From: Desulfofundulus salinus | GTDB lineage: Bacteria > Bacillota > Desulfotomaculia > Desulfotomaculales > Desulfovirgulaceae | Reading direction: 5' to 3' | NCBI RefSeq assembly: GCF_003627965.1 | Contig: NZ_RBWE01000001.1 | Coordinates: forward strand, 2,192,511-2,256,510 | Length of the DNA: 64,000 nucleotides | Shown here: one piece after another, positions 1 through 64,000 of the stretch | How the letters are laid out: every line of letters begins with the position of its first letter | Position numbering within the stretch: the stretch's first letter is position 1 | Notes under the pieces: model-generated | The model's input: only the letters and a program-made list of their open reading frames with translations | Database searches by the model: none | Told to the model about the DNA's origin: nothing | Program-made: the position numbers and the translations under genes

Positions 1-175
1 CTCAAGAAAATGTCTCCTCTCTCCATGGTGACATTTTCTCAGACCGCTTACAGGGTGACAATATCACAGTCCGACGACATTTTCTATGAAAAAAATTTTA
101 CCAACCATGCGGGATATGATATACTGGTGGGTGGGCCGTTGGACTGGCCACCGGAACGAAGGAGGTTGTCCGCAT

Positions 176-469
176 ATGGAAATAACTCATCCACAAAAGA
201 CTATTGTGGTGAGTATTCAGGGATGGGAACTGGAAGTATTGGAAGGACCGCGTAAGGTAAATGTAGATTTAATGGGAGAAATGTTGGAATTCAAAGGGAT
301 CTGGCTAACCGAACCGGAACGGGGCGTGGTAACCGTGCTCTGCTACCCGGAAAAGGTTTTTTACCTGGAAATAACTGAGGAGGAACTGCCGGTAAAAAGA
401 CCCGGTCGAAGAAATAAAGTTACCTTCTTACGGCCCATTGAACAGATGCAGCCGGAAAAAGATAATTGA
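176..469 (+). CDS. hypothetical protein, 97 aa
   Basis: Function not recognised. The ATG at 176 is chosen because AAGGAGG lies at 159-165 about ten bases upstream; longer in-frame starts have no ribosome site. The product is a soluble, mixed beta-type small protein with no cysteines clustered for metal binding and no membrane segment; its C-terminal part is basic then acidic. No operon partner: the next gene converges on it. A short CACGGC/GCCGTG hairpin at 478-493 follows the stop but has no T tract, so it is a weak terminator candidate at best. Confidence 0.6.
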   Translation: MEITHPQKTIVVSIQGWELEVLEGPRKVNVDLMGEMLEFKGIWLTEPERGVVTVLCYPEKVFYLEITEEELPVKRPGRRNKVTFLRPIEQMQPEKDN

Positions 470-533
470 GCACCCGCACGGCCTCTTGCCGTGGAGTGCC
501 CATCATTACCAGCCTCACCCAGCCGCCGTAAAA

Positions 534-1325
534 CTAACGGCGGTGTCGCTCTTTATGGGTCTTGCCGTGGCGAGATTTGCCCTCACCTGAGGAGGCTACC
601 TTTAACACGGCAAAACTGGCCTGGCTCTCCATCAATACAGGTTCTATTTCCAGTGCCTCCTTGGGGCGCATAACCGTCTCCAGTTTTTTGAGTGTTTCCG
701 GGGAGATTGGAGCCGACTTATCGTTCTCACTGCTAGCCTTCCCGTCTGTGTGCCCCCGGTTGTTTTGTCCCGACCTGCCAGATGAAGATTCTTCCCTGGC
801 TTCAGCCAGCTCCAGGGCGCAGGCCACCTCCTCCAGGACCTTCTCCTGCTTCTGCCCTACTTCCCGCATCTTTTCGCTGCCCTGCTTGTCCTCCCCACAG
901 CCGGCGGAAAACTTATCATGCATTTGTTCCACCGGAAGCCCGGCTTCGCTATTGATCTCCCTGTTTTCACCCCATAAGAGCTCGTAGCGCAACTGGCGGC
1001 AATCGGCAAGAATCCTTTCCATGTCAGCCTCAAGTGCCCCGATAACACCGGCTAGTCTGGTGAGAAAGCCTTCCCGGAACCCTACCTGGCCTTTGGCGCT
1101 TTCCATTATACCGGGCAAATCAACCAGTTCTTCTTCTACTCTATTGGCTAAATCCTGCAGGTGCAGCAGGGCCTCTGTAATCAAGTATCCCAGTTCCCCT
1201 GCCAACTCCTCCTGCTCCCTGCGCAAATCAAGATACCGCATAATTTCTTCAATTGATAGATCGGCAACCAGGCTTTTCTCCAGCACGCTTAATTCTTCAA
1301 CCAGCTCGCAATAGCGTTGTAACAT
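534..1325 (-). CDS. hypothetical coiled-coil protein, 263 aa
   Basis: Family not recognised. The N-terminal ~120 residues are rich in Leu, Glu and Arg with heptad-like spacing and look like a long helical hairpin, somewhat FlgN-like in texture but without a motif that proves it. Residues ~130-220 are polar and low complexity, and the C-terminal tail is strongly basic (Arg, Lys, His). The ATG at 1325 follows a TGGAGG site about eight bases upstream. A perfect 7-bp inverted repeat, CCGCCGT at 523-529 and ACGGCGG at 537-543, straddles the stop codon. The gene stands alone and converges on its left neighbour. Confidence 0.55.
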   Translation of the reverse strand: MLQRYCELVEELSVLEKSLVADLSIEEIMRYLDLRREQEELAGELGYLITEALLHLQDLANRVEEELVDLPGIMESAKGQVGFREGFLTRLAGVIGALEADMERILADCRQLRYELLWGENREINSEAGLPVEQMHDKFSAGCGEDKQGSEKMREVGQKQEKVLEEVACALELAEAREESSSGRSGQNNRGHTDGKASSENDKSAPISPETLKKLETVMRPKEALEIEPVLMESQASFAVLKVASSGEGKSRHGKTHKERHRR

Positions 1326-1510
1326 TTCATCAACCTCCAGGCATAATTTTCCGCTATTCTTATTCTACCATAAATAACCTTTTCCTTCATTAAATGGATA
1401 ATTCTAGCTAAATTTTTTCGCACCTGGAACGGTCTTACGTTTAAAAAAATTGGTACTGGTTAAAATAACACTGAATGCAACATTTCCAAGCATGTGGGAG
1501 GTGAAATCAG

Positions 1511-1705
1511 GTGAACAGATACGGCTGGCTTGGAATCGTCTTTGGTATCTGGTTGATCATTGCTCCCTTTGTACTGGGCTATTCCAACGTAGTCAATGCC
1601 ATGTGGAATGATATCATTTTAGGCATTCTTGTTGCTGTCGTTTCCTACCTGACCAATGCTGAACTCAGGGGAGCAAGGGTTGGTGGTGGAGGAGAAAACA
1701 AATAA
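1511..1705 (+). CDS. SPW-repeat small membrane protein
   Basis: A 64-residue protein with two hydrophobic segments (about residues 5-22 and 33-48). The W-L-x2-A-P-x3-L-G-Y-S stretch followed by W-N-D-I-I-L-G matches a single SPW repeat unit, a family of small bacterial membrane proteins of unknown role. Translation starts at GTG 1511, preceded by a GGGAGG site around 1496-1501. The tail is Gly-rich and polar. It is monocistronic and is followed at once by a strong intrinsic terminator. Confidence 0.75.
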   Translation: MNRYGWLGIVFGIWLIIAPFVLGYSNVVNAMWNDIILGILVAVVSYLTNAELRGARVGGGGENK

Positions 1706-1719
1706 CCCCTTTCACGCTC

Positions 1720-1759
1720 ACGCCCGCCCGGAACAACATTCCGGACGGGCGTGTTTTTT
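1720..1759 (+). terminator. intrinsic terminator after the SPW gene
   Basis: ACGCCCG at 1720-1726 pairs with CGGGCGT at 1746-1752, extended inward by CCGGAA/TTCCGG, and is followed by a GTTTTTT run. Confidence 0.9.
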
Positions 1760-1857
1760 ACTTTCGGTTGAAGGCCTGGCGCCATGTCACTGCCCAATGT
1801 TGAGCTTCTTGACCGGGGTTGGCGGGTATGGCATACTGGATCTAAGGAAGGGAGGCA

Positions 1858-2472
1858 ATGGCCGTGCCGGGCTTTAACCCTTTTACATCACCCCGGGCCG
1901 AGGAAATCGAGCAAAAAATAAAAAAGCTGAAGGAAACCTCTCCGGGCCTGTCCGCCCAGGAACTGGCCATGAAAATCATTCAGGAGAGGGCCTGGCAATG
2001 TGCGCTGGTAGGATTACTCACTGCCTTGCCGGCGGTAGTGCCCGGGCTGGGAACATTGCTGGCCCTTCTGGGAGGGGTGACCCTTGACGTAACCCTGCTT
2101 ACCTACCTGCTGGGCCGCATGGTTCTCGAAGTAGCCGCCATTTACAATAAAGACCTTACCGGTTACCGTTACCGGCGGGAGGCTTTTTGGGCCTTCGTTT
2201 TTGCCGCAGGGATAGGAAGCGTGGGAAACAGCCTTTCCCGGGTGGCCGTCACCCAACTTTCCAAAGACGCCTTCACTGCCCTGATGGAACGCACGCTTCT
2301 CTCCTTAGGGGTACGGACAACCGCACGTTCGACCCTGGTGCGTATCATTCCGCTCTTAGGGTTGTTGCTGGCCGGCGGGGTGAATTATTTCATGGCCATG
2401 GCCATGGGCAGGCGGGCCATACAGTATTATGAAAAACGGCAGGAATGGCCGGGCAGAACCATAAACGTTTAA
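1858..2472 (+). CDS. EcsC-family-like membrane-associated protein
   Basis: 204 residues. Hydrophobic Gly/Leu-rich stretches at about 50-75, 105-125 and 160-180 alternate with charged segments. The pattern of an N-terminal basic helix, a Pro-Gly-rich hydrophobic hairpin with an internal Asp, and a later aromatic/Tyr-rich segment resembles EcsC and related proteins of unknown biochemical role. The ATG at 1858 follows a GGAAGGGAGG ribosome site. It ends just before a bidirectional terminator and converges with qmoC. Family assignment is by pattern only; a DUF697-type protein is an alternative. Confidence 0.55.
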   Translation: MAVPGFNPFTSPRAEEIEQKIKKLKETSPGLSAQELAMKIIQERAWQCALVGLLTALPAVVPGLGTLLALLGGVTLDVTLLTYLLGRMVLEVAAIYNKDLTGYRYRREAFWAFVFAAGIGSVGNSLSRVAVTQLSKDAFTALMERTLLSLGVRTTARSTLVRIIPLLGLLLAGGVNYFMAMAMGRRAIQYYEKRQEWPGRTINV

Positions 2473-2488
2473 CTGAAAAAGGCATAGC

Positions 2489-2515
2489 AAAAGGACCCTT
2501 TCCCGGGGTCCTTTT
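2489..2515. terminator. bidirectional intrinsic terminator
   Basis: AAAAGGACCC (2489-2498) and GGGTCCTTTT (2506-2515) form a perfect 10-bp stem with a 7-base loop. T-rich flanks on both strands mean it can end both the EcsC-like gene and the qmoC transcript. Confidence 0.9.
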
Positions 2516-2536
2516 CTTACCAACCGTTTTGGATAG

Positions 2537-3682
2537 TTAACCGCTGACTCCCACCTGGGATATTTCACCTTTGGACCGTTGCATTTCCAGGGCTCTTTCC
2601 CTTAAACGGAGGAAGTAGAGGGCGAAGGGCCGGTAGGCCAGGTGAGACCACTTGGTAAAGGGGACCTCCAGACCCAGAAGAGGTACCGTGAAAGCCAGGT
2701 GAAGGGCAAAGGTATGATAGGTCGGCAAAGGCATGCCCAGTTCCATGAAAATACGCATGAGTAACCCCGTGAAAACTGTAAACCAGAGCAGGATCAGGAA
2801 CATCCAGTCAGTGGAATGGGAATACTGGTGAATTGGCTCTTTCTTGCTTAAGCGCCCAATAATGGCCTCAGTAGTGGCGTACAGCATGGCAATAGAGGCG
2901 TAACTCCAGAGCAGCTTACCCGGGTGCCACCACATGGGCGGTTCGTTGGTCAAAGACCACCTGGTAACAACATCGATGTTCACCAACATGAAAGCCACAA
3001 AGTAACCGCTCATGATGAGGAAGTGCCTCAACCAACGCGACTTATTGGTGCAGAGACGCATCCTCGCCTGTGTAGCAAAATGCACAATAAGGGTACCCAG
3101 CTCTTGGATGTATACGGATAACGGGATGCCGGCCGCATAGGGACCCATGACGAGCCTGTACATACGGTAAACATTGGAAAGCAGTAAAAAGGCCAAGACC
3201 GCACCAAAAACGTAGCCTACAGGGTGAACAATGTGTGCGGGGGCAAATGTCTCCAGCTCCACCCTCTCGGTAACCATTTCGCCGCTGAAACTGTAGACAA
3301 CGGCCAGGGTGGCAAAGAAGAGAAGACCTACCGAAAGCACTTTCCATGCCATAGACGTGTAAAGCTTCCGTGAAAGACCAGTCCAGTCGTAAACGGACGT
3401 CAGGTACCGCCGCAGCGCCATCATCAGTTCGCCCGGATCGGCCTTCCTCGGACAGTTTTTCTGGCAATCCCCACAGTAATAACAAAGCCACGGCTCTACG
3501 GAATGCTTGATCTTATCCTCCAGGCCCAACTGCACGTACCGCATAAACTTGCGCGGAAACTGCTGCTCATCCGTTGCCAGGGAACAAACGGCCGTACAAG
3601 TTCCGCAACTAAAACACTGGGAGACAGTTTTAGCCCCAAACTTCTGGAGTTTCTTAGCAAAATGAGGGTTCACCTTTATCAA
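2537..3682 (-). CDS. qmoC: QmoC-like membrane subunit (HdrC + cytochrome b)
   Basis: Membrane subunit of the quinone-interacting oxidoreductase that passes menaquinol electrons to APS reductase. An N-terminal HdrC-like part (residues ~15-90) carries two [4Fe-4S] motifs, CFSCGTCTAVC and CYYCGDCQKNCP. A C-terminal NarI-like cytochrome b part has about six membrane segments with several His residues suited to haem ligation. At 381 residues it matches known QmoC length. Translation probably starts at TTG 3682, directly after the stop of the upstream HdrD-like gene, with GGGGAGGGAG just before. The family is established; membrane topology is inferred. It is notable because literature on several Gram-positive sulfate reducers describes qmoC as replaced by hdrBC. 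Confidence 0.88.
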   Translation of the reverse strand: MIKVNPHFAKKLQKFGAKTVSQCFSCGTCTAVCSLATDEQQFPRKFMRYVQLGLEDKIKHSVEPWLCYYCGDCQKNCPRKADPGELMMALRRYLTSVYDWTGLSRKLYTSMAWKVLSVGLLFFATLAVVYSFSGEMVTERVELETFAPAHIVHPVGYVFGAVLAFLLLSNVYRMYRLVMGPYAAGIPLSVYIQELGTLIVHFATQARMRLCTNKSRWLRHFLIMSGYFVAFMLVNIDVVTRWSLTNEPPMWWHPGKLLWSYASIAMLYATTEAIIGRLSKKEPIHQYSHSTDWMFLILLWFTVFTGLLMRIFMELGMPLPTYHTFALHLAFTVPLLGLEVPFTKWSHLAYRPFALYFLRLRERALEMQRSKGEISQVGVSG

Positions 3683-4855
3683 TTAGCTCTCCCTCCCCAT
3701 CGACGCGCTCAGGAGCTCCGAAATTTCCATCACCTTGATTGTTTCCTGTTTATCCAGAGCCAGGCAATCTGCTTCGAGCATGATCACACAGTAAGGACAG
3801 GCCGTAGCCAGAATATCCGCTCCCCGCTCCTCGGCATCCAAAACCCTTAATTCTCCAAAACGTTCTCCCCTGGGTACCTCAGCCCATAACCGGCCGCCGC
3901 CACCGGCACAGCAAAGGCTTCTTTCCTTTGCCCGGCTCAACTCGATAAGTTCTGCACCGGGAATGGCCTTGAGCAAAGTGCGCGGTGCTTCGAAGATTTC
4001 GTTGTGCCGCCCCAGGTAACAGGGATCATGGTAGGCCACTTTTTTATCCAGCGGGGCGGTAAGGGAAAGCTTACCCTCCTGCACCAAACCCGCCAGCACC
4101 TGGGTGTAGTGTACCACTTCGAACTCCCCGCCTAATTCGGGGTATTCATTCTTAAAGGTATACAGGCAGTGAGGGGAAGTGGTGATGATCTTTTTAACTC
4201 CCTTTTCTTTAAAAAGTTTAATATTGGACTCGGCTAGTTTTTGGAATAACTCCTCATCACCGATCTTGCGGACCGTTTCGCCGCAGCAACTCTCCTCCAC
4301 GCCAATGACACCAAAATTCACTCCCCCTTTCTTCAAAAGATCCGCCACGCTCCGGGCGATCTTTTGACTGCGGGGATCGTAACAGGAAGTGCAGCAGACA
4401 AACAACAGATATTCGGTATCCGGCGTAAAAGCAGGCACTTCCACCCCTTGCTGCCAGTCCATACGCTTTTCCCGCGACCCGGACCAGGGGTTGCCGTTGG
4501 CATGCAGGCTTCCTACCACGGACCTCACGGGAGTCGGCACGAACCCGGCCTCGACGGTGGTACTCCGCATAGAACGTACATTTTCAATTATCTTTACCTG
4601 CCTGGGACAGTTCCGCTGACAGGTACCGCAGGTGGTGCAGGCAAAAAGTACATCCTCGGCATCGAAGCCTTCCAGGCCGAGCTGTGCCAAGCGTTGCATT
4701 TTCCGGATATAAAAAACTTCACTGGTATGACCAGAAACCAGGCGCCACGGGCACAGGGCAGAACAGAGCCCACAATTCATGCAATGATCCAGGGTTTGCG
4801 CTCCGGCTGCTACCAGATATTCCTTCATCTCTAAAGATATCTCTTTTGGTTCCAT
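3683..4855 (-). CDS. HdrD-like Fe-S oxidoreductase of the Qmo cluster
   Basis: 390 residues. N-terminal double [4Fe-4S] ferredoxin domain (HCMNCGLCSALCP near residue 25 and ACTTCGTCQRNCP near residue 72) followed by two cysteine-rich CCG domains, each with the CCG pair and a distal Cys (ESCCGE ... SPHC; DPCYLG ... LCCAGG ... CPYC). This is the architecture of HdrD or of fused HdrC-HdrB, which in methanogens holds the noncubane cluster for heterodisulfide chemistry. Here it sits between qmoB and qmoC, so a role in electron transfer to APS reductase, or in coupling a thiol/disulfide pair, is likely but inferred. It abuts qmoC without a gap. Confidence 0.85.
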   Translation of the reverse strand: MEPKEISLEMKEYLVAAGAQTLDHCMNCGLCSALCPWRLVSGHTSEVFYIRKMQRLAQLGLEGFDAEDVLFACTTCGTCQRNCPRQVKIIENVRSMRSTTVEAGFVPTPVRSVVGSLHANGNPWSGSREKRMDWQQGVEVPAFTPDTEYLLFVCCTSCYDPRSQKIARSVADLLKKGGVNFGVIGVEESCCGETVRKIGDEELFQKLAESNIKLFKEKGVKKIITTSPHCLYTFKNEYPELGGEFEVVHYTQVLAGLVQEGKLSLTAPLDKKVAYHDPCYLGRHNEIFEAPRTLLKAIPGAELIELSRAKERSLCCAGGGGRLWAEVPRGERFGELRVLDAEERGADILATACPYCVIMLEADCLALDKQETIKVMEISELLSASMGRES

Positions 4856-4972
4856 AATCTTTAAACCCCTTTGGCAATGGTTTTATTCGAAAAGGCTTGC
4901 TCAAGGCTAAACACCGGGGGCGGTACTTTGCGGCACCCGCTGCCTTGCACCTGCCGGCAGCAGATACAGCGC

Positions 4973-5035
4973 GGTTGCCCGCCGGTACCTGTTCACCGGA
5001 GGGCAACCGGCGAGAGGGTTTTTTTGCCCCCTCTC
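4973..5035. repeat. two strong hairpins in the qmoB-hdrD gap
   Basis: GGTTGCCC (4973-4980) pairs with GGGCAACC (5001-5008), with an inner CCGGT/ACCGG stem; next to it GAGAGGG (5012-5018) pairs with CCCTCTC (5029-5035) around a T-rich loop. Neither matches a standard terminator cleanly on the minus strand. They may be transcript-processing or stabilising structures, or remains of a mobile element. Confidence 0.5.
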
Positions 5036-5120
5036 TGTACTCCTTTGAAGAAGTAGACCCACCTTACATTAGATACCAAATTGATGAGCCAAAACAGGAA
5101 CCTGGAGAAGAGCCTTTTCT

Positions 5121-5250
5121 GTGAACCACCCCTCCCTTACGGAAGGAGCTTCCCGCTTCATCGAGGGCCATGGCCCGGCTCCACAGGCGTAACTTCGGGC
5201 AATCCCTGCCCTGGCCGCCTTTCATCCCCTGCCTTACGGCAGGGAACTTT
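5121..5250 (-). mobile_element. IS200/IS605-type TnpB 3' end and right end, remnant
   Basis: Read on the minus strand, the last ~23 codons before a TGA at 5158-5160 resemble a TnpB C-terminus (VTPVEPGHGPR then stop), and the next 37 bases show the usual right-end layout: GAAGC, a short GC hairpin with a GTAA loop, then GTGGTTCAC ending at 5121. In this transposon family the same stretch is the 3' part of the TnpB guide (omega) RNA. No tnpB body, tnpA or left end is present. A CCCTGCC/GGCAGGG hairpin at 5227-5244 belongs to the same debris. Assignment rests on pattern memory of such ends. Confidence 0.6.
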
Positions 5251-5262
5251 ACGGCGGGAAAG

Positions 5263-7479
5263 TTAAAAACCTTTATACGGGTTGGGACCGACTTCCTCCA
5301 GTTTGCTGGCAAAGTCCTCGATAATTTGAGGGATGCGGTCGTAATCCATAATGCTGACCTGCTCCATCCGCACCCGGTCAGATTCCAGAGCCAGGCGGTT
5401 CAATGTTTCTGAGATCTTGGACAGGCGGTAGCTGGCCAGTTCACTGCCCTTAATGAAGTGGCACTGGTAGTCGTCGCCGTGTTTGCAACCCAGGAGCAGA
5501 ATGCCGTCAATACCCTTGGACAGGGCATCGGCAATCCAGATGAGGTTCATGGAGCCAAGGCATCTGACAGGAATGATCCGTACCCACGGACTGATGGTCA
5601 GGCGATTGATGCCTGCCATATCCAGGGCCGGGTAGGCGTCGTTTTCACAGGCAAAGACAAGGATTCTCGGTTTTTCCTCGTCCTCTTCCGGCACCTCGAT
5701 GGCCTTCACCATGCTGCCGATCATGGGTACCGAGTAGTTCTTGAAGGAAATGATCCGCTCCGGACAGGCACCCATACAGGTACCACAACGCCGGCACCGG
5801 GTGGGATTGGGCAGCGGATTGAATTTCTCGTCTTCGTTGATGGCCCCAAAGGGACATTCCACCGTGCACCGCTTGCACTGGGTGCATCTCTGCATGAAGA
5901 ATTCCGGGTAAGAGAGATCCCACACCCGCGGGTGCACCGCTGAACCTTGAGCCGTCAGTTCAATGCACTGGATGGCTTTGAGGGCGGCTCCGGTAGCATC
6001 CTTGATGGTTGAGGGAATATCCATGGGCGCCCGCACGCTACCGGCGGCGTAAATGCCCGTCCGGCGTGTTTCATAGGGGAAGCAGATAAAGTGCGAGTCC
6101 GCAAAGCCGTATTTTAAAGTAGGTACTTCGGGGCCCTGCCGGTACTCCAGATTCAGGATGTTCGACCTGATGATTTCATCCGCCGGCGGCTCGGATTCTT
6201 TGCCCTTCTCATCTGTCTGCACGACGAGCCTTTCCCCAATGGCAGTGGTGGGCACCATGCCGGTCGCCAGTACCACCAGGTCAATGGGTTCTGTTCTAAT
6301 CCTATCCCCTACCAGCACATCATCGAATTCAACCACCAGGTTTCCGCCGTCTTCTTCAATGCCTGCAATTTCCCCTCTAAAGAAGAGGGCTCCTTCTTTT
6401 TGCACCCGCTGGTATAGAAACTCGTAGTTGCCCGCGGCCCGCATATCTTTATAGAAAATATATACCGTGGCTTCGGGATCCTTTTCCTTCACATAAAGAG
6501 CCTGCTTTAAGGATTCAGTGCAGCAGATGGCCGAACAGTAGGGCAAATGCTCTTTATCCCGGGAACCGGCACAAAGAATGAAGGCAACGCTCTTCACTTC
6601 CTTGCCGTCGGAAGGCCGCTTAAATTCGCCCCTGGCGGCCATTTCTTCAAACATCTCGCCGGTAATCACGTTGGGGTACTGGCCAAAACCGAGATGGCTC
6701 AACCTGGTGGCATCGTAGGCCACTGCTCCGGTAGCCAGGACGATGGAGCCCACCCTTTCGATAGCCAGGCTGCTGTTTTGTTTGATCTCGACGTCAAACA
6801 TGCCCGGGGCGCCAGCAATTTTCCCAATTTGTGCGCCTTTATAAACCGTAATGTTGGGATTCTCTTCCACTTCCTTGATCAGCTGGGCGATACCAACATC
6901 TTCTAGCTCGCTATAAGGGGGCTTCAGGCCAACCTGCTTGTATAGCCTGGTAACCCAGCCGCCCAGGGACGGGTTCTTTTCCACCAGCACAGTTTTGTAT
7001 CCGGCCCGAGCAGCTTCTGCTGCGGCCGTCAAACCGGCCAGGCCTCCGCCAACCACCAGGACGGTCTTGGACAGGTTTTCCGCCTGAAAAGGTTCCGGCA
7101 GGGCCGATTGCTGGGCTTTGACAATACCCATACGCAGGCTGTCTTCTGCCAGCATCTGGGTATCTTCATCGTTGGCCGGATGGCTCCAGACGCCCTGCTC
7201 CCTTAAGTTAACCCTTTCCACGATAGCGTTGGGGAAATTAAAAACATCGTAGTTCACCCGCATGGAGCAGGCCGCAATAACGATGGTGTTAACCCCTTCC
7301 CCTTCCATGTCTTGCTTAATCAGCTCAACGCCTTCCGCACCGCAAAGGAAGGGGTGGGACTTACAAACCGGTACTTTATACTCTTTAGTCGCTACCTTTG
7401 AGAGAGCATCAATGTCCAGGGCATCCCCAATATCACAACCGGTGCATATATAAACCGCCAGCTTCTTGTCCACCGTCAT
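5263..7479 (-). CDS. qmoB: quinone-interacting oxidoreductase subunit QmoB
   Basis: 738 residues, HdrA-like flavoprotein of the Qmo complex in the cytoplasm. The N-terminal ~130 residues hold a Cys-containing domain; an FAD-binding GGGLAGLTAA motif begins near residue 142; two [4Fe-4S] clusters are encoded at CTQCKRCTVECP and CRRCGTCMGACP (about residues 530-590); and the last ~130 residues form an MvhD/FrhD-type domain starting at an ACEND motif. This is the known QmoB architecture and length. The ATG follows the qmoA stop with no gap, within a GGGGAGGTAAATG context, so the two are translationally coupled. It carries electrons between QmoC and QmoA/AprBA. Confidence 0.95.
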   Translation of the reverse strand: MTVDKKLAVYICTGCDIGDALDIDALSKVATKEYKVPVCKSHPFLCGAEGVELIKQDMEGEGVNTIVIAACSMRVNYDVFNFPNAIVERVNLREQGVWSHPANDEDTQMLAEDSLRMGIVKAQQSALPEPFQAENLSKTVLVVGGGLAGLTAAAEAARAGYKTVLVEKNPSLGGWVTRLYKQVGLKPPYSELEDVGIAQLIKEVEENPNITVYKGAQIGKIAGAPGMFDVEIKQNSSLAIERVGSIVLATGAVAYDATRLSHLGFGQYPNVITGEMFEEMAARGEFKRPSDGKEVKSVAFILCAGSRDKEHLPYCSAICCTESLKQALYVKEKDPEATVYIFYKDMRAAGNYEFLYQRVQKEGALFFRGEIAGIEEDGGNLVVEFDDVLVGDRIRTEPIDLVVLATGMVPTTAIGERLVVQTDEKGKESEPPADEIIRSNILNLEYRQGPEVPTLKYGFADSHFICFPYETRRTGIYAAGSVRAPMDIPSTIKDATGAALKAIQCIELTAQGSAVHPRVWDLSYPEFFMQRCTQCKRCTVECPFGAINEDEKFNPLPNPTRCRRCGTCMGACPERIISFKNYSVPMIGSMVKAIEVPEEDEEKPRILVFACENDAYPALDMAGINRLTISPWVRIIPVRCLGSMNLIWIADALSKGIDGILLLGCKHGDDYQCHFIKGSELASYRLSKISETLNRLALESDRVRMEQVSIMDYDRIPQIIEDFASKLEEVGPNPYKGF

Positions 7480-8721
7480 TTACCTCCCCACCGTCGATTG
7501 AATAGCCTTGAGGGCAGCGGCGGTCGCATCCTCGACACAGGAAGCAACATCCATCGGTTTGCTCACACAGCCGGCACTATATATACCAGGTGCGCCACCG
7601 ACCGCAAAGCCATTCTCATCGTAAACTAAATCCGCAGGTGCTTTGGCCTCTCTTGTCGCCGGCGCCATTCCGGTCGCCAGAACAACCAGGTCGAATTTCT
7701 CTTTCATTAACTTCTGGGTCTCCTGGTCTTCCACCACCACAGTCAAATCCCTGGTTGCCGGATCTTCGGTGATGTCGCCGGCTTTTCCTTTAACTAAATG
7801 AATATTCGGATTATCTTTTACTTTCACGTAAAAGTCCTCAAACTTACCCAGCGCCCGGATATCAATGAAATAAATGTAAACTTGAGCATTTGGGTTTTGA
7901 TCGATGATATAGGTAGCCTGCTTTAAAGATGCGAGGCAGCAAATACCGGAACAATAGGGCAGGTGATTTTCATCCCGGGAACCGGCGCACTGCACAAAAG
8001 CCACCCTTTCCACCGGCTTGCCGTCGGAGGGGCGCAGGATCCTGCCCTGGGTGGGACCATTGGAAGCGGCCAGCCTTTCCAGCATCACGTTGGTAATGAC
8101 ATTTTCATACTGGCCAAAGCCGTAATATCCAATGCTGGAGGCATCATAGGGGTTCCAGCCGGTAGCCCAGATAATGGCACCAACCCTCAAAGTCATCTCC
8201 TTGGGCTCCATATTCAAATCGACGGCATTAACCGGACATACCTCGGCACACTTATTGCATCTCGAGCAGGCCCCTGCATCAATAACATACTTCATTGGGA
8301 AGGCAAAAAGGTGTGGCAAATAAATGGCCCTGGTTTTGTCCAGACCGTAGTTGAAGGTATTCTTTCTTTCCTCCGGACATACCTCTACACACTTGCCGCA
8401 GGCGGTGCAATTCTCATTGACATAACGGGGGTGGATTTTTACCTTAACTTCGAAATCCCCTTCCTGACCGGAAACTCCTGTAACTTCAGCCAGGGTAAGG
8501 AAGCGTATCTTGGGATTACCTTTAATCCTGCGGAAATTGATCTCTAAACCGCAGTTCGGGGGGCAAAGCTTGGGAAAATATTGATTCATCTGGGCTACCC
8601 TGCCGCCAAGGTAAGGGTTTTTCTCAATAATAAAGACTTCATAGCCAACCTCTGAAGCCTCAATAGCAGCAGTTAACCCGCTTATTCCCCCTCCAACCAC
8701 CAGGATGCTCTTATTACCCAT
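7480..8721 (-). CDS. qmoA: quinone-interacting oxidoreductase subunit QmoA
   Basis: 413 residues, HdrA-like FAD protein. VVGGGISGLTAA at the N-terminus is the dinucleotide-binding motif; PPNCGLEINF near residue 57 is the HdrA-type Cys region; CTACGKCVEVCP and CSRCNKCAEVCP bind two [4Fe-4S] clusters; a C-terminal VVLATGMAP strand completes the FAD fold. With QmoB it forms the soluble part of the complex that feeds AprBA. It lies downstream of aprA after a 115-bp spacer holding a 9-bp hairpin, and is coupled to qmoB. Confidence 0.95.
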   Translation of the reverse strand: MGNKSILVVGGGISGLTAAIEASEVGYEVFIIEKNPYLGGRVAQMNQYFPKLCPPNCGLEINFRRIKGNPKIRFLTLAEVTGVSGQEGDFEVKVKIHPRYVNENCTACGKCVEVCPEERKNTFNYGLDKTRAIYLPHLFAFPMKYVIDAGACSRCNKCAEVCPVNAVDLNMEPKEMTLRVGAIIWATGWNPYDASSIGYYGFGQYENVITNVMLERLAASNGPTQGRILRPSDGKPVERVAFVQCAGSRDENHLPYCSGICCLASLKQATYIIDQNPNAQVYIYFIDIRALGKFEDFYVKVKDNPNIHLVKGKAGDITEDPATRDLTVVVEDQETQKLMKEKFDLVVLATGMAPATREAKAPADLVYDENGFAVGGAPGIYSAGCVSKPMDVASCVEDATAAALKAIQSTVGR

Positions 8722-8765
8722 ATTTTCATCACCGTCGCAAGTTTAGTTTTTGAAAAATAAGGGTA

Positions 8766-8791
8766 AGCCGTGGCCGCGAACAGCCACGGCT
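8766..8791 (-). promoter_or_regulatory. hairpin between aprA and qmoA
   Basis: AGCCGTGGC (8766-8774) and GCCACGGCT (8783-8791) form a perfect 9-bp stem with an 8-base loop. On the minus strand the following sequence is TTATTTTTC some bases later, so partial termination or mRNA processing that sets aprBA above qmoAB levels is plausible. Confidence 0.6.
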
Positions 8792-8836
8792 CTCATCACA
8801 TATGCAGATAAGGTAACAGTTTGATAGGGCTACTGA

Positions 8837-10720
8837 TTAATCAATGATGGAGATGACGGGCCGCTTGAAGACTTCCCACTGCCCGGTGTTACGATCCCAA
8901 CGGCAGTTGACGAAACACTTCCAGTTCTCTTCGTCCAGGTTCGGGAAGTCCGCCCTGATGTAGTAGCCGGGCCACCTGGTTTCTTCGCGGAACAGCACGC
9001 TCCTGATGTGGGCCTCGGCCTGCCACATCCTGTGGACGTTCTCCCAGCACCGCATCAGTTCATGCAGGTTCTCGGCAGCCAGTTTTTCCGAGTCCTCCTT
9101 CAACATTTCCAATAGCTCCAGGCCCTTTTCGAGCAGGTACTTGTTGGTGGTGAAGGACTTGGATACACCGCCGGCATACTCGTCCATGAGCTTCTGCAGG
9201 CGGAACATGAACTGCTTCGGACGGATGTAGTTGGGGTTCACATCCGGGTCGGTGGTCATGCCCTTGTACTGCTCGAAGGTGTCCAGCGGCTTCAAGATCC
9301 TGGCCTTCAGTTCTTCAACTTGAGCCGCGTCCACCTTGGGCTCCTCGTTGTTCTCCACGATGAACCGGATGGCAGACTTGGCTGCAATCCGCCCCTCAGT
9401 GAAGGAACCGGAGGAGAACTTGTGACTGGAAGCACCGGAAGCGTCGCCGGCACAGAACAGACCCTTGACAGTGGACATGTTGGTGTAGCCCCACTGATAC
9501 TCAGCCGGAGCAATGTCCTCGGGACCGCTGACCCAGGCGCCGGAAGCACCGGAGTGCGAACCGATGAAGTAGGGCTCGCAGGCGGCAATCTCAGAAGGCT
9601 TTTCCTCGGGGAAGGTGTTGGTAGCCGCCCACAGCAGGGCCTGGGAAATGGTCATGTCGAGGAAATCTTCCCAAGCTTCGGCTTCCAATTCCTTAAGCTT
9701 CTTCTTGCGCTGCTTCTCGTCGGGCATTTCCTGAGCCAGGCGCTGAATGGCTTCCTCAGTTCTCATGTAGATGGGCCCCTTGCCGGCTCTTTCGTCAATG
9801 AGACCCAGGTGGTTCCGCAGGTTGGCCGGGATGGGCTTGGTCAGACCGTAAGGAGCATACTGCTCAAGCACATCCGGGTGGGTCTTCATGTAGTCCTCGC
9901 CCAGGGCGTTGGTAGCCACGGACTTGAAGAGCAGGAACCAGGCACCCACCGGGCCGTAGGCATCCTTGAAGCGCACAGGGATAAATCTTACTTCCTGGCA
10001 GGTCATTTCGGCGCCGGCCTTCAGGGTGAAGTATGCGCTGGAACCGGTGTTGAAGGGAGGATACCAGGAGCGGCCGAGACCCTCGCCGGTGGAACGGGGC
10101 CGGAATACGTGCACGGCGCCACCCATGCCCACCAGGACGGCCTTTGCCTTAAAGACATAGAATTTGTTCTCGCGGACGCTGAAGCCAACGGCACCAACAC
10201 AGCGGTCGCCATCCATCAGGGGCTCCACGATGAACACGCGCTCGTAGATATTGTCGGGACCGAGAGCATTCAGGGCGTTCTTCGCGGCTTCCGCAACGAT
10301 GATCTTGTAGGATTCACCGTTGATCATAATCTGCCAGCGGCCTTCATGGACGTACTTGCCGTTCTCGTCTTTCCAGATGGGCAGGCCCCACTTTTCAAAC
10401 AAGTGCACGGTGGAGTCAACGTGGCGGGCGATGCTGTAAACCAGGTCCTCCCTGGTGATACCCATGAGGTCCTGTCTGACATAACGGACGTAGTCCTCAA
10501 CGGTGTTGTCGCCGGCAGCCTGGCCGATGTAGAGGTTAATAGCGGACAGACCCATGGCTACGGCACCACTGCGGTCCATAGCGGCCTTATCCACCAGGGT
10601 GACTTTGAGGCCGTGCTTCTTGGCCCAGTAGGCGGCTTCTACGGCGGCACCGCAAGCCGACATACCACCACCAATAATCAATAGATCAGTACTGACTTCT
10701 ACAGTTTCAAAATTTGCCAT
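8837..10720 (-). CDS. aprA: adenylylsulfate reductase alpha subunit
   Basis: 627 residues, catalytic FAD subunit of APS reductase, which reduces adenosine 5'-phosphosulfate to sulfite and AMP in the cytoplasm. The N-terminal LLIIGGGMSACGAA motif binds FAD; GRWQIMINGESYKIIVAEAA, RSWYPPFNTGSSAYF and FCAGDASGASSHK are stretches conserved in AprA; the C-terminus has the usual WPGYYIR-D-PNLDE region. Length is typical for the dissimilatory enzyme. An AGGAGG site precedes the ATG. It follows aprB by 21 bases and leads into qmoA. Confidence 0.97.
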   Translation of the reverse strand: MANFETVEVSTDLLIIGGGMSACGAAVEAAYWAKKHGLKVTLVDKAAMDRSGAVAMGLSAINLYIGQAAGDNTVEDYVRYVRQDLMGITREDLVYSIARHVDSTVHLFEKWGLPIWKDENGKYVHEGRWQIMINGESYKIIVAEAAKNALNALGPDNIYERVFIVEPLMDGDRCVGAVGFSVRENKFYVFKAKAVLVGMGGAVHVFRPRSTGEGLGRSWYPPFNTGSSAYFTLKAGAEMTCQEVRFIPVRFKDAYGPVGAWFLLFKSVATNALGEDYMKTHPDVLEQYAPYGLTKPIPANLRNHLGLIDERAGKGPIYMRTEEAIQRLAQEMPDEKQRKKKLKELEAEAWEDFLDMTISQALLWAATNTFPEEKPSEIAACEPYFIGSHSGASGAWVSGPEDIAPAEYQWGYTNMSTVKGLFCAGDASGASSHKFSSGSFTEGRIAAKSAIRFIVENNEEPKVDAAQVEELKARILKPLDTFEQYKGMTTDPDVNPNYIRPKQFMFRLQKLMDEYAGGVSKSFTTNKYLLEKGLELLEMLKEDSEKLAAENLHELMRCWENVHRMWQAEAHIRSVLFREETRWPGYYIRADFPNLDEENWKCFVNCRWDRNTGQWEVFKRPVISIID

Positions 10721-10741
10721 TTGCCTAACCTCCTCTTCTAA

Positions 10742-11182
10742 TTATTTCTTCAGGGTCGGAACTTCGCAGCCCAGGGAACCGGGTTCAGTAAACAGCACAT
10801 AGCTCTTCAGGTCGTCAGTGCCGGTTTCGAAGCCAGCATCGGGTACGATGGAGCCTTCCGGCGTGGTCCGGATTGGGAACTTGAAGCGCTTAATGGTGCC
10901 GTTCCGGAACTTGATGGTCCACATAATGTCTTCCGAACCTCTTAAAGGAATGGTGCTGGCACCCATGGGAACAAAGTCGGCGTATCCCCTTACGTCCATG
11001 GCCTGCTGCGGGCAAATCTTCACGCAGCAAAGGCATTCCCAGCACATTTGAGGATCCCGGTTGTACGCCTTCATTCTTTCTTTATCCAGAACCATCAGGT
11101 CATTAGGACAAATGTACATGCATGCAGTTTTGTCCTGCCCTTTGCAGCCGTCACATTTTTCAGCGATTACATAACTTGGCAT
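10742..11182 (-). CDS. aprB: adenylylsulfate reductase beta subunit
   Basis: 146 residues, Fe-S subunit that passes electrons from Qmo to the AprA flavin. Two [4Fe-4S] motifs are visible: CDGCKGQDKTACMYICP, with the insertion typical of AprB cluster I, and CWECLCCVKICP. A C-terminal tail of ~60 residues wraps AprA in known structures. The start at 11182 (MPSYVIAEKCDGC) is preferred over one six codons upstream because GAGGAGG lies about nine bases before it. Confidence 0.97.
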   Translation of the reverse strand: MPSYVIAEKCDGCKGQDKTACMYICPNDLMVLDKERMKAYNRDPQMCWECLCCVKICPQQAMDVRGYADFVPMGASTIPLRGSEDIMWTIKFRNGTIKRFKFPIRTTPEGSIVPDAGFETGTDDLKSYVLFTEPGSLGCEVPTLKK

Positions 11183-11293
11183 AAACTCTAACCTCCTCAT
11201 AAATTTTTGATTGCATTAAGGCACGCTGGAAAGAAAGCCTCCCTCTTCCCGCTACCCACCTCCCCTTCTGGCTGGTTACTTATTAAGTGGTTT

Positions 11294-11584
11294 TTAATAG
11301 TTTTTAAGGAAATCATCCATTACGTCTATGCTTTGCTTTTCAACCACCAGGTCAAAGATCTTGTCTTTTACTTCTCTGGGTAACAATTCGATGCTCTTGG
11401 TGGTGGCAGAGTCGTATTTAGCCGTGGGGAAGACTTTTAACACTTTATCCTTTTGCTCCTCGGTGCAGGGGACCTTAATTACCTTCAAGCCAGCCAGTGC
11501 CTCTTCCGCCATGTTGGCCAGACCGGCTTTTTGTAGCTTCTCATACCTCTCCTCGTTGATCCAGATATTAATGGTAATGGACAT
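11294..11584 (-). CDS. conserved-looking small protein between sat and aprB
   Basis: 96 residues, function not recognised. It has no Cys cluster, no signal peptide and no membrane segment; one Cys at residue ~40 and a charged C-terminus ending DDFLKNY. The sequence is balanced and codon-like, with an AGGAGG site eight bases before the ATG. It sits 16 bases after sat and 111 bases before aprB, so it is cotranscribed with the APS-reduction genes. A role as an assembly or docking factor for Sat/AprBA is only a guess from position. Confidence 0.8.
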   Translation of the reverse strand: MSITINIWINEERYEKLQKAGLANMAEEALAGLKVIKVPCTEEQKDKVLKVFPTAKYDSATTKSIELLPREVKDKIFDLVVEKQSIDVMDDFLKNY

Positions 11585-11600
11585 CTCGCCACCTCCTAAA

Positions 11601-12863
11601 CTAGTACTTCATGTCGGGAAGACTAAAGACGGGGTTCCGCTCCTGCAAATACTTGTCTGTGACAAAAGCAGAACCAAAGCCGTACTTTTCTGCGCATTCC
11701 ATGATGAGGTCGAATACTTCGGGTCTGAAGATCAGGCGAGGTGGCTTTACACCATCCTGGATGATGCTCCTGATCAAAGTGCCGCTGAAGTTTTGACTGT
11801 GCTCCTTGTGGCCACACAGCCCGGAATAGGTTACCTCACCGCAAATGGGGCAGTACCACCAGGCAAGCACACGGACTGGCTTAATGTTCAATGCACCTTC
11901 GGGGAACTGGTCAAATATTCTGTGGGCATCGTACGGGTCATAATAGGTACCCACTCCGGCATGGTCCCGGCCAAACATGTGGTGGGTCAAACCGAGGTTG
12001 GATCTCAAAATGGCGTGGAAAACGGCCTCTTTGGGACCAGCATAGCGCATATCCCAGAGGGTAATGGAGGTCAAATGTACGTCTTCCCTGAAGTAGCCCG
12101 CTTTGCGCAATACATCATGGCACAAAACGATGGCCTCATCGATGTAGTCGCCTTTTCTTTTCTCGCCGATAATGGCATTGACCAGCACGCCGGTAAGGGT
12201 CTTCTCCACGGGCAGTTCACCGTGAGTAGACAACCAGGCGCCCTTCATGAGCCACTCGTGTCCGGTGTGGGGTACGTTTCTGGTTTGATGGGCTACGATT
12301 CTCTGCCAGCCTTTTTCGGCAAACTTCTGCCTCAGCTGTTTCGGAGTGAAGAAGAATTCGTCAAAAGGAGGGTTAATCTTGGGCGGGTTGACAAGGGTGA
12401 TTTTTCCACCGATAAACTTATCCTTGTAGTTATAAGTCCTGGCTACACCGGGGTGTTTTTCTTCCGTAGTGCCGTAGACCTTCTGAGCCATCTCTTGCTT
12501 GTCATAGGTGAAGATCTCTTCTACTTCAAGGATGGCCATCGGCTTATCCTGGTAGGTTAACAGCAGCTTATCGCCTTCTTTAATGCCTTTTTCGTTGATT
12601 TCTTCGGTGGAAATATCGAAAACAATGGGGATAGGCCACAGCACACCATTGGCGAGCTTCATTTCATTGCAAACGCCTTCCACGTCTGCTCTGGTCATAA
12701 ATCCTTCCAGGGGCGTGAAAAATCCGTAAGAAATATCTATGATTTCCCTGGCTATTTGCCCACGGATAGGTACCGGAGTTAAACCTTTAATTGCCTCAGC
12801 AGCTTTTTCAGGTTCTAAAACCCTTTCCACAATTTCTTTGCCGCCATGGCCAATATAGGTCAT
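11601..12863 (-). CDS. sat: sulfate adenylyltransferase (ATP sulfurylase)
   Basis: 420 residues. Activates sulfate with ATP to APS, the first step of dissimilatory sulfate reduction. The nucleotide-binding TRNVPHTGHE motif (usual R-N-P-x-H-x-G-H) and the GRDHAGVGTYYDP segment are intact, and CPICGEVTYSGLC-GH is a zinc-binding segment found in many prokaryotic Sat proteins. The start at 12863 is chosen because AAGGAAGGAG lies just upstream; the 16-codon upstream extension has none. It heads the minus-strand cluster that continues into aprBA and qmoAB. Confidence 0.97.
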   Translation of the reverse strand: MTYIGHGGKEIVERVLEPEKAAEAIKGLTPVPIRGQIAREIIDISYGFFTPLEGFMTRADVEGVCNEMKLANGVLWPIPIVFDISTEEINEKGIKEGDKLLLTYQDKPMAILEVEEIFTYDKQEMAQKVYGTTEEKHPGVARTYNYKDKFIGGKITLVNPPKINPPFDEFFFTPKQLRQKFAEKGWQRIVAHQTRNVPHTGHEWLMKGAWLSTHGELPVEKTLTGVLVNAIIGEKRKGDYIDEAIVLCHDVLRKAGYFREDVHLTSITLWDMRYAGPKEAVFHAILRSNLGLTHHMFGRDHAGVGTYYDPYDAHRIFDQFPEGALNIKPVRVLAWWYCPICGEVTYSGLCGHKEHSQNFSGTLIRSIIQDGVKPPRLIFRPEVFDLIMECAEKYGFGSAFVTDKYLQERNPVFSLPDMKY

Positions 12864-13453
12864 TTCCCTTCTCCTTCCTTTAAAAATTGTGATTGTAACT
12901 GTGTACTTCACCTCTTTAATGAACCTTCTTTATGACTATCCCCTCCCCTTCCCGTTTGGAAATATAACTGACAAGAGCCTTACATGAGCACGCAGAACAG
13001 GGCACGCTAACATTATATATATCAATCTCTCTCTATCCTACTATTTTCCAGCAATAATTGTCGTCTACTTGCTAATTAATTTACTTGCTATCTGTTAGTA
13101 TATCTGGTGGGCTGATAACGCCGGGGGTTTAAGCTATCCTTACCATCTACCCCTGTTCACTTAATTAAGTACTATTCTACACAAAAACGAAACCTCCTTC
13201 TAACGAAGGTCAGAAAATTTTAATTTAATTTTTAAAACAATGCGACAAATGGTTGAGACTGAAACACGCTGTGGTATTTTATCCCCCCATTTGTGATGGT
13301 GAAGGCTATCACTTGTTTATATACCATAAATTCAAGGAGCTGACAAGCACTTCTTGTGACCGTAAAAGGGTTCACGTTATTTGGTCACAAAGAACCGCTG
13401 AACCGCTGTTTCAGGCAACCCACTAAGTGCGCTGCGCTACTAGCTACAGGCCC
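12864..13453. other. intergenic region upstream of sat
   Basis: About 590 AT-rich bases between sat and the tRNA operon terminator. It should hold the sat promoter (reading minus), for example near the TATATAAT at about 13012-13021, but no well-spaced -35 box could be matched. No convincing ORF or RNA gene was seen. Confidence 0.5.
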
Positions 13454-13497
13454 CCCAAAAAAGGAAAAGCCAAGGAGAACAACTCCTCAGCTTTTCC
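13454..13497 (-). terminator. terminator of the tRNA operon
   Basis: On the minus strand GGAAAAGC (from 13497) pairs with GCTTTTCC (to 13463) around an inner GGAG/CTCC stem, followed by a CTTTTTTGG run. Confidence 0.85.
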
Positions 13498-13506
13498 GGC
13501 TTCGCC

Positions 13507-13582
13507 TGGAGGCGACACCCGGATTCGAACCGGGGAATAGCGGTTTTGCAGACCGCCGCCTTAGCCACTTGGCTATGTCGCC
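13507..13582 (-). tRNA. tRNA-Cys(GCA)
   Basis: 76 bases including encoded CCA. Acceptor GGCGACA pairs with TGTCGCC, discriminator U, anticodon loop contains GCA, T loop TTCGAAT. Last gene of the four-tRNA operon. Confidence 0.97.
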
Positions 13583-13590
13583 ATAAAAAA

Positions 13591-13665
13591 TGGAGCGGAA
13601 GACGGGATTCGAACCCGCGACCCTCGCCTTGGCAAGGCGATGCTCTACCACTGAGCCACTTCCGC
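13591..13665 (-). tRNA. tRNA-Gly(GCC)
   Basis: 75 bases with encoded CCA; acceptor GCGGAAG/CTTCCGC, discriminator U, anticodon GCC, normal T loop. Confidence 0.97.
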
Positions 13666-13711
13666 ACGTTTGACGAGTATATTATATATTACTTTTGCCG
13701 GTTTGTCCAGG

Positions 13712-13787
<76 letters not shown>

Positions 13788-13796
13788 ACATTAGAT

Positions 13797-13873
13797 TGGC
13801 GGAGCTGACGGGAGTCGAACCCGCGATCTCCGGCGTGACAGGCCGGCATGTTAGACCACTACACCACAGCTCC
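13797..13873 (-). tRNA. tRNA-Asp(GTC)
   Basis: 77 bases with encoded CCA; acceptor GGAGCTG/CAGCTCC with discriminator G (the Asp identity base), anticodon GTC. First gene of the operon. Confidence 0.97.
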
Positions 13874-13925
13874 GCTTCTATTACCTGCAGCCCGGGGTTA
13901 CCGCCCCTCACTGCTGACAATCTTA

Positions 13926-13954
13926 AGTATACAAAAAGTACGCCTAAATGTCAA
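13926..13954 (-). promoter_or_regulatory. sigma-A promoter of the tRNA operon
   Basis: On the minus strand TTGACA (13954-13949), 17-base spacer, TATACT (13931-13926), about 45 bases before tRNA-Asp. Confidence 0.9.
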
Positions 13955-14131
13955 TTGGTATTTTTCAGCTGCAAGACAAAAATTTTCGGTCCAACCTTCG
14001 ATGATTTTTAACCGCCCGGGCTTTACCCACCCCACCTCTTTTGTGGTATAGGGTTTAACCAGTTTCGGCCACCAGGAGGACAAAAAAGAGGGCGGCAACA
14101 GCTGCCCCAAAAGTTGCGGAAAGTAAAAGGT

Positions 14132-15001
14132 TCACTTCCCCCGCCCAAAACATAAAATAGCTTCCCGGACGAGTTTGGCCGCCAACAAGGATGTGCGCTC
14201 CGTAGGGTCATAAGCCGGGCAAACTTCTACCAGATCCATACCCACCACCCGGCAGTCAGCCAGCAGGTAGAGGGCCTGGAAGACCTCCTGGGGCGTAGAC
14301 CCCCCTGGCTCCGGCGTACCCGTCCCCGGGGCATAGGCCGGATCCAGGACATCTATGTCCAGGGTAAGATAAAGCGGCCGGCCTTTGAGCTGACCGCAAA
14401 CTTGAGCTAGAGGTCGCAGGATTTCTCCGGGAAAGAAATGGGTGGTGGCCCGGCCGTAGGAAAATTCCTCCCGGGTTCCGGAACGGATGCCAAATTGAAA
14501 AACATTCCCCCCCCCGAGCACCTCCACCACCCGGCGCATCACGGTAGCGTGGGAAAGTCTTTCATTTAAATATTCCTCGCGGAGATCCGCGTGGGCATCT
14601 AAGTGCACCACTGCCAGGTCAGGATAACAACGAGACAGGGCTTCCACCACCGGCAGGGTAACCAGGTGCTCCCCCCCGAGCAAAAGGGGAAACTTGCCGT
14701 CGGCCAGGATAGCGGCCACCGTGGCACCGATGCGCCCAAGGCTTTCTTGAACCCGCCCAGGGGGCAGAACAATATCTCCCGCATCATAGTAAGCATAATC
14801 AACCAGGTCCCGCTCCAGGGCGGGGCTGTACTCTTCCAGTCCCACACTCACCTGGCGGATTTGGGCCGGGGCAAAACGGGTCCCCGGACGGAAGCTCACC
14901 GTTAAATCCAGGGGAGCACCCAGAATAACTACAGAGGCACGCTTGTAGTCATCGGTACTCCCCATAAATGCACCGCTCTTCTCCAGCCCTTCCGTAAGCA
15001 T
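14132..15001 (-). CDS. speB: agmatinase/ureohydrolase family protein
   Basis: About 290 residues. Ureohydrolase that cleaves agmatine (or N1-aminopropylagmatine) to the polyamine plus urea. Mn-binding motifs are intact: GGEHL, the HLDAHADLR core, and the DIDVLDPAYAPGTGTPEPGG segment, with LVEVCPAYD near the C-terminus. The ATG at 15001 is preferred; a longer start would overlap speE. Downstream of the arginine decarboxylase and speE in one minus-strand operon, so the arginine to agmatine to putrescine/spermidine route is complete. Guanidinobutyrase or other ureohydrolase activity cannot be excluded from sequence alone. Confidence 0.88.
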   Translation of the reverse strand: MLTEGLEKSGAFMGSTDDYKRASVVILGAPLDLTVSFRPGTRFAPAQIRQVSVGLEEYSPALERDLVDYAYYDAGDIVLPPGRVQESLGRIGATVAAILADGKFPLLLGGEHLVTLPVVEALSRCYPDLAVVHLDAHADLREEYLNERLSHATVMRRVVEVLGGGNVFQFGIRSGTREEFSYGRATTHFFPGEILRPLAQVCGQLKGRPLYLTLDIDVLDPAYAPGTGTPEPGGSTPQEVFQALYLLADCRVVGMDLVEVCPAYDPTERTSLLAAKLVREAILCFGRGK

Positions 15002-15023
15002 GAAGCTTTCCCCCAAAAGGCTG

Positions 15024-15857
15024 TTAACCTTGTTCAACCAGCTCCGCCACAAAGGGAGGCAACTCAAAGGCCGCCCGGTGGATGGCCGGGCTATAATACC
15101 TGGTTTTCAAATCGGGTAACTCCAGCACATTTACCTGCCGGGGGTCGTACTTCTTACTGCCCATGGTAAAGCTCCACAAACCACCGGGGTAAGTGGGAAC
15201 ACAGGCTAAAAACAGCCTGGTGATGGGAAAAATGCTCCGGATATCCCTGAATACACGGGAGATGATGTCCTGATTGAAAAAGGGAGATTCGGTTTGGGCA
15301 ACAAACAGGCCGTCTTCAGTCAGTGCATCATGGACATCCTGGTAAAAAGCCTTCCCAAAAAGGCCTTCCGCGGGACCCACGGGGTCGGTGGAATCCACAA
15401 TAATCATATCATAGGTGTTACGGTTTTCCTTCACATGCTTGATGCCGTCGTCCACAATAACCCGCACCCGGGGGTCATCCAGGGCACAGCTGATTTCCGG
15501 CAGGTACTCCCTGGCTGCGGCAATCACCCGTTCATCAATCTCCACCAGGGTGGCCTGCTCCACCGAAGAATGCTTGAGGATTTCCCTGATGGAACCGCCG
15601 TCTCCTCCACCAATGACCAGCACCCGGCGGGGGTTGGGATGGGTGTTCAGGCCCACGTGGGTGATCATTTCATGATAGACAAACTCATCCTTCACGGTAG
15701 TCTGGATGACATCATCCAAAGCCAGCATGCGCCCAAATTGGACCGTGTCATAAACGGCCAGGTGCTGGAAAGGCGTTTTTTCTTCGCACAATACCTTTTT
15801 CACCCGGCAACTCAGTTTCAGGTGGTCGGTCTGCAATTCTGTAAACCAGCAGTTCAT
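15024..15857 (-). CDS. speE: spermidine synthase (polyamine aminopropyltransferase)
   Basis: 277 residues. Transfers the aminopropyl group of decarboxylated S-adenosylmethionine to putrescine or a related amine. Shows the N-terminal Tyr/Gln-rich substrate loop ([14 protein letters not shown]), the [11 protein letters not shown]-binding motif, and the [13 protein letters not shown] motif around the catalytic Asp. The start at 15857 is chosen by homology length and a GGGGG element upstream; the longer reading frame runs into the neighbouring gene. Lies between arginine decarboxylase and speB. No speD is seen in the window, so decarboxylated SAM must come from elsewhere. Confidence 0.93.
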
Positions 15858-15876
15858 CTCTATACCCCCAGAAAAA

Positions 15877-16335
15877 TTAATACCACAGCGGTACGGCTGC
15901 CAGGGCGCAACCGATTTTTTCCACCCGGTGCTCGGTGGCCGCAATCTTCATGTCCACCAGTTTCATGCCCCGGGAGGCAAAGGCTTCCCGCAACATGGCC
16001 TCAATGCGCGCTTCGGCTTCCTTTTGCGAGCATTTACCCGCAAACTCCATGATCACGCCAAAGGTATCCTCTGAAAAGCCTATGCCCACGGCCGCGGCAA
16101 TCAACTCTCCCGGCACATCGCTGATGATGTAGCCGTAAGCGGTGGGCACCAGAGAGCCGGGAGGAATTGACAATTCGGGGTCGTACTCTGCACCGGGAGG
16201 CAGAATACTGCTAACCCGAACCAGATTGATATTTCCGATGCGGCCGGCCAGAAGGGCGTTGTCAAATGCCGTCAATTCGCTGTGCCCCTCGGCGCTGGCA
16301 GCGGTGAGAAAAAATTTTTTTGGGGTGGGCAACAC
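15877..16335 (-). CDS. pdaD: pyruvoyl-dependent arginine decarboxylase
   Basis: 152 residues, the normal size of the self-cleaving PvlArgDC proenzyme. The [10 protein letters not shown] motif near residue 42 contains the Ser-Ser bond at which the chain cleaves and the second Ser becomes the pyruvoyl cofactor. The later G-x-S-E-D-T-F and E-x-R-I-E-A-M-L segments fit the family. It decarboxylates arginine to agmatine, the entry of this polyamine operon. Likely GTG start at 16335 with GGGGGAA upstream. The family occurs in archaea, Chlamydia and many Firmicutes. Confidence 0.92.
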
Positions 16336-16518
16336 GGCAAATTCCCCCTTTCCATGGTCTTAACCAAAAACAACAAGTTATATTATAGCAGAAGACATGA
16401 AAAAATAAACTATTTTATTCACCAGGAACTTGTGCCATAATTTCCCTGGTATGAAAAAATCCTCCCGATTACATTCTAACCATCGAATGGTGAAACTTGT
16501 AGTCGAGGAGGTCACAAC

Positions 16519-17004
16519 ATGGCAAAAACAGTACTGGGAACTTTTAGTGCGAAGGAATCGGCGGAAAGAGCGGTTGCGGAGCTGCGTTCCAGAGGTTTTG
16601 ACCGTGAAATTTCCATGGTGGCCAAAGAGGATGTAGCCCGCGGGGAACGCCGGGCCGACGCCGGGCCAATGATGGGCGGCGACCCGGTTGTTGATGGGAC
16701 AGCTACCGGAGGGGTGCTGGGTGGCCTGGCCGGCCTGGTGGCCGGTGCCGGAGCCCTGGCTATCCCCGGCATTGGACCAATAGTAGCCGCCGGCCCCATT
16801 GCGGGATTGCTCTCCGGCGCTGCTACCGGGGGAATTGCCGGAGGATTGATCGACTGGGGCATCCCGGCAGAACGGGGACGCTACTACGAAGAAAAGGTCA
16901 AACAAGGCAACATCCTGGTTTCCGTGCGGTGCGATGATAACAAAGCCAATGACGCAGCCGCGGTTTTGCGCCAGTTTGGCGGCCAGGACGTGGAAACCCA
17001 CTAG
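16519..17004 (+). CDS. general stress protein 17M-like, glycine-zipper protein
   Basis: 161 residues. The first ~40 residues (VLGTFSAKESAERAVAELRSRGF) match the N-terminal beta-alpha-beta fold of YflT/GSP17M-type general stress proteins. Residues ~65-110 are almost all Gly, Ala, Val and Ile with repeated small-residue spacing, a glycine-zipper-like hydrophobic segment able to insert in membranes. The C-terminus returns to a soluble fold. AGGAGG at ~16505-16510 precedes the ATG. Monocistronic, ended by a terminator shared with the convergent gene. Stress induction is a family property, not shown here. Confidence 0.75.
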   Translation: MAKTVLGTFSAKESAERAVAELRSRGFDREISMVAKEDVARGERRADAGPMMGGDPVVDGTATGGVLGGLAGLVAGAGALAIPGIGPIVAAGPIAGLLSGAATGGIAGGLIDWGIPAERGRYYEEKVKQGNILVSVRCDDNKANDAAAVLRQFGGQDVETH

Positions 17005-17010
17005 AATACC

Positions 17011-17046
17011 AAAGGCGGGGGAAATCAATCCCCTGCCTTTTCTTTT
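17011..17046. terminator. intrinsic terminator, overlaps end of convergent gene
   Basis: AAAGGC-GGGGA pairs with TCCCC-GCCTTT, followed on the plus strand by TCTTTT. It lies over the last codons of the minus-strand gene ending at 17025. Confidence 0.85.
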
Positions 17047-17891
17047 ATCTGCTCGTAAAGTGCTTTAAAGACGAGGGCGTCTTCAACCTGGCGATCACAG
17101 GATTCGCAGATAATGGTGGGGGTGAGGTTTCTTTCCACAATCAGCCGGGCCAAAAGGCTGAAATCAGGACCATAACCATCATCCAATGTGGTGCGGTGTC
17201 TCTTTTCCCCTGCTCTGGTGAATTCAATGGGACTGAAATGAATATGCAGTTTCTGAACCGCCTCTTTGCCCAACCGGCTTTCAACCAGATCTAAAACGGC
17301 TGCAAAATCCTCCACCGTTTTCAATGCCCCCTGGCCAGCCGCATGTAAATGGGCAAAGTCCACGGCCGGCACCACCCGGGGATCCAGGGTACACAATTCC
17401 AGCACCTCATCCAGATTACCCAGTTGGGCCGGTTTACCCGCCGTTTCCGGCGCCACCCGGATATTCCCCAATCCCATGTCCTCTGCTACCGCCAGAATCT
17501 CCAGCAATAGCTCCCTGGCCCTGGCCATGGCGCCGACCCGGTCCTTTCCACCTCCCGTACCCGGGTGAAAGACCACCGGCGAAGCCCCCATCCACCGGGC
17601 GGCCTGTATGGATTTCAGCAAATGCATCTTTGTTTTTTCCCTGAAAACGGGGTCAGTAGTCCCCAAAGTGATGTAATAGGGGGCATGAATGCTTAAGAAA
17701 ACCCCATTTTCCCGGGCCACTTCTCCAAGTTTCCGGGCCGTAGTTTCTCCAATATGCACTCCCCGCACACACTGATATTCGTAGGCATTAAGACCCTGCG
17801 CCCTTAACCACGCGGGCATGTCCAGGGAACTTTTATACCCCTGGGCCTGAAAGGACGGCGGATTTCCCGCCGGCCCGAAACGTATGCCCAT
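17025..17891 (-). CDS. AP-endonuclease family 2 / Nfo-like TIM barrel
   Basis: 288 residues. Fits the xylose-isomerase-like TIM barrel of endonuclease IV: metal-ligand stretches SIHAPYYI, VFHPG, APETAG, PAVDFAHLHA, HIHFS and a C-terminal ICE are in the expected order. Endonuclease IV cuts at abasic sites with Zn; similar proteins in archaea and Firmicutes are often annotated as deoxyribonuclease IV. The start at 17891 (MGIRFGPAG) follows GGAAGGAG; the longer frame adds 24 unlikely residues. Stand-alone. A sugar isomerase of the same fold is the alternative. Confidence 0.8.
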   Translation of the reverse strand: MGIRFGPAGNPPSFQAQGYKSSLDMPAWLRAQGLNAYEYQCVRGVHIGETTARKLGEVARENGVFLSIHAPYYITLGTTDPVFREKTKMHLLKSIQAARWMGASPVVFHPGTGGGKDRVGAMARARELLLEILAVAEDMGLGNIRVAPETAGKPAQLGNLDEVLELCTLDPRVVPAVDFAHLHAAGQGALKTVEDFAAVLDLVESRLGKEAVQKLHIHFSPIEFTRAGEKRHRTTLDDGYGPDFSLLARLIVERNLTPTIICESCDRQVEDALVFKALYEQIKEKAGD

Positions 17892-18098
17892 CACAATACT
17901 CCTTCCCCTTGCTAAAGTTAACACTTCTCCTCGCCAAAAAGCAACAGCCAGTAATTTCGACAACGGCCGCCCCTTTCCTCCCCAGAAAAAAGAAAATGAC
18001 AGAGTTTAACGATTATTTATTAGAGGTATTTTCCATTGCAAGCAGAATTATACATTGCTTCCCTTTCGCAAAATCATTGGAATTTGGAGGGAAAAGTT

Positions 18099-19667
18099 AT
18101 GGTCAAGCGGCTCATTTTTTTCCTAACCCTCTTTTTGTGTCTGTGGTTTTTTTACATAAAAGGATTGGTGGCGGTCGTACCCACATCCTGGCTAAAGGAA
18201 AAACAGGACTTTTTAGTTTACCTGCAGGAAAACGATGCCCGTACCCTTGACCCTACCCGGGCTGACGACCTGGCTTCCGCCCGCGTACTGGCCAATATCT
18301 ACGAGGGGTTGGTACGGCTCAGGACGGGTACGGAAGTAGAACCCTGCCTGGCCACCCGCTGGGAAGTTTCCCGGGATGGGCGGCAGTGGACTTTCTATCT
18401 CAGGCCAAACGTAACCTTTCACGACGGTACTCCTTTTAATGCTGAGGCGGTGAAGTTTAACGTCGAGAGATTGCTAAATCAACAAAATCGCTATACCTAC
18501 GCCACTTTTACTTACGGGATGGTCCAATCTGTAGAAGTAATAGACTCGTTAACTGTACGCTTTAATTTAAAATACCCTTACGCTCCTTTTCTTTATAACC
18601 TGGCCATGCCTGTAGCCGCCCCGATGGTCAGTCCCCAGGCGGTACAACAGTACAAAGAGGAATTCTGGAAACACCCTGCCGGAACGGGACCTTTTGTCTT
18701 TCAACAGTGGAAACCAAATAACGAAATAACTCTTGTAGCCAACCCCCGCTATTGGGGAGTTAAGCCGTCCATATCAGGAGTTATTTTCCGCACTGTTCCC
18801 GACCCGAACATGAGAATAAAACTCCTTTTATCTGGAAGCGCCCAGATCAGTGAAGGCATTCCTCCGCAAGAAATGATGGCCTTAAAAAATAAGGGGTTCC
18901 GGGTGATCAATACACCAGGTCTTGACATCAGCTACCTGGGCTTTTTTACAAATAAAGGTCCATTTCGTGACGTTGCGCTGCGCCGGGTGGCCCGGCAGGC
19001 CTGTGACCCTCAAGCACTGGCAGAATTATTATTCCCCGGGCAAACAATCACGGCTGGAGGCCCCCTACCCCCTGGAACCCTGGGTTATGAACAAACTCCC
19101 GAACCATTGCGACCAGAACCCGAAAGGGCTCGCCGGGAATTAATTGCTGCCGGCTACACCCCCGGGTTACAAATTACCCTTTTGGTTTATGCCAACTCCC
19201 GTCCCTACAACCCCGCGGGGGGAGAAAGGCTGGGCCGGGCCCTGGCCGAACAACTGGAAAGGGCCGGTTTTTCCTGTTCCATTAAGGCTTACCCCTGGGA
19301 CGAATTTAAAAAAGCACTCTTCCGACAGGAAGGAGACGCCTTTATTTATGGATGGACGAGCGATAACGGTGATCCGGACAATTTCCTTTATACGCTCTTT
19401 TCCTCAGAACAAATTGCCTGCGGTCTTAATACCACCCGTTACCGTAATCCCCAGGTAGATACCCTGCTCATCACCGCTCAACAAACACTGGACAGCAGTC
19501 TTCGGGCACAGATCTACCGGGATGTTCTCCAGCGCATCCGGGAGGATGCACCTATGGTATTTCTCCACCATAGTTTACACACCCTGGTTATGGCTGATAA
19601 TGTTCAAGGAGTAATTACACGCCCCCAGGGGATACCTTATTTAGGTAATGTACAAATATGCAAATAA
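18099..19667 (+). CDS. family 5 extracellular solute-binding protein (peptide/nickel type)
   Basis: 522 residues. The N-terminus has a positively charged start and a ~15-residue hydrophobic segment (about 4-20), a signal anchor without a lipobox Cys. The DARTLDPTRADDLASARVL and YEGLVRL segments, WEVSRDGRQWTFYLR and the FHDGTPFNAEAVKFN motif are the classic DppA/OppA signature. It should bind peptides or another small ligand outside the membrane. No permease or ATPase genes adjoin it, so it is an orphan binding protein or shares a transporter encoded elsewhere. ATG at 18099 follows GGAGGG. Confidence 0.9.
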   Translation: MVKRLIFFLTLFLCLWFFYIKGLVAVVPTSWLKEKQDFLVYLQENDARTLDPTRADDLASARVLANIYEGLVRLRTGTEVEPCLATRWEVSRDGRQWTFYLRPNVTFHDGTPFNAEAVKFNVERLLNQQNRYTYATFTYGMVQSVEVIDSLTVRFNLKYPYAPFLYNLAMPVAAPMVSPQAVQQYKEEFWKHPAGTGPFVFQQWKPNNEITLVANPRYWGVKPSISGVIFRTVPDPNMRIKLLLSGSAQISEGIPPQEMMALKNKGFRVINTPGLDISYLGFFTNKGPFRDVALRRVARQACDPQALAELLFPGQTITAGGPLPPGTLGYEQTPEPLRPEPERARRELIAAGYTPGLQITLLVYANSRPYNPAGGERLGRALAEQLERAGFSCSIKAYPWDEFKKALFRQEGDAFIYGWTSDNGDPDNFLYTLFSSEQIACGLNTTRYRNPQVDTLLITAQQTLDSSLRAQIYRDVLQRIREDAPMVFLHHSLHTLVMADNVQGVITRPQGIPYLGNVQICK

Positions 19668-19767
19668 AATAAAATTTTGGTAATTCCTAAATATACCAGT
19701 TATAAAGCTGGAATTTGGCAACCATACTATGGCTGAAAAGTACAATCATTTTGAGGGGGAGTGTCAA

Positions 19768-20316
19768 ATGCACCAGATCGTTCAAATGCAGCAGCAGATT
19801 CAAAGATTAAGGGATGAAGCAAGCTCTATCAGCCAACTGTGCAGCCAACTCCAGCAACAGCACTTGCAGCGCCTCACCTTTCTCGCCGGCCAAATGCAAC
19901 AGGATCTGAATAGCCTGAGCAGTATGGCCCAACAAATTAGCTCCACAGTTCAGACGCAGGGTCAATTCGGACAAACCGCAGGCGGCTATGCCGCGCAATA
20001 CGGTGTGGGACAGACAGGATTTGGCGGATATACCCAGGGCTATCAATCCTTCGCCGGCCAATACGGACAGACTGGCGAGCAGTTCGGCACCGCCCGCTTC
20101 GGAACTACCGGCACTGGAGGTTATAACATTAGCCAGTATGCCACCCAAGGAACTACCGGACAATTCGGTGGTTACCAGACCGGACAGCAGTTTGGTACCG
20201 CAGGACAGTACGGTGGCTTCCAGCAGTCCGGCTTACAAGGCGGCGGATTCCAGGGTAGCACTTACGAGCAGGGCAACTACTCGCCAAACTACACAGGGGT
20301 CCTATCAAACGTGTAA
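19768..20316 (+). CDS. Gln/Gly/Tyr-rich low-complexity protein
   Basis: 182 residues. Residues 1-50 form a Gln- and Leu-rich amphipathic helix likely to make a coiled coil. The remaining ~130 residues are made of short, imperfect repeats of Gln-Phe-Gly, Gln-Tyr-Gly, Gly-Gly-Tyr and Thr-Gly, with almost no charged or hydrophobic aliphatic residues. This composition resembles prion-like or phase-separating domains and some spore-coat proteins. GAGGGGGAG precedes the ATG at 19768, and a strong terminator follows the stop, so it is a real monocistronic gene. No family recognised. Confidence 0.8.
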   Translation: MHQIVQMQQQIQRLRDEASSISQLCSQLQQQHLQRLTFLAGQMQQDLNSLSSMAQQISSTVQTQGQFGQTAGGYAAQYGVGQTGFGGYTQGYQSFAGQYGQTGEQFGTARFGTTGTGGYNISQYATQGTTGQFGGYQTGQQFGTAGQYGGFQQSGLQGGGFQGSTYEQGNYSPNYTGVLSNV

Positions 20317-20333
20317 ATTGACGGTTTGTTGCT

Positions 20334-20367
20334 AACGGGGTCTTTTTAAGGACCCCGTTGTGTTTTT
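20334..20367 (+). terminator. intrinsic terminator
   Basis: AACGGGGTC (20334-20342) pairs with GACCCCGTT (20351-20359), followed by GTGTTTTTGT. Confidence 0.9.
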
Positions 20368-20406
20368 GTACTACAAAAGTGGGATCTTTTAGACACCGTC
20401 TACCCC

Positions 20407-20434
20407 TTAACAATTTTTCCTGAAAATGTATAAT
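20407..20434 (+). promoter_or_regulatory. sigma-A-like promoter
   Basis: TTAACA (20407-20412), 16-base spacer, TATAAT (20429-20434), 35 bases before the GTG of the next gene. Confidence 0.75.
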
Positions 20435-20468
20435 GAGTATAAGAATTGATTTTTGGGGGGGAATCTTA

Positions 20469-20705
20469 GTGAAAACACTGCGGGACGGTGCTTCTTACAG
20501 TCACCGGGAAGTGGTGGATTTACTGATGGAGTTTTCTGCCTTTAAAGACCGCGTAGAGAAGAAATTTAAAGAACTGGCTAAAGAGCTGGAAGGCAAGAAC
20601 AATGAACATGAACTGTGGGTGAACCTCTACCTGATTTCAACGGATTATGCCGAGGAGCAATACAATAAAAAGCAAAGACAAGAAACCATGCAAAAGGTTT
20701 CATGA
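20469..20705 (+). CDS. hypothetical small helical protein, 78 aa
   Basis: Unrecognised. Rich in Lys, Glu and Leu and predicted all-helical, with a Tyr/Asn-rich middle. Starts at GTG 20469 after a run of seven or more G residues that can act as a ribosome site; the longer frame would begin before the promoter start point. Possibly cotranscribed with the 42-residue membrane peptide gene downstream. Confidence 0.6.
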   Translation: MKTLRDGASYSHREVVDLLMEFSAFKDRVEKKFKELAKELEGKNNEHELWVNLYLISTDYAEEQYNKKQRQETMQKVS

Positions 20706-20785
20706 AGATATATCCCTACCCTCGCCGGGTAGGGCTTTGTTTCAAATATTCCCGCCCAGGAAATAATAAACCCGGAGGTGTGGAA

Positions 20786-20914
20786 ATGTTCAAAGCAGAT
20801 AAAAAAAGAAACCCTTCCACCTGGTGGGCCATACCTGTGGGATTACTCATGGGTGCGGGCTGGCTGTCCCTGGCGGCCTACTCCATCTACAGCCGTATCC
20901 AGCCTAAAAATTAA
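20786..20914 (+). CDS. single-pass membrane peptide, 42 aa
   Basis: ATG 20786 is preceded by CGGAGG about eight bases upstream. A basic N-terminus (KADKKRN) is followed by one hydrophobic segment (about residues 13-34) and a short polar tail. No family recognised; likely a small membrane protein in the same transcript as the upstream gene. An earlier in-frame start has no ribosome site. Confidence 0.6.
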   Translation: MFKADKKRNPSTWWAIPVGLLMGAGWLSLAAYSIYSRIQPKN

Positions 20915-20960
20915 CCACAGGCGCAGGGCGCCAATTTCTGCGGCTCAGTATCTAAACCCC

Positions 20961-20989
20961 TTGTAACCGTGGCGGTTTCATGGTATAAT
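20961..20989 (+). promoter_or_regulatory. sigma-A promoter of tRNA-Ala
   Basis: TTGTAA (20961-20966), 17-base spacer, TATAAT (20984-20989), 13 bases before the tRNA. Confidence 0.85.
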
Positions 20990-21001
20990 GCAAATTGCCG
21001 T

Positions 21002-21077
21002 GGGGGCATAGCTCAGCTGGGAGAGCGCTAGAATCGCACTCTAGAGGTCGTGGGTTCGAGTCCCATTGCCTCCACCA
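21002..21077 (+). tRNA. tRNA-Ala(CGC)
   Basis: 76 bases with encoded CCA. Acceptor GGGGGCA/TGCCTCC includes the G3:U70 pair that defines Ala identity; the anticodon loop reads ATCGCAC (anticodon CGC). A group II intron 3' fragment in reverse orientation begins directly after it. Confidence 0.95.
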
Positions 21078-21300
21078 GATCGAGTAGGAGGGGGCAGCTA
21101 GCCCCCGTCCTCTCACACCATCGGACGTGCGGGTCCGCATCCGGCGGTTCACCAAGCTTGACGAAGACTTTGATAGCGTTCGGTTAAGCTCATCAAGCCC
21201 TGGGACTTCCAATAGGCAGTTTCCAGGGCTCTATTCATTGATGGCGACCGCAGATGATGAACACCCCCCTCCGGGCCAGTTCCCGTAAAACATGCTTAAT
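21078..21300 (-). mobile_element. group II intron 3' remnant (RT tail, domains V-VI)
   Basis: Minus strand, in order: the last ~45 codons of an intron-encoded reverse transcriptase (GGVHHLRSPSMNRAL, then a GLMSLTERYQSLRQAW tail and stop), the ~34-base domain V hairpin (CCGCCGGATGCGG ... GCACGTCCG, around 21118-21150), a domain VI stem (GGGGGCTAGCTGCCCCC), and a CTACTCGAT 3' end abutting tRNA-Ala. The 5' domains I-IV and the RT body are absent, so it cannot splice. The domain V layout and RT tail are typical of bacterial group II introns. Confidence 0.85.
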
Positions 21301-21639
21301 CTACAGCCAGTCGGCAAAAGGCCCTTTTAATGCCGGTAAAGTCGCCTGCAGCCATTTTTCCACATCCCCGCCTTTTTTGTTTTTCCACTGGCTTTAACTG
21401 CGCCAATTCCCTCAGCTTTCCCCGGCGGGAGTTTCCCACCGGGTTGCCGTACACCTTATAAACCCGCCAGCCGTTGATATTCCCGGCCTGGCGGGTTCGT
21501 TTTGTACACCTTATGTACACCTTCACAGTTGAATAAGTGCTGAAATAACGGGTGTTACCTGAAACTCCCAAATCCGCAAAGCCGCATAAATACTGGGTTT
21601 TGCTGATTGCTTCCGGAGCAACAGTTAAGGCAAAGTGAT

Positions 21640-21663
21640 CGCAGATGACGAACACCCCCGTCC
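21640..21663 (-). repeat. second copy of a 24-bp RT-derived segment
   Basis: 22 of 24 bases match 21249-21272 in the same orientation. In the corresponding frame it reads GGVRHLRSL, like the GGVHHLRSP stretch of the intron RT tail, so it is probably a tiny second RT scrap joined to the dinB fragment. Confidence 0.55.
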
Positions 21664-21757
21664 TGACCCCAATCTGACGCAATCTTTCTTCCGTGTGTGG
21701 CCCCACACCGTGTAGTTTCCTCACCGGCAACGACCAGATCATCGTTTTTAGAAACAA
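21659..21757 (-). pseudogene. dinB (DNA polymerase IV) fragment
   Basis: About 33 codons reading MIWSLPVRKLHGVGPHTEERL onward match the helix-hairpin-helix region between palm and little finger of DinB-type polymerases (consensus LPVRKLxGVGPxTxxxLxxxGI). No palm catalytic residues or little-finger domain are present. The frame continues into unrelated sequence at the 24-bp repeat, consistent with an insertion or deletion that destroyed the gene. The rest of the 153-codon frame (21296-21658) matches nothing I recognise. Confidence 0.65.
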
Positions 21758-21780
21758 ATGGTCACCTCATTGCTCCGTAA

Positions 21781-21834
21781 TTGACCTTTTCAAAACGTTG
21801 TGGTAACATGTTTATGTAACAGGAGGTGTTACCA
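21781..21834 (+). promoter_or_regulatory. toxin-antitoxin promoter and palindromic operator
   Basis: TTGACC (21781-21786), 17-base spacer, TAACAT (21804-21809). The -10 box lies inside the left arm of an 8-bp perfect inverted repeat, TGGTAACA (21801-21808) and TGTTACCA (21827-21834), which also brackets the ribosome site. This is a natural autorepressor site for the RHH antitoxin. Confidence 0.75.
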
Positions 21835-21835
21835 A

Positions 21836-22108
21836 ATGGATAACACTCGTATGGTACATATTAGGTTGCCCAAAAGCATCGTCGCGCAAATGGAAAAACT
21901 CCTTGAGCTCCTGGGTATAAGCCGCAATGAGTTCATTGTTCAGGCGGTCGCGGAAAAAGTGGCCCGTGAAATGCGGCTCCGGGGGCTGAGAGAAACCCGT
22001 GGAGTGCTCGGACCGGAGGACGCTCCGGAATGGGCGGAAATTCCAGCAGCGGACTGGGTCCGGAAGGTGCGCAGGGAGGAGGGTGAACCGCCGGTATGGG
22101 CTACCTGA
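21836..22108 (+). CDS. ribbon-helix-helix antitoxin
   Basis: 90 residues. The N-terminus MVHIRLPKSIVAQMEKLLELLGISRNEF has the beta-strand then two-helix pattern of CopG/Arc-type RHH DNA-binding domains; the C-terminal ~45 residues are Pro- and Glu-rich and should wrap the toxin. AGGAGG at 21821-21826 sets the ATG at 21836. It overlaps the toxin gene by 13 bases, the usual coupling in VapBC operons, and would bind the palindrome at its own promoter. Confidence 0.88.
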   Translation: MDNTRMVHIRLPKSIVAQMEKLLELLGISRNEFIVQAVAEKVAREMRLRGLRETRGVLGPEDAPEWAEIPAADWVRKVRREEGEPPVWAT

Positions 22109-22500
22109 TCGACACCTGCGTCTTGATCGACCACCTGACCGGAAGGCTGTCCCTCGATGAGAACGCCCGGCTGGAACAGGCTGTGGCGTCCGGTTCAGCG
22201 GTCACCAGTGTGATTGTTTATCACGAGCTATTGTACGGAGCACGCACGAAAAAGGCGCGTGCCGCTGTGGACAGGCTTCTGGAAGGGTGGGAAATATTAC
22301 CGGTAGACCGTAAGGTGGCCGGACGCGCCGCCGAAATCCGGCGGGATCAGGCCGCGAAGGGCAGAACCCTGGGAATGGCGGACTGCCTCATCGCGGCGAC
22401 GGCCGAACTGAATAACCTGAAGGTAGTCACCGCAAATATCAAAGATTTTCCCACTGTCGAAGCCTTACTTCCCGGAAAAGAAGCTATAGAAAAGTCATAG
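22096..22500 (+). CDS. vapC: PIN-domain toxin, VapC family
   Basis: 134 residues. PIN-domain ribonuclease with the expected acidic residues: Asp6 in LIDTCVLID, Glu in YHELLYGA near residue 45, Asp in GMADCLIAA near residue 95, and a C-terminal TANIKDFP. VapC toxins cleave tRNA or rRNA when the antitoxin is lost. It overlaps the antitoxin frame and ends before a hairpin shared with the convergent ABC transporter operon. All catalytic positions appear intact, so the module is probably active. Confidence 0.92.
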   Translation: MGYLIDTCVLIDHLTGRLSLDENARLEQAVASGSAVTSVIVYHELLYGARTKKARAAVDRLLEGWEILPVDRKVAGRAAEIRRDQAAKGRTLGMADCLIAATAELNNLKVVTANIKDFPTVEALLPGKEAIEKS

Positions 22501-22522
22501 AGAAGAGGTCAATTTTCCCTAT

Positions 22523-22549
22523 ACAAAGCTAATCAAACTTTAGCTTTGT
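22523..22549. terminator. hairpin between convergent vapC and ABC operons
   Basis: ACAAAGCTAA (22523-22532) pairs with TTAGCTTTGT (22540-22549) around a 7-base loop; AT-rich flank on the plus side. Confidence 0.65.
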
Positions 22550-22551
22550 AA

Positions 22552-23355
22552 TTATTCGACCTGAGCCAGAAGTACCCGGTCGTCATCAAATACATCCCCA
22601 CTGCTTTGCGTGAACCTCTTGACCAGGTCAGGTACGGAGAGACGTTGCTTTTCATGGGGCCCGACATCTAATATAATTTTCCCGCGGTGCATCATTATCA
22701 GCCGGTTGCCGTAACGCAAGGCTTGCTCCATATTGTGCGTAACCATCAGGGTTGTTAGTTTATTGGTTCTTATTAACCGGTCTGTAATATCCATTATTAG
22801 GCGGGCGGCCTTCGGGTCGAGCGCAGCGGTATGTTCGTCCAGGAGCAACAACTTGGGCTGTACAACGGTTGCCATAGCGAGAGCCAGGGCCTGCCGCTGG
22901 CCGCCGGAAAGAGTGCCTACCGGAACCTTCAGGCGGTTCTCCAAGCCCATGCCGATTTGTGATAAGGCATTCTTGAAGGCCATTACACGGGACCCGGTAA
23001 CAGCCCGTGATAACCCGCGGCGCTTACCGCGCATAAAGGCCATAGCAAGGTTTTCTTCTACGGTCATATCGGCCGCCGTGCTGGCAAGGGGATTCTGGTC
23101 AATGTACCCTATAAAACCCGCCCGGCGATATTCCGGTTGATCGGTTACGTCCTTACCGTCCAGCTCTATCCGCCCCTCGTCAACTTCTATGACACCGGCA
23201 ATGACGTTTAGCAGGGTAGATTTGCCTGCACCGTTACTACCGATAACAGTAACAAAATCACCCGGCCGGATATGCAAATTTATGTTATCCAAAGCTTTAA
23301 CCTGATTAGGTGTGCCGGCGAAAAAATATTTACTTACGCCCTCCAGTCGAATCAT
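22552..23355 (-). CDS. ABC transporter ATP-binding protein (TrpZ-like)
   Basis: 267 residues. Walker A GSNGAGKST near residue 38, LSGGQRQALALA signature, Walker B LLLLDEHTAALDPK and the switch His in VTHN are all present. It drives uptake with the permease and binding protein encoded upstream in the same operon; it overlaps the permease by four bases. Set membership (PF04392-type binding protein, BPD-transport-like permease) is that of the TrpXYZ group, often annotated for tryptophan or tyrosine; substrate is not certain. Confidence 0.92.
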   Translation of the reverse strand: MIRLEGVSKYFFAGTPNQVKALDNINLHIRPGDFVTVIGSNGAGKSTLLNVIAGVIEVDEGRIELDGKDVTDQPEYRRAGFIGYIDQNPLASTAADMTVEENLAMAFMRGKRRGLSRAVTGSRVMAFKNALSQIGMGLENRLKVPVGTLSGGQRQALALAMATVVQPKLLLLDEHTAALDPKAARLIMDITDRLIRTNKLTTLMVTHNMEQALRYGNRLIMMHRGKIILDVGPHEKQRLSVPDLVKRFTQSSGDVFDDDRVLLAQVE

Positions 23356-24347
23356 CTTGTCACATCCCGCCCACCGGCTTTGTTCTCAAAAAGACTAAGT
23401 ATGGCCTGATGCCAGCGAAGGACTGTGCTGCCGTTAAACACTCCGTTTTTACGCTTTTTGTATTTGAGCAGAGGAATACTTAAGGCGGCCAGCACTAGCA
23501 CAGCAGTAATAAGCTTAAAATCGTGTGCCGGGAAACCTAAATGCAGGGCCAGGGCCAGAACGCCGCGATAAAAAATGGAACCTAAAATGACCCCGGTTAA
23601 AAGCCACCCGACGCTGCGCTTGCCAAAAAGGCTTTCACCGATAATTACCGAGGCTATGGAAGCTACCAGAACCCCGATACCCATTCCCACGTCGGCAAAA
23701 CCCTGCACCTGACAGGCCAGAGCCCCTGAAAACGCTACTAAACAATTGGATATGACGAGGGCTATTAGCTTGGTATTATCTGTATTAACGCCCAGGTTGC
23801 GAATCATACGTTCGTTATTTCCTGTGGCCCTGATGGCCAGGCCCAGGTCAGTAGCAAGGAACCATCCCATTATGAGCCTTAAAACCAGAACTGCAACTGA
23901 CAAAATCAGGATGATGGCAATATGGTTTTGTATTGCCGTTAACTGGCTCTGGGAGATACCGATCCACCCCAGTACTTGCCCGTAAACGTTATCATAGGAC
24001 AAAAGGGGGGTGTTAGGCCGCCCCATAAGCCGCAGCATAATGGTATAAATGGCGCTGGTGGTTATAATACCGGCCAGGATGTTATTGATCTTTAACTTGG
24101 TGTGCATCAAGCCGGTGGCCGCTCCTGCTAAACCGCCCGCCAAACTGCCTAGTATCACGGCATAAACGGGACTAATACCAGATACGACCGCCGTGGCAGT
24201 CACAGCGGCCCCGAGGGGGAAAGTACCCTCGACCGTCAGGTCGGGAAACCCGAGCATTATAAAGGTCAAGAGCACTCCCATTGCCATAAAGGCGTATATT
24301 AACCCTTGTTCCAGAGCATTAATCAGAACATTTTCCAAGGCCCTCAC
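23352..24347 (-). CDS. ABC transporter permease (TrpY-like)
   Basis: 331 residues with about eight to ten hydrophobic segments across residues 5-300, in the pattern of branched-chain-type (LivH-like) permeases. VEGTFPLGAAV near residue 37, GLAIRATGNNERMIRNLGV near residue 180 and an ASVIIGESLFG stretch fit this class. GTG start at 24347 with a weak ribosome site. It sits between the binding-protein and ATPase genes, and no second permease is present, so it likely works as a homodimer. Confidence 0.9.
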   Translation of the reverse strand: MRALENVLINALEQGLIYAFMAMGVLLTFIMLGFPDLTVEGTFPLGAAVTATAVVSGISPVYAVILGSLAGGLAGAATGLMHTKLKINNILAGIITTSAIYTIMLRLMGRPNTPLLSYDNVYGQVLGWIGISQSQLTAIQNHIAIILILSVAVLVLRLIMGWFLATDLGLAIRATGNNERMIRNLGVNTDNTKLIALVISNCLVAFSGALACQVQGFADVGMGIGVLVASIASVIIGESLFGKRSVGWLLTGVILGSIFYRGVLALALHLGFPAHDFKLITAVLVLAALSIPLLKYKKRKNGVFNGSTVLRWHQAILSLFENKAGGRDVTR

Positions 24348-24377
24348 TACTTTCCGCCAACACTCATACTCCCAATT

Positions 24378-25388
24378 TTATTTAATAACATCGTCAGCGC
24401 GATTAAGCAAGGATTGCGGAATTTCAAGACCTATAGCGTCAGCCGCCTTCTTATTAATCAACAGGGTGCGCTTGCGTATTTCTTCCGGCGGGATGCTACC
24501 TGCATTTTCGCCACGCAAGACACGTGCCATCAGTTCGGCACCCTGGCGGCCGCAGTCGTATTCATCATTACCAATGGTAGCGACGGCACCGGCCTTTACC
24601 GATTCGGTGTCGCCGGTAAAGAACGGAATCTTATTATCCCGGCATACCTTAATCACCGATTGCACTGCCGACATTACCGTGTTATCCTGCGGCATAAAAA
24701 CAGCATCCACACGGCCTACCAGCGACTGTGCCGCCATCTGGACTTCGCTACTGCTGCTGACCGTGCCCTCTATAACTTCCCAGCCTTTGCCAGCCACGTA
24801 CTCCTTGATGAGATTTACATTCCTAACCGAATTGTCTTCGCCGGGGTTATACATTATACCGAGGCGTTTCATATCCGGTACCATTTCCTCAATCAGGTCC
24901 ATCTGCTGCACTATCGGGTCGTTACTGGCTACACCGGTAATATTGGTGCCGGTCGGTTCCCCGACGGCTTTAATCAAGCCCGCTTTTACTGGATCGGAAA
25001 CGGCAATGAAGACCACCGGAATACCGGTACCCTTGGTAGCCTGAACGGCAGCCTGCGAACTGGGTGTAGTAATGGCCAGAATAGCATCTACCTTATCGGC
25101 GACAAACTTATCGGCAATCGTTTTGGTCATATTGAGGTCGCCCTGCGCGTTTTGAAAATCAAACTTAACGGTTTTACCGTCAATAAAGCCTTCTTCTTTC
25201 ATCTGGTCGACAAAACCCTGGTAATCAAGGTTCAGGGCCGGGTGGGATACAAGCTGTAGAATACCTACAACCGGAATATCTTTCTGCCCTTTCTGCTCTT
25301 CTGATGTGCTTTTACTTTGCTGCCCGCACCCGGCAGCGAAAGAGAATAATCCCAAACACATTATCAAAATCATTAACTTCTTAAACAT
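24378..25388 (-). CDS. ABC transporter substrate-binding lipoprotein (TrpX-like)
   Basis: 336 residues. Lipoprotein signal with lipobox FAAGC near residue 20, then a two-lobed periplasmic-binding fold typical of the PF04392 family (VGILQLVSHPALN start, AITTPSSQAA, PVVFIAVSDP, GIMYNPGEDNS). Anchored outside the membrane it presents the ligand, possibly an aromatic amino acid, to the permease. ATG at 25388 with GGAGG upstream. First gene of the operon, transcribed from a consensus promoter 250 bases upstream. Confidence 0.9.
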   Translation of the reverse strand: MFKKLMILIMCLGLFSFAAGCGQQSKSTSEEQKGQKDIPVVGILQLVSHPALNLDYQGFVDQMKEEGFIDGKTVKFDFQNAQGDLNMTKTIADKFVADKVDAILAITTPSSQAAVQATKGTGIPVVFIAVSDPVKAGLIKAVGEPTGTNITGVASNDPIVQQMDLIEEMVPDMKRLGIMYNPGEDNSVRNVNLIKEYVAGKGWEVIEGTVSSSSEVQMAAQSLVGRVDAVFMPQDNTVMSAVQSVIKVCRDNKIPFFTGDTESVKAGAVATIGNDEYDCGRQGAELMARVLRGENAGSIPPEEIRKRTLLINKKAADAIGLEIPQSLLNRADDVIK

Positions 25389-25641
25389 CAACAATACCTC
25401 CTGTAAACAACCTGTAAAAAATAATTATAGTTTACGTCCTTTTCGCTGGCTTGCCTCTCGCCCATAACTTTGCTCATCTCCCCCTTTCTTAAAAACTAAA
25501 AGCCGCCGCCCCAATGAGCGCCGGCCATTAACCCAAATCGTCTCACCTCATCTCAGCAAAACTATCTCCCCCGGCAAAGGGCTCTCTTCTAAAACTAACT
25601 AAATAAAATTAATAAATGGTTAAAGCTCAGAGCTTACTACG

Positions 25642-25670
25642 ATTATACCCACCGAAAACTAAAGTGTCAA
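25642..25670 (-). promoter_or_regulatory. consensus sigma-A promoter of the ABC operon
   Basis: On the minus strand TTGACA (25670-25665), 17-base spacer, TATAAT (25647-25642): a perfect match. The ~245-base leader down to the start codon has a GC-rich imperfect hairpin followed by TTTTAGTTTTT (about 25490-25530 region), which could attenuate transcription, but no T-box or TRAP-site array was recognised. Confidence 0.92.
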
Positions 25671-25683
25671 CGATCCTTATATT

Positions 25684-25781
25684 ACCTGGTCCGTCTCAGG
25701 TTTAAATAGCGTTCCTGTAACCAGGAGCAATGAGTGTTGATATCCTTCCATTACCAGGTGCCGTAATGGCTTTTTCTTTTT
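25684..25781 (+). ncRNA. orphan structured element ending in an intrinsic terminator
   Basis: Plus strand: CCATTAC (25748-25754) and GTAATGG (25763-25769) form a 7-bp stem followed by CTTTTTCTTTTT. Upstream, ACCTGGT (25684-25690) can pair either with ACCAGG (25720-25725) or with ACCAGGT (25753-25759), the latter opening the terminator. This attenuator-like arrangement has no plus-strand gene after it. It may be a small RNA. Confidence 0.4.
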
Positions 25782-25883
25782 AGTGCAAATACAACGCCCT
25801 GGCAAAATATTTTTTCTTTATCTTTCCGGAGCAAATTTTCACCGCACTGCGGCTGTACTCCTTTCACTGTGGAAGTTAATTCC

Positions 25884-26366
25884 TTAGCCATCCACCGGTA
25901 CCTTCAATTTCCCACGTTCCATATTGGCCAGCCAGCCACTGCGGCTTACCAGATAAGTTATAACCACTGCCAGTACCAAGCGTCCCCCCAGAATAACCAC
26001 TGGATCGGCCCCCAGGGCTATAAACAGCGCCGTATCCTCAATCACGGAATGGCACAGGGAGAGGAAAACGTTCACTAAAAACAGGTCCCGCCAGGCAATT
26101 CTCCCGCTCCTGGCCGACTCGATGATTACCCCGGCACCATAGGCAAGGCCAAAAACGCCACCCACCAGAAGCGGCAGCGAGGCTTCCCCACTCATACCGA
26201 AAACTTTCAACACGGGAGATACCTTTCTGGAAAACCGATCCAGAAGCTGAGCATCCCTGGCCATTTCCATCAGGAGCATTAAAGGAAAAATAATAGCAGC
26301 CATAATAGCTATGTTCTCAAATACGCCTCTTCCCGCTTCCCGGGCGAATGCCAGCCAATCCACCAT
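25884..26366 (-). CDS. Gate-domain (nucleoside recognition) membrane protein B
   Basis: 160 residues with four hydrophobic segments. The LPLLVGGVFGLAYGAGVIIES core is the 'Gate' module found in NupC-type transporters, FeoB and spore maturation proteins. It forms a pair with the similar gene ten bases upstream, together resembling a split transporter-like protein. Substrate and role unknown; sporulation (SpmAB-like) or nucleoside/ion transport are both possible. Start ATG 26366 has a modest GGGGGA site. Confidence 0.8.
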   Translation of the reverse strand: MVDWLAFAREAGRGVFENIAIMAAIIFPLMLLMEMARDAQLLDRFSRKVSPVLKVFGMSGEASLPLLVGGVFGLAYGAGVIIESARSGRIAWRDLFLVNVFLSLCHSVIEDTALFIALGADPVVILGGRLVLAVVITYLVSRSGWLANMERGKLKVPVDG

Positions 26367-26375
26367 AGCTCCCCC

Positions 26376-26795
26376 TTATAACAAAAGATTTAAAGCCGCC
26401 CCCGCCAGCAGGGACACGACCAGCCTGAACCCGCCCATGAGCAGGGGACTCACGCCGGTCCTCCTGGAAACTGCCGATTCAATGAGCAGGCTGTGGGAGA
26501 TCAGCAGCATGGTGGCCAGAATGGTTATGGCCTTGGCCGAAAGGTGTAACGAGGAAATAGCCCCTATGGCGGCATAAATGTTTAACAGGTTGCCCAACAC
26601 CAGCACAATAGAAGCCTCGCCCGGCAACCCGAGTATTTTCATGGCCGGTTCACAAAACCGGGCAATAAAGTCCATGGCGGGAGTGTACTTCAAAAACGTC
26701 ACCACAATGTATACCGGAACCACTACTTTGGTCAGTTCCCAGGTGGTATAAAAACCTTTGTGCAACCCCCGTTTAACCGTGCTTACGGTGATCAT
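26376..26795 (-). CDS. Gate-domain (nucleoside recognition) membrane protein A
   Basis: 139 residues, about four membrane segments. KYTPAMDFIARFCEPAMKILGL followed by GEASIVLVLGNLLNIYAAIG mirrors the Gate pattern of its downstream partner, and the two are in one operon with a 9-base gap. Function is unknown; pairs of half-size Gate proteins are common in Firmicutes. ATG 26795 with weak purine-rich upstream sequence. Confidence 0.78.
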   Translation of the reverse strand: MITVSTVKRGLHKGFYTTWELTKVVVPVYIVVTFLKYTPAMDFIARFCEPAMKILGLPGEASIVLVLGNLLNIYAAIGAISSLHLSAKAITILATMLLISHSLLIESAVSRRTGVSPLLMGGFRLVVSLLAGAALNLLL

Positions 26796-27141
26796 TATAA
26801 TCCCTCTCTCGTATCATAGTATTAGAACCACCGGACAACCCCAGATTCCAGTTTAGGAATAATATGGGTTGACCGGATGGTTGGGAACCGGTTCCCATAT
26901 TACGGGTACCGAGGCCAACAAAATCAATGCCTGATTCCACAGCGGGTACAGTACTGGGACCGGTAAATCGCGCGATTGCTGTATCGTGGAATGGGTATTG
27001 ATAGCAGTTGGCCAACAGTACCTCGAATATGGTGGTGATGCCCAAGCGCCCCCGGCTTTCGCCGGGTTTGCCCTCCAGGATTCGGATTGAACAAAATAGC
27101 TTTTTAACTTTTCGACCCCACTATTCTATTTCGACGTAATT
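26796..27141. other. intergenic region without a convincing gene
   Basis: About 350 bases. A minus-strand 90-codon frame (26773-27045) runs through it and into the next gene, but lacks a clear ribosome site and family match. A small CCCGGC/GCCGGG hairpin lies at 27051-27066. It may be gene debris. Confidence 0.4.
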
Positions 27142-27504
27142 TTAGCTTACTTGACGTAAGATCGTGAAGTCAGGTTCTTTCTCGAATGCCTCCAGGAGCG
27201 GAACGCACCGCTCCGGGTGCTCCCTGTACTCCCGCAGGCTTTCCTCGACTTCCCGCCTGGGGGTCAGGATATCTTCGCCCAAACACCCGTAGAAGGTCAT
27301 CTCCCACAGTACGCAGGCGGCGATCTCCGGGAGCCGCATCCTTCGCAGTAACCCTTCATCCACCAGAAAGCCCGCCCATTCCCTGAACAGGCAGAAGTCC
27401 AGGGCGTTTGTTCTAAAGGAAAAACCGGGCACCCCCTGAAAAAGGTACCCGGCCTTATTACGCTCTCTTTCTGGCCCTGTTTTTACTGTTCCACGCAGCC
27501 GCAC
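27142..27504 (-). CDS. hypothetical protein, start uncertain
   Basis: Open for 120 codons. The region from residue ~30 on (WAGFLVDEGLLRRMRLPEIAACVLWEMTF) looks like a real helical protein, but the first ~27 codons overlap the upstream gene's end and a terminator at 27420-27452, so translation likely starts within or after the terminator, perhaps at GTG 27432. No clear ribosome site is present. Could be a truncated gene separated from its original promoter. Family not recognised. Confidence 0.45.
   Translation of the reverse strand: MRLRGTVKTGPERERNKAGYLFQGVPGFSFRTNALDFCLFREWAGFLVDEGLLRRMRLPEIAACVLWEMTFYGCLGEDILTPRREVEESLREYREHPERCVPLLEAFEKEPDFTILRQVS
27420..27452 (-). terminator. intrinsic terminator after the zinc-ribbon gene
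   Basis: Minus strand CCGGGTACC (27452-27444) pairs with GGTGCCCGG (27433-27425, one G-U pair) and is followed by TTTTT. Confidence 0.8.
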
Positions 27505-27874
27505 AAGATTCGCTGCAGAACTTCCGGTCCGACTTTTCGGCGAAAAACCCTACGCCGCAGTTAAGGCATCTGAACTGCCTCCAGGGTCTTTGTCTTTCCG
27601 GCGGAACGAAACTGCCGTACAGGTATTCCCGGAAAGAGTGGATGAAGGTGCCCACGTCCACCGGCCCGTACTTACTGGCCTGGACGAGGCACCGCAAGAA
27701 GAGCCCAGCCAACCGTCGCTCGCGCTCGGTCAGGACAGATTCCACAGATACCACCCCGCATTTTTCGCAAAAGTGACTCTGGACTACAAGGTTTCTCGAA
27801 AAAAGTATAACTGTTATACCTTTCCGAACATCATCTGCTATGGTGCCACTTGCCTTATCTTGGACATTAAGCAC
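27458..27874 (-). CDS. small protein with C-terminal CGNR-like zinc motif
   Basis: 138 residues. The C-terminal ~35 residues contain C-x2-C, then FCSESC-AAAW-N-K-NR, the pattern of CGNR-type and similar zinc ribbons often used in regulators; an extra C-x2-C (FCEKCG) lies near residue 37. The middle part is helical. DNA binding is plausible but inferred. It is directly followed by a terminator, so it is probably monocistronic. Confidence 0.65.
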   Translation of the reverse strand: MLNVQDKASGTIADDVRKGITVILFSRNLVVQSHFCEKCGVVSVESVLTERERRLAGLFLRCLVQASKYGPVDVGTFIHSFREYLYGSFVPPERQRPWRQFRCLNCGVGFFAEKSDRKFCSESCAAAWNSKNRARKRA

Positions 27875-27875
27875 A

Positions 27876-27903
27876 AAACCACCAGGCTAAAACACCCCTG
27901 GCG
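27876..27903 (-). terminator. terminator of the chemosensory operon
   Basis: Minus strand CGCCAGG pairs with CCTGGTG (one G-U pair) followed by GTTTTG, 16 bases after the last stop codon of the operon. Confidence 0.6.
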
Positions 27904-27918
27904 ATCCAACACCCTTTG

Positions 27919-28860
27919 CTACGCTTCTTTCGCCGTGGCCGGCCCAGAAATGGTGCCGCTGCAGTTGTCGCTTTCACCAAGTCCCAATAGTTCCAAAAAT
28001 TTCTTTGAAAGAGGTTGCTGGGGCAATATAAGCTTAACTTTGGCCAGTCTACTGATCCTGAGGAGCCAGCTCAAAGCGGCCGGGCTGAGTTCCCGCAGGT
28101 CGGTTAAATCTACAACCGCCCTATCGGCATTTCTGAAGCGTTCCTCCACTATCCGCAGATCCAGGCGCGCGCCTGCCCTAATATTTAGCGTTTTTTCTTC
28201 TCCAGACAACTCTACCGCCTTGACGCCAGGAATAGCCTGGAGAGCCTCGTTTACAGTGTCCAGATTCTCCCTGGCGAAAAACCTCGCTTTTATTTCCGTG
28301 CCTTCAAAACCATGCTCCTTAATCTCATCAAACGAGGGCTTAACCTCAATAATTTCCACCAGTTCCTCCAGGGCCCTTATCACCACGCAAGCGCGAGCTG
28401 CCTTCATATCGCAGCTATCCTCGAGTTTGATTAATATTTCTTTCGGGCCTGCATGAGCGCCAGCATCATGCCCACCGTGAGCCAGATACTCCAGTTTATT
28501 CACCAGGTTACTCAGCTCAAGGACGCCCTCGTCCTTCCCGCAGAATTTGTCGGCAAGCCCTTTTAGAGCGTCAAGAGAATTTAGCAACGTGTCGATAATT
28601 TCCCCGGAAGAAGAAATCTTCCCTTTCCTCATGCCGTCTAGCAGGTCTTCCATACGGTGGGCCAGAGAAGCCATTTCCTCAAAACCCACCGTTGCTGCAT
28701 TGCCTTTAAGGTTGTGGGCAATCCTGAAAATATCGTCTATACAGGTGCGGTCGGTGGGGTTCTTTTCCAGGAACACCAGCTTGCTTTCTAATTCCTGGAG
28801 CTGTTCAGCGGTTTCTTCCAGAAAGGCCTCCACGTAGGGAAGGGATTCTTCGCTATACAT
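27919..28860 (-). CDS. stand-alone HPt protein with STAS-like C-terminus
   Basis: 313 residues. Residues ~10-110 are a CheA-type HPt domain with the phospho-acceptor His in IAHNLKGNAATVGF; residues ~140-215 resemble the CheY-binding P2 domain of CheA; the last ~70 residues (AVVDLTDLRELSPAALSWLLRIS) have the look of a STAS/anti-sigma-antagonist fold. It is the last gene of the chemosensory operon, seven bases after a CheA that lacks its own HxLKG site, so it should be the phosphorelay partner of that kinase. The start at 28860 is favoured by a GGAGG upstream. STAS assignment is tentative. Confidence 0.8.
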   Translation of the reverse strand: MYSEESLPYVEAFLEETAEQLQELESKLVFLEKNPTDRTCIDDIFRIAHNLKGNAATVGFEEMASLAHRMEDLLDGMRKGKISSSGEIIDTLLNSLDALKGLADKFCGKDEGVLELSNLVNKLEYLAHGGHDAGAHAGPKEILIKLEDSCDMKAARACVVIRALEELVEIIEVKPSFDEIKEHGFEGTEIKARFFARENLDTVNEALQAIPGVKAVELSGEEKTLNIRAGARLDLRIVEERFRNADRAVVDLTDLRELSPAALSWLLRISRLAKVKLILPQQPLSKKFLELLGLGESDNCSGTISGPATAKEA

Positions 28861-28878
28861 TGTTCCTAACACCTCCGC

Positions 28879-31224
28879 TTAATGATCTGTCTGCTGGAAC
28901 TGCCCCCACATACGATGCGGGTCCAGAACCAGCAAGATACTCCCATCCCCAAGAATGGCCGCCCCGGCAAAACAGGAACCGGAACCAAAACCTGCTGGAA
29001 GAGACTTAAGCACAACATCCTCTTGACCCAGGAAATCATCTACGACCAGCGCAAAGCCGCTCGTCAGGATCACCAGGCACAGCTCTTCGTCACCGGTCTC
29101 TTTTTTGCCCTCCCCGAAAAACTCACCCAGGAAAAGCACGGGCATTAACTCACCGCGGATCACGGCAACCCTTTTTCCTTGCATGCTGGCCAGATCATCA
29201 GGGCGGACTTTAACCATTTCCCTTACATCTGCGATTGGTAACCCGTACTTCCTGCCGTCCTGCACCACCAGCAGGACGCGCGAGGTGGCTAAAGTGAGCG
29301 GAAGCTCCATTCTCACCCTGGTGCCGGAACCGGGAGTTGTTTTGATTTTTACGCTCCCTCCCAGGCTGTGCACGGCTGCCCTGACCGCATCCATGCCCAC
29401 CCCTCTTCCCGAAACTTCTGTCACTTCTTCCATCGTGCTGAAACCGGGGGCAAAGAGAAACTCGATCAGCTGTTCCTCGGTCAAGGTTGTGGCCTCCTCC
29501 GCTGACACGAGCCCGACCGAGACCGCTTTCTGCCGCACGCGCTCTACGTCGATGCCCCGGCCATCATCCTCCACCTCCAGCAGCATTTTGCTCCCCTCCC
29601 TGAGGGCCCGGAGAGTTATTGTACCCGTGGCTTCTTTTCCCTGGGCCAACCTTTCCTCAGCAGGCTCTAGACCGTGGTCTATAGCATTGCGCACCAGGTG
29701 GACCATGGGCTCGCCGACCGCTTCCATAACGGCCTTATCGATTTCCGTCTCCTCTCCTTCCAAACGCAACTCGACCTCTTTACCAAGCTCCCTGGCCAGA
29801 TCGCGCACCATGCGCGGAAACTTCCGGAAGAGATAACTGGCCGGGAGGAGCCTCATGTCCATCACGGCATCTTGCAGCTCCCGAACCAACCTGTCCAGCC
29901 CCGCATGTTGCTCTTTTAGCTCTCCGGCCACTTCAACCAGGCCGTATTCCCCTTCCACCTTCCTGGCTACGTAAAGCAGAGCATTGCACGTCACCACCAG
30001 TTCGCCTGCCAGCGCCATCAGGTAATCCACCTTGGTTTCATCCACCCGGATGCTCTTGCCCGCGGCAGCAGGGGCAGGCACTTTGGTTCCTTCAGATTTC
30101 CCGGAAGCTGAAACAATTGGAGCACTTTCTTTTGCAGTCAAACTCCTGGCCATTTTCTCGGCTTCGTCCAGGAGGGAAAAGAATTCTCTCTGCCGTTCGG
30201 AACCCGGGTTATCCAGGAATTCCTCTGCTTTTTTTCTTATCTCGGGCCTGTTAAAATATGTACCTATCCCCGCTAAAATTCTGGCTGCCGAGAGGACCTG
30301 ACGCGGAAAATCTTCCTGGCTACCCGGCTGCATGAAGCGTTCTTTCTGTTGCGCTAAAATCATCTGTAGAGTTTCTGTTTCTTCTTTAGTTAATTGATCA
30401 TCTAAAGAAGAAACGCTTTTTTCCCGTCGAAATTTTTCTTCACTAATCACCTGGGCGTCAGGAAGAAAAACTGGCTTTTCTTCTGGCTCTGCATTATTAC
30501 TCTTGCTGCTTCCGGGAAATACTGGTAAAACGGCTAACCGGGCGCCCGGTGAGTCTCCCAGTATTGTACGAAGAGCATTTTCCAGAGCATGGGCACCGAA
30601 ATCAGAACTAAGGTAAAAATGCAAGGACAGGCAGGAGGACAAATCCTTTGCCTGGCTGGTGTTCATGCCTTCTGTTCCGCTTACCAGAACGCGGAGCACC
30701 TCTCCGCAGGAGGCCAGCTTACCGTAAACAGCCAGCAAATCGAGTGATTCATCCGCAGCCTGCACCTCCAGGCTCACTTCATAAAGACACTTGTTTACTT
30801 CTACCTGACCGGCCAATAAATCAAGGCTTTCTTCTGTTTTTTGAGAAATGTGGACTGAGTCAGCACCGCTAAGCAGTTGGTTCAACCGGTCAATCCTTTC
30901 CCGGCACGCTTCCTCGTCCATTTGCAGATCTCCTTCTTTTTCTGCGTTCTCCACGGCCTCCAGCAAAAACTCAAAGATGCCGCCGAGGAGCTCGGTTAAT
31001 TGCACCGAAACGGCAGCTTCGCCCGCTTTTAACCGGTTGAGAACCCTCAGCAAATAAATCGCCAGCCCGTGCCAGGATTCCAGCCCGCACTCTTTCGTAA
31101 CTTCAACCAAACCTTTTACTTTTTCCAGGAGCTGATTTAATGCCTCACCGCCAGGCTCTTGGGCCAGGGAAAAGGCTAAAAACCCGGTTTTGTCAAGAAC
31201 TCCTTTAATCTTTTCCAAATTCAT
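28879..31224 (-). CDS. cheA: CheA-type histidine kinase lacking an obvious HPt site
   Basis: 781 residues. Residues ~1-330 are helical, HPt-sized domains but without the H-x-L-K-G phosphorylation motif. From ~410: dimerisation helices (KVDYLMALAGELVV), the ATPase with N box HLVRNAIDHGLEP, G1 DDGRGID and G2 SGRGVGMDAV, then a CheW-like regulatory domain to the C-terminus. It should phosphorylate the separate HPt protein encoded next. Cytosolic, attached to the receptor through CheW domains. The split between kinase and HPt is known for a few CheA systems; this particular layout is unusual. Confidence 0.88.
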   Translation of the reverse strand: MNLEKIKGVLDKTGFLAFSLAQEPGGEALNQLLEKVKGLVEVTKECGLESWHGLAIYLLRVLNRLKAGEAAVSVQLTELLGGIFEFLLEAVENAEKEGDLQMDEEACRERIDRLNQLLSGADSVHISQKTEESLDLLAGQVEVNKCLYEVSLEVQAADESLDLLAVYGKLASCGEVLRVLVSGTEGMNTSQAKDLSSCLSLHFYLSSDFGAHALENALRTILGDSPGARLAVLPVFPGSSKSNNAEPEEKPVFLPDAQVISEEKFRREKSVSSLDDQLTKEETETLQMILAQQKERFMQPGSQEDFPRQVLSAARILAGIGTYFNRPEIRKKAEEFLDNPGSERQREFFSLLDEAEKMARSLTAKESAPIVSASGKSEGTKVPAPAAAGKSIRVDETKVDYLMALAGELVVTCNALLYVARKVEGEYGLVEVAGELKEQHAGLDRLVRELQDAVMDMRLLPASYLFRKFPRMVRDLARELGKEVELRLEGEETEIDKAVMEAVGEPMVHLVRNAIDHGLEPAEERLAQGKEATGTITLRALREGSKMLLEVEDDGRGIDVERVRQKAVSVGLVSAEEATTLTEEQLIEFLFAPGFSTMEEVTEVSGRGVGMDAVRAAVHSLGGSVKIKTTPGSGTRVRMELPLTLATSRVLLVVQDGRKYGLPIADVREMVKVRPDDLASMQGKRVAVIRGELMPVLFLGEFFGEGKKETGDEELCLVILTSGFALVVDDFLGQEDVVLKSLPAGFGSGSCFAGAAILGDGSILLVLDPHRMWGQFQQTDH

Positions 31225-31234
31225 TTTTCGCCCG

Positions 31235-31606
31235 CTACCTCACTCCAGAGATAATCTTGGTCAGAAAAAGAAGCCTTTCCGGTCTTACCGGCTTTACCAG
31301 GAAGAGGTTGGCCCCGGCCCGGTAACCTTCCAGGCGGTCGCTGTCCTTTGCTTCCGTCGAGATGATCACCACCGGCACCCCGGCCCCTCTCTCATCCTCC
31401 CTTAGCTGCCGCACCAGCTCGTAACCTGACATCTTGGGCATGTTTATGTCCACAATGAAAAGGTCGTAATCAAACTCCACCGACTTTTCCAGGGCTTCGT
31501 AACCGTTGGCCGCCTGGTCCACAGTAAAGCCGGCTTTGCTCAAGATAGAAGTGTAGTAACCACGCACCGTAGACGAGTCGTCCACCACCAGCACCCGTGC
31601 GGTCAT
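31235..31606 (-). CDS. cheY: CheY-like single-domain response regulator
   Basis: 123 residues, one receiver domain. The acidic pair VVDDSS, the phospho-acceptor Asp in DLFIVDINMPKMSG, the conserved Thr/Ser in VVIISTE and the Lys in FLVKPV are intact. It would be phosphorylated through the CheA/HPt pair. With no flagellar genes nearby its target is unknown; type IV pili, gene regulation or a diguanylate cyclase elsewhere are options. Confidence 0.93.
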   Translation of the reverse strand: MTARVLVVDDSSTVRGYYTSILSKAGFTVDQAANGYEALEKSVEFDYDLFIVDINMPKMSGYELVRQLREDERGAGVPVVIISTEAKDSDRLEGYRAGANLFLVKPVRPERLLFLTKIISGVR

Positions 31607-31618
31607 CTCCCCTTCACC

Positions 31619-32434
31619 TCATTTCTGATATATAATTGCCTCCTTGAATTTCCTCAGCCTGAAAATAGGGGTAATGCGGCTCATGGATTCCGAGTGCCCG
31701 AGGAAGATGAAGCCGCCTTTCCTCAAGGCGTCGTAAAAGTAAAGGGCCACCTCCCTGCGGGAAGCGTCGTCAAAGTAGATGAGGACATTGCGGCAGAAGA
31801 TGGCATCGAAGTCCGCCATTTTCCGCATGTTTTCCCGGTCGAGAAGATTAAGCCGGTAAAAGAGTATCTGGTGGCGTAGCTCTGGATGCACCTCGAACTG
31901 TTCCCCCACCCGGCGGAAATACCGGGCAAGGTAGACATCCGGAACGTCTTTGACGGCGCGCCCGCCGTAAAGGCCTTTTTTCGCTTGCTCCAGCACGTCC
32001 GTATTCAAATCCGTGGCGTGAATTTCCCAGGTGACAGGTAGTCCCTTAGTCATTTCCCTCATAATGATGGCTAAAGTATAAGCTTCTTCCCCCGTGGAGC
32101 AGCCGGCGGACCAGAGGCGCACCCTTTTGGGGTGCTGACCGTTTTTGCTCTGCAGGATCTCGGGGAGTACTTCTTCGGCAAAGCAGCGCAATTGCTGATA
32201 CTCACGGAAAAAGTAGGTCTCGTTGACGGTCAGGGCGTTGAGGAGTTCTTGCAGTTCACATCCGGAGAGATCAAACCGCATCCAGGCAAAATATGTGCGG
32301 AAGTTGTCCAGATTAACGGCGCGCATGCGCGCTTTTACACGCTTTTCCACGTAGTAAAGCTTCTTTTCTTCAAAGTAAATGCCGGTCTTCCGGTAGATGT
32401 AATCCCGAAGTTTAACGAATTCCTCGATAGTCAA
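31619..32434 (-). CDS. cheR: chemotaxis methyltransferase CheR
   Basis: 271 residues. Transfers methyl groups from SAM to receptor glutamates. N-terminal helical domain with R-V-K-A-R-M; SAM-binding core W-S-A-G-C-S-T-G-E-E-A-Y-T; then HATDLNTDVL, FCRNVLIYF and FLGHSESM, all classic CheR features. A TTG start follows GGGGGAGGATTAGGA. No TPR extension or C-terminal tether domain is present. Partner of CheB and the double-tip receptor. Confidence 0.95.
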   Translation of the reverse strand: MTIEEFVKLRDYIYRKTGIYFEEKKLYYVEKRVKARMRAVNLDNFRTYFAWMRFDLSGCELQELLNALTVNETYFFREYQQLRCFAEEVLPEILQSKNGQHPKRVRLWSAGCSTGEEAYTLAIIMREMTKGLPVTWEIHATDLNTDVLEQAKKGLYGGRAVKDVPDVYLARYFRRVGEQFEVHPELRHQILFYRLNLLDRENMRKMADFDAIFCRNVLIYFDDASRREVALYFYDALRKGGFIFLGHSESMSRITPIFRLRKFKEAIIYQK

Positions 32435-32507
32435 TCCTAATCCTCCCCCGCCAGCGCCGCATAGAAGGCTTGCGGCACCGGGAAAACAGGTTTCCGCTCC
32501 ATCCCCT

Positions 32508-33086
32508 CTATACCTCCATTTTCCTCAAGGCTTCCTCAACTGCGTATTCCAAAAACGGATCGGAAAAGCGTTCTCTTACTTTTTCTACTGCTTCCCGGTC
32601 CTCGCTGCGCAAGCCCATTTCGCCCACGTATTCCACCGCAGCGGCTACCACGTTGATATTTTCATCTTCTTCCACAACCCGGCGCAGAAGTTCCACCGCC
32701 TCCTTTACCTTAAGTTCCCCCAGAACGTCCACGGCAAACAGCCGGACGTCCGGGTCAGGATCCCGCAAGAGTTTCCTGGCCACCCCCAGCGATGTGCGTT
32801 GCAACAACCGCATTATTTCTACTGCCGCATTTCTTACGTAGGCGTCTTCACTGCGCAAGAGCTCAGCGCATCCTTTTACTACAGCCTCCGTACCAATGGT
32901 AATCAAGGTGGTTACAATGGCCTCCTGTACCGGGCGGCTTTTCTCTTCTCCCAGTCTTTTTACCAGGTACTCCACAACGTCATCCTGGGGAAAGCCACAA
33001 AGGTCAAAGGCCGCATAGTATCTTTCCCTTTCTTCCGGGTGAAAGGATAAAGTGTCCATGAGCTTTTTGACCTGGCTGTCCTTCAA
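32508..33086 (-). CDS. HEAT-repeat protein in the chemosensory operon
   Basis: 192 residues made of about five HEAT-like helical repeats (for example AVEIMRLLQ ... ARKLLRDPDPDVRLFAVDVLGEL, AVELLRRVVEEDENINVVAAAVEYVGEM). Such solenoids act as protein-docking scaffolds; HEAT proteins are found in some chemosensory and phycobilin systems. The start overlaps the cheB stop by four bases (ATGA), so it is translated with cheB. A scaffold or adaptation role is inferred from position only. Confidence 0.85.
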   Translation of the reverse strand: MKDSQVKKLMDTLSFHPEERERYYAAFDLCGFPQDDVVEYLVKRLGEEKSRPVQEAIVTTLITIGTEAVVKGCAELLRSEDAYVRNAAVEIMRLLQRTSLGVARKLLRDPDPDVRLFAVDVLGELKVKEAVELLRRVVEEDENINVVAAAVEYVGEMGLRSEDREAVEKVRERFSDPFLEYAVEEALRKMEV

Positions 33087-34168
33087 TCCCTCTTCACTCC
33101 TTTAATGATCTGCTCGGCAATGAGATAGGAAGGAGCCACCACTTCGGCACCGCCCCTGAGGTAAGCTTCTCTGGGCATGCCCCAGACTACCGCGGTTTCT
33201 TTCGCTTCAGCAATGGTGTAGCCGCCCTGCCTCCTTATTTCCACCATCATGTCTGCCCCGTCATCGCCCATCCCGGTAAGGAGCACCCCTACAACATTCC
33301 GGGGCTGCACCTTTTCCAGGACAGATTGCATGGTTACATTAACCGAAGGCATGTATAAAACGTCGGCCGGTTGCCGGCTAAGCCTGGCCACCAGGACGCC
33401 ACCGGGCTTTTTCTCTACTTTTAAATGATAACCTCCTTTAGCTACCAAAACCTTTCCCGGCGCCAGTTCGTCGCCGTCGGCCGCCTCTTTGACGGCCATC
33501 CGGCAGCTCTGGTTGAGGCGCTGGGCAAAGGACGCCGTAAAGTTTTGCGGCATGTGCTGCACTACGAGCACCGCGGCGGGAAGATCTTGCGGCAGGCAGG
33601 GCAGAATATCCATGAGGGTGCGGGGGCCACCGGTCGACACTCCGATGACCACCACTTTAAGTGAATGCTGCCCGGGGTCTGGCTTAAGGCGCGGGCCAGG
33701 CAGACGCGGACCTAAAATGCGTTCCTTCTCCGGTCGTCGCAGCCTTACCCTGGCCCGCGCCGCTGCTTTTACCTTCGCGATGATTTCTTCTCTCAGGTGT
33801 CTTATGCCGAGAGAAACTGTCCCGTCGGGCTTGGCCACGAAATCCACCGCGCCTAACTCCAAAGCTTCCAGTGTGGTGAGTGCCCCTTCCTGAGTGAGGG
33901 AGGAAACCATGACCACCGCGCAGGGCGCCTTTAAGAGGATGTGCTGGAGGGCAGTGAGGCCGTCCATTTTTGGCATATTTACGTCCATCGTGACAACGTC
34001 AGGCCTTTGTTCCAAAGACTTTACTACCGCTTCCTCGCCGTCGCGGGCGGTATCCACCACCTCTATCTGGGGATCGGAAGAAAGCATCTCCTTAAGGATT
34101 CTTCTCATGAGAGCAGAATCGTCAGCTATCAATACCCGGATCCTCTGCGATTTCCACGCTCCGCCCAA
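33083..34168 (-). CDS. cheB: protein-glutamate methylesterase CheB
   Basis: 361 residues. Receiver domain (Asp in DVVTMDVNMPKMDG, VMVSS, K in DFVAKPDG) joined to the methylesterase with the catalytic Ser in VIGVSTGGPRTL, His in HMPQNFTASFAQ and Asp in GMGDDGADMM. It removes methyl groups from the receptor and may deamidate it. The TTG at 34168 has AAAGGAGGAG upstream and keeps the full first receiver strand; it overlaps the triple-CheW gene by 47 bases. Confidence 0.95.
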   Translation of the reverse strand: MGGAWKSQRIRVLIADDSALMRRILKEMLSSDPQIEVVDTARDGEEAVVKSLEQRPDVVTMDVNMPKMDGLTALQHILLKAPCAVVMVSSLTQEGALTTLEALELGAVDFVAKPDGTVSLGIRHLREEIIAKVKAAARARVRLRRPEKERILGPRLPGPRLKPDPGQHSLKVVVIGVSTGGPRTLMDILPCLPQDLPAAVLVVQHMPQNFTASFAQRLNQSCRMAVKEAADGDELAPGKVLVAKGGYHLKVEKKPGGVLVARLSRQPADVLYMPSVNVTMQSVLEKVQPRNVVGVLLTGMGDDGADMMVEIRRQGGYTIAEAKETAVVWGMPREAYLRGGAEVVAPSYLIAEQIIKGVKRD

Positions 34169-35624
34169 AGTCCACCAACTCCTCCTTTTCTTTAAAGGAG
34201 AGGACTTCCTTCATGTTCAACACGATAATCAGCCGCTCACCTTCCCCGGCTTTCGCTATCCCCCTGATAAAACGGGTGTCCACCGAACCGGTCAAGAGAT
34301 CCGGCGTCGCTTCGATGGCCAGCCGGGAAACCTTCAGCACTTCCCGCGCCGAATCAACGACAAGGCCGGTCAAAAGCCCATCTATCTCCACCACTACGAC
34401 CCTCGTATGCTCGTCCCTGGCACATTCTTCCATCCCAAATCTTTTTCGAAGGTCGATTATGGGGATGATGGTTCCGCGGAGGTTAATCACTCCCTCTACA
34501 AAATGCGGAGCTTTGGGCACGGCCACTATATCCGGAACCCTGATGATCTCTCGGACCTCGGCGATGCCCGCGGCAAATTCTTCCTTGCCGAGTTTAAAAG
34601 TCACCAGCTGTTCTTCCTGTTCATCCATGCTGACCACCTCCTCTTCTTCTCCACTATCCACTGCTCCGTCCACTTTCAGGAGGTCGCCCAAGGCGAGGAA
34701 ACCAGCCGGGTCCAGCACGTATACCAGCCGCTTTCCTTCCGCTATCTTGCACACCCCGCTTATTCCTTCTCCGCCCCCGGTGCGCAACAGGACCGGTACG
34801 GGGTCAATAAGCGCCCTGGAAATGCGGAGCACCTCCGTTACCGCGTCGACCACCAGGCCCACGGAAAAATTCCCCTTTTGCTGGTCGCAAAAGTTCACTA
34901 CTACTATGCGCGCCCGGTCATCCATTTCCTTATCTTTTAGTTGAAAAAGGGCACGCAGGCTGACCACCGGCAGAACGTGGTTCCGCAGGGTTATAATTCC
35001 GAGAAGGTACGCGGGAGCGTCGGGCACCCGGTTAATTGTCTCCGGCAGGTGAACGATTTCCTGCACCATCCCGATGTCAACCCCGTATTCTTCCTCCCCG
35101 ACCCGAAAGCTGACGAGCTGAACATTTTCTTCTTTCTCTTCTTTCTTTTTCTCCTCCGCTCGGGCAAGCCCCAGAGATTCAACGGCACCCGTGACCCGGT
35201 CCCGGGTTTCCTCGGTCTTCATAAGATGGGCCGGATCTAATACCATCACCAGGCGTTTGCCCGCCGCCAGCCTGGCTATGCCCTTGAGAAACTCTGCCCT
35301 GGTTTCCTCTTTTTTGACTTCTTCTATTTCGTCGGCGGCTATGTTTACCACCTCGGATACCTTGTCCACGATGAAGCCCAGCCGCTTGCGGCCGTCGTCC
35401 AGGACGATAACTCTGCTGGCATCGCTCAAGGGCTGCTTCTCCAGGCCAAACCTGACGCTTGTGTTCACTACAGTGAGGATATTCCCCCGCAGGTTGGCCA
35501 GCCCTTCCAGATAGGGCGGGGTCCGGGGAACCTTCACCATCCCCGGGACCCGGATTATCTCCTGGACGTACTCGATTTCTACGCCGTAAGCTTCACTGCC
35601 CACGGAAAAGACAACATACTGCAC
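34122..35624 (-). CDS. triple CheW-domain coupling protein
   Basis: 500 residues comprising three consecutive CheW domains (about 1-150, 165-325 and 335-490), each opening with a V-x-F-x-V/L-G-x-E-E-Y/F-G strand and carrying the E-V-x-E-I-I/V-x-V/L-P, L-R-G/N and I-x-D/V-x hydrophobic core. A linker of Lys/Glu separates domains 1 and 2. CheW links receptor and CheA; three copies in one chain could bridge several kinases or form lattice contacts. The gene lies between the receptor and cheB. Domain count is seen directly; lattice role is inferred. Confidence 0.93.
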   Translation of the reverse strand: MQYVVFSVGSEAYGVEIEYVQEIIRVPGMVKVPRTPPYLEGLANLRGNILTVVNTSVRFGLEKQPLSDASRVIVLDDGRKRLGFIVDKVSEVVNIAADEIEEVKKEETRAEFLKGIARLAAGKRLVMVLDPAHLMKTEETRDRVTGAVESLGLARAEEKKKEEKEENVQLVSFRVGEEEYGVDIGMVQEIVHLPETINRVPDAPAYLLGIITLRNHVLPVVSLRALFQLKDKEMDDRARIVVVNFCDQQKGNFSVGLVVDAVTEVLRISRALIDPVPVLLRTGGGEGISGVCKIAEGKRLVYVLDPAGFLALGDLLKVDGAVDSGEEEEVVSMDEQEEQLVTFKLGKEEFAAGIAEVREIIRVPDIVAVPKAPHFVEGVINLRGTIIPIIDLRKRFGMEECARDEHTRVVVVEIDGLLTGLVVDSAREVLKVSRLAIEATPDLLTGSVDTRFIRGIAKAGEGERLIIVLNMKEVLSFKEKEELVDFGRSVEIAEDPGIDS

Positions 35625-35643
35625 AAACCATCCCTCCCCGCCG

Positions 35644-37581
35644 TTACAGCTGCTGCAGTTCGTCCGCCAGCGCGGCTATCTCTTCGATGGCCCTGGACAG
35701 TTCCTGCATTCCCTGGGCCTGCTGCCTGCTGGCGGTCGCGGCCTGTTCGGAAGCCGAAGCTGCTTCCTGGGCCGCCTGGGCAATCTGATCTACCGCTTTT
35801 CTGGCCTGCTCAACGGCTGCGGCAATCTGGTCCGCATTCTCGTTGATTTCCCTGGTGCCACCTAAAACGGCCTTCATGTCCTCTTCGATGCGTACCAGAT
35901 CTTCGGTGGTCTTTTTCGCTTTTTCTACCTCCTGCCTTGTCACTTCCCCTATCTCTTCAATGTCCTTTAACACCACGTTTACCTGGCCCTGGATGCCCTT
36001 CACCTGGTCCTTGATTTGATCGGCGTTGCGGGCGCTTTCCTGAGCCAGGTTGCGGATGTCGGAAGCGACCACGGCGAACCCTTTGCCGTATTCGCCGGCA
36101 CGCGCCGCCTCAATGGCCCCGCTGACCGCCAGCATATTGGTCTGGATGCCTACAGTAACAATTGTATCCACTATCTTGTCAATCTGCCTTGCCCTCTCTT
36201 CCAGAGCTTTGACTTTCTTGACATTTTCTACGTTAGCCTCCAGGGCCAGGGAAATCCCCCTGATCAATTCGTCCACGTTAACTTTGTTGCGGGCCAGGAT
36301 TTCAGACAGGGCCTCTACCTTCTGGAGGGAAGCACCGGCCTGCTCACTGATGAATCTGACCCCGCTTTCTATCTGGGCAGCGGCGCCGGCAGACTCTTCT
36401 GCCGCCCTGGCCTGGGCTTGCGCCCCCTTGGAAATCTGGTCCAGGGCCGCCATGATCTCCTGGGCAGACCGGGTAGATTCCTCAATAGCCGCCGAAAGCT
36501 CCTCTGCTGCAGCGGCCAGGCCTTCTGCCGATTTGGAAACGTCGGTGGACCGCTTGAGGTCTTCGGCCATTTCGGCCAGCTCACTTGCTGAGGTGCTGAT
36601 GTCACTTAAAGCTTTGGCCTGTTGATCTACAGCTTTTAAGGCTTCCTCTGCCCCGCCGGACTGCTCCTCTGCCGTCCTGGCAATTTCATTTGCCCCCTGC
36701 TGGAAGAGCTGAATGCTGCGCATGGACTCCTGGGAAAGATTGTTGATCTGCCCTGCTGCCGTCACCACCTCTTCCATAGCGGCCCTGATATTTGCCAGGT
36801 CATCAGTAATCGCTCTACCCTTTTCTGCCTCCTGCCGGGCACTGGCGGCGGCCTGATTAATGGCATCGGCCACCACTTTCACATCCTGCTGGATGGCCGT
36901 AATCAGCTCGCGGATGTCGTTGGCTGCTTTCTCCGAGGTCTCCGCCAGAGTTCTCACCTCGTCCGCCACCACGGCAAACCCCTTGCCGTGATCTCCGGCC
37001 CGGGCCGCTTCAATGGCCGCATTAAGGGCCAGCAGGTTGGTCTGGTCGGCAATTTTAACCACAGTGCGCACAATACTGCCAATGTTTTCGGCCAGCTTTT
37101 CCAGCTCGGCCACCAGCCTGGCCGACTCCTCATTTTTGGCGGCAGCCAGATTAACGCCTTCCGCAAGTTTCTCAATGTCGGAGCTGACTTCTTTTACCAG
37201 CAGCTGGATGGCTTTTCCCCGGTCTAAAGCCGCGGCGGCATTTTCTGCTGCCTTTCGTGCGCTTTTTTCAATCTGATTGATAGCGGCAAGTGACTCTTGA
37301 GTGGCGCTGCTGGCCTCCTCGGCCCCGCTGGCTATCTGCTCCATGGCCGAGCGCAGCTCCTCCACCGCTCCAGAGGCTTCTTCCACTCCGGAGGAAAGCT
37401 CTTCGGTGGCTGCGGCAATGCGCTCGGCTATCTGCTGCTGTTTGGCGAAGGTTCTGGCCTGCCTGCGCTGAGCTTCCAGTTTCTTTTGCTCAACCTTCTT
37501 TGCGTCAAAATCTGCTTTGCCTTCAGTCTTCTGCACCTGCGTCCTTGCTGGCGGAGGTGCTAACTTTTTCTCCTCAATCAT
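35644..37581 (-). CDS. soluble receptor with two MCP signalling tips
   Basis: 645 residues, almost all coiled coil, with no membrane segment, no HAMP and no recognisable ligand-binding domain. Two complete MCP hairpin tips occur: [17 protein letters not shown] (about 180-196) and [17 protein letters not shown] (about 480-496), each followed by [13 protein letters not shown] or [13 protein letters not shown]. They lie 300 residues apart, so the chain should fold as two antiparallel four-helix receptor bundles or one long double-headed one. Ala/Glu/Gln-rich stretches may be methylation sites for CheR/CheB. ATG 37581 with AAGGAGG. The sensing mode is unknown. Confidence 0.9.
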
Positions 37582-37759
37582 TAAACAATACCTCCTTAAA
37601 TTTTTTCTTCATATGGCGCACCAAATGGCTTGCCACATTACGGCTGTGAACCGCGCTCACCCGGTCTCTGGCCGCCTGGACAAAAAACAATGCCTTTGCG
37701 AGTTCCACCACAACAACACCCCATTTCTCCCGGCGTCTGCTATTAAATTTTGTCACCAC
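37574..37759 (-). CDS. small basic protein heading the chemosensory operon
   Basis: 61 residues (or 60, from the second of two adjacent GTG codons). GGGGAGG directly precedes the starts, and the stop overlaps the receptor start by eight bases, so it is likely translated and coupled to it. The product is basic, with a hydrophobic middle ([14 protein letters not shown]) and a Lys/His-rich C-terminus. Not recognised. It could be a leader peptide coupling the attenuator-like terminator just upstream to receptor expression. Confidence 0.55.
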
Positions 37760-37765
37760 CTCCCC

Positions 37766-37819
37766 AAAAACAAAAGCAGGTACCGGTGGTAACCCAAAAA
37801 AGATACCACCCGTACCTGC
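37766..37819 (-). promoter_or_regulatory. terminator/attenuator before the chemosensory operon
   Basis: GCAGGTACCGGTGGTA (37776-37791) pairs with TACCACCCGTACCTGC (37804-37819), 15 of 16 positions. On the minus strand it is followed by TTTTGTTTTT, then the ribosome site of the 61-residue gene. Plus-strand flank is also T-rich. As no plus-strand gene ends here, a leader attenuator is the best reading. Confidence 0.65.
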
Positions 37820-37930
37820 TGGTATTTTTTTACTAGGACACGGGAAATATATTCAAGAAGCGAAGAAAAAATAGAAAGAAAACTCTTCGCAGGTTTATGT
37901 AAAATATCGATTATTAGGTCAGGTGGGGTT

Positions 37931-37966
<36 letters not shown>

Positions 37967-38239
37967 TTGCCTTTTTATGGCTTAACCCTAAAAATTTTTT
38001 CCAATTCCCCTTCAAAAAGTGCTTGACTTTTTACCGCTGCGCTCTTAATTAATGATCATCCTCAAGGACGAGATTACCTTCGCGAAAGCAGTGAATATAA
38101 AATGATTATACTCCCGAAAGGCAATTCTGGCCAGACCGCGAAACCCCTTACTTGTCAAAAGCAGGTCCATTGGGCTAAAATAGGGAAGGTAGTCAAGCAT
38201 ATACTTAAGAAAAAAAATAAAAAATTAGGAGGTAAGAGA

Positions 38240-38785
38240 ATGTACTGGTCCCAGAAAGGTCCTGTTAATACTGACGAGACTATTGCCCTGGCGGTGAAGA
38301 GGGCGCGGGAATTATCCATTGACCACATCGTGGTAGCCTCCTGCAGCGGGGAAACGGCAAAAAAACTTATCGGCAAGGTCCCCCATGTGGTCTGCGTAAC
38401 ACACCACGTGGGCTATACCGCTCCGGGAGAGGATGAAATGCCCCCCGGCGTGCGCGAAGAACTGACGGCCAGGGGAGTACGCCTGCTTACCACCACCCAT
38501 CTCATGGGCGGGCTGGACCGGGGGGTGCGGAACAAATTCGGCGGCGTTTATCCCGCTGAAATCATTGCCCAAACCCTGCGCATGCTGGGGCAGGGTTTAA
38601 AGGTGTGCGTGGAAATCGCTGTCATGGCGCTGGACGCCGGGCTGATCCCGGCGGGCAAAGAGGTGGTGGCCGTTGCCGGAACAGGAACGGGTGCCGATAC
38701 CGCCGCGGTAATTCTTCCTGCCCATGCCAACCGCTTTTTTGATACCAGGGTTAAGGAAATTATTTGCAAGCCCAGGGAATTTTAA
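38240..38785 (+). CDS. pyruvate kinase C-terminal-domain-like protein
   Basis: 181 residues matching the stand-alone PK_C alpha/beta domain family: HIVVASCSGETAKKL near residue 30, VCVTHHVGYTAPGE, LTTTHLMGG, KFGGVYPAEIIAQTLRM, and GTGTGADTA near the C-terminus. In pyruvate kinase this domain binds the allosteric effector; free-standing homologues occur widely in archaea and anaerobes with unknown function. ATG 38240 follows AGGAGG. It precedes the FBP aldolase/phosphatase by 153 bases, hinting at a link to gluconeogenesis. Confidence 0.88.
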   Translation: MYWSQKGPVNTDETIALAVKRARELSIDHIVVASCSGETAKKLIGKVPHVVCVTHHVGYTAPGEDEMPPGVREELTARGVRLLTTTHLMGGLDRGVRNKFGGVYPAEIIAQTLRMLGQGLKVCVEIAVMALDAGLIPAGKEVVAVAGTGTGADTAAVILPAHANRFFDTRVKEIICKPREF

Positions 38786-38938
38786 CGTCCAAATAAGATA
38801 ACACAATAAACCCTAAACAGAGAATTATGTCATCACAATTATAAATTTGGATTAAAAAATTTTTTTGTTTAGCAGGAAAATGACCTGCGCTTCAAGAATA
38901 AATGTAAATATATCATTTTTTGTACGGGGAGGATCTTC

Positions 38939-40033
38939 ATGGGCAAGAAAATTACCGTTACGGTCATCAAAGCGGATGTAGGAGGCTGTGTAGGACATTC
39001 GTCCGTCCACTCCGCCCTGATTGAAAAGGCCCAGGGCATGCTTAAGGGCAGTTCCCTCCTGATAGACTCCTATGTAGCCCATGTAGGCGACGATATTAAC
39101 CTGATTATGACCCACGAACTGGGCCGGAATAACGGTGAAATCCACCAGCTGGCCTGGGATACTTTTGTAGCCTGCACTGAAATAGCCAAGAAACTGAAGC
39201 TTTACGGCGCGGGCCAGGACCTGCTGGCCGACGCCTTTTCCGGCAACATCAAGGGTTTAGGTCCCGGAGTAGCGGAGATGGAGTTTGAAGAGCGCAAGAG
39301 CGAACCCATTATAATTTTAATGGCCGACAAGACGGAACCGGGAGCCTGGAACCTGCCCCTGTACAAAATTTTTGCTGATCCCTTTAACACCGCCGGGCTG
39401 GTCATCGACCCCAGCATGCACGACGGGTTTATTTTCGAGGTGCGGGACCTGATTGAAAACACCCGTGTTACTTTCTCGGCCCCCGAGGAAATATATGACA
39501 TGCTGGTATTTATCGGCGCTCCCGGCCGCTACTGCATCAAGCGCGTTTTCCACAAGAGATCGGGGGAAATTGCCGCCGTATCCAGCACCCAGCGGTTAAA
39601 TCTGATGGCCGGTCGCTACGTAGGCAAGGACGACCCGGTGTGTATCGTACGCTGCCAGAGCGGTATGCCGGCGGTTGGGGAAGTGCTGGAACCCTTCACT
39701 AAACCCCACCTGGTCAGCGGCTGGATGCGCGGCTCCCACAGCGGCCCTCTGATGCCGGTCAGCCTGCAGCAGGCCACCCCATCCCGTTTTGACGGCCCGC
39801 CCCGGGTGGTCGCCCTTGGCTTCCAGCTGGCCGAAGGCAAGCTCATTGGTCCCCAGGACTTCTTTGCCGACCCGGCCTTCGACCAGGCCCGGCAAATGGC
39901 CAACGAAATAGCCAGTTACATGCGCAGTCTGGGACCCTTTGAACCCCACCGGCTGCACCTGGACGAAATGGAATATACCACCATGCCCCAGGTATTGAAA
40001 AAGTTAAAGGATCGTTTTGAAAAACTCCGCTAA
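38939..40033 (+). CDS. fbp: bifunctional fructose-1,6-bisphosphate aldolase/phosphatase
   Basis: 364 residues, the archaeal-type (class V) enzyme that condenses triose phosphates and dephosphorylates FBP to fructose 6-phosphate, making gluconeogenesis one-way. ADVGGCVGHSS at the N-terminus, SYVAHVGDDINLIMTH with Mg-binding Asp residues, LADAFSGNIKGLGPG and the Lys/Tyr-containing GAPGRYCIKRVF all fit. The family is typical of archaea and deeply branching thermophilic bacteria including Moorella. GGGGAGG precedes the ATG. A group II intron remnant follows on the other strand. Confidence 0.95.
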   Translation: MGKKITVTVIKADVGGCVGHSSVHSALIEKAQGMLKGSSLLIDSYVAHVGDDINLIMTHELGRNNGEIHQLAWDTFVACTEIAKKLKLYGAGQDLLADAFSGNIKGLGPGVAEMEFEERKSEPIIILMADKTEPGAWNLPLYKIFADPFNTAGLVIDPSMHDGFIFEVRDLIENTRVTFSAPEEIYDMLVFIGAPGRYCIKRVFHKRSGEIAAVSSTQRLNLMAGRYVGKDDPVCIVRCQSGMPAVGEVLEPFTKPHLVSGWMRGSHSGPLMPVSLQQATPSRFDGPPRVVALGFQLAEGKLIGPQDFFADPAFDQARQMANEIASYMRSLGPFEPHRLHLDEMEYTTMPQVLKKLKDRFEKLR

Positions 40034-40040
40034 ACCACTG

Positions 40041-40207
40041 AATCGGGTAGATAGAGGCTGCTAACCTCAGACCTCTCACCCACCGGACGTGCAGCTCCGC
40101 ATCCGGCGGTTCGCCAAGCTGGACGGGTTGCCAAGTAGCGTTTGGTTAGACTGAGCAGGCCCTGAACCCGCCTGCAGGCGGTGCTCAGGGCCTGTTCATT
40201 TTTTTGT
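40041..40207 (-). mobile_element. second group II intron 3' remnant
   Basis: Minus strand order: decayed RT tail (GLLSLTKRYLATRPAW, no stop at the expected place), domain V (CCGCCGGATGCGG ... GCACGTCCGGTGG, about 40081-40112), a domain VI stem (GAGGTTAGCAGCCTC) and a CTACCCGAT 3' end. It aligns with the remnant beside tRNA-Ala but has diverged, so they derive from related, not recent, insertions. It fills the space between fbp and cobT. Confidence 0.82.
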
Positions 40208-41275
40208 TTACTTTAATATTTTATCTTCATCCAGATCGGCGATGCCCGCCTCGCTGAAACTGGCCATCTCGTTAATCACCCGGCAGGCCGCCTCCACCAG
40301 GTGCATGGCCAGGGCCGCACCGGTTCCTTCACCCAGGCGCATGTTCAGGTAAAGCATGGGTACCAGTCCTAAATACTCCAGCATCAAACGATGGCCCTGT
40401 TCGCCGGAAAGATGAGAAGCAATCATAAATTCCTTCACCCGGGGCTGCAGGGCAACCGCCACCATGGCCGCCGCAGTGGTAATAAAGCCGTCGATGACCA
40501 CGGGCACCCGCCGGGCGGCTGCCCCCAGAATAACCCCGGCCAGGCCGCCAATCTCCAGCCCACCCACTTTGGCCAGCACGTCCAGAGCGTCTGCTGGATC
40601 GGGCCGGTTCACTTCCAGCGCCATGGCTACCACTTTTATCTTCTGGCGCAGAACCTGGTCGTTGACCAGGGTGCCCCTGCCGGTAACCTCCTCGGGGGTA
40701 TAACCACCCAGCACCGCGGCAATGGCGCTGCTGGGAGTGGTGTTTCCGATGCCCATATCGCCAAGGCCAATCAAAGTGGCTCCCCGGTCGATCTCCCCCT
40801 GGACAACCTCAATACCCACTTCCACCGACCGTACCGCTTCCTCCCGGGTCATGGCCGGGCCGCGGGCAATGTTCCCCGTCCCGGGACGCACTTTCCGGTT
40901 AAGCACACCGGGGTAATCTACCGGCACCGCTACTCCCACGTCCACCACTACCAGGCGGGCGCCGGCCAGCCGCCCCAGCACGCCGATACCGGCCACCCCC
41001 GAAAGGAAAGCCGGAATCTGCTGGTGGGTGATCTCCTGGGGCGCCACACTCACTCCCTCGGCCACCACACCGTGATCCCCGGCCATAATGATAATCACCC
41101 GGTCGCCAACCACGGGGCGGGGGTTGCCGGTAATACCGGCCAGTTGGACGGCCAGCTCCTCCAGCCGGCCCAGGCTGCCAGGTGGCTTGATCAGACTGTC
41201 CAGCCGTTTTTTGGCTTCAGCCATGGGCTCCAGGTATAGCGTTCCCACTTCGGCAATGGTCTTTTCCAGCAGCAA
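40208..41275 (-). CDS. cobT: nicotinate-nucleotide-dimethylbenzimidazole phosphoribosyltransferase
   Basis: 355 residues. Makes alpha-ribazole phosphate for the lower ligand of cobalamin. Typical CobT stretches: RLDSLIKPPGSLGRLEELA, IIMAGDHGVVAEGVS, GLGDMGIGNTTPSSAI, PVVIDGFITTAAA and the catalytic Glu in RLGEGTGAALAM. The TTG at 41275 is preferred because the GGGAGG site lies nine bases before it; an earlier TTG directly touches that site. It is the first gene after a cobalamin riboswitch and terminator. Confidence 0.95.
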   Translation of the reverse strand: MLLEKTIAEVGTLYLEPMAEAKKRLDSLIKPPGSLGRLEELAVQLAGITGNPRPVVGDRVIIIMAGDHGVVAEGVSVAPQEITHQQIPAFLSGVAGIGVLGRLAGARLVVVDVGVAVPVDYPGVLNRKVRPGTGNIARGPAMTREEAVRSVEVGIEVVQGEIDRGATLIGLGDMGIGNTTPSSAIAAVLGGYTPEEVTGRGTLVNDQVLRQKIKVVAMALEVNRPDPADALDVLAKVGGLEIGGLAGVILGAAARRVPVVIDGFITTAAAMVAVALQPRVKEFMIASHLSGEQGHRLMLEYLGLVPMLYLNMRLGEGTGAALAMHLVEAACRVINEMASFSEAGIADLDEDKILK

Positions 41276-41310
41276 AACGATCAACCTCCCACGTGTTAAA
41301 GTTCAGATTA

Positions 41311-41349
41311 AATTAAAAAGTCCACAGCCCGAACAAGGCCGTGGACTTT
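41311..41349 (-). terminator. riboswitch-controlled terminator before cobT
   Basis: Minus strand AAAGTCCACGGCC (41349-41337) pairs with GGCTGTGGACTTT (41329-41317), followed by TTAATTT. Lies between the aptamer and cobT, so it is the likely expression platform. Confidence 0.85.
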
Positions 41350-41371
41350 ACCATCATCCAGCGGTGAAAGA

Positions 41372-41775
41372 ATCAGCAGGCAGGTCTCCTGGCTCCGGTT
41401 CCTCACAACCAACCGCCTTCCCAGCCAGCACTCACCAGTGATATGATTAAACCATGCTGTTACATTTCCATTGCTGAAACAAGTGCCATCGCATGTATCA
41501 GCTCATCAGTGAGTTATCCCCACTTTCCAACCTAGCCGGTTTTGGCCCTCGTTCGCTCCGGTGAGCCTCGCGGGCCAAACTAATACTCGGCTCAAGTCGC
41601 TCGCTACCCAGCCAACCGGCTGAATAACTGGGGATACTTCAGCAGCTCATCAGTGAGTGCCTTGCCAGTGGCTTATACCGTTGGAGGTTGCTCCCCGATC
41701 ACAGTGGCGGGACCGCTCAGGATTTTCACCTGATTCCCTATTCTCCCCCGGTTAAAAACGGGGGCACCTGCTGAT
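41372..41775 (-). ncRNA. cobalamin riboswitch with internal insertion
   Basis: Minus strand: P1 strand ATCAGCAG pairs with CTGCTGAT at the far ends. Conserved core GGTGAAAATCC, then GCGGTCCCGCCACTGTGA and GGGGAGC, GCCACTGG, GGGAAGGCGG, and the B12 box AGCCAGGAGACCTGCC are all present in order. Between GCCACTG and GGGAAGG the peripheral arm is enlarged by a palindromic insert. Controls cobT through the downstream terminator: cobalamin binding should favour termination. Confidence 0.95.
41499..41658. mobile_element. 128-bp palindromic MITE-like insert with 16-bp direct repeats
   Basis: CAGCTCATCAGTGAGT occurs at 41499-41514 and again, identical, at 41643-41658. The 128 bases between begin TATCCCCA (41515-41522) and end TGGGGATA (41629-41636) plus six bases, with further mirrored arms AGCCGGTT/AACCGGCT and TTTGGCCC/GGGCCAAA. 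As RNA it forms one long hairpin, so it could be tolerated in a peripheral riboswitch arm. No ORF. Confidence 0.75.
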
Positions 41776-41863
41776 GTTTAATATTTGCCTGTTGATGTAG
41801 TTGTTAGTTCTACGTGCCCGGATATTTTTCCTGCCATGAATCTGAAATTAAAATTTACCGGTA

Positions 41864-42412
41864 TCACTTTACCGGGCGATCAAAATAAATGTTCTTGCCT
41901 GTAGCAGAAATGGGAATACCCACCACAATGGGACCCTGGAGTAAACCCATCTGGCGGGCCACCGTACCCACCCGGTACATGATCCGGTTGTCGGCGTTAA
42001 AGAGGCTGGCCGTTTTGACCGCCGATCCCAGGGCAATACCCACATCTAAAAGACGCCAGGCGCACAGAGGTCCAGGAAACTCCGGTCCTTCGTGGCTTTG
42101 TAAATCCTCACACCGGCTGTAACCGCAGGCTCCGCAATTTAAACCTAAAGGCTTGTTTTCCGTCAGGGAAATGAGCAATACTGCATCGGAGCGGCGTACA
42201 TTATCGGCATCACGGTCGAAATTAACCTTGCCCCGCTCCCTTCCAAAGCGTTCCATTTCATCAGCCAGCCGGGAGAGCTCTTCTCCCGACAGCACCCGGG
42301 TACCCACATAATCCTGGCCGAGCCCCTTGGGAGCGGTCCGGGCCGACAGGGCCATCAATTGAGCGACCATTAAAATAGCCTCGCGCAAACCCATCACCTT
42401 CCCTGATTGCAT
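41864..42412 (-). CDS. DUF2148 ferredoxin-domain protein
   Basis: 182 residues. The LNCGACGYSRCEDL motif with the later CAWRLLDVGIALGSAVKTASLFNADNRIMYRVG block is the signature of DUF2148, a family of cytosolic proteins with a four-Cys Fe-S site and unknown role. The ATG overlaps the stop of the FapA-like gene (TAATG), so the two are coupled. It reads toward the cobalamin riboswitch but has no terminator clearly of its own, so transcripts may run into the leader. Confidence 0.88.
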   Translation of the reverse strand: MQSGKVMGLREAILMVAQLMALSARTAPKGLGQDYVGTRVLSGEELSRLADEMERFGRERGKVNFDRDADNVRRSDAVLLISLTENKPLGLNCGACGYSRCEDLQSHEGPEFPGPLCAWRLLDVGIALGSAVKTASLFNADNRIMYRVGTVARQMGLLQGPIVVGIPISATGKNIYFDRPVK

Positions 42413-43908
42413 TAATTTCCGGGGACAATATCCAGTTCTCCCTCTTTATTGAGACGGGCTTTAAAGGAGCCCATTTCCTGCGTAAGAACCAGGCGGCGCT
42501 GCCCCACCTGCACCACGGACCCTGGGAAGGCCCGCTTTACTCTGATTACCCCGGCCACCCCTACCCGGACCACCGGAGGCACCCCCAGGGCGCTGCCCAG
42601 TTCCTCTATTTCGGCGTTGCCCTCACAAAAGACCTCCCCGCCTTTGAATGAACCTTTAACCACCACATCCTGCCCGGCATTAATGGTGGTATTGACACAC
42701 CCCCGCCGGGTCACATAGACGTTGCCGGAGCTCTGGATGGTGGAACTCATGGCCGAAGGGATCACCACATCGGCCGGGTTTTCAGCAGTCTCCTGCAGCA
42801 GGGCGGAGGCAGATTCCACATCCTTGATTACATCGCCAAAACTTTTTACCGTCAGGGGATTCAGCCCCACCAGGCAGTTTAAGGAACGGCCGCATCTGGC
42901 CAATTCATCGGGCACCTCTGCCCTGATGGCGGCAATTTCCCGCAGGGTGTTTTTCACCAGGGAACGCAGGTTTTTGAATTTTGTATCCATCAGGGTCATA
43001 AGGACCCGCCCGAAGTCTACCCGTTCTAAATTGTTTCCCTGGTACCGCTTTAACTGCTCCAGAGCCTGCTTGAGAAGGTCCAGGTTGTATTGAATGTCCC
43101 GGAGCATGAAGGAAAGCTTTTTGGCCCCCGGAAAACCGCTACCGGCCCGCAGTTTACTGCCGATCACCCCCCGGTGTACCTGCAACTTGCCCCCGCTGAT
43201 CACCGTGGCCCGGGTCACCAGTCCGGTAATTTCTACATAGCCGGTAGCCTGAACCTTCATGGCCTCGCAGACATTGCCCAGAATTTTTATATCCCCTCTA
43301 AACCTGATGTTACCGCTTTTAATGCAGACATCCCCTTTGTGGACCAGCAGGGATTCAACGTAAAAAACAAAAGTGTTCCCCGCCTGCTTATACCAGGGCC
43401 GCCCGTTAACCAGGGCCACCACCCGGGTACCATTTTCCTGTAGTTCCACCCCTTTCCCCGCCCGCAGCTCCAACAGCCGCGGCGGCGGGGGAGGCAGATC
43501 CTCACCGGTCACGGCCCTGCCGGGTAGTCCGGGCCGTGGGGGGTGCTTTACTGCCAGCAAGGTTCCGGCTTCCACAGAAACAATGGTACTGGTTTCCCGG
43601 AAATCAACGCGCTTTCCCCCATCCACAGCCCTTTCGAGAAGTGTTCCGTCGTCAAAAAGCACTTCCAGCCGCTCATCCACACCCGGTTGCGGCGGCTCCC
43701 CTTCCGCCACCAGCAGCGGCTCTGATTGGGGACTCGCGGCAAACGAGATTACCGCATCTTCTTTAATTCCGAAAACCACTCCTGCCGCCTGCAGCGCTTT
43801 TTGAATTGATTCCGGATCCAGAACGGCAACTTCCCCCGGAGCAGAAACATAAGCTTTCATTTTATCCTCGCTAATGACTACCTTCAGGCTCCGGTATTCA
43901 TCGACCAT
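42412..43908 (-). CDS. FapA-like (DUF342) polymer-binding-type protein
   Basis: 498 residues. The N-terminal ~150 residues are a variable domain; residues ~170-290 and 370-470 form a right-handed beta-helix typical of DUF342/FapA (flagellar assembly protein A) with the GDVCIKSGNIRFRGDIKILGNV and YVEITGLVTRATVISGGKL repeats; a coiled-coil stretch of ~60 residues is inserted between. The family occurs near motility and polymer-forming genes, but its role is unsettled. ATG 43908 is chosen for the GGGAGGG site. First gene of a two-gene operon with DUF2148. Confidence 0.8.
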   Translation of the reverse strand: MVDEYRSLKVVISEDKMKAYVSAPGEVAVLDPESIQKALQAAGVVFGIKEDAVISFAASPQSEPLLVAEGEPPQPGVDERLEVLFDDGTLLERAVDGGKRVDFRETSTIVSVEAGTLLAVKHPPRPGLPGRAVTGEDLPPPPPRLLELRAGKGVELQENGTRVVALVNGRPWYKQAGNTFVFYVESLLVHKGDVCIKSGNIRFRGDIKILGNVCEAMKVQATGYVEITGLVTRATVISGGKLQVHRGVIGSKLRAGSGFPGAKKLSFMLRDIQYNLDLLKQALEQLKRYQGNNLERVDFGRVLMTLMDTKFKNLRSLVKNTLREIAAIRAEVPDELARCGRSLNCLVGLNPLTVKSFGDVIKDVESASALLQETAENPADVVIPSAMSSTIQSSGNVYVTRRGCVNTTINAGQDVVVKGSFKGGEVFCEGNAEIEELGSALGVPPVVRVGVAGVIRVKRAFPGSVVQVGQRRLVLTQEMGSFKARLNKEGELDIVPGN

Positions 43909-44172
43909 TATTCCCTCCCTCCCATGCCGCCACACAACAGCTATTTAATATATCTTTCGGAACGTCGCGGTGAAAAATAAGGAGGCCAAGTAATTTTCCT
44001 TTATTAAAAGAACTTCGCTTCTTTTCGAGGAATTCCTGCCAGGCACACCGCTTAATTCCAAACGGCAATACAAACTGAGGAGTTGAGTAAATTTTTGTCC
44101 CCTGGGGCAGGAATTTTTTCTTCCCACTCGAAATAAATCAAGTTAAAGGCCTGTTCTTAAGGGGGGAGAAAC

Positions 44173-44472
44173 ATGTACCACCCGGGAGAGATAAAAACAC
44201 CCGGACTGGAACTGCTCCTGGTTTTCCTGCGCTTGCTCTATTTCACCGGCGCCATGTTGCTGGTGGCCGGAATAGGCGTTGTTCTACAGGCACCCGCCGT
44301 AGTCACCGGCGTTGTGGCCGGGATTGCCGCCTGTATCCTGCTGTCAAGCGGCCTCTTTGAGGTGACCACCTATCGTTGTCCCCACTGCGGGAATGTCACC
44401 CGCACCATCAAGGATTTCGGTTCCTACCGTTGCTCCAGCTGCGGGCAAGAAAGTTACATCACAGGCATGTAA
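44173..44472 (+). CDS. two-TM protein with C-terminal zinc ribbon
   Basis: 99 residues. Two hydrophobic segments (about 15-40 and 42-62) followed by a CPHCG ... CSSCG zinc ribbon on one side of the membrane. No enzymatic motif. GGGGGGAG precedes the ATG. Monocistronic; a strong terminator follows. No family name recognised. Confidence 0.78.
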   Translation: MYHPGEIKTPGLELLLVFLRLLYFTGAMLLVAGIGVVLQAPAVVTGVVAGIAACILLSSGLFEVTTYRCPHCGNVTRTIKDFGSYRCSSCGQESYITGM

Positions 44473-44480
44473 AAAACAAC

Positions 44481-44509
44481 GGTCCCCCGGCGGGGACCAA
44501 ATTTATTTT
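44481..44509 (+). terminator. intrinsic terminator
   Basis: GGTCCCC (44481-44487), CGGC loop region, GGGGACC (44492-44498), then AAATTTATTTT. Confidence 0.85.
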
Positions 44510-44556
44510 AACCGGTGCATAGAGAAAGAAAAGGGAACGACACCATAAACCGGCTT

Positions 44557-44679
44557 TTAGTGAACCAGCGCCCGGCTCCAAACGTCATCGAAATTATTCC
44601 CTACGGCCACCACAACACCATCCACGAGGGCCAGCCACTGGCCCTGGCACTGCACCAGAATAACCCCCTCAGCCGCCAT
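44557..44679 (-). CDS. 40-residue DUF5678-like protein
   Basis: The minus-strand frame reads MAAEGVILVQCQGQWLALV followed by DG-V-V-V-A-V-G and ends WSRALVH. GGGAGGAGG lies just before the ATG at 44679. The W-L-A-L-V-D-G-x-V-V-A-x-G core is like that of the tiny DUF5678 proteins that bind nothing known. A terminator for an upstream transcript lies at 44699-44732. Too short for most gene callers. Confidence 0.6.
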   Translation of the reverse strand: MAAEGVILVQCQGQWLALVDGVVVAVGNNFDDVWSRALVH

Positions 44680-44698
44680 ACCCGCACCTCCTCCCGGA

Positions 44699-44732
44699 TA
44701 AAAAATTTTAGGCCACCCCAACCGGGTGGCCT
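44699..44732 (-). terminator. intrinsic terminator, minus strand
   Basis: AGGCCACCC and GGGTGGCCT form a perfect 9-bp stem; on the minus strand AAAATTTTTT follows. It closes the 33-residue peptide gene upstream. Confidence 0.8.
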
Positions 44733-44766
44733 TGTCCTGTCAGCTAAACTAAATTTGGACAAACCA

Positions 44767-44868
44767 TCAGGTTGCAGGCGAGAAAAAGGCAATGACAAAG
44801 AGGCCGCGCATTTGCATGCCCGACCGGGTCATGGTAGTCATGCCGTTGATCATACTCGCCAGCAACAT
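44767..44868 (-). CDS. candidate 33-residue hydrophobic peptide
   Basis: AAGGAGG stands 11 bases before ATG 44868 on the minus strand; the frame (Met-rich, MLLASMINGMTTMTRSGMQM at its start) ends in a hydrophobic LFVIAFF stretch and a TGA 35 bases before a terminator. Ribosome site plus terminator argue for a real tiny gene, but no family is known. Confidence 0.5.
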   Translation of the reverse strand: MLLASMINGMTTMTRSGMQMRGLFVIAFFSPAT

Positions 44869-45119
44869 GTACAAAAAAACCTCCTTACCCAGAATCAGTA
44901 TACCACCAAATACCCTCTGCAGACAAGGGGTAATTAAGCCGATTCCGCCAATTCCCGGGAAAAAATAACATCATTCACCTCGCCCTTAGCTTGCGCCCCG
45001 GCAAAACAAACTATGCGAAACGCATTAAAAAACAGCCCTGGATAAACACTAAGGGTAATCTTGAATGAGCGCGGATACTGCCATTAAGGTGGAAGTGCCG
45101 AAATAGGAGGGAACCAGAA

Positions 45120-46949
45120 GTGGAAAATGCCCCCCCAATACCTGCCGGCCATTGTGAACCCGTCCCCCAGCCGGAGGAAGAAAAAGTCGGGATCTGGATC
45201 AACGACCGGCCCGTAAAAGTACCCAAAGGGATGAATTTGCTGGAGATCTGCCGCGCCGAAGGTATCGATATCCCCAGCCTTTGCTACCTCCCGGGCGTCC
45301 ACGAAGCCGGCATATGCCGTGTCTGTCTGGTGGAAGTGGAAGCCAACGGCAGAAGAACCCTGCAGGCTTCCTGCGTCTACCCGGCCAGCGAAGGTATTAA
45401 GGTTTACACCCACAGCCCCCGGGCCAGGCGGGCCCGGAAAAGGGTGGTCGAGCTGTTGCTCACGGAACACGAAGGGGAATGTCCCACCTGTGTGCGCAAT
45501 CTCACCTGCGAGCTGCAGCGCCTGGCCGATGAAATGGGTATCCGCAGGGTAAGGGCTACCGGGGAACGGCGCCGTTATCCTGTAGCCAATAAAAATCCCT
45601 TTATCATCAGGGACTATAACAAGTGCATCAGATGCCGCCGCTGTGAGGCGGTCTGCCGGGAGATACAGGAGGTTGGCGTCCTGGGCCCGCGCAACCGGGG
45701 TTTTGACCTGGTCATCGGCCCGCCCTTCGGCAAGGATCTGGGCGAGGCAGATTGCATCAGCTGCGGCCAGTGTGTAATGGTTTGCCCCACCGGCGCCCTC
45801 ACCGAAAGGGAATATATTGATGAGGTGTGGCGGGCCATTGAGGATCCGGATAAATTTGTGGTGGTACAGGCCGCCCCGGCCATCCAGGTCACTCTGGGAG
45901 AAGCCTTTGGCCTGGGAGCGGGAACGGTAGTGCGGGGAAAATTGGCCGCCGCCCTGCGGCGCCTGGGTTTTGACCGGGTCTTTACCACCGAACTGGCCGC
46001 AGACCTGACCATTGTGGAAGAAGCCCACGAACTGCTGGAGCGGCTGAAAGGGCACGGCAAACTGCCCCTGATCTCTTCCTGCAGTCCGGGATGGGTGAAA
46101 TTCTGCGAATATTTCTACCCCGAATTTGTGGACAACCTGAGCACCTGTAAATCCCCCATGGAAATGTTTGGCGCCCTGGCCAAGACCTATTATGCGGAAA
46201 AAGAAGGCCTGGATCCCAAAAAGATGGTGGTCGTGGGGGTAATGCCCTGTACGGCTAAAAAATTTGAAGCCGCCCGGCCCGAACTGGTTACCCGGGGCTT
46301 AAGGGACGTGGATTACGTTTTGACCACCCGGGAATTGGCCCGGATGATCCGCCAGGCGGGTATCCGGTTTGATGAACTGGCAGATGAAGAATTCGACCAA
46401 CCCCTGGGGTTGTCTACCGGAGCCGGCGTTATTTTTGCCGCCACCGGTGGGGTCATGGAAGCAGCCATACGCACCGCTTATGCCCTGGTGGAAGGCAGGG
46501 ATTTGCCCACCCGGCTTGAATTCCGGGAATTCCGCGGACTGCGTGGCATTAAGGAAGCACGGCTTAAACTAAAGAACCAGACCCTGCGCCTGGCCGTGGC
46601 CCATGGCACCAGGAACGCCCGCCGCCTGCTGGAGCGGATCAAGAGGGGAGAAAAATTTCATTTTATCGAGATTATGGCCTGCCCGGGAGGATGTGTGGGC
46701 GGAGGAGGTCAACCCATCCTGGGACGATTGAACCGGCGGGAAGCAAACATGGTCCAACGCCGCATGCAGAGGGCCCAGGCTTTGTATAAAATAGATTTAA
46801 ACAAAAAGCTTCGCCGAGCCCACGAAAACCCGGCGGTACAGCAAATTTACCGGGAGTTCCTCGGTCACCCTTTGAGCGAAAAGGCCAAAGAGATTTTGCA
46901 TACCCATTATACTCCCCGGGTAAGAACGGATTACCGCTTGCTACATTAG
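45120..46949 (+). CDS. hydA: [FeFe] hydrogenase, group A, stand-alone
   Basis: 609 residues. Domains in order: [2Fe-2S] ferredoxin (CYLPGVHEAGICRVCLVEV), His-ligated [4Fe-4S] (HEGECPTCVRNLTC), two [4Fe-4S] (CIRCRRCEAVC, CISCGQCVMVCP), then the H-cluster domain with L1 SSCSPGWVKFCE, L2 MPCTAKKFEA and L3 EIMACPGGCVGGGG. In L1 the residue usually Cys for proton transfer is Ser, as seen in some natural group A enzymes. GTG start with GGAGG upstream. No HydB/HydC electron-bifurcating partners are adjacent, so it could use a different partner or ferredoxin alone. Confidence 0.95.
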   Translation: MENAPPIPAGHCEPVPQPEEEKVGIWINDRPVKVPKGMNLLEICRAEGIDIPSLCYLPGVHEAGICRVCLVEVEANGRRTLQASCVYPASEGIKVYTHSPRARRARKRVVELLLTEHEGECPTCVRNLTCELQRLADEMGIRRVRATGERRRYPVANKNPFIIRDYNKCIRCRRCEAVCREIQEVGVLGPRNRGFDLVIGPPFGKDLGEADCISCGQCVMVCPTGALTEREYIDEVWRAIEDPDKFVVVQAAPAIQVTLGEAFGLGAGTVVRGKLAAALRRLGFDRVFTTELAADLTIVEEAHELLERLKGHGKLPLISSCSPGWVKFCEYFYPEFVDNLSTCKSPMEMFGALAKTYYAEKEGLDPKKMVVVGVMPCTAKKFEAARPELVTRGLRDVDYVLTTRELARMIRQAGIRFDELADEEFDQPLGLSTGAGVIFAATGGVMEAAIRTAYALVEGRDLPTRLEFREFRGLRGIKEARLKLKNQTLRLAVAHGTRNARRLLERIKRGEKFHFIEIMACPGGCVGGGGQPILGRLNRREANMVQRRMQRAQALYKIDLNKKLRRAHENPAVQQIYREFLGHPLSEKAKEILHTHYTPRVRTDYRLLH

Positions 46950-46968
46950 AGAAAGTAACGTCAGAACA

Positions 46969-46994
46969 CCCGGCTAAAAAAAACCGGGATTTTT
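46969..46994 (+). terminator. intrinsic terminator after hydA
   Basis: CCCGG (46969-46973) pairs with CCGGG (46984-46988), A-rich loop, then ATTTTT. Confidence 0.75.
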
Positions 46995-47072
46995 CGTTGT
47001 CAGGCAGAGTACGGACCGGTAAACTATAAATATCGGGTCCAGCGCTGTAAAATATTTTGCGGAGGTTATTTC

Positions 47073-49055
47073 ATGCGTCGCAAGCTATTACCCCTCCTCC
47101 CCGGTGCCGTCATTGGCAACGGCCGCATGCTGGCCACCATTAAAAATACCGGGGAACTCTACCGTTTGTTCTGGCCACACATTGACCAGGCACAGCATCT
47201 GGGTCAGTTTATCGCAGGTATCCGCCAAACCGCCCCCACCCCGGAAGGGGTCTGGTGGCTGCATGAGTCCCCCTGGCACGGCGAACAGCATTACCTGAAC
47301 GAAACTCCCGTGGTTCTTACCTGCAGGCGCCGGGACGACGTGGCCCTTTTAGTGGAACAGGCCGATTTTATTCTGCCCGAAGAAGATGTCCTTGCCCGTC
47401 AGTACCGGGTGACCAATCTTTCCGACCGGGCACGCACTCTTAATTTAGCGGTCTACTGCACCTTTCTCATTGACGAATCAGCTCTTTACGATACCATGTA
47501 CCTCGAGTTAACCCACCAGACGCTAATCCAATTCCGCCGCAACATTTTTCTGGCCTTAAGGGCCCCGGGTTACCCCCTGGTGGGGTATCATACCGGCCGC
47601 CGGGACACCCCCGGTGATCCTCTTGGACCGGCCAGCCGGGGCGAGTTTTACGGTGATTCTTCCACCCTGCGCGCCGGTGCCGGAGCCGTGGCCTGGGAAA
47701 TGGGAGAGGTTATGCCCGGGGAAACCCGTGAATTGACCCTTTACCTGGCCGCCGCGTCCAGTGAAGCCGCCGTCCTTGAGCTGCTCTCCAGGGTCTCCGC
47801 TAAATCGGGACAACAGTGGCGGGAAGAAACGGCCGGTTTTTGGGAACGCTGGCTGGAACACCGGCCCCTATCGGGTGAACAGGGGGAAGAACACGGCGCT
47901 TTTCGCCGGTCCCTGATGGTTTTAAAACTCCTGACCAACCGGGAAACGGGCGGCAGCATTGCAGCCCCCGAATTCGACCCCTTTTATACCGGTTGCGGCG
48001 GATACGGCTATTGCTGGCCCCGGGACGGCATGTATACCGCCCTGGCCCTTGATGAGGCCGGCTATCACAGGGAGGCCCGGGAATTTTACCGTTTCGCCGC
48101 CCGGGTGCAAAATTCCGATGGAAGCTGGCAGCAGCGCTACTTTACAAATGGTTTTTGGGCCCCCACCTGGGGAAAACAAATTGACCAGGTAGGAGCGGTT
48201 TTGTGGGGCTACCACCACCATTTCAAACTGACCCGGGACCGGGAATTCTTGAACGAAATCTGGCCTTCAACTCTTTCGGGCGCCGCTTACCTGGTGGAAC
48301 ACCTTTCCCCAAACGGGTTGCCTGAACCGGGACTGGACCTGTGGGAAGACAACTTTATCCAGAGTACCTACGCGGCGGCAGCAATCTACGGGGGACTGAG
48401 AGGCGCCGCGGCCCTGGCCAAAAGCATAGGCGCACCCGAAAAGGCAAAAAAATGGAGCGAGGCAGCGGAAACTGTACGGAAATCCATTCTCACCCACCTC
48501 TGGAATCCCGGCCGGCAGTGCTTCCTGCGGGGGATCAACCGCCGGGTTAGCTGCTACGATTACCAGTGCGCCCTGGACCGGGGCGAACAGGCCTGGAAGG
48601 ACAGGGAACCCTCGGGATTGTATGAAATTTACTGGGTGGAAAAGGACACCCGCATTGACTCCGCCGTTCTAGGCCTGGTGTTCCCCTTTGGGGTCCTCGA
48701 ACCTGAACATCCCTTAATGGATGAAACCATAAAAAGTATAGCCCGGGTACTGGGCAACAACCGGGTAGGGGGCATTCATCGCTATGAATGGGACGGTTAC
48801 CGCGGCGGAAACCCCTGGATATTAACTACCCTCTGGTTGGGAATCGTCCACGCCCTGCGGGGTGATCAGGATGCTGCCCGCGCCCTTTACCGCTGGGCAC
48901 TGGATAATGCCGGCCCCACCGGTCTGTTGCCCGAACAGGTGGACAAAGAACGGGGCGGGCCGGCCTGGGTAATACCTCTGGGCTGGTCCCACGCCATGTT
49001 TATCCTCCTCCACCTCGCCCTGCAGGGAAAACTTTCGTTTGCGAAAGAAAAGTAG
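47073..49055 (+). CDS. GH15 glucoamylase-like glycoside hydrolase
   Basis: 660 residues. The N-terminal ~270 residues form a beta-sandwich typical of prokaryotic glucoamylase; the (alpha/alpha)6 catalytic domain follows with GGYGYCWPRDGMY, the general-acid Glu in LDLWEDN and the general-base Glu in GLLPEQV. It likely removes glucose from alpha-glucans such as glycogen. No signal peptide is visible, so it acts on storage glycogen or imported sugars. GCGGAGG precedes the ATG. It sits alone between hydA and the Crp-type regulator. Confidence 0.93.
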   Translation: MRRKLLPLLPGAVIGNGRMLATIKNTGELYRLFWPHIDQAQHLGQFIAGIRQTAPTPEGVWWLHESPWHGEQHYLNETPVVLTCRRRDDVALLVEQADFILPEEDVLARQYRVTNLSDRARTLNLAVYCTFLIDESALYDTMYLELTHQTLIQFRRNIFLALRAPGYPLVGYHTGRRDTPGDPLGPASRGEFYGDSSTLRAGAGAVAWEMGEVMPGETRELTLYLAAASSEAAVLELLSRVSAKSGQQWREETAGFWERWLEHRPLSGEQGEEHGAFRRSLMVLKLLTNRETGGSIAAPEFDPFYTGCGGYGYCWPRDGMYTALALDEAGYHREAREFYRFAARVQNSDGSWQQRYFTNGFWAPTWGKQIDQVGAVLWGYHHHFKLTRDREFLNEIWPSTLSGAAYLVEHLSPNGLPEPGLDLWEDNFIQSTYAAAAIYGGLRGAAALAKSIGAPEKAKKWSEAAETVRKSILTHLWNPGRQCFLRGINRRVSCYDYQCALDRGEQAWKDREPSGLYEIYWVEKDTRIDSAVLGLVFPFGVLEPEHPLMDETIKSIARVLGNNRVGGIHRYEWDGYRGGNPWILTTLWLGIVHALRGDQDAARALYRWALDNAGPTGLLPEQVDKERGGPAWVIPLGWSHAMFILLHLALQGKLSFAKEK

Positions 49056-49143
49056 ATGACGCTTTCAGCGACACCAACAGAGGATGAAAGCGGCCGCTGT
49101 TTTGCACGAAGCATTTTGGGGTGTTTTACAAAAGAGGTGAGCT

Positions 49144-49824
49144 ATGTTGCGGGGAGAAGTAGAGCAGTTAAGACACATCCCCCTTTTTGCCGGGCTTTCC
49201 GATGAACAACTGGCGGAAATTGCCCGCTTAATCCTGGACAGAAAATACCGCAAGGGGCACATTATTTTTATGGAGGGGGAGCCCGGGGAAGCGGTTTATC
49301 TTTTAAAATCCGGACGGGTCAAAATCTACAAACAGGATGAGGAAGGGCGGGAGCATATCCTGCACTATATCAACCCGGGCGAGGTTTTTGCCGAAGTGGT
49401 CCTCTTTGATGGCGGGGAATACCCGGCCTGCGCCGAAGTGGTGGAAGATGCCCACGTGGGGCTGATCCGCAACCGGGACATGGACGTCCTTATCTTAAAA
49501 AACCCTTCCATCGCCCTGGCCCTGCTGAAGATTATGGCCCGGCGCTTAAGGGTATCCCAGCGACAGATCATGGAGCTGGCCTTAAAGGATACCACCCGCC
49601 GCCTGGCCAGTGTGCTCCTGGAACTGGCCCTGGAACACGGTGAACCGGAAGATAATGGTATCCGTATCACCATGCCCCTGACCAACCAGGAACTGGCCAA
49701 CCTGGTAGGCACCTCCCGGGAGACGGCCAACCGTATCCTCGGTGAATTACGCCGGGATAAAGCCGTTGCCGTTACCCGCCAGGGCATTGTGGTGTTTAAG
49801 GAACGTTTGAAAACCTGGCTTTAA
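49144..49824 (+). CDS. Crp/Fnr-family transcription regulator
   Basis: 226 residues. N-terminal cyclic-nucleotide-binding beta-barrel (GEPGEAVYLLKSGRVKIYKQDEEGRE ... GEVFAEVVLFDGG) and C-terminal winged helix with recognition motif TNQELANLVGTSRETANRIL. The N-terminus lacks the Cys set of an oxygen-sensing Fnr, so the ligand is unknown. Similar regulators control redox genes in related anaerobes. Encoded upstream of AOR but on the opposite strand, so the two converge. Confidence 0.92.
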   Translation: MLRGEVEQLRHIPLFAGLSDEQLAEIARLILDRKYRKGHIIFMEGEPGEAVYLLKSGRVKIYKQDEEGREHILHYINPGEVFAEVVLFDGGEYPACAEVVEDAHVGLIRNRDMDVLILKNPSIALALLKIMARRLRVSQRQIMELALKDTTRRLASVLLELALEHGEPEDNGIRITMPLTNQELANLVGTSRETANRILGELRRDKAVAVTRQGIVVFKERLKTWL

Positions 49825-49867
49825 TAAAGGATTGTATGATGACCGGTAACCAGGAGGACCATGGTAG

Positions 49868-49963
49868 ATGCTTTACCCGGAGGTTAAAATGGTCCTGCCC
49901 GGGATGGCTGCTGAAGTGGCAAAGCAAATAGAAAAACTCCCGGGTCTTGATCCCAGGAGTTAA
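49868..49963 (+). CDS. candidate 31-residue peptide
   Basis: ATG 49868 lies ten bases after AGGAGG; the frame MLYPEVKMVLPGMAAEVAKQ and a short Lys/Leu/Pro tail ends at 49963 within a terminator hairpin. It shows codon-like balance but no homology I recognise. Confidence 0.35.
   Translation: MLYPEVKMVLPGMAAEVAKQIEKLPGLDPRS
49931..49961 (-). terminator. intrinsic terminator after AOR
   Basis: AACTCC-C-GGG pairs with CCC-A-GGAGTT (49952-49961), one mismatch; on the minus strand followed by TTTTTC. Confidence 0.75.
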
Positions 49964-50018
49964 TGAGAACCTTAACCGTAAGGCCACTTTTATACCGGGT
50001 GGGATTTCTGTTCATTGA

Positions 50019-51776
50019 TTATTCCCTGCTAACGGGGCGGCCCTGCTCATCCCAGCCCCGCAGCCGGTAATAATCGGCAAGCATCTGGCTGAAATTTTCT
50101 TCCGGGAGAACGTCCCCGTTTTCCAGCGGCTCTTTAAAGAAGCGGGGAGGTAGGATGTCGTCATCCCGGGTCAGGCCCTGCTGAATGTTAAATTGCCGGG
50201 TGGCCGACACTATCCGTTTGGCCATGCGGCGCAGCTGGCCTTCATCCACGCCCAGGCCCGTGGTGGCGTTGACCAGCCTGACCAGGTCTTCCCACAGGAC
50301 CAGGTCCCGGTAAAAACGGCAGAGAATCAGGGCATCGTAAATGGCCAGCCGGTCCTCATAATCGATCAAGAGCTCCGCCTTCCCCTCCGTGGTTTTGGGG
50401 TCAATCAACCCGGCCAGCTCGGGCTTGTAGAATGTAGCCCGCAGGTGGCAGGCCCCCCGCGGGGAGGTGGCATAGGAGAGGCCCATGCCGTGCAGCACCC
50501 GGGGATCGTAGCCGGCCGGTTCCATCCCCTTGACATGGATGGCCAGGTCACCCAGGCCCAGCTTCTCCGCCGCCGTGCGGATGCCTTCGGCCAGGAGGTC
50601 GCCCACTCCTTCGCGCCGGGCTATCTGGTGCAACATTTTGGCTACGCCTTCCACATCCCCGTATTTCACGTCTACATCCAGGACGCCTTTTTCGGCGGCC
50701 GTGATGGCAAAGGCCACCATGTTGCCCGCGCTGATGGTGTCCAGGCCCAGGCGGTCGCAGAGGTCGTTCAGGTAGACGATTTCGGCCAGATCTTTAATGC
50801 AGCAGAGCCCACCGAAGGAATAAATGGTTTCGTATTCCGGGCCTTCCACCGCAAGCCCTTTGTGCCTCCCCCTGGTCACCCGTGTGAGCTTACCGCAGAT
50901 CAACAGGCATGGGCGGCAGGCTCGAGGCTGCACTTCAAAGTTTTCGACCAGGTAGTCGCCGGTAAGGGACTCCCATCCGGGCAGGGTTCCCCGGCTCCAG
51001 TACCTGGCCGGAAAAGCGCCCACGGAATTCATCAGCGACACCATCTGGGGAGTACCGTATTTGCGGTAGCCCAGTACTCCGGGGTTGTCCTTTGCCTTTT
51101 GGGTTAGCTCCGTCAAATATTGTTTCAGCCCTGCCGGGTCGGCCAGCTCGCAGCTGACTTTACCATGGAAAACAATGGCCTTTAATTTTTTGGACCCCAT
51201 AACGGCGCCCATGCCGGTTCGCCCGGCAGAACGCCAGTAGTTGTTTTCAATGCAGGCGTAGCGGACCAGGTTTTCGCCGGCCGGGCCGATGACCACCGCC
51301 TGGGCGTCCTTGCCCCCCACCTCGGCCAGGGCCATATCTTCGGCAGCGTAGCAGTCAAGGCCCCATAGTTTGGTGGCATCCCGGAAAGCGACACCTTTAT
51401 CGCTGATTTCCAGCAGGGTGGGCCTATCTGCCCGGCCCTGGATGACAACGGCATCGTAACCGGTTTTCTTCATCACCGCCCCCACGTTGCCGCCAGAGTA
51501 GGACTCACCGTAAAAACCGGTGAGAGGCGACCGGGCAAAGACTCCAAAACGGTTGGAACCGGGCATGGCCGTTCCTGTGGCGGGGCCGGTGGTGAAAATG
51601 AGGCAGTTTTGCGGTCCCAGCGGATCGGCCCCGGGCGGGATGTTCTGGAGCATCAGGTAAGTGCCTAACCCTTTACCACCCAGGTATGCGGCCAGTACTT
51701 CATCCGGAATTTCCTCCACCTGCCATTCCCTGGTTGAAAGATCAACCCGGAGCAAACGTCCGTAAAAGCCTTTCAT
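50019..51776 (-). CDS. aor: tungsten-containing aldehyde:ferredoxin oxidoreductase
   Basis: 585 residues. Oxidises aldehydes to acids with ferredoxin, or the reverse, with a bis-pterin W cofactor and one [4Fe-4S]. N-terminal YLGGKGLGTYLM and GSNRFGVFARSPLTGFYGESY; cluster Cys in CRPCLLICGK near residue 285 with a distal Cys in LILCRFYRD; EGPEYET and GLDTISAGN around the cofactor. Its base composition is GC-rich like the rest of the genome, unlike the AT-rich operon beyond 51.8 kb, so it is probably a resident gene rather than part of that island. A 60-bp gap separates it from sucD. Confidence 0.93.
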   Translation of the reverse strand: MKGFYGRLLRVDLSTREWQVEEIPDEVLAAYLGGKGLGTYLMLQNIPPGADPLGPQNCLIFTTGPATGTAMPGSNRFGVFARSPLTGFYGESYSGGNVGAVMKKTGYDAVVIQGRADRPTLLEISDKGVAFRDATKLWGLDCYAAEDMALAEVGGKDAQAVVIGPAGENLVRYACIENNYWRSAGRTGMGAVMGSKKLKAIVFHGKVSCELADPAGLKQYLTELTQKAKDNPGVLGYRKYGTPQMVSLMNSVGAFPARYWSRGTLPGWESLTGDYLVENFEVQPRACRPCLLICGKLTRVTRGRHKGLAVEGPEYETIYSFGGLCCIKDLAEIVYLNDLCDRLGLDTISAGNMVAFAITAAEKGVLDVDVKYGDVEGVAKMLHQIARREGVGDLLAEGIRTAAEKLGLGDLAIHVKGMEPAGYDPRVLHGMGLSYATSPRGACHLRATFYKPELAGLIDPKTTEGKAELLIDYEDRLAIYDALILCRFYRDLVLWEDLVRLVNATTGLGVDEGQLRRMAKRIVSATRQFNIQQGLTRDDDILPPRFFKEPLENGDVLPEENFSQMLADYYRLRGWDEQGRPVSRE

Positions 51777-51836
51777 TTACCTGTCTTCCCTTCTCGCCTT
51801 TTAAAAGACCACAATAAGTTCCCCAAACTCCTAAAT

Positions 51837-52745
51837 TTAAGATATATGCTTTTGAATGGTCTCTACATTTCCATAGCCATCTGTTTTGATCATGTTTACC
51901 AACTCGTCCATAGTTTTAGCGACCTTTACTCCAGCTTTTTTTAATCTCTCCATTTTTGATGCAGCAGTTCCTTTGCCCTTTTGTACTATGGCACCGGCAT
52001 GGCCCATCCTTTTCCCTTGAGGTGCAAGCTGTCCTCCAATAAAAGCATACACCTGTTTAGGATAGTTAGTTTTCTCTATATACTCGGCGACTAATTCTTC
52101 GTTGCTTCCTCCGATTTCACCGATAAGAACAATTGCCTTTGTCTCGTCATCATCTTTAAATAACTCCAGTGCTTCAACTGCTGTAAGACCATTCACCGGG
52201 TCCCCGCCAATCCCTATACAGGTGGATTGGCCTATGCCGTTATAAGTTAAATTTGATGAAATTTCATGAGTCATGGTCCCACTTCTGGATATAACACCAA
52301 TATTTCCCTGGCTGTAGATATAGCCAGGCATTATTCCCACTTTTGATTTTCCAGGGCTGATAATGCCAATGGTGTTGGGTCCTATAACTATCGTCCCATA
52401 TTCCTTGGCTAACCATTTAATCTTTAAAGTATCATGAACAGGAACATGCTCCGTTACTATAACTACTAAAGGTATCCCATTTTCAATTGCCTCTTCAGCA
52501 GCAGATAAAACTCCTGGCGGAGGCACCATAATTAATGAAGCATTAATATCGGGATGCTGTTCCAATGCTTCTTTTACTGTATCATAGACAGGCACGCCAT
52601 AAACTTCACTTCCACCTTTGCCAGGAGTCACTCCTGCCAGTACTTTTGCATTATACTCCAGCATCAATTTAGTATGATGAGAGCCGTGTTTACCTGTTAT
52701 TCCTTGAATAACTACTTTGGTATTTTCATCAACCAACACTGACAT
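51837..52745 (-). CDS. sucD: succinyl-CoA synthetase (acyl-CoA ligase) alpha subunit
   Basis: 302 residues. Carries the CoA-binding Rossmann domain (GITGKHGSHHTKLMLEY, GVTPGKGG) and the phospho-His in MGHAGAIV near residue 250 that shuttles phosphate to ADP. The ATG at 52745 is chosen (AGAGGAG eight bases upstream); it overlaps sucC by 17 bases. With SucC it converts succinyl-CoA or a similar acyl-CoA to the acid with ATP formation, the energy-conserving step of this operon. Malate-type or other acyl-CoA specificity cannot be excluded. Confidence 0.92.
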   Translation of the reverse strand: MSVLVDENTKVVIQGITGKHGSHHTKLMLEYNAKVLAGVTPGKGGSEVYGVPVYDTVKEALEQHPDINASLIMVPPPGVLSAAEEAIENGIPLVVIVTEHVPVHDTLKIKWLAKEYGTIVIGPNTIGIISPGKSKVGIMPGYIYSQGNIGVISRSGTMTHEISSNLTYNGIGQSTCIGIGGDPVNGLTAVEALELFKDDDETKAIVLIGEIGGSNEELVAEYIEKTNYPKQVYAFIGGQLAPQGKRMGHAGAIVQKGKGTAASKMERLKKAGVKVAKTMDELVNMIKTDGYGNVETIQKHIS

Positions 52746-53901
52746 TTCCGGCACTCCTCTCACGAACCAGTTTCATCAATAATTCAGCGGCTTCATCAGT
52801 AGAACCGTATTTTATCAAAGGCACGTTATACTTTTCCAGCAGCTTCCAGCCTTCTTCCTGATGGTGACCCCTCATTTTGACAACTATAGGTATATCGACC
52901 TTATGTTTTTCTAAGACATCAACAATGCCCTGGGCCATAATAGCGCAGTTATTGATTCCCCCAAATAAATTTGCAATTACTCCCTTAACTCCGGGTGTCT
53001 TCAATACTACCTCTAAGGCCTTTGCCATTCTCTCCCTCGTTACACCACCGCCGGTGTCCAAAAAGTTGGCCGGGATACCTCCATGGTGGTAAATTGTGTC
53101 CATGGTAGCTAATCCAACACCGGCGCCACCACCAATAATTCCTATATAGCCATTATTCTCCAGGAGGACAAATGGAAATCCTGCTTCTTTTGCTTCTTTT
53201 TCTAAAGGCTTCAGATTTTCATTTAACCTTTCCCATGGCAGATCCGGATGCCTGTAGCTGGAAGAATCATCAACAACCAACTTAGAATCCGCAGCAATTA
53301 TTTCATTATCGCCAGTTATCACTAGCGGGTTAATTTCTACAGTAGTGGCATCATAATCGAAATACACCCTGACTAGACCATACAAAATCTTTCCGGCCTG
53401 AACAAGCTGCTTTCCATGAAAACCAAGCTGCCGCATAAAGTCATTCGCCTGATGAATTTTAAAGGGTTTTAAAACTTCTAAAGGCTGCTTAACAATTTTT
53501 TCCGGGTGCTTTTCTGCAACCTCCTCGATATCCATTCCGCCTTCTGCACAACCAATAATAACCGGCTTTTGCAATTCAGGATCCAGGGTAATGCCCAAAT
53601 ACAATTCTTTGGCAATATTAATCTTTTCCTCAACCAGTAATAATTTAACTGTTTCTCCCTTTACTTCCTTTCCAAGTAACTGCTCAGCAAGAGCCTTTGC
53701 CTCATCAGGAGTTTTTGCAAACTTAACTACTCCAGCCTTCCCCCTCCCGCCGGAAGAGATCTGAGCCTTTAGAACTACTTCACTGCCAATTTTCTCTGCT
53801 GCTTCTTTGGCTTCCTCCGGGGTTGTAGCTTTTTCACCACGGGGAATAGGGATACCATAAGATTTAAAAATTGCTTTTCCTTCAATCTCATACAAAAGCA
53901 T
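52729..53901 (-). CDS. sucC: succinyl-CoA synthetase (acyl-CoA ligase) beta subunit
   Basis: 390 residues. ATP-grasp domain at the N-terminus (Gly-rich loop in AQISSGGRGKAGVVKF) and a C-terminal ligase domain with LFGGINNCAIMA and the GGGVTRERM loop. Nucleotide-binding residues fit the ADP-forming type. It lies between the 2-hydroxyacid dehydrogenase and sucD and is translationally coupled to sucD, so it works downstream of the acyl-CoA produced by the oxidoreductases. Confidence 0.92.
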   Translation of the reverse strand: MLLYEIEGKAIFKSYGIPIPRGEKATTPEEAKEAAEKIGSEVVLKAQISSGGRGKAGVVKFAKTPDEAKALAEQLLGKEVKGETVKLLLVEEKINIAKELYLGITLDPELQKPVIIGCAEGGMDIEEVAEKHPEKIVKQPLEVLKPFKIHQANDFMRQLGFHGKQLVQAGKILYGLVRVYFDYDATTVEINPLVITGDNEIIAADSKLVVDDSSSYRHPDLPWERLNENLKPLEKEAKEAGFPFVLLENNGYIGIIGGGAGVGLATMDTIYHHGGIPANFLDTGGGVTRERMAKALEVVLKTPGVKGVIANLFGGINNCAIMAQGIVDVLEKHKVDIPIVVKMRGHHQEEGWKLLEKYNVPLIKYGSTDEAAELLMKLVRERSAGNVSVG

Positions 53902-53916
53902 TATTGACTCCCTCCG

Positions 53917-54846
53917 TCAGCTATTCTTCAGGCCTTCGAGCATTTTCTGGGCAATTATTTCGGCAACACGGTTTTGGGCTTCAACAGTCCAGGCACCCAA
54001 ATGAGGGGTAATTAAGAAATTATCTAAATCAAACAATTTGATATGTTTTACGGGTTTTTCCGGGGGTGGTTCATCTTCTAAAACATCACATCCTACACCG
54101 GCAAGCTTACCGTTTTTAAGAGCCTCATAAGCAGCCTCCTCATCGAGAACCCCACCCCGGCTCATGTTCACAATATAGGCACCGTCTTTCATTTTTTTAA
54201 TCTGATCGTACGATATCAAATGATATGTTTCTTTAGTCAAGGGAACGTGGATTGTAATTATGTCTGCAGTTGCAAACAACTCATCCAAAGTCATTAACCG
54301 TATGTCGGCGGGTAAGGCATCCTGGGTTACATACGGGTCATACGCAACAACCTGCATTTTGAAGGCACGGGCAATTTCAGCAACACGTAAACCTATTTTT
54401 CCTACTCCTATAATCCCAATGGTTTTCCCGGACAACTCATTGCCCATAAATAGGTATTTATTCCAGCAGCCTTCCTCCTTCACCTTTTTACTCGCAGCGT
54501 AAATGCGCCTGCTTAAAGCTAAAATATGAGCAAAAGTTAATTCAGCGACTGAATCCATATTGCCGCCAGGAACATTATATACTTTAATATTTTTCTTTTT
54601 CGCATACTCAACATCTATATGGTTTAGTCCAGCGCCGGGCATTCCAATTACTTTAAGCTTTTTGGCCTTATCAATAATTTCTTTATCAATCGGAGTATTT
54701 ACCCTCACAAGAACTGCATCGTAGTCTTCAATAACTTTTAACAACCCGGCTTTATCAATATCAAAAGCCTTTGTTACTTCACATTCTTTTTCAAGAATTT
54801 TAATACCGACCTCTTCTAAAGGATCAGCAAGTAAAACCTTATACAT
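53917..54846 (-). CDS. D-2-hydroxyacid dehydrogenase (SerA-like)
   Basis: 309 residues. NAD-binding motif GIIGVGKIGLRVAEIA near residue 140, catalytic Arg in VNMSRGGVLDE, Glu in CDVLEDEPP and His in TPHLGAWT, as in the D-isomer-specific family. It lacks the C-terminal ACT/ASB extension of long PGDH forms, so a catabolic 2-hydroxyacid rather than serine biosynthesis is favoured. Between korB and sucC in the AT-rich operon. Stereochemistry (R) comes from the family; substrate is inferred to be the racemase product or an imported hydroxyacid. Confidence 0.88.
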   Translation of the reverse strand: MYKVLLADPLEEVGIKILEKECEVTKAFDIDKAGLLKVIEDYDAVLVRVNTPIDKEIIDKAKKLKVIGMPGAGLNHIDVEYAKKKNIKVYNVPGGNMDSVAELTFAHILALSRRIYAASKKVKEEGCWNKYLFMGNELSGKTIGIIGVGKIGLRVAEIARAFKMQVVAYDPYVTQDALPADIRLMTLDELFATADIITIHVPLTKETYHLISYDQIKKMKDGAYIVNMSRGGVLDEEAAYEALKNGKLAGVGCDVLEDEPPPEKPVKHIKLFDLDNFLITPHLGAWTVEAQNRVAEIIAQKMLEGLKNS

Positions 54847-54857
54847 TATTTCACCCC

Positions 54858-55700
54858 TTAGCTCTTATTTTCAAAACTCTCTTGGAGTTTTAGTAATTGC
54901 GCTGACAAGTCAGGGATATTTTCCTTTTTCACAAACTCACCAATTATAAATTTTCCTTCTAATTCTTGCTCAGACATATCCTGGGCTTTTTTTATACTAA
55001 CTGACTGTTCCTTAACCCAGTTATACAAAACACTGGGATTACGGAATTTATTCTTTCTTCCGTATTGAACGGGACAAGGTGAAAGAACCTCGATAAAGGA
55101 AAAACCTTTATGTTCAATTGCCTTTTTAATGGCTTTTGTCAACGGCACGGGATGCATTACGGTCCACCGTTCCACATGGGTAGCACCTGCCGCTTCGGCT
55201 AAGCGACAAAGGTCAAAAGGTCTTTCAATATTCCCATAGGGCGAAGTGGATGCATATTTTCCCTCGGGGGTAGTGGGGGCTACCTGACCGCCCGTTCGAC
55301 CGAAGATCATATTGTTTGAACAAATGGTAATTAAATCTACATTACGCCTTGCGGCATGGATAAAATGGTTGCCACCAATGGCCGCCAGGTCTCCATCACC
55401 CGTAAGGGCAAAAACTTTCAATTTCGGGTTCATTAATTTTAACCCGGTTGCCATGGGTAGGGCTCTCCCGTGTGTAGTGTGCAACCAGTCAGCATTTATA
55501 TAATTGCCTGTAAGGCCCCAGCATCCTATACCCGTTACAAAGCTGGTTTCATCGATATCTATTCCCAATTCGTCTATGGCCCGGATAATAGCCGCCAATA
55601 TAAGTCCATTGCCACAACCAGGGCACCAAATATGGGGTAAAAACTGCTTACGCATGTATTTAAATGCCGGATGCTGCCGTACAACCTCACTCATTTTCAT
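54858..55700 (-). CDS. korB: 2-oxoacid:ferredoxin oxidoreductase beta subunit, set 2
   Basis: 280 residues. TPP-binding subunit: WCPGCGNG near residue 26, GIGCWGLTGNYINADW, the TPP motif GDGDLAAIGGNHFIHAARRN and CSNNMIFGRTGGQVAPTT. No extra ferredoxin domain. Decarboxylates a 2-oxoacid to the acyl-CoA with ferredoxin as acceptor, together with korA and korC of the same set. Overlaps korA by 14 bases. Sequence family suggests 2-oxoglutarate-type (Kor/Oor) enzymes, not pyruvate. Confidence 0.92.
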   Translation of the reverse strand: MKMSEVVRQHPAFKYMRKQFLPHIWCPGCGNGLILAAIIRAIDELGIDIDETSFVTGIGCWGLTGNYINADWLHTTHGRALPMATGLKLMNPKLKVFALTGDGDLAAIGGNHFIHAARRNVDLITICSNNMIFGRTGGQVAPTTPEGKYASTSPYGNIERPFDLCRLAEAAGATHVERWTVMHPVPLTKAIKKAIEHKGFSFIEVLSPCPVQYGRKNKFRNPSVLYNWVKEQSVSIKKAQDMSEQELEGKFIIGEFVKKENIPDLSAQLLKLQESFENKS

Positions 55701-56838
55701 TCACCGCCTTTTCAATGGAAGCCAGTATTTCACCTGGTGTATGGTAGGCGCCCCCAATTTTGGGCAAATGATTAACCTGCACTCCATAGGGGTCTACAAC
55801 GCGTTTTACTTCCCTAAGTAATTTACCAGTATTCATTTCAGCGACTAACATTTTTTTAGTAGCCCCTGCCACCTCAATTAACTGCTCATCGGCAAATGGC
55901 CAGATGGTAATCAACCGGAAATAACCAGCCTTAATACCTTTCTGTCGGGCCATTTTGACCGCTTCCAGGGCGGAGCGGGAAACGCAACCGCAAGATACTA
56001 CAACCAGTTCAGCATCGTCCAGGAACAAGCCCTCTGTTTTAACAATGTCCTTTTTAGCATTTAGTATTTTGTTGCATAACCTGTTTATTAGCTGGGTGTG
56101 AAGGGCTGCATCAGTTTGGTTTGTTCTACCTGTTGCATCATGGGTGTTGTTTTCAACCATTACTTTAAATCCATCCCCAAATTTTGCCATGGGAGGTATG
56201 CCGTCGTCATCAGGCTTCCAGGGCAGGAAGTGTTCCTTATCTTCTGGCCTCGGCCTTTTTCTCTCAATTATATCTAACGTTTCGGGTATATAAATGTTTT
56301 CCCTCATATGGGCTATAATTTCGTCACTCAAAAGAATGACGGGAGTCCTGTACTTCTCCGCTAAATTAAACGCTTCTATCGTTTTATCATATAATTCCTG
56401 CACTGAATTGGGATAAATGACTATTAATTCATAGTCGCCATGACTCCCCCATTTGGCCTGCATTAGATCTCCCTGGGCCGCCCTGGTTGCCTGACCAGAA
56501 CTGGGTCCACTGCGCTGCACATCCACAATTACGCAGGGTGTTTCCGTCATAACCGCCATACCTATGTTCTCCTGCATCAGTGAGAAACCAGGTCCTGAGG
56601 TAGCAGTCATGGCTTTTGCGCCGGCCCATGAAGCGCCAATCACTGCGCTGAGGGATGCCAACTCGTCTTCCATCTGTATAAAAATGCCCTTTTCCTGCGG
56701 CATCCTTATGGCCATGGTTTCGGCTATCTCTGAGGCAGGGGTAATAGGGTACCCGGCAAAAAAGCGGCAACCCGCAGCGATTGCAGCCTCTACCACTGCC
56801 TCATTTCCCTGTAAAAATTGACGACCGCTAATTCTCAT
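55687..56838 (-). CDS. korA: 2-oxoacid:ferredoxin oxidoreductase alpha subunit, set 2
   Basis: 383 residues. Carries GYPITPASEIAETMA near residue 30, MTATSGPGFSLMQENIGMA, and the GQATRAAQGDLMQAKWGSHGDYE region that shapes the 2-oxoacid pocket. Its counterpart in set 1 has closely similar motifs with a few substitutions, suggesting duplicated enzymes with different oxoacid range. Overlaps korC by 11 bases. Confidence 0.92.
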   Translation of the reverse strand: MRISGRQFLQGNEAVVEAAIAAGCRFFAGYPITPASEIAETMAIRMPQEKGIFIQMEDELASLSAVIGASWAGAKAMTATSGPGFSLMQENIGMAVMTETPCVIVDVQRSGPSSGQATRAAQGDLMQAKWGSHGDYELIVIYPNSVQELYDKTIEAFNLAEKYRTPVILLSDEIIAHMRENIYIPETLDIIERKRPRPEDKEHFLPWKPDDDGIPPMAKFGDGFKVMVENNTHDATGRTNQTDAALHTQLINRLCNKILNAKKDIVKTEGLFLDDAELVVVSCGCVSRSALEAVKMARQKGIKAGYFRLITIWPFADEQLIEVAGATKKMLVAEMNTGKLLREVKRVVDPYGVQVNHLPKIGGAYHTPGEILASIEKAVNENE

Positions 56839-57391
56839 TGCCGCCCCTCCTCCCCATAATTTCTTTCACGGCTCTAAAACCTTCCCTGGCTGCGTTCATA
56901 TTCAGTTCTTTGGCATACGCAGGAACACTGGCTTCAATAATTTTCAACAGTGATTCAAGGGAAACGATATTCGAGGCCGCAGAAACAGCCCCCAACATCA
57001 CCATGTTCGCGGCTATTTTGTTACCCATATCCGTTGCAATTTTAGTTGCCCGAACCGGGTAGGGCGTAAAACTTCCGCTCAGGTTCAGCTGCACTAAATC
57101 CGCATCATATATAATGATGGAATTGTCCTTGATTTCAGAGCCGTACTTCTCTGCTGCTTCCTGAGACATTAAAACGAGCAAATCAGTTTTATCCACTTTA
57201 GGGTAATCGATTTTCTCCTCCGAAATGACAACCTCCGATTTTGCCGCTCCCCCACGACTGTCCGGTCCATAGAGTTGAGTTTGGACGGCGTTTTTCCCTT
57301 CTTCTATGCTGGCGGCTTTAGCTAAAATTACTCCGGCAAGTACGACACCCTGTCCACCAAAACCACCAAATCTAATCTCGTACTTTGGCAA
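56828..57391 (-). CDS. korC: 2-oxoacid:ferredoxin oxidoreductase gamma subunit, set 2
   Basis: 187 residues, gamma domain (GGFGGQGVVLAG near residue 8, TQLYGPDSRGGAAKSEVVIS, MVMLGAVSAASNI) that completes the CoA-binding site. It directly follows larA and starts the second oxidoreductase set. No delta (ferredoxin) subunit gene accompanies this set, so it may share the ferredoxin encoded before set 1 or use soluble ferredoxin. Confidence 0.92.
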   Translation of the reverse strand: MPKYEIRFGGFGGQGVVLAGVILAKAASIEEGKNAVQTQLYGPDSRGGAAKSEVVISEEKIDYPKVDKTDLLVLMSQEAAEKYGSEIKDNSIIIYDADLVQLNLSGSFTPYPVRATKIATDMGNKIAANMVMLGAVSAASNIVSLESLLKIIEASVPAYAKELNMNAAREGFRAVKEIMGRRGGNEN

Positions 57392-57392
57392 T

Positions 57393-58691
57393 TTAAGCGT
57401 CGCCTCCCTTAACTGTCATTACCTGAATGCTATGGGGTAATACCACAACTTTGGCATCCTCGCCGAAACGCTCTAATCCATAATTTAAAGCCTCTTGCAA
57501 ACTGGCCATTGCCTTCATATGCATATCCTGGACTATGTCAGGAGTTTTAGAATTGGTAATGATCAGGTCAGCATGTTTTAGGGTTAAGGCAAGCAGGTAT
57601 GCCCTTTGACCACCGGCAGGGTAACCGTTTGCCCTGATGTTATCAATTAGCTCAACTATGTTCGACGCTTTACTCATAAGATCGTAAAACCGTTTTTCTC
57701 CCAGCCCTTCACCTGCTCCCTCTTCAGTTTGGGCGGGCGTTATAATCAAACCACCTCTTTTTACAGAGGGGAATTGACTAAAGGCAATACAACTGGCGCC
57801 CCTTGTGGCCTGATATAAATTGGTATCTTTGGGGAAACCAACGCCGGCAATGGCAATGTCCGCCTGTCCGGCAATTTCCACTTCGTAGATATCCCGGGCC
57901 ATTTCTACTCCCCGGTAAAAGGCCTCCCTGAAGTCACCTGCTACAATGCCTGCTATCTCTGCCCTGTCGTTTAATACCGCATTGACAATAAAACCCAGCC
58001 CGGCCATTTCAGCTATTTCCATGGCATTTTCGTGAAAAATGTTTCCACTTAAATTGCCTAACTTTGTTTGCGGGTGGTCAAAAACTGCGGGGCGGTGTTG
58101 AAACATTATTGTTTCTTCCCCCGCTACCCCAATGGCAATACTTTTGCGGCCCCCGCTAAAACCGGCAAAAAAGTGCGGTTCAATTATTCCTGTACTAATG
58201 ACCAGATCGGCCTGCAAAACAAGTTTATTCACCCATACGGGGCAACCGTATTTCGTTTTACCTAAATATGTCAAACCCGAATCGTCATACCCCACGTGGT
58301 TAACTACCTTAATATTTTCAACGATCTGGCTGCCAAGTTTTTCAACCAGCTCATCTTCTGTGTTTGGGCGGTGAAGCCCGGTAGCAACTAAAATAGTGAT
58401 ATTTTCTGTCTTCACCCCTGCATTCTGTAATTCTTCAATTACGGGTGGCAGCAATAGGGAATCAGGGCATGGCCTGGTAATATCAGTAACAACAATGGTC
58501 ACCCTTTTTTTCCCCTTTGCCAGCTCAATCAGGGGTTTACTGTTAATCGGGCTTTTGAGCGCCTGTTTAATTACGGTTAAAGGATCACTAAGAGGCCGTA
58601 CGGGTTTTGGCTCCAAAATTCCTAAAAGATTTTTATCGGGGATGTCAACTGTTATTTCGTTTTTATGAAAAGGAATACTTAAAACCGCCAT
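57393..58691 (-). CDS. larA: LarA-family nickel-pincer 2-hydroxyacid racemase
   Basis: 432 residues. Residues known from Lactobacillus LarA are all present at nearly the same positions: Asp70 and Arg73 (TDITRP), His107 (GLHRP), His173 (EPHFFAGFSGG), Lys183 (GGRK) and His199 (QHRP). It should bind the nickel-pincer (NPN) cofactor and racemise or epimerise a 2-hydroxyacid. LarA homologues differ in substrate (lactate, malate, phenyllactate, 2-hydroxyglutarate), and the sequence alone does not decide. It sits between two oxoacid oxidoreductase sets. No larB, larC or larE cofactor genes are in the window. Confidence 0.93.
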   Translation of the reverse strand: MAVLSIPFHKNEITVDIPDKNLLGILEPKPVRPLSDPLTVIKQALKSPINSKPLIELAKGKKRVTIVVTDITRPCPDSLLLPPVIEELQNAGVKTENITILVATGLHRPNTEDELVEKLGSQIVENIKVVNHVGYDDSGLTYLGKTKYGCPVWVNKLVLQADLVISTGIIEPHFFAGFSGGRKSIAIGVAGEETIMFQHRPAVFDHPQTKLGNLSGNIFHENAMEIAEMAGLGFIVNAVLNDRAEIAGIVAGDFREAFYRGVEMARDIYEVEIAGQADIAIAGVGFPKDTNLYQATRGASCIAFSQFPSVKRGGLIITPAQTEEGAGEGLGEKRFYDLMSKASNIVELIDNIRANGYPAGGQRAYLLALTLKHADLIITNSKTPDIVQDMHMKAMASLQEALNYGLERFGEDAKVVVLPHSIQVMTVKGGDA

Positions 58692-58712
58692 GTTGCTAAC
58701 CCCTTATTTAGT

Positions 58713-59246
58713 TTAATAATTTGCGGCAAGAGATAACCCGTAATTAACGGCTTTGAGGTTTAAATCTACTGTTTTGGATGGAACGGATTTTTCAACTGCC
58801 TGCCTCAATGCATCATCAGACACGACTTTTGTAATTCTGTTAATAACCCCCAACATAACCATATTTGCAACCAGTTTTAACCCGAATTCATCTACTGTAT
58901 ATTTAGTTACAGGAATCGCATAGAGCCGTTCGGGCTGAACATCTTTTAACTGAACCATGCTTGAATCAACAAAAGCATAATCGAAAGGCTTTCCATATAA
59001 GTACTTGTCATAAGCTTCTTGAGACATGGCAACTACGATATTCGGTTTGGTTACAAGCAGGGTGTCTATTTCCTCGTCCGAGATTACCAGGTCGGAACGG
59101 GCGGCCCCACCCCTTGCTTCGGGGCCGTATGATTGAGTGTGTGCAGCATTTTTCCCATCTAAGATTGCGGCCAATCCCAGTACAACACCGGCAAGCATAA
59201 CACCTTGTCCACCAAAGCCGGAAATTCTGCATTCAATGCGGCTCAC
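58713..59246 (-). CDS. korC: 2-oxoacid:ferredoxin oxidoreductase gamma subunit, set 1
   Basis: 177 residues. GFGGQGVMLAGVVL near residue 9, TQSYGPEARGGAARSDLVIS and VMLGVINRITKV match the gamma family. It shares a base with the end of korB and is followed by larA after 21 bases. Paralogue of the gamma subunit of set 2. Confidence 0.92.
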   Translation of the reverse strand: MSRIECRISGFGGQGVMLAGVVLGLAAILDGKNAAHTQSYGPEARGGAARSDLVISDEEIDTLLVTKPNIVVAMSQEAYDKYLYGKPFDYAFVDSSMVQLKDVQPERLYAIPVTKYTVDEFGLKLVANMVMLGVINRITKVVSDDALRQAVEKSVPSKTVDLNLKAVNYGLSLAANY

Positions 59247-60070
59247 TAATTGGCACCTCCCGATTGCCTGGCTTCTTCTGCAATTGATCGAAGTACCTCG
59301 GTAAATTCAGGTAATTCCCTGTCAATAAATTCACCGACTGGAATTTGATCCCCATTAAAACTTTGCAGGCCCTCTGGTCCGTTGTATGTTTTTGACGCTT
59401 TTTTAAACCACCGCACCATCTCTGATGCATTCTTATAACCAAGGCGACGGCCAAATTGCGTGGGACACTGACTGATCACATCTATAAAAGCAAACCCTTT
59501 TTTCGATAAGCCCTTAGCTATGGATTTTTTCAGTTGCACCGGGTGGGCTGTGGTCCATCGGGCTACAAAACTGGCTCCACACGCTTCCACTAACTTGCAC
59601 AGGTCAAAGGGCGGTTCGGGATTCCCATACGGGCTGGTCATGGTGTAGGCCTTGAACGGGGTTGTTGGAGATAACTGTCCACCCGTCATGCCATAGTTGC
59701 TGTTGTTTATACAAATGACCAGCATATCAATGTTCCGCCTTGCGGCATGGATCAAATGATTGCCCCCAATTGCCGCGCTGTCCCCGTCTCCTGTAAATAC
59801 AATTACCTTTAAATCAGGACGACCGATTTTTACACCTGTGGCATAGGCAATGGGCCGCCCGTGATTTGTATGAAAGACGTCAACGTTAAAGGGCGGCGCA
59901 ATCCAGCCATTGCAACCGCTGCCGGAAAGCAGGACAAATTCATCTAAGTTATGATTGCTTTCCAACATTGCTTCTAAAGTACAGCGAAGTATGATACCGC
60001 TACCGCATCCCGGACAGAATATAAATGGCAACTCATTTTCTCTTATATACTTTAATAATGGGTGTCTCAT
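59246..60070 (-). CDS. korB: 2-oxoacid:ferredoxin oxidoreductase beta subunit, set 1
   Basis: 274 residues. FCPGCGSGIILR near residue 18, SGCNGWIAPPFNVD, the TPP motif GDGDSAAIGGNHLIHAARRN, and NNSNYGMTGGQLSPTTPF. Like set 2 it is the short form without a ferredoxin domain. Four-base overlap with korA. Catalyses CoA-dependent oxidative decarboxylation of a 2-oxoacid with reduced ferredoxin as product. Confidence 0.92.
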   Translation of the reverse strand: MRHPLLKYIRENELPFIFCPGCGSGIILRCTLEAMLESNHNLDEFVLLSGSGCNGWIAPPFNVDVFHTNHGRPIAYATGVKIGRPDLKVIVFTGDGDSAAIGGNHLIHAARRNIDMLVICINNSNYGMTGGQLSPTTPFKAYTMTSPYGNPEPPFDLCKLVEACGASFVARWTTAHPVQLKKSIAKGLSKKGFAFIDVISQCPTQFGRRLGYKNASEMVRWFKKASKTYNGPEGLQSFNGDQIPVGEFIDRELPEFTEVLRSIAEEARQSGGAN

Positions 60071-61218
60071 GAAATCACCTCTTTTACAGGTCTTAAAATC
60101 TCATCAATGCTGTGCATTTCTCCGCCAATTTTCGTTATTGAAATAATATCGTCCACAAGGTCCCGGCATGCCCGCTGTACTTCCAGGTACATTTGCCCCA
60201 AATTATTCTCAACAACGAACAATGCCTTTAAATTACGGGCTAGATTTCTTATATAGGCTTCATGAAATGGCCAAATTGTTTTTAGTCTAATATAACCGAG
60301 TTTTATACCCTGATTTCTCGCTTGTTTAACTGCTCCCAGTGAAGAACGCGCTGCGGAACCATAAGAAACAATAGCAGCCTCTGCATCTTCCATAAATCTC
60401 GCATCGATTTCCGCAATATCTTCAACATTATTATTTATTTTAGCGCACAACCTGCGTATTAATTTGTCGTGTGCTTCAGGAATGTGTGCGGCCCTTCGTC
60501 CTGTTTCATCATGCGTTTGTGGTTCAACCAGTATGCGGTAGCCTTCACCCAATGAGGCCATTGGAGGAATCATATCATCATCCGGCTGAAAAGTTTTATA
60601 TTCTCCCGGCGGTAGAAGCGGCTTTTTGCGATTGATTATTTTAATTTCTTCTTGATCCCGAATTATGACTTTTTCTCGAGCATGTCCCAGGATTTCATCC
60701 GATAAAACAATTACGGGCACACGATATTTTTCCGCCAAATTAAACGCCCGAATAGTTAAATCAAACATTTCCTGTCCTGAATAAGGAGCCAAAGCAATGA
60801 TTTCATAATCGCCGTGGCTGCCCCAGCGGCTCTGCATGATATCACTTTGCGAAGATTTAGTGGCCTGACCGATAGCCGGTCCTCCCCTTTGAACATTAAC
60901 TATAACACAAGGCGCCTCTTCCATAACAGCATTTCCCAGGTTTTCCTGCATCAATGTAAAGCCGGGGCCAGAAGTTGCCGTCATTACTTTTAGCCCGGTA
61001 TAAGAAGCACCTATCAGCGAGGCCATTGAGCCAATCTCATCTTCCATCTGAACATAATAGCCGCCAACTTTAGGTAATTCCCTTGACATAAATTCTGCAA
61101 TTTCAGTTGAAGGGGTAATGGGATACCCGGCAAAAAACCTGCAACCTGCGGCCAGCGCTCCTTTGGCGCACGCTATATTTCCTTGGATGAACTCTACTTT
61201 CCCCTTCATTGACTTCAT
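60067..61218 (-). CDS. korA: 2-oxoacid:ferredoxin oxidoreductase alpha subunit, set 1
   Basis: 383 residues with GYPITPSTEIAEFMS, VMTATSGPGFTLMQENLG and GQATKSSQSDIMQSRWGSHGDYE. Compared with set 2, several pocket-adjacent positions differ (PAIGQATKSS against PSSGQATRAA), which could change substrate preference. ATGA overlap with the ferredoxin gene upstream. Confidence 0.92.
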   Translation of the reverse strand: MKSMKGKVEFIQGNIACAKGALAAGCRFFAGYPITPSTEIAEFMSRELPKVGGYYVQMEDEIGSMASLIGASYTGLKVMTATSGPGFTLMQENLGNAVMEEAPCVIVNVQRGGPAIGQATKSSQSDIMQSRWGSHGDYEIIALAPYSGQEMFDLTIRAFNLAEKYRVPVIVLSDEILGHAREKVIIRDQEEIKIINRKKPLLPPGEYKTFQPDDDMIPPMASLGEGYRILVEPQTHDETGRRAAHIPEAHDKLIRRLCAKINNNVEDIAEIDARFMEDAEAAIVSYGSAARSSLGAVKQARNQGIKLGYIRLKTIWPFHEAYIRNLARNLKALFVVENNLGQMYLEVQRACRDLVDDIISITKIGGEMHSIDEILRPVKEVIS

Positions 61219-61454
61219 GCCCCCCTGGATTCTAAAGTAGAATCTTCAGCTATAAAGATGGCAAAATCGGGACAGAATAACGTGCATGTACCGCAGAGGA
61301 TGCATTTTTCATCGTCAACTACGGGAGGAAAAACTCCTTTTTTGTTCATAGTAGTGCTTGGTTTAAGGGCTTCCTTAGGGCAAAAGTCAATGCAAAGGCT
61401 ACATCCTTTACAAAGGGAAGCGTCGACGTAAATTTTGCCATTTTTTCTGTTCAA
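61215..61454 (-). CDS. korD: 2x[4Fe-4S] ferredoxin, delta subunit
   Basis: 79 residues with CKGCSLCIDFCP and CILCGTCTLFCP, the two-cluster delta subunit of 2-oxoacid oxidoreductases. The TTG at 61454 is preferred because GAGGGGG lies about ten bases upstream; the longer frame starts inside that site. It heads the oxidoreductase operon, after the transporter genes. Confidence 0.9.
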   Translation of the reverse strand: MNRKNGKIYVDASLCKGCSLCIDFCPKEALKPSTTMNKKGVFPPVVDDEKCILCGTCTLFCPDFAIFIAEDSTLESRGA

Positions 61455-61491
61455 TTTTTGAAAACCCCCTCGCAATTTTTTATGAATCAGA

Positions 61492-61518
61492 TCCTGGGTG
61501 GGGAAACCCCACCCAGGA
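61492..61518. promoter_or_regulatory. perfect 12-bp hairpin after tctC
   Basis: TCCTGGGTGGGG and CCCCACCCAGGA with an AAA loop, 11 bases after the tctC stop. On the minus strand the next bases are not T-rich, so it is more likely a processing or stability structure that sets transporter above enzyme levels; the plus side has CTTTTAATT. Confidence 0.75.
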
Positions 61519-61529
61519 CTTTTAATTAG

Positions 61530-62528
61530 CTACTTTTGCTTTAGAATTTTTTCAAACTCTTTCTCCTGCTCATCGTAATACTTAAGCATGGCCTCTCCAT
61601 CTTCAGACATCCAACCGCTGCCCTGCGTCTTCAAGAAATCCTTGTATTTTTGTGATGCTGCTGCCTTGGCAAATGCCTCATATAAAACCTTGATTCTGTC
61701 CTGGGGAGTTCCTTTTGGAGCAATAATAGCCCTGGTAGTTGTCACTGAGAGATCATATCCCAGTTCCTTAAATGTAGGAATGTCAGGGAACGACTCCAGG
61801 CGTTCATCGGACATAACGGCTAAAATTTTCAGTTTACCCGCCTGAACCTGTGCATTCATTTCCAGGGGACTGGCAGTGACGGCATCAATTTTACCTCCTG
61901 CTGCCTGTACAACCGGCTGTGCACCGCCTCCACCTGCAGGTACAACATTCCATTGAACACCCAGAACTGGCATCGCCGCATGAGTAGCGATATTCCAGAT
62001 TCCTCCAAACGCAGAGGTCCCCATAGAAACTTTACCCGGATTTTCCTTACAATACTTAACAAAATCCTCCAGGGTATTCCAGCCACGGCTAGCATTTACC
62101 CCGATGGCAGCAGGTTCATAGTTGTATCCAAATACCAGTTCATAGTCACGATGATTAACATCCAGGTTTCCTAACAGCTTATGGGTAACAATGGTTGAAG
62201 TGGTGGTACAAAGAGTATATCCATCAGGCTCCCTTTTCGTTAATTCGGCATAACCTGTAGCCCCGGAACCTCCGGGCATGTTAACTACATTTATAGGGAC
62301 ACCAAGTTCTTTTTCAGCGATGGACGCTAAAAATCTGGTAACCTGGTCGGAACCGCCACCTGCATCATACGGACAAATTAGTGTAATTGGCTTATTGGGA
62401 AACCTATCTGAAGCAGCACCTTGAGATTTTCCATCGCTGGATGTCTTTTGACCACAACCTGCAACAAGAGCAAATACTAAAACAAGCATTGACACAAGTA
62501 AAATTTTTATTTTCCTTTCAACCTTCAT
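61530..62528 (-). CDS. TctC-type tripartite tricarboxylate transporter binding protein
   Basis: 332 residues. Lipoprotein signal ending in LVAGC near residue 25, then KPITLICPYDAGGGSDQVTRF, the hallmark of TctC/Bug receptors, plus GGSGATGYAEL, VSMGTSAFGGIWNIATH and an Asp-containing loop that binds a carboxylate. It should capture a di- or tricarboxylate or hydroxyacid outside the membrane and deliver it to TctA. It is the second gene of the visible operon after tctA; no separate tctB was found between tctA and tctC. Confidence 0.92.
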   Translation of the reverse strand: MKVERKIKILLVSMLVLVFALVAGCGQKTSSDGKSQGAASDRFPNKPITLICPYDAGGGSDQVTRFLASIAEKELGVPINVVNMPGGSGATGYAELTKREPDGYTLCTTTSTIVTHKLLGNLDVNHRDYELVFGYNYEPAAIGVNASRGWNTLEDFVKYCKENPGKVSMGTSAFGGIWNIATHAAMPVLGVQWNVVPAGGGGAQPVVQAAGGKIDAVTASPLEMNAQVQAGKLKILAVMSDERLESFPDIPTFKELGYDLSVTTTRAIIAPKGTPQDRIKVLYEAFAKAAASQKYKDFLKTQGSGWMSEDGEAMLKYYDEQEKEFEKILKQK

Positions 62529-62691
62529 TCTAGATTACCCCTCCTATGCTTTTTATTTTTATAGCGGACATTATGTTCAGGAAACCTTTTTAATCTACCC
62601 CCCTCCTTGCATTTAGTTTTCTAGGCCTTTTTTGCTGTTCTCCTTCCTTATACACAAACCCTCCTTTCGAATTTATGATTAATAACCTAAA

Positions 62692-64000
62692 TCAAGCTTC
62701 AGCCGTAGACTTTTCAAGTTTAGTTCTGCGACTCAATATACGGCTTAAATAGGGATAAGCCGCCATTATAACACTAATTATCAGCAAAACAAGACTAATG
62801 GGTTCTTTTAAGAAGATAAGCCAGCTACCTTTTGATATTAATAACGCGCCTCGTAAGTTTGCTTCTGCAATCGGACCCAAAACAATCCCCAGGACCATAG
62901 GCATGGCAGGTATTTTAAATTCCGACATTAAATAACCTAAAACACCAAAGGCAAGCATTACTCCTATATCGAAGGGGTTGTTTCTAATTGAGTAAGCGCC
63001 TACGACAGTTAAGACAGATATAAACGGTAATAATATCGGCATAGGCAGGTTTAATATTCTTGCAAAATATCTTGCTCCGACCAGGCCAAAAAACAGCATA
63101 AATATGTTCGCTAACAAAAAACCTATATAAATTGCATATACCAGGGCCCCGTGGTTCTGGAACAACATTGGTCCAGGCAATAGATTATGGACCATAAAAG
63201 CTCCCAGCATAACTGCTGTTACGCCATCTCCGGGCACACCCAAAGTTAACATGGGTATCAAAGCTCCACCAGTTACTCCGTTGTTAGCTGACTCAGAAGC
63301 GACAATCCCATCAGGAATCCCTGTTCCATACTTTTCCGGGTGTTTGGAAGACCTGCGTGCAGTATCATAAGAAATAAATGAAGCAATAGGTCCTCCTGCA
63401 CCTGGCAACGCTCCTATAAACGTGCCAATTAGCCCACCGCGGAAAATAACTGGAAACAGTCTTTTAACTTCACTTAAGCTAGGAGTTACTTTTCCAACAT
63501 TTTGCTGTACCTGGTATTTATATCTCCCTGTCCCAATCTGCATTAAAAATTCCCGCATTCCGAACAGGCCAATCATTGTCGGAATAAATGCGAAACCTGA
63601 AAGCAAGGCAGTAATTCCAAAAGTAAATCGGGGAGTACTTGTTACATAATCCATTCCCACAGTTGTTATTATCATTCCAATAACACCGGAAATCAGTCCT
63701 TTTATAATGGATTTTCCGGAGACACTCGCAATAATACTTAAACCAAATACAGCAATTGCAAAGTATTCAGCCGGCCCAAATTGCAGTGCAATTTTAGCTA
63801 ACTGCGGGGCTGCTACAATTAATACTACCGCACTGATAATCCCGCCCGAAAAAGAAGCAATTGTAGCATAACCTATTGCCTTACCAGCTTCTCCCCTTTG
63901 CCCCATTGGATACCCGTCAAGGGTGGTCATCATACCGGCTGGTGTTCCGGGTATATTGACCAAAACTGCTGATATAGCTCCCCCAAATATACCACCGCAG
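62692..64000 (-). CDS. TctA-type tripartite tricarboxylate transporter large permease, 5' cut
   Basis: The frame is open to the window edge, so the start lies beyond 64000; about 436 residues are visible. GGAISAVLVNIPGTPAG and TLDGYPMGQRGEAGKAIG at the start, FGITALLSGFAFIPTMIGLFG and FISYDTARRSSKHPEKYGTG are typical TctA stretches; ten or so membrane segments. It transports the ligand delivered by TctC using a cation gradient. A TctB small subunit may lie just upstream, outside the window. Confidence 0.9.
   Translation of the reverse strand, partial: CGGIFGGAISAVLVNIPGTPAGMMTTLDGYPMGQRGEAGKAIGYATIASFSGGIISAVVLIVAAPQLAKIALQFGPAEYFAIAVFGLSIIASVSGKSIIKGLISGVIGMIITTVGMDYVTSTPRFTFGITALLSGFAFIPTMIGLFGMREFLMQIGTGRYKYQVQQNVGKVTPSLSEVKRLFPVIFRGGLIGTFIGALPGAGGPIASFISYDTARRSSKHPEKYGTGIPDGIVASESANNGVTGGALIPMLTLGVPGDGVTAVMLGAFMVHNLLPGPMLFQNHGALVYAIYIGFLLANIFMLFFGLVGARYFARILNLPMPILLPFISVLTVVGAYSIRNNPFDIGVMLAFGVLGYLMSEFKIPAMPMVLGIVLGPIAEANLRGALLISKGSWLIFLKEPISLVLLIISVIMAAYPYLSRILSRRTKLEKSTAEA

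Follow-up and report, generated by a model that had tools for sequence, protein, structure and literature searches.

IS4-family MITEs are short, palindromic and non-coding for transposase, with IS4-like ends, 9-10 bp target duplications and many copies, and element A of this study shares these properties. It departs from IS4-family MITEs in general in that the copy described here lies in a riboswitch arm, where its predicted fold keeps it clear of the rest of the RNA, and in that the corresponding insertion in a sister species holds a further nested repeat. Rickettsia palindromic elements and the repeats in P12 of cyanobacterial RNase P are further relatives, as reportedly are the double-hairpin elements studied in Allomyces, and 16S rRNA inserts, conceivably copies of the repeat B described below, occur in the genus Desulfofundulus. 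Mitochondrial repetitive hairpin and double-hairpin elements lie in intergenic DNA and RNA genes and are retained in the transcript, according to PMC2800124, which also mentions fungal double-hairpin elements. Our second repeat, B, resembles them as a small hairpin repeat in both kinds of place; whereas those elements are organellar, B is bacterial, with a 10-bp end stem, a mostly unstructured interior and a position in riboswitch and ribozyme arms. REP palindromes are landing places for mobile elements (PMC1525189), and the cobT arm likewise appears to be a palindromic repeat that became an insertion target; here, however, the invaded palindrome belongs to a regulatory RNA, and a search of the D. 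salinus genome found no REP-type Y1 transposase. The M. tuberculosis metE leader, an example of the class I cobalamin riboswitch P6 extension, carries a reading frame in its P9-P10 extension, as PMC11260477 describes. The likeness is that extra sequence is accommodated in the peripheral extension; what has been added there, however, is a uORF that is translated, and no mobile repeat is involved. Among the matches listed in a search of the open-access literature, judged by titles and abstract openings, none described a mobile repeat lying in the arm of a riboswitch or within a bacterial RNase P RNA.

The window, that is, the whole stretch of 64,000 nucleotides analysed, contains the cobT leader of D. 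salinus, a thermophilic sulfate reducer; this leader is a cobalamin riboswitch (Rfam RF00174). We consider it highly probable that two layers of repeat are stacked in this leader: element A, an IS4-family MITE, in an arm of the riboswitch, and the arm itself, a copy of repeat B. The features are the following.

40208-41284, minus strand: cobT, downstream of the riboswitch (TIGR03160, 446.5 bits; PF02277, 449.1 bits).
41317-41349, minus strand: intrinsic-terminator-like hairpin (an inverted repeat) followed by a T run read by eye, the likely expression platform; conserved in orthologues.
41372-41787, minus strand: cobalamin riboswitch aptamer with insert (cobT leader).
41379-41393, minus strand: B12 box GCCAGGAGACCTGCC, intact and conserved in orthologues.
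41426-41662, minus strand: B-type arm interrupted by A, one end intact (CAGCACTCA at 41426) and the other degenerate; supported by relatives' arms, the orthologous arm at locus L074 having B ends with one mismatch.
41499-41508, no strand assigned: target-site duplication CAGCTCATCA, copy 1; a single copy in L074.
41509-41642, minus strand: element A, 134-bp palindromic IS4-type MITE with ends GTGAGTTATCCCC and GGGGATACTTCAG on the plus strand.
41643-41652, no strand assigned: target-site duplication CAGCTCATCA, copy 2, from the scan of two-ended A copies.

RF00174 matched the leader in two pieces on the minus strand, 56.7 bits at 41635-41787 and 30.0 bits at 41362-41585, the latter just below the gathering score of 31.5, because the long insert parts the 5′ core from the B12 box. 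Insert-free orthologues in genomes G001 and G005 scored 118.1 and 118.2 bits and covered the whole model. The first-pass annotation had described the aptamer core and B12 box as intact, and this proved correct: the GCCACTG box (41666-41672) and the GGGAAGG box (41416-41422) are present along with the B12 box, and the two halves of the leader each match the family. The insert-bearing arm, between GCCACTG and GGGAAGG, is most likely part of the P6 extension, a label given by analogy with the class I cobalamin switch set out in PMC11260477. By eye, CTGATGAG in the arm has a hammerhead-like look; no such Rfam match was obtained up to E = 1 over 41300-41800, and this candidate was rejected. Elsewhere in the window, four tRNA genes are clustered on the minus strand at 13510-13873.

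Exact 16-bp direct repeats (41499-41514 and 41643-41658) flank the insert, an imperfect palindrome, and the 128 nt between them fold at -62.1 kcal/mol (z -5.55), with none of 200 shuffles equally stable. The first-pass annotation had read a 128-bp mobile palindrome with a 16-bp target duplication. The identical repeats and the strong fold are real, but the element is 134 bp long, and the duplicated target accounts for 10 bp of each repeat; its remaining 6 bp belong to A's own end, GTGAGT, which is identical to the next bases of the riboswitch stem. We placed the boundaries at 41509 and 41642 because other two-ended copies of A show 9-10 bp duplications.

Further copies had been proposed as a check on the mobile reading, and blastn returned 34 matches of A in the D. 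salinus genome including the query, some being two halves of one longer copy. The A ends CTGAAGTATCCCC and CTGAGTTATCCCC occurred at 42 places with at most one mismatch, against 5 for the reversed control. Among the 13 two-ended copies in this genome, a perfect 9-bp duplication flanked five, a 10-bp duplication two (the cobT copy and L008) and a duplication matching at 8 of 9 positions another two, while four had none. Most copies belong to a short form of 134-139 bp or a long form of 250-260 bp; one copy of 109 bp and one of 337 bp stand apart. Read by eye, the short form looks like the long form after deletion between two TTGAGCCGAG repeats. No compensatory changes were found among the 46 pairs of a three-sequence fold of A.

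A PF01609 search of five congeners followed by an end scan identified two IS4-type elements of 1237-1238 bp in G003, each flanked by a perfect 9-bp duplication (AGTGTCAAC and CTGAAATGG); their ends are CTGAGTGATCCCCAGTTTTTAGAAG and GGTGGGGATACCTGAG, and the end pair can also be given as CTGAGTGATCCCC...GGGGATACCTGAG, found at two places in G003. The copy at L403 encodes a 365-aa transposase that matches the NCBIfam IS4 model NF033591 with 226 bits (cut-off 152). At L414 (855-1953) of the same genome lies an IS4-family element copy whose transposase is split across two overlapping frames. The terminal inverted repeats of A (CTGARKTATCCCC) are similar, not identical, to those of the IS (CTGAGTGATCCCC/CTCAGGTATCCCC), and their look is one that we take to be IS10-like. 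Duplication lengths agree as well, at 9-10 bp in nine of the 13 A copies (two of them imperfect) and a perfect 9 bp at both IS copies. Since the G003 element has ends that match those of A, is flanked by 9-bp duplications and encodes an IS4 transposase, we filed A as a non-autonomous IS4-family MITE, a classification made from sequence features. A parent IS within D. salinus itself was rejected: its three PF01609 loci have no pair of A-like ends, only one lone match with three mismatches, and the last mobilisation of A may therefore be old.

The empty form of the site exists in relatives; CobT searches pointed to the genus Desulfofundulus, with 97% identity to D. thermosubterraneus. In G001, presumably D. 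kuznetsovii, the same leader (L074) has one copy of ACTCACTGATGAGCTG and lacks A; the leaders of G005 (L075) and D. thermosubterraneus (L103) are also A-free, with a slightly diverged target. A different arm occupies the site in G004 (L104), and two leaders from elsewhere in the family, outside the genus (L080 and L081), carry an arm that is short and plain. In G003 (L077), A sits at the identical place with the same duplication bar one mismatch; this copy is of the longer form, 347 bp, with a B copy nested within. Because the insertion is common to G003, that in D. salinus was inherited and is not a fresh hit. Cobalamin riboswitch arms do vary widely in length at this place, as would suit a palindrome that is an ancient natural extension of the arm with no mobile insert. 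The empty orthologous site with a single target copy, the dispersed matches and the duplications at other A copies refute that account, and we give it next to no credence. No relative showed the same arm without direct repeats, nor did we find a conserved structure lacking other copies; thus the first-pass observation was real and its interpretation as a MITE-like mobile insert is supported.

In the mechanism that we propose, an IS4-family transposase acting in trans would have put A into the variable arm of the cobT riboswitch, duplicating 10 bp of the target. A would then fold as a self-contained hairpin, unpaired with the aptamer, and the duplication would leave one ACTCAC copy free for pairing with GTGAGT, so that the aptamer core and terminator can stay unchanged. 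When A and one duplication copy were removed in silico, 93 of the 101 pairs of the predicted empty-form fold were found to be kept with A present, and no pairs were predicted between A and the rest of the leader. Alternatively, the insertion may have abolished riboswitch control, leaving cobT constitutive or off and the leader decaying. The split, weak RF00174 match (56.7 plus 30.0 bits) is compatible with such a loss, which would in any case be silent in sequence data. However, the insertion has survived in the genomes of two species, each with an open cobT frame; neither the B12 box nor the core boxes nor the terminator is damaged, and most of the fold predicted for the rest of the leader is preserved. 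Loss of control therefore seems to us unlikely, though a real contender. The terminator hairpin and B12 box sequences are conserved among the orthologues.

What the first-pass annotation overlooked is that A had landed in an arm belonging to another repeat family. Repeat B, CCAGCACTCA...TGAGTGCTGG, is about 92 nt long, with 10-bp inverted ends around about 72 nt of interior that is mostly without a conserved fold. The cobT arm hit by A is bounded by GCACTCAC/GTGAGTGC and, once A and one of the duplication copies are subtracted, is about 93 nt long. Nested in A, both in G003 and in a D. salinus A copy (L014/L159), is a repeat with the ends CCCAGCACTCAC and TGCTGGG. In D. salinus, the CAGCACTCA pattern gave 61 matches against 2 for the reversed pattern, and 22 exact paired copies of 87-95 nt were found. 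The paired pattern CAGCACTCA-N64..88-TGAGTGCTG occurred in 26 of 200 genomes, D. salinus included, and its reversed control in none. Copies of this pattern number 22, 31, 10, 57, 50 and 64 in the six Desulfofundulus genomes, 28 in G009, 23 in G043 and 20 in G067. The arm invaded by A is one copy of this dispersed repeat, and B may be spreading as a mobile unit.

Most B copies lie outside known RNAs, yet three unrelated RNA classes carry B. An Rfam scan of 40 D. salinus sources (all 22 exact-B loci, single-ended loci and four A loci) found 17 of the 22 exact copies outside any Rfam match; of the other five, four lie within cobalamin riboswitches and one within RNase P RNA. At 20 B loci of G001 and G002, selected with known riboswitches left out, there were no Rfam matches; 20 B loci of G043, G067 and G082 yielded one glmS ribozyme containing B (L308 in G067, RF00234 at 596-974, B at 715-820), and a tRNA-Sec at L302 only adjoins B. 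B copies also occur inside other palindromic repeats. Six of the 30 RNase P loci fetched, from five Desulfofundulus genomes and G009, carry B at no more than one mismatch. P12 was read in 24 of these loci: in G002 the form is shrunken, at about 30 nt; a similar hairpin whose ends are altered stands in G014 and G038, and the rest have other arms. P12 arms of GGAAGT/GGAGGTT-type repeats at L204 and L205 (RNase P of G021 and G008) resemble by eye dispersed intergenic repeats at L017 and L295, and RNase P P12 may take several repeat families. L118 holds, at 1407-1547 and 231-318, a lone CAGCACTCA surrounded by a match to Group II intron D1-D4, as well as a match to the DUF3800-VII RNA.

To compare arms with cores, we used loci for 26 of the 49 RF00174 matches in six Desulfofundulus genomes; 25 were parsed, a set that excludes the interrupted cobT riboswitch of D. 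salinus. B arms were present in 17 of the 25 at no more than two mismatches per end, and the unparsed riboswitch, L173, has exact B ends. L066 of D. salinus and L172 of G001 are 98% alike in their cores and 65% in their arms (shuffled baseline 57%), while L185 and L176 are 82% alike in their cores and 96% in their arms. This mismatch shows that arms have been exchanged between riboswitches and that they evolve independently of the aptamer cores. Either gene conversion between paralogues or fresh insertion would account for the exchange. A tandem pair of cobalamin riboswitches about 170 bp apart in D. salinus (contig C1, 1170895-1171087 and 1171260-1171539; L064, L066 and L137) has one plain 14-nt arm and one B arm. 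In G009, the riboswitch arms at L164 and L174 consist of no more than a short hairpin whose ends resemble those of B (36 nt; CCCCGCACTCA...TGAGTGCGGGG).

An alternative to transposition of B is that its arms spread by gene conversion or because paralogous riboswitches were duplicated. Near-identical arms on cores that are 82% alike fit conversion equally well, and the B subfamilies follow host type, riboswitches hosting two clusters, RNase P one and palindromes the others (hosts assigned by eye), a pattern that favours spread with hosts or conversion as much as free transposition. Against this stand the same B ends in three unrelated RNA classes and unrelated palindromes, as well as the A copy at L159, which holds B where G001 has A's own 148-nt apex. 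We rate spread by conversion or duplication as a serious candidate, at somewhat less than an even chance.

Sites other than RNAs were compared for 20 D. salinus B copies against four congeners, giving 80 comparisons. The same B was present in 18, a different B was scored in three, the host palindrome lacked B in two and another filling was found in two; the remainder comprised 42 without recognised flanks, which may also mean diverged flanks, five with the right flank only, one with the left flank only and seven without an anchor. Among the three scored as a different B, the L114 site is a true case in G005 but in G003 carries the same B next to an altered left flank; L134 in G001 was scored automatically. 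Read by eye, host and B are both absent from the L162 site in G001, G003 and G005. The two hosts free of B read GGATGCGG-TGCTA-TCC and GAGGA-CAGCG-CCGC, and those bearing it read CC-B-GG; in C-type hosts, B lies in a stem arm and not at the loop. No constant target-site duplication of the kind left by derivatives of TIR transposons was seen in these few cases, two hosts differing by a 5-nt replacement and one by a 148-nt replacement. A third palindromic repeat, GGATGCGG...CCGCATCC, occurs with and without B inside at L116, L121, L125, L142, L156 and L161.

The conservation of B ends and length over families of the order, with diverging interiors, could point to a functional RNA or protein-binding hairpin conserved by selection in leaders. 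We grouped 123 distinct copies into clusters and folded up to 12 members of each of the eight largest against 40 dinucleotide shuffles. In seven of the eight clusters the interiors were no more stable than shuffles (mean z -1.11 to 0.66), the RNase P cluster being the exception (z -2.62/-2.83), and B as a folded RNA was rejected. It was also rejected as a known RNA family, since every Rfam match above the gathering threshold at a B locus belongs to the host RNA or to a neighbour, and none to B. Together with the interiors, the 17 exact copies in no Rfam match and the varying presence of B among congeners make a selected hairpin improbable. A Y1 (REP-type) transposase as the mover of B, as in a REP/RAYT system, was likewise rejected: PF01797 matches occur in eight of the 12 genomes searched, both with and without B, and number zero in the B-bearing D. 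salinus, G009 and G067.

We tentatively raise the possibility, which we hold to be a minority prospect, that B represents a mobile cap for hairpins of a class not described before, docking on RNA helices in riboswitches, RNase P and glmS and replacing stem-loop apices. If so, peripheral arms of non-coding RNAs would be swapped as modules between RNAs and species. The cobT leader offers a natural series, from the short plain arm of related genera through a B arm and B with the MITE to B with the MITE and a nested B in the sister species, which makes the extent to which a peripheral RNA arm can change directly testable and suggests that dispersed repeats supply and exchange peripheral arms in bacteria. 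At L290 and L375, a second B end, CAGCACTCACCCAGCACTCACC, lies inside one end of B, as if B had landed in B.
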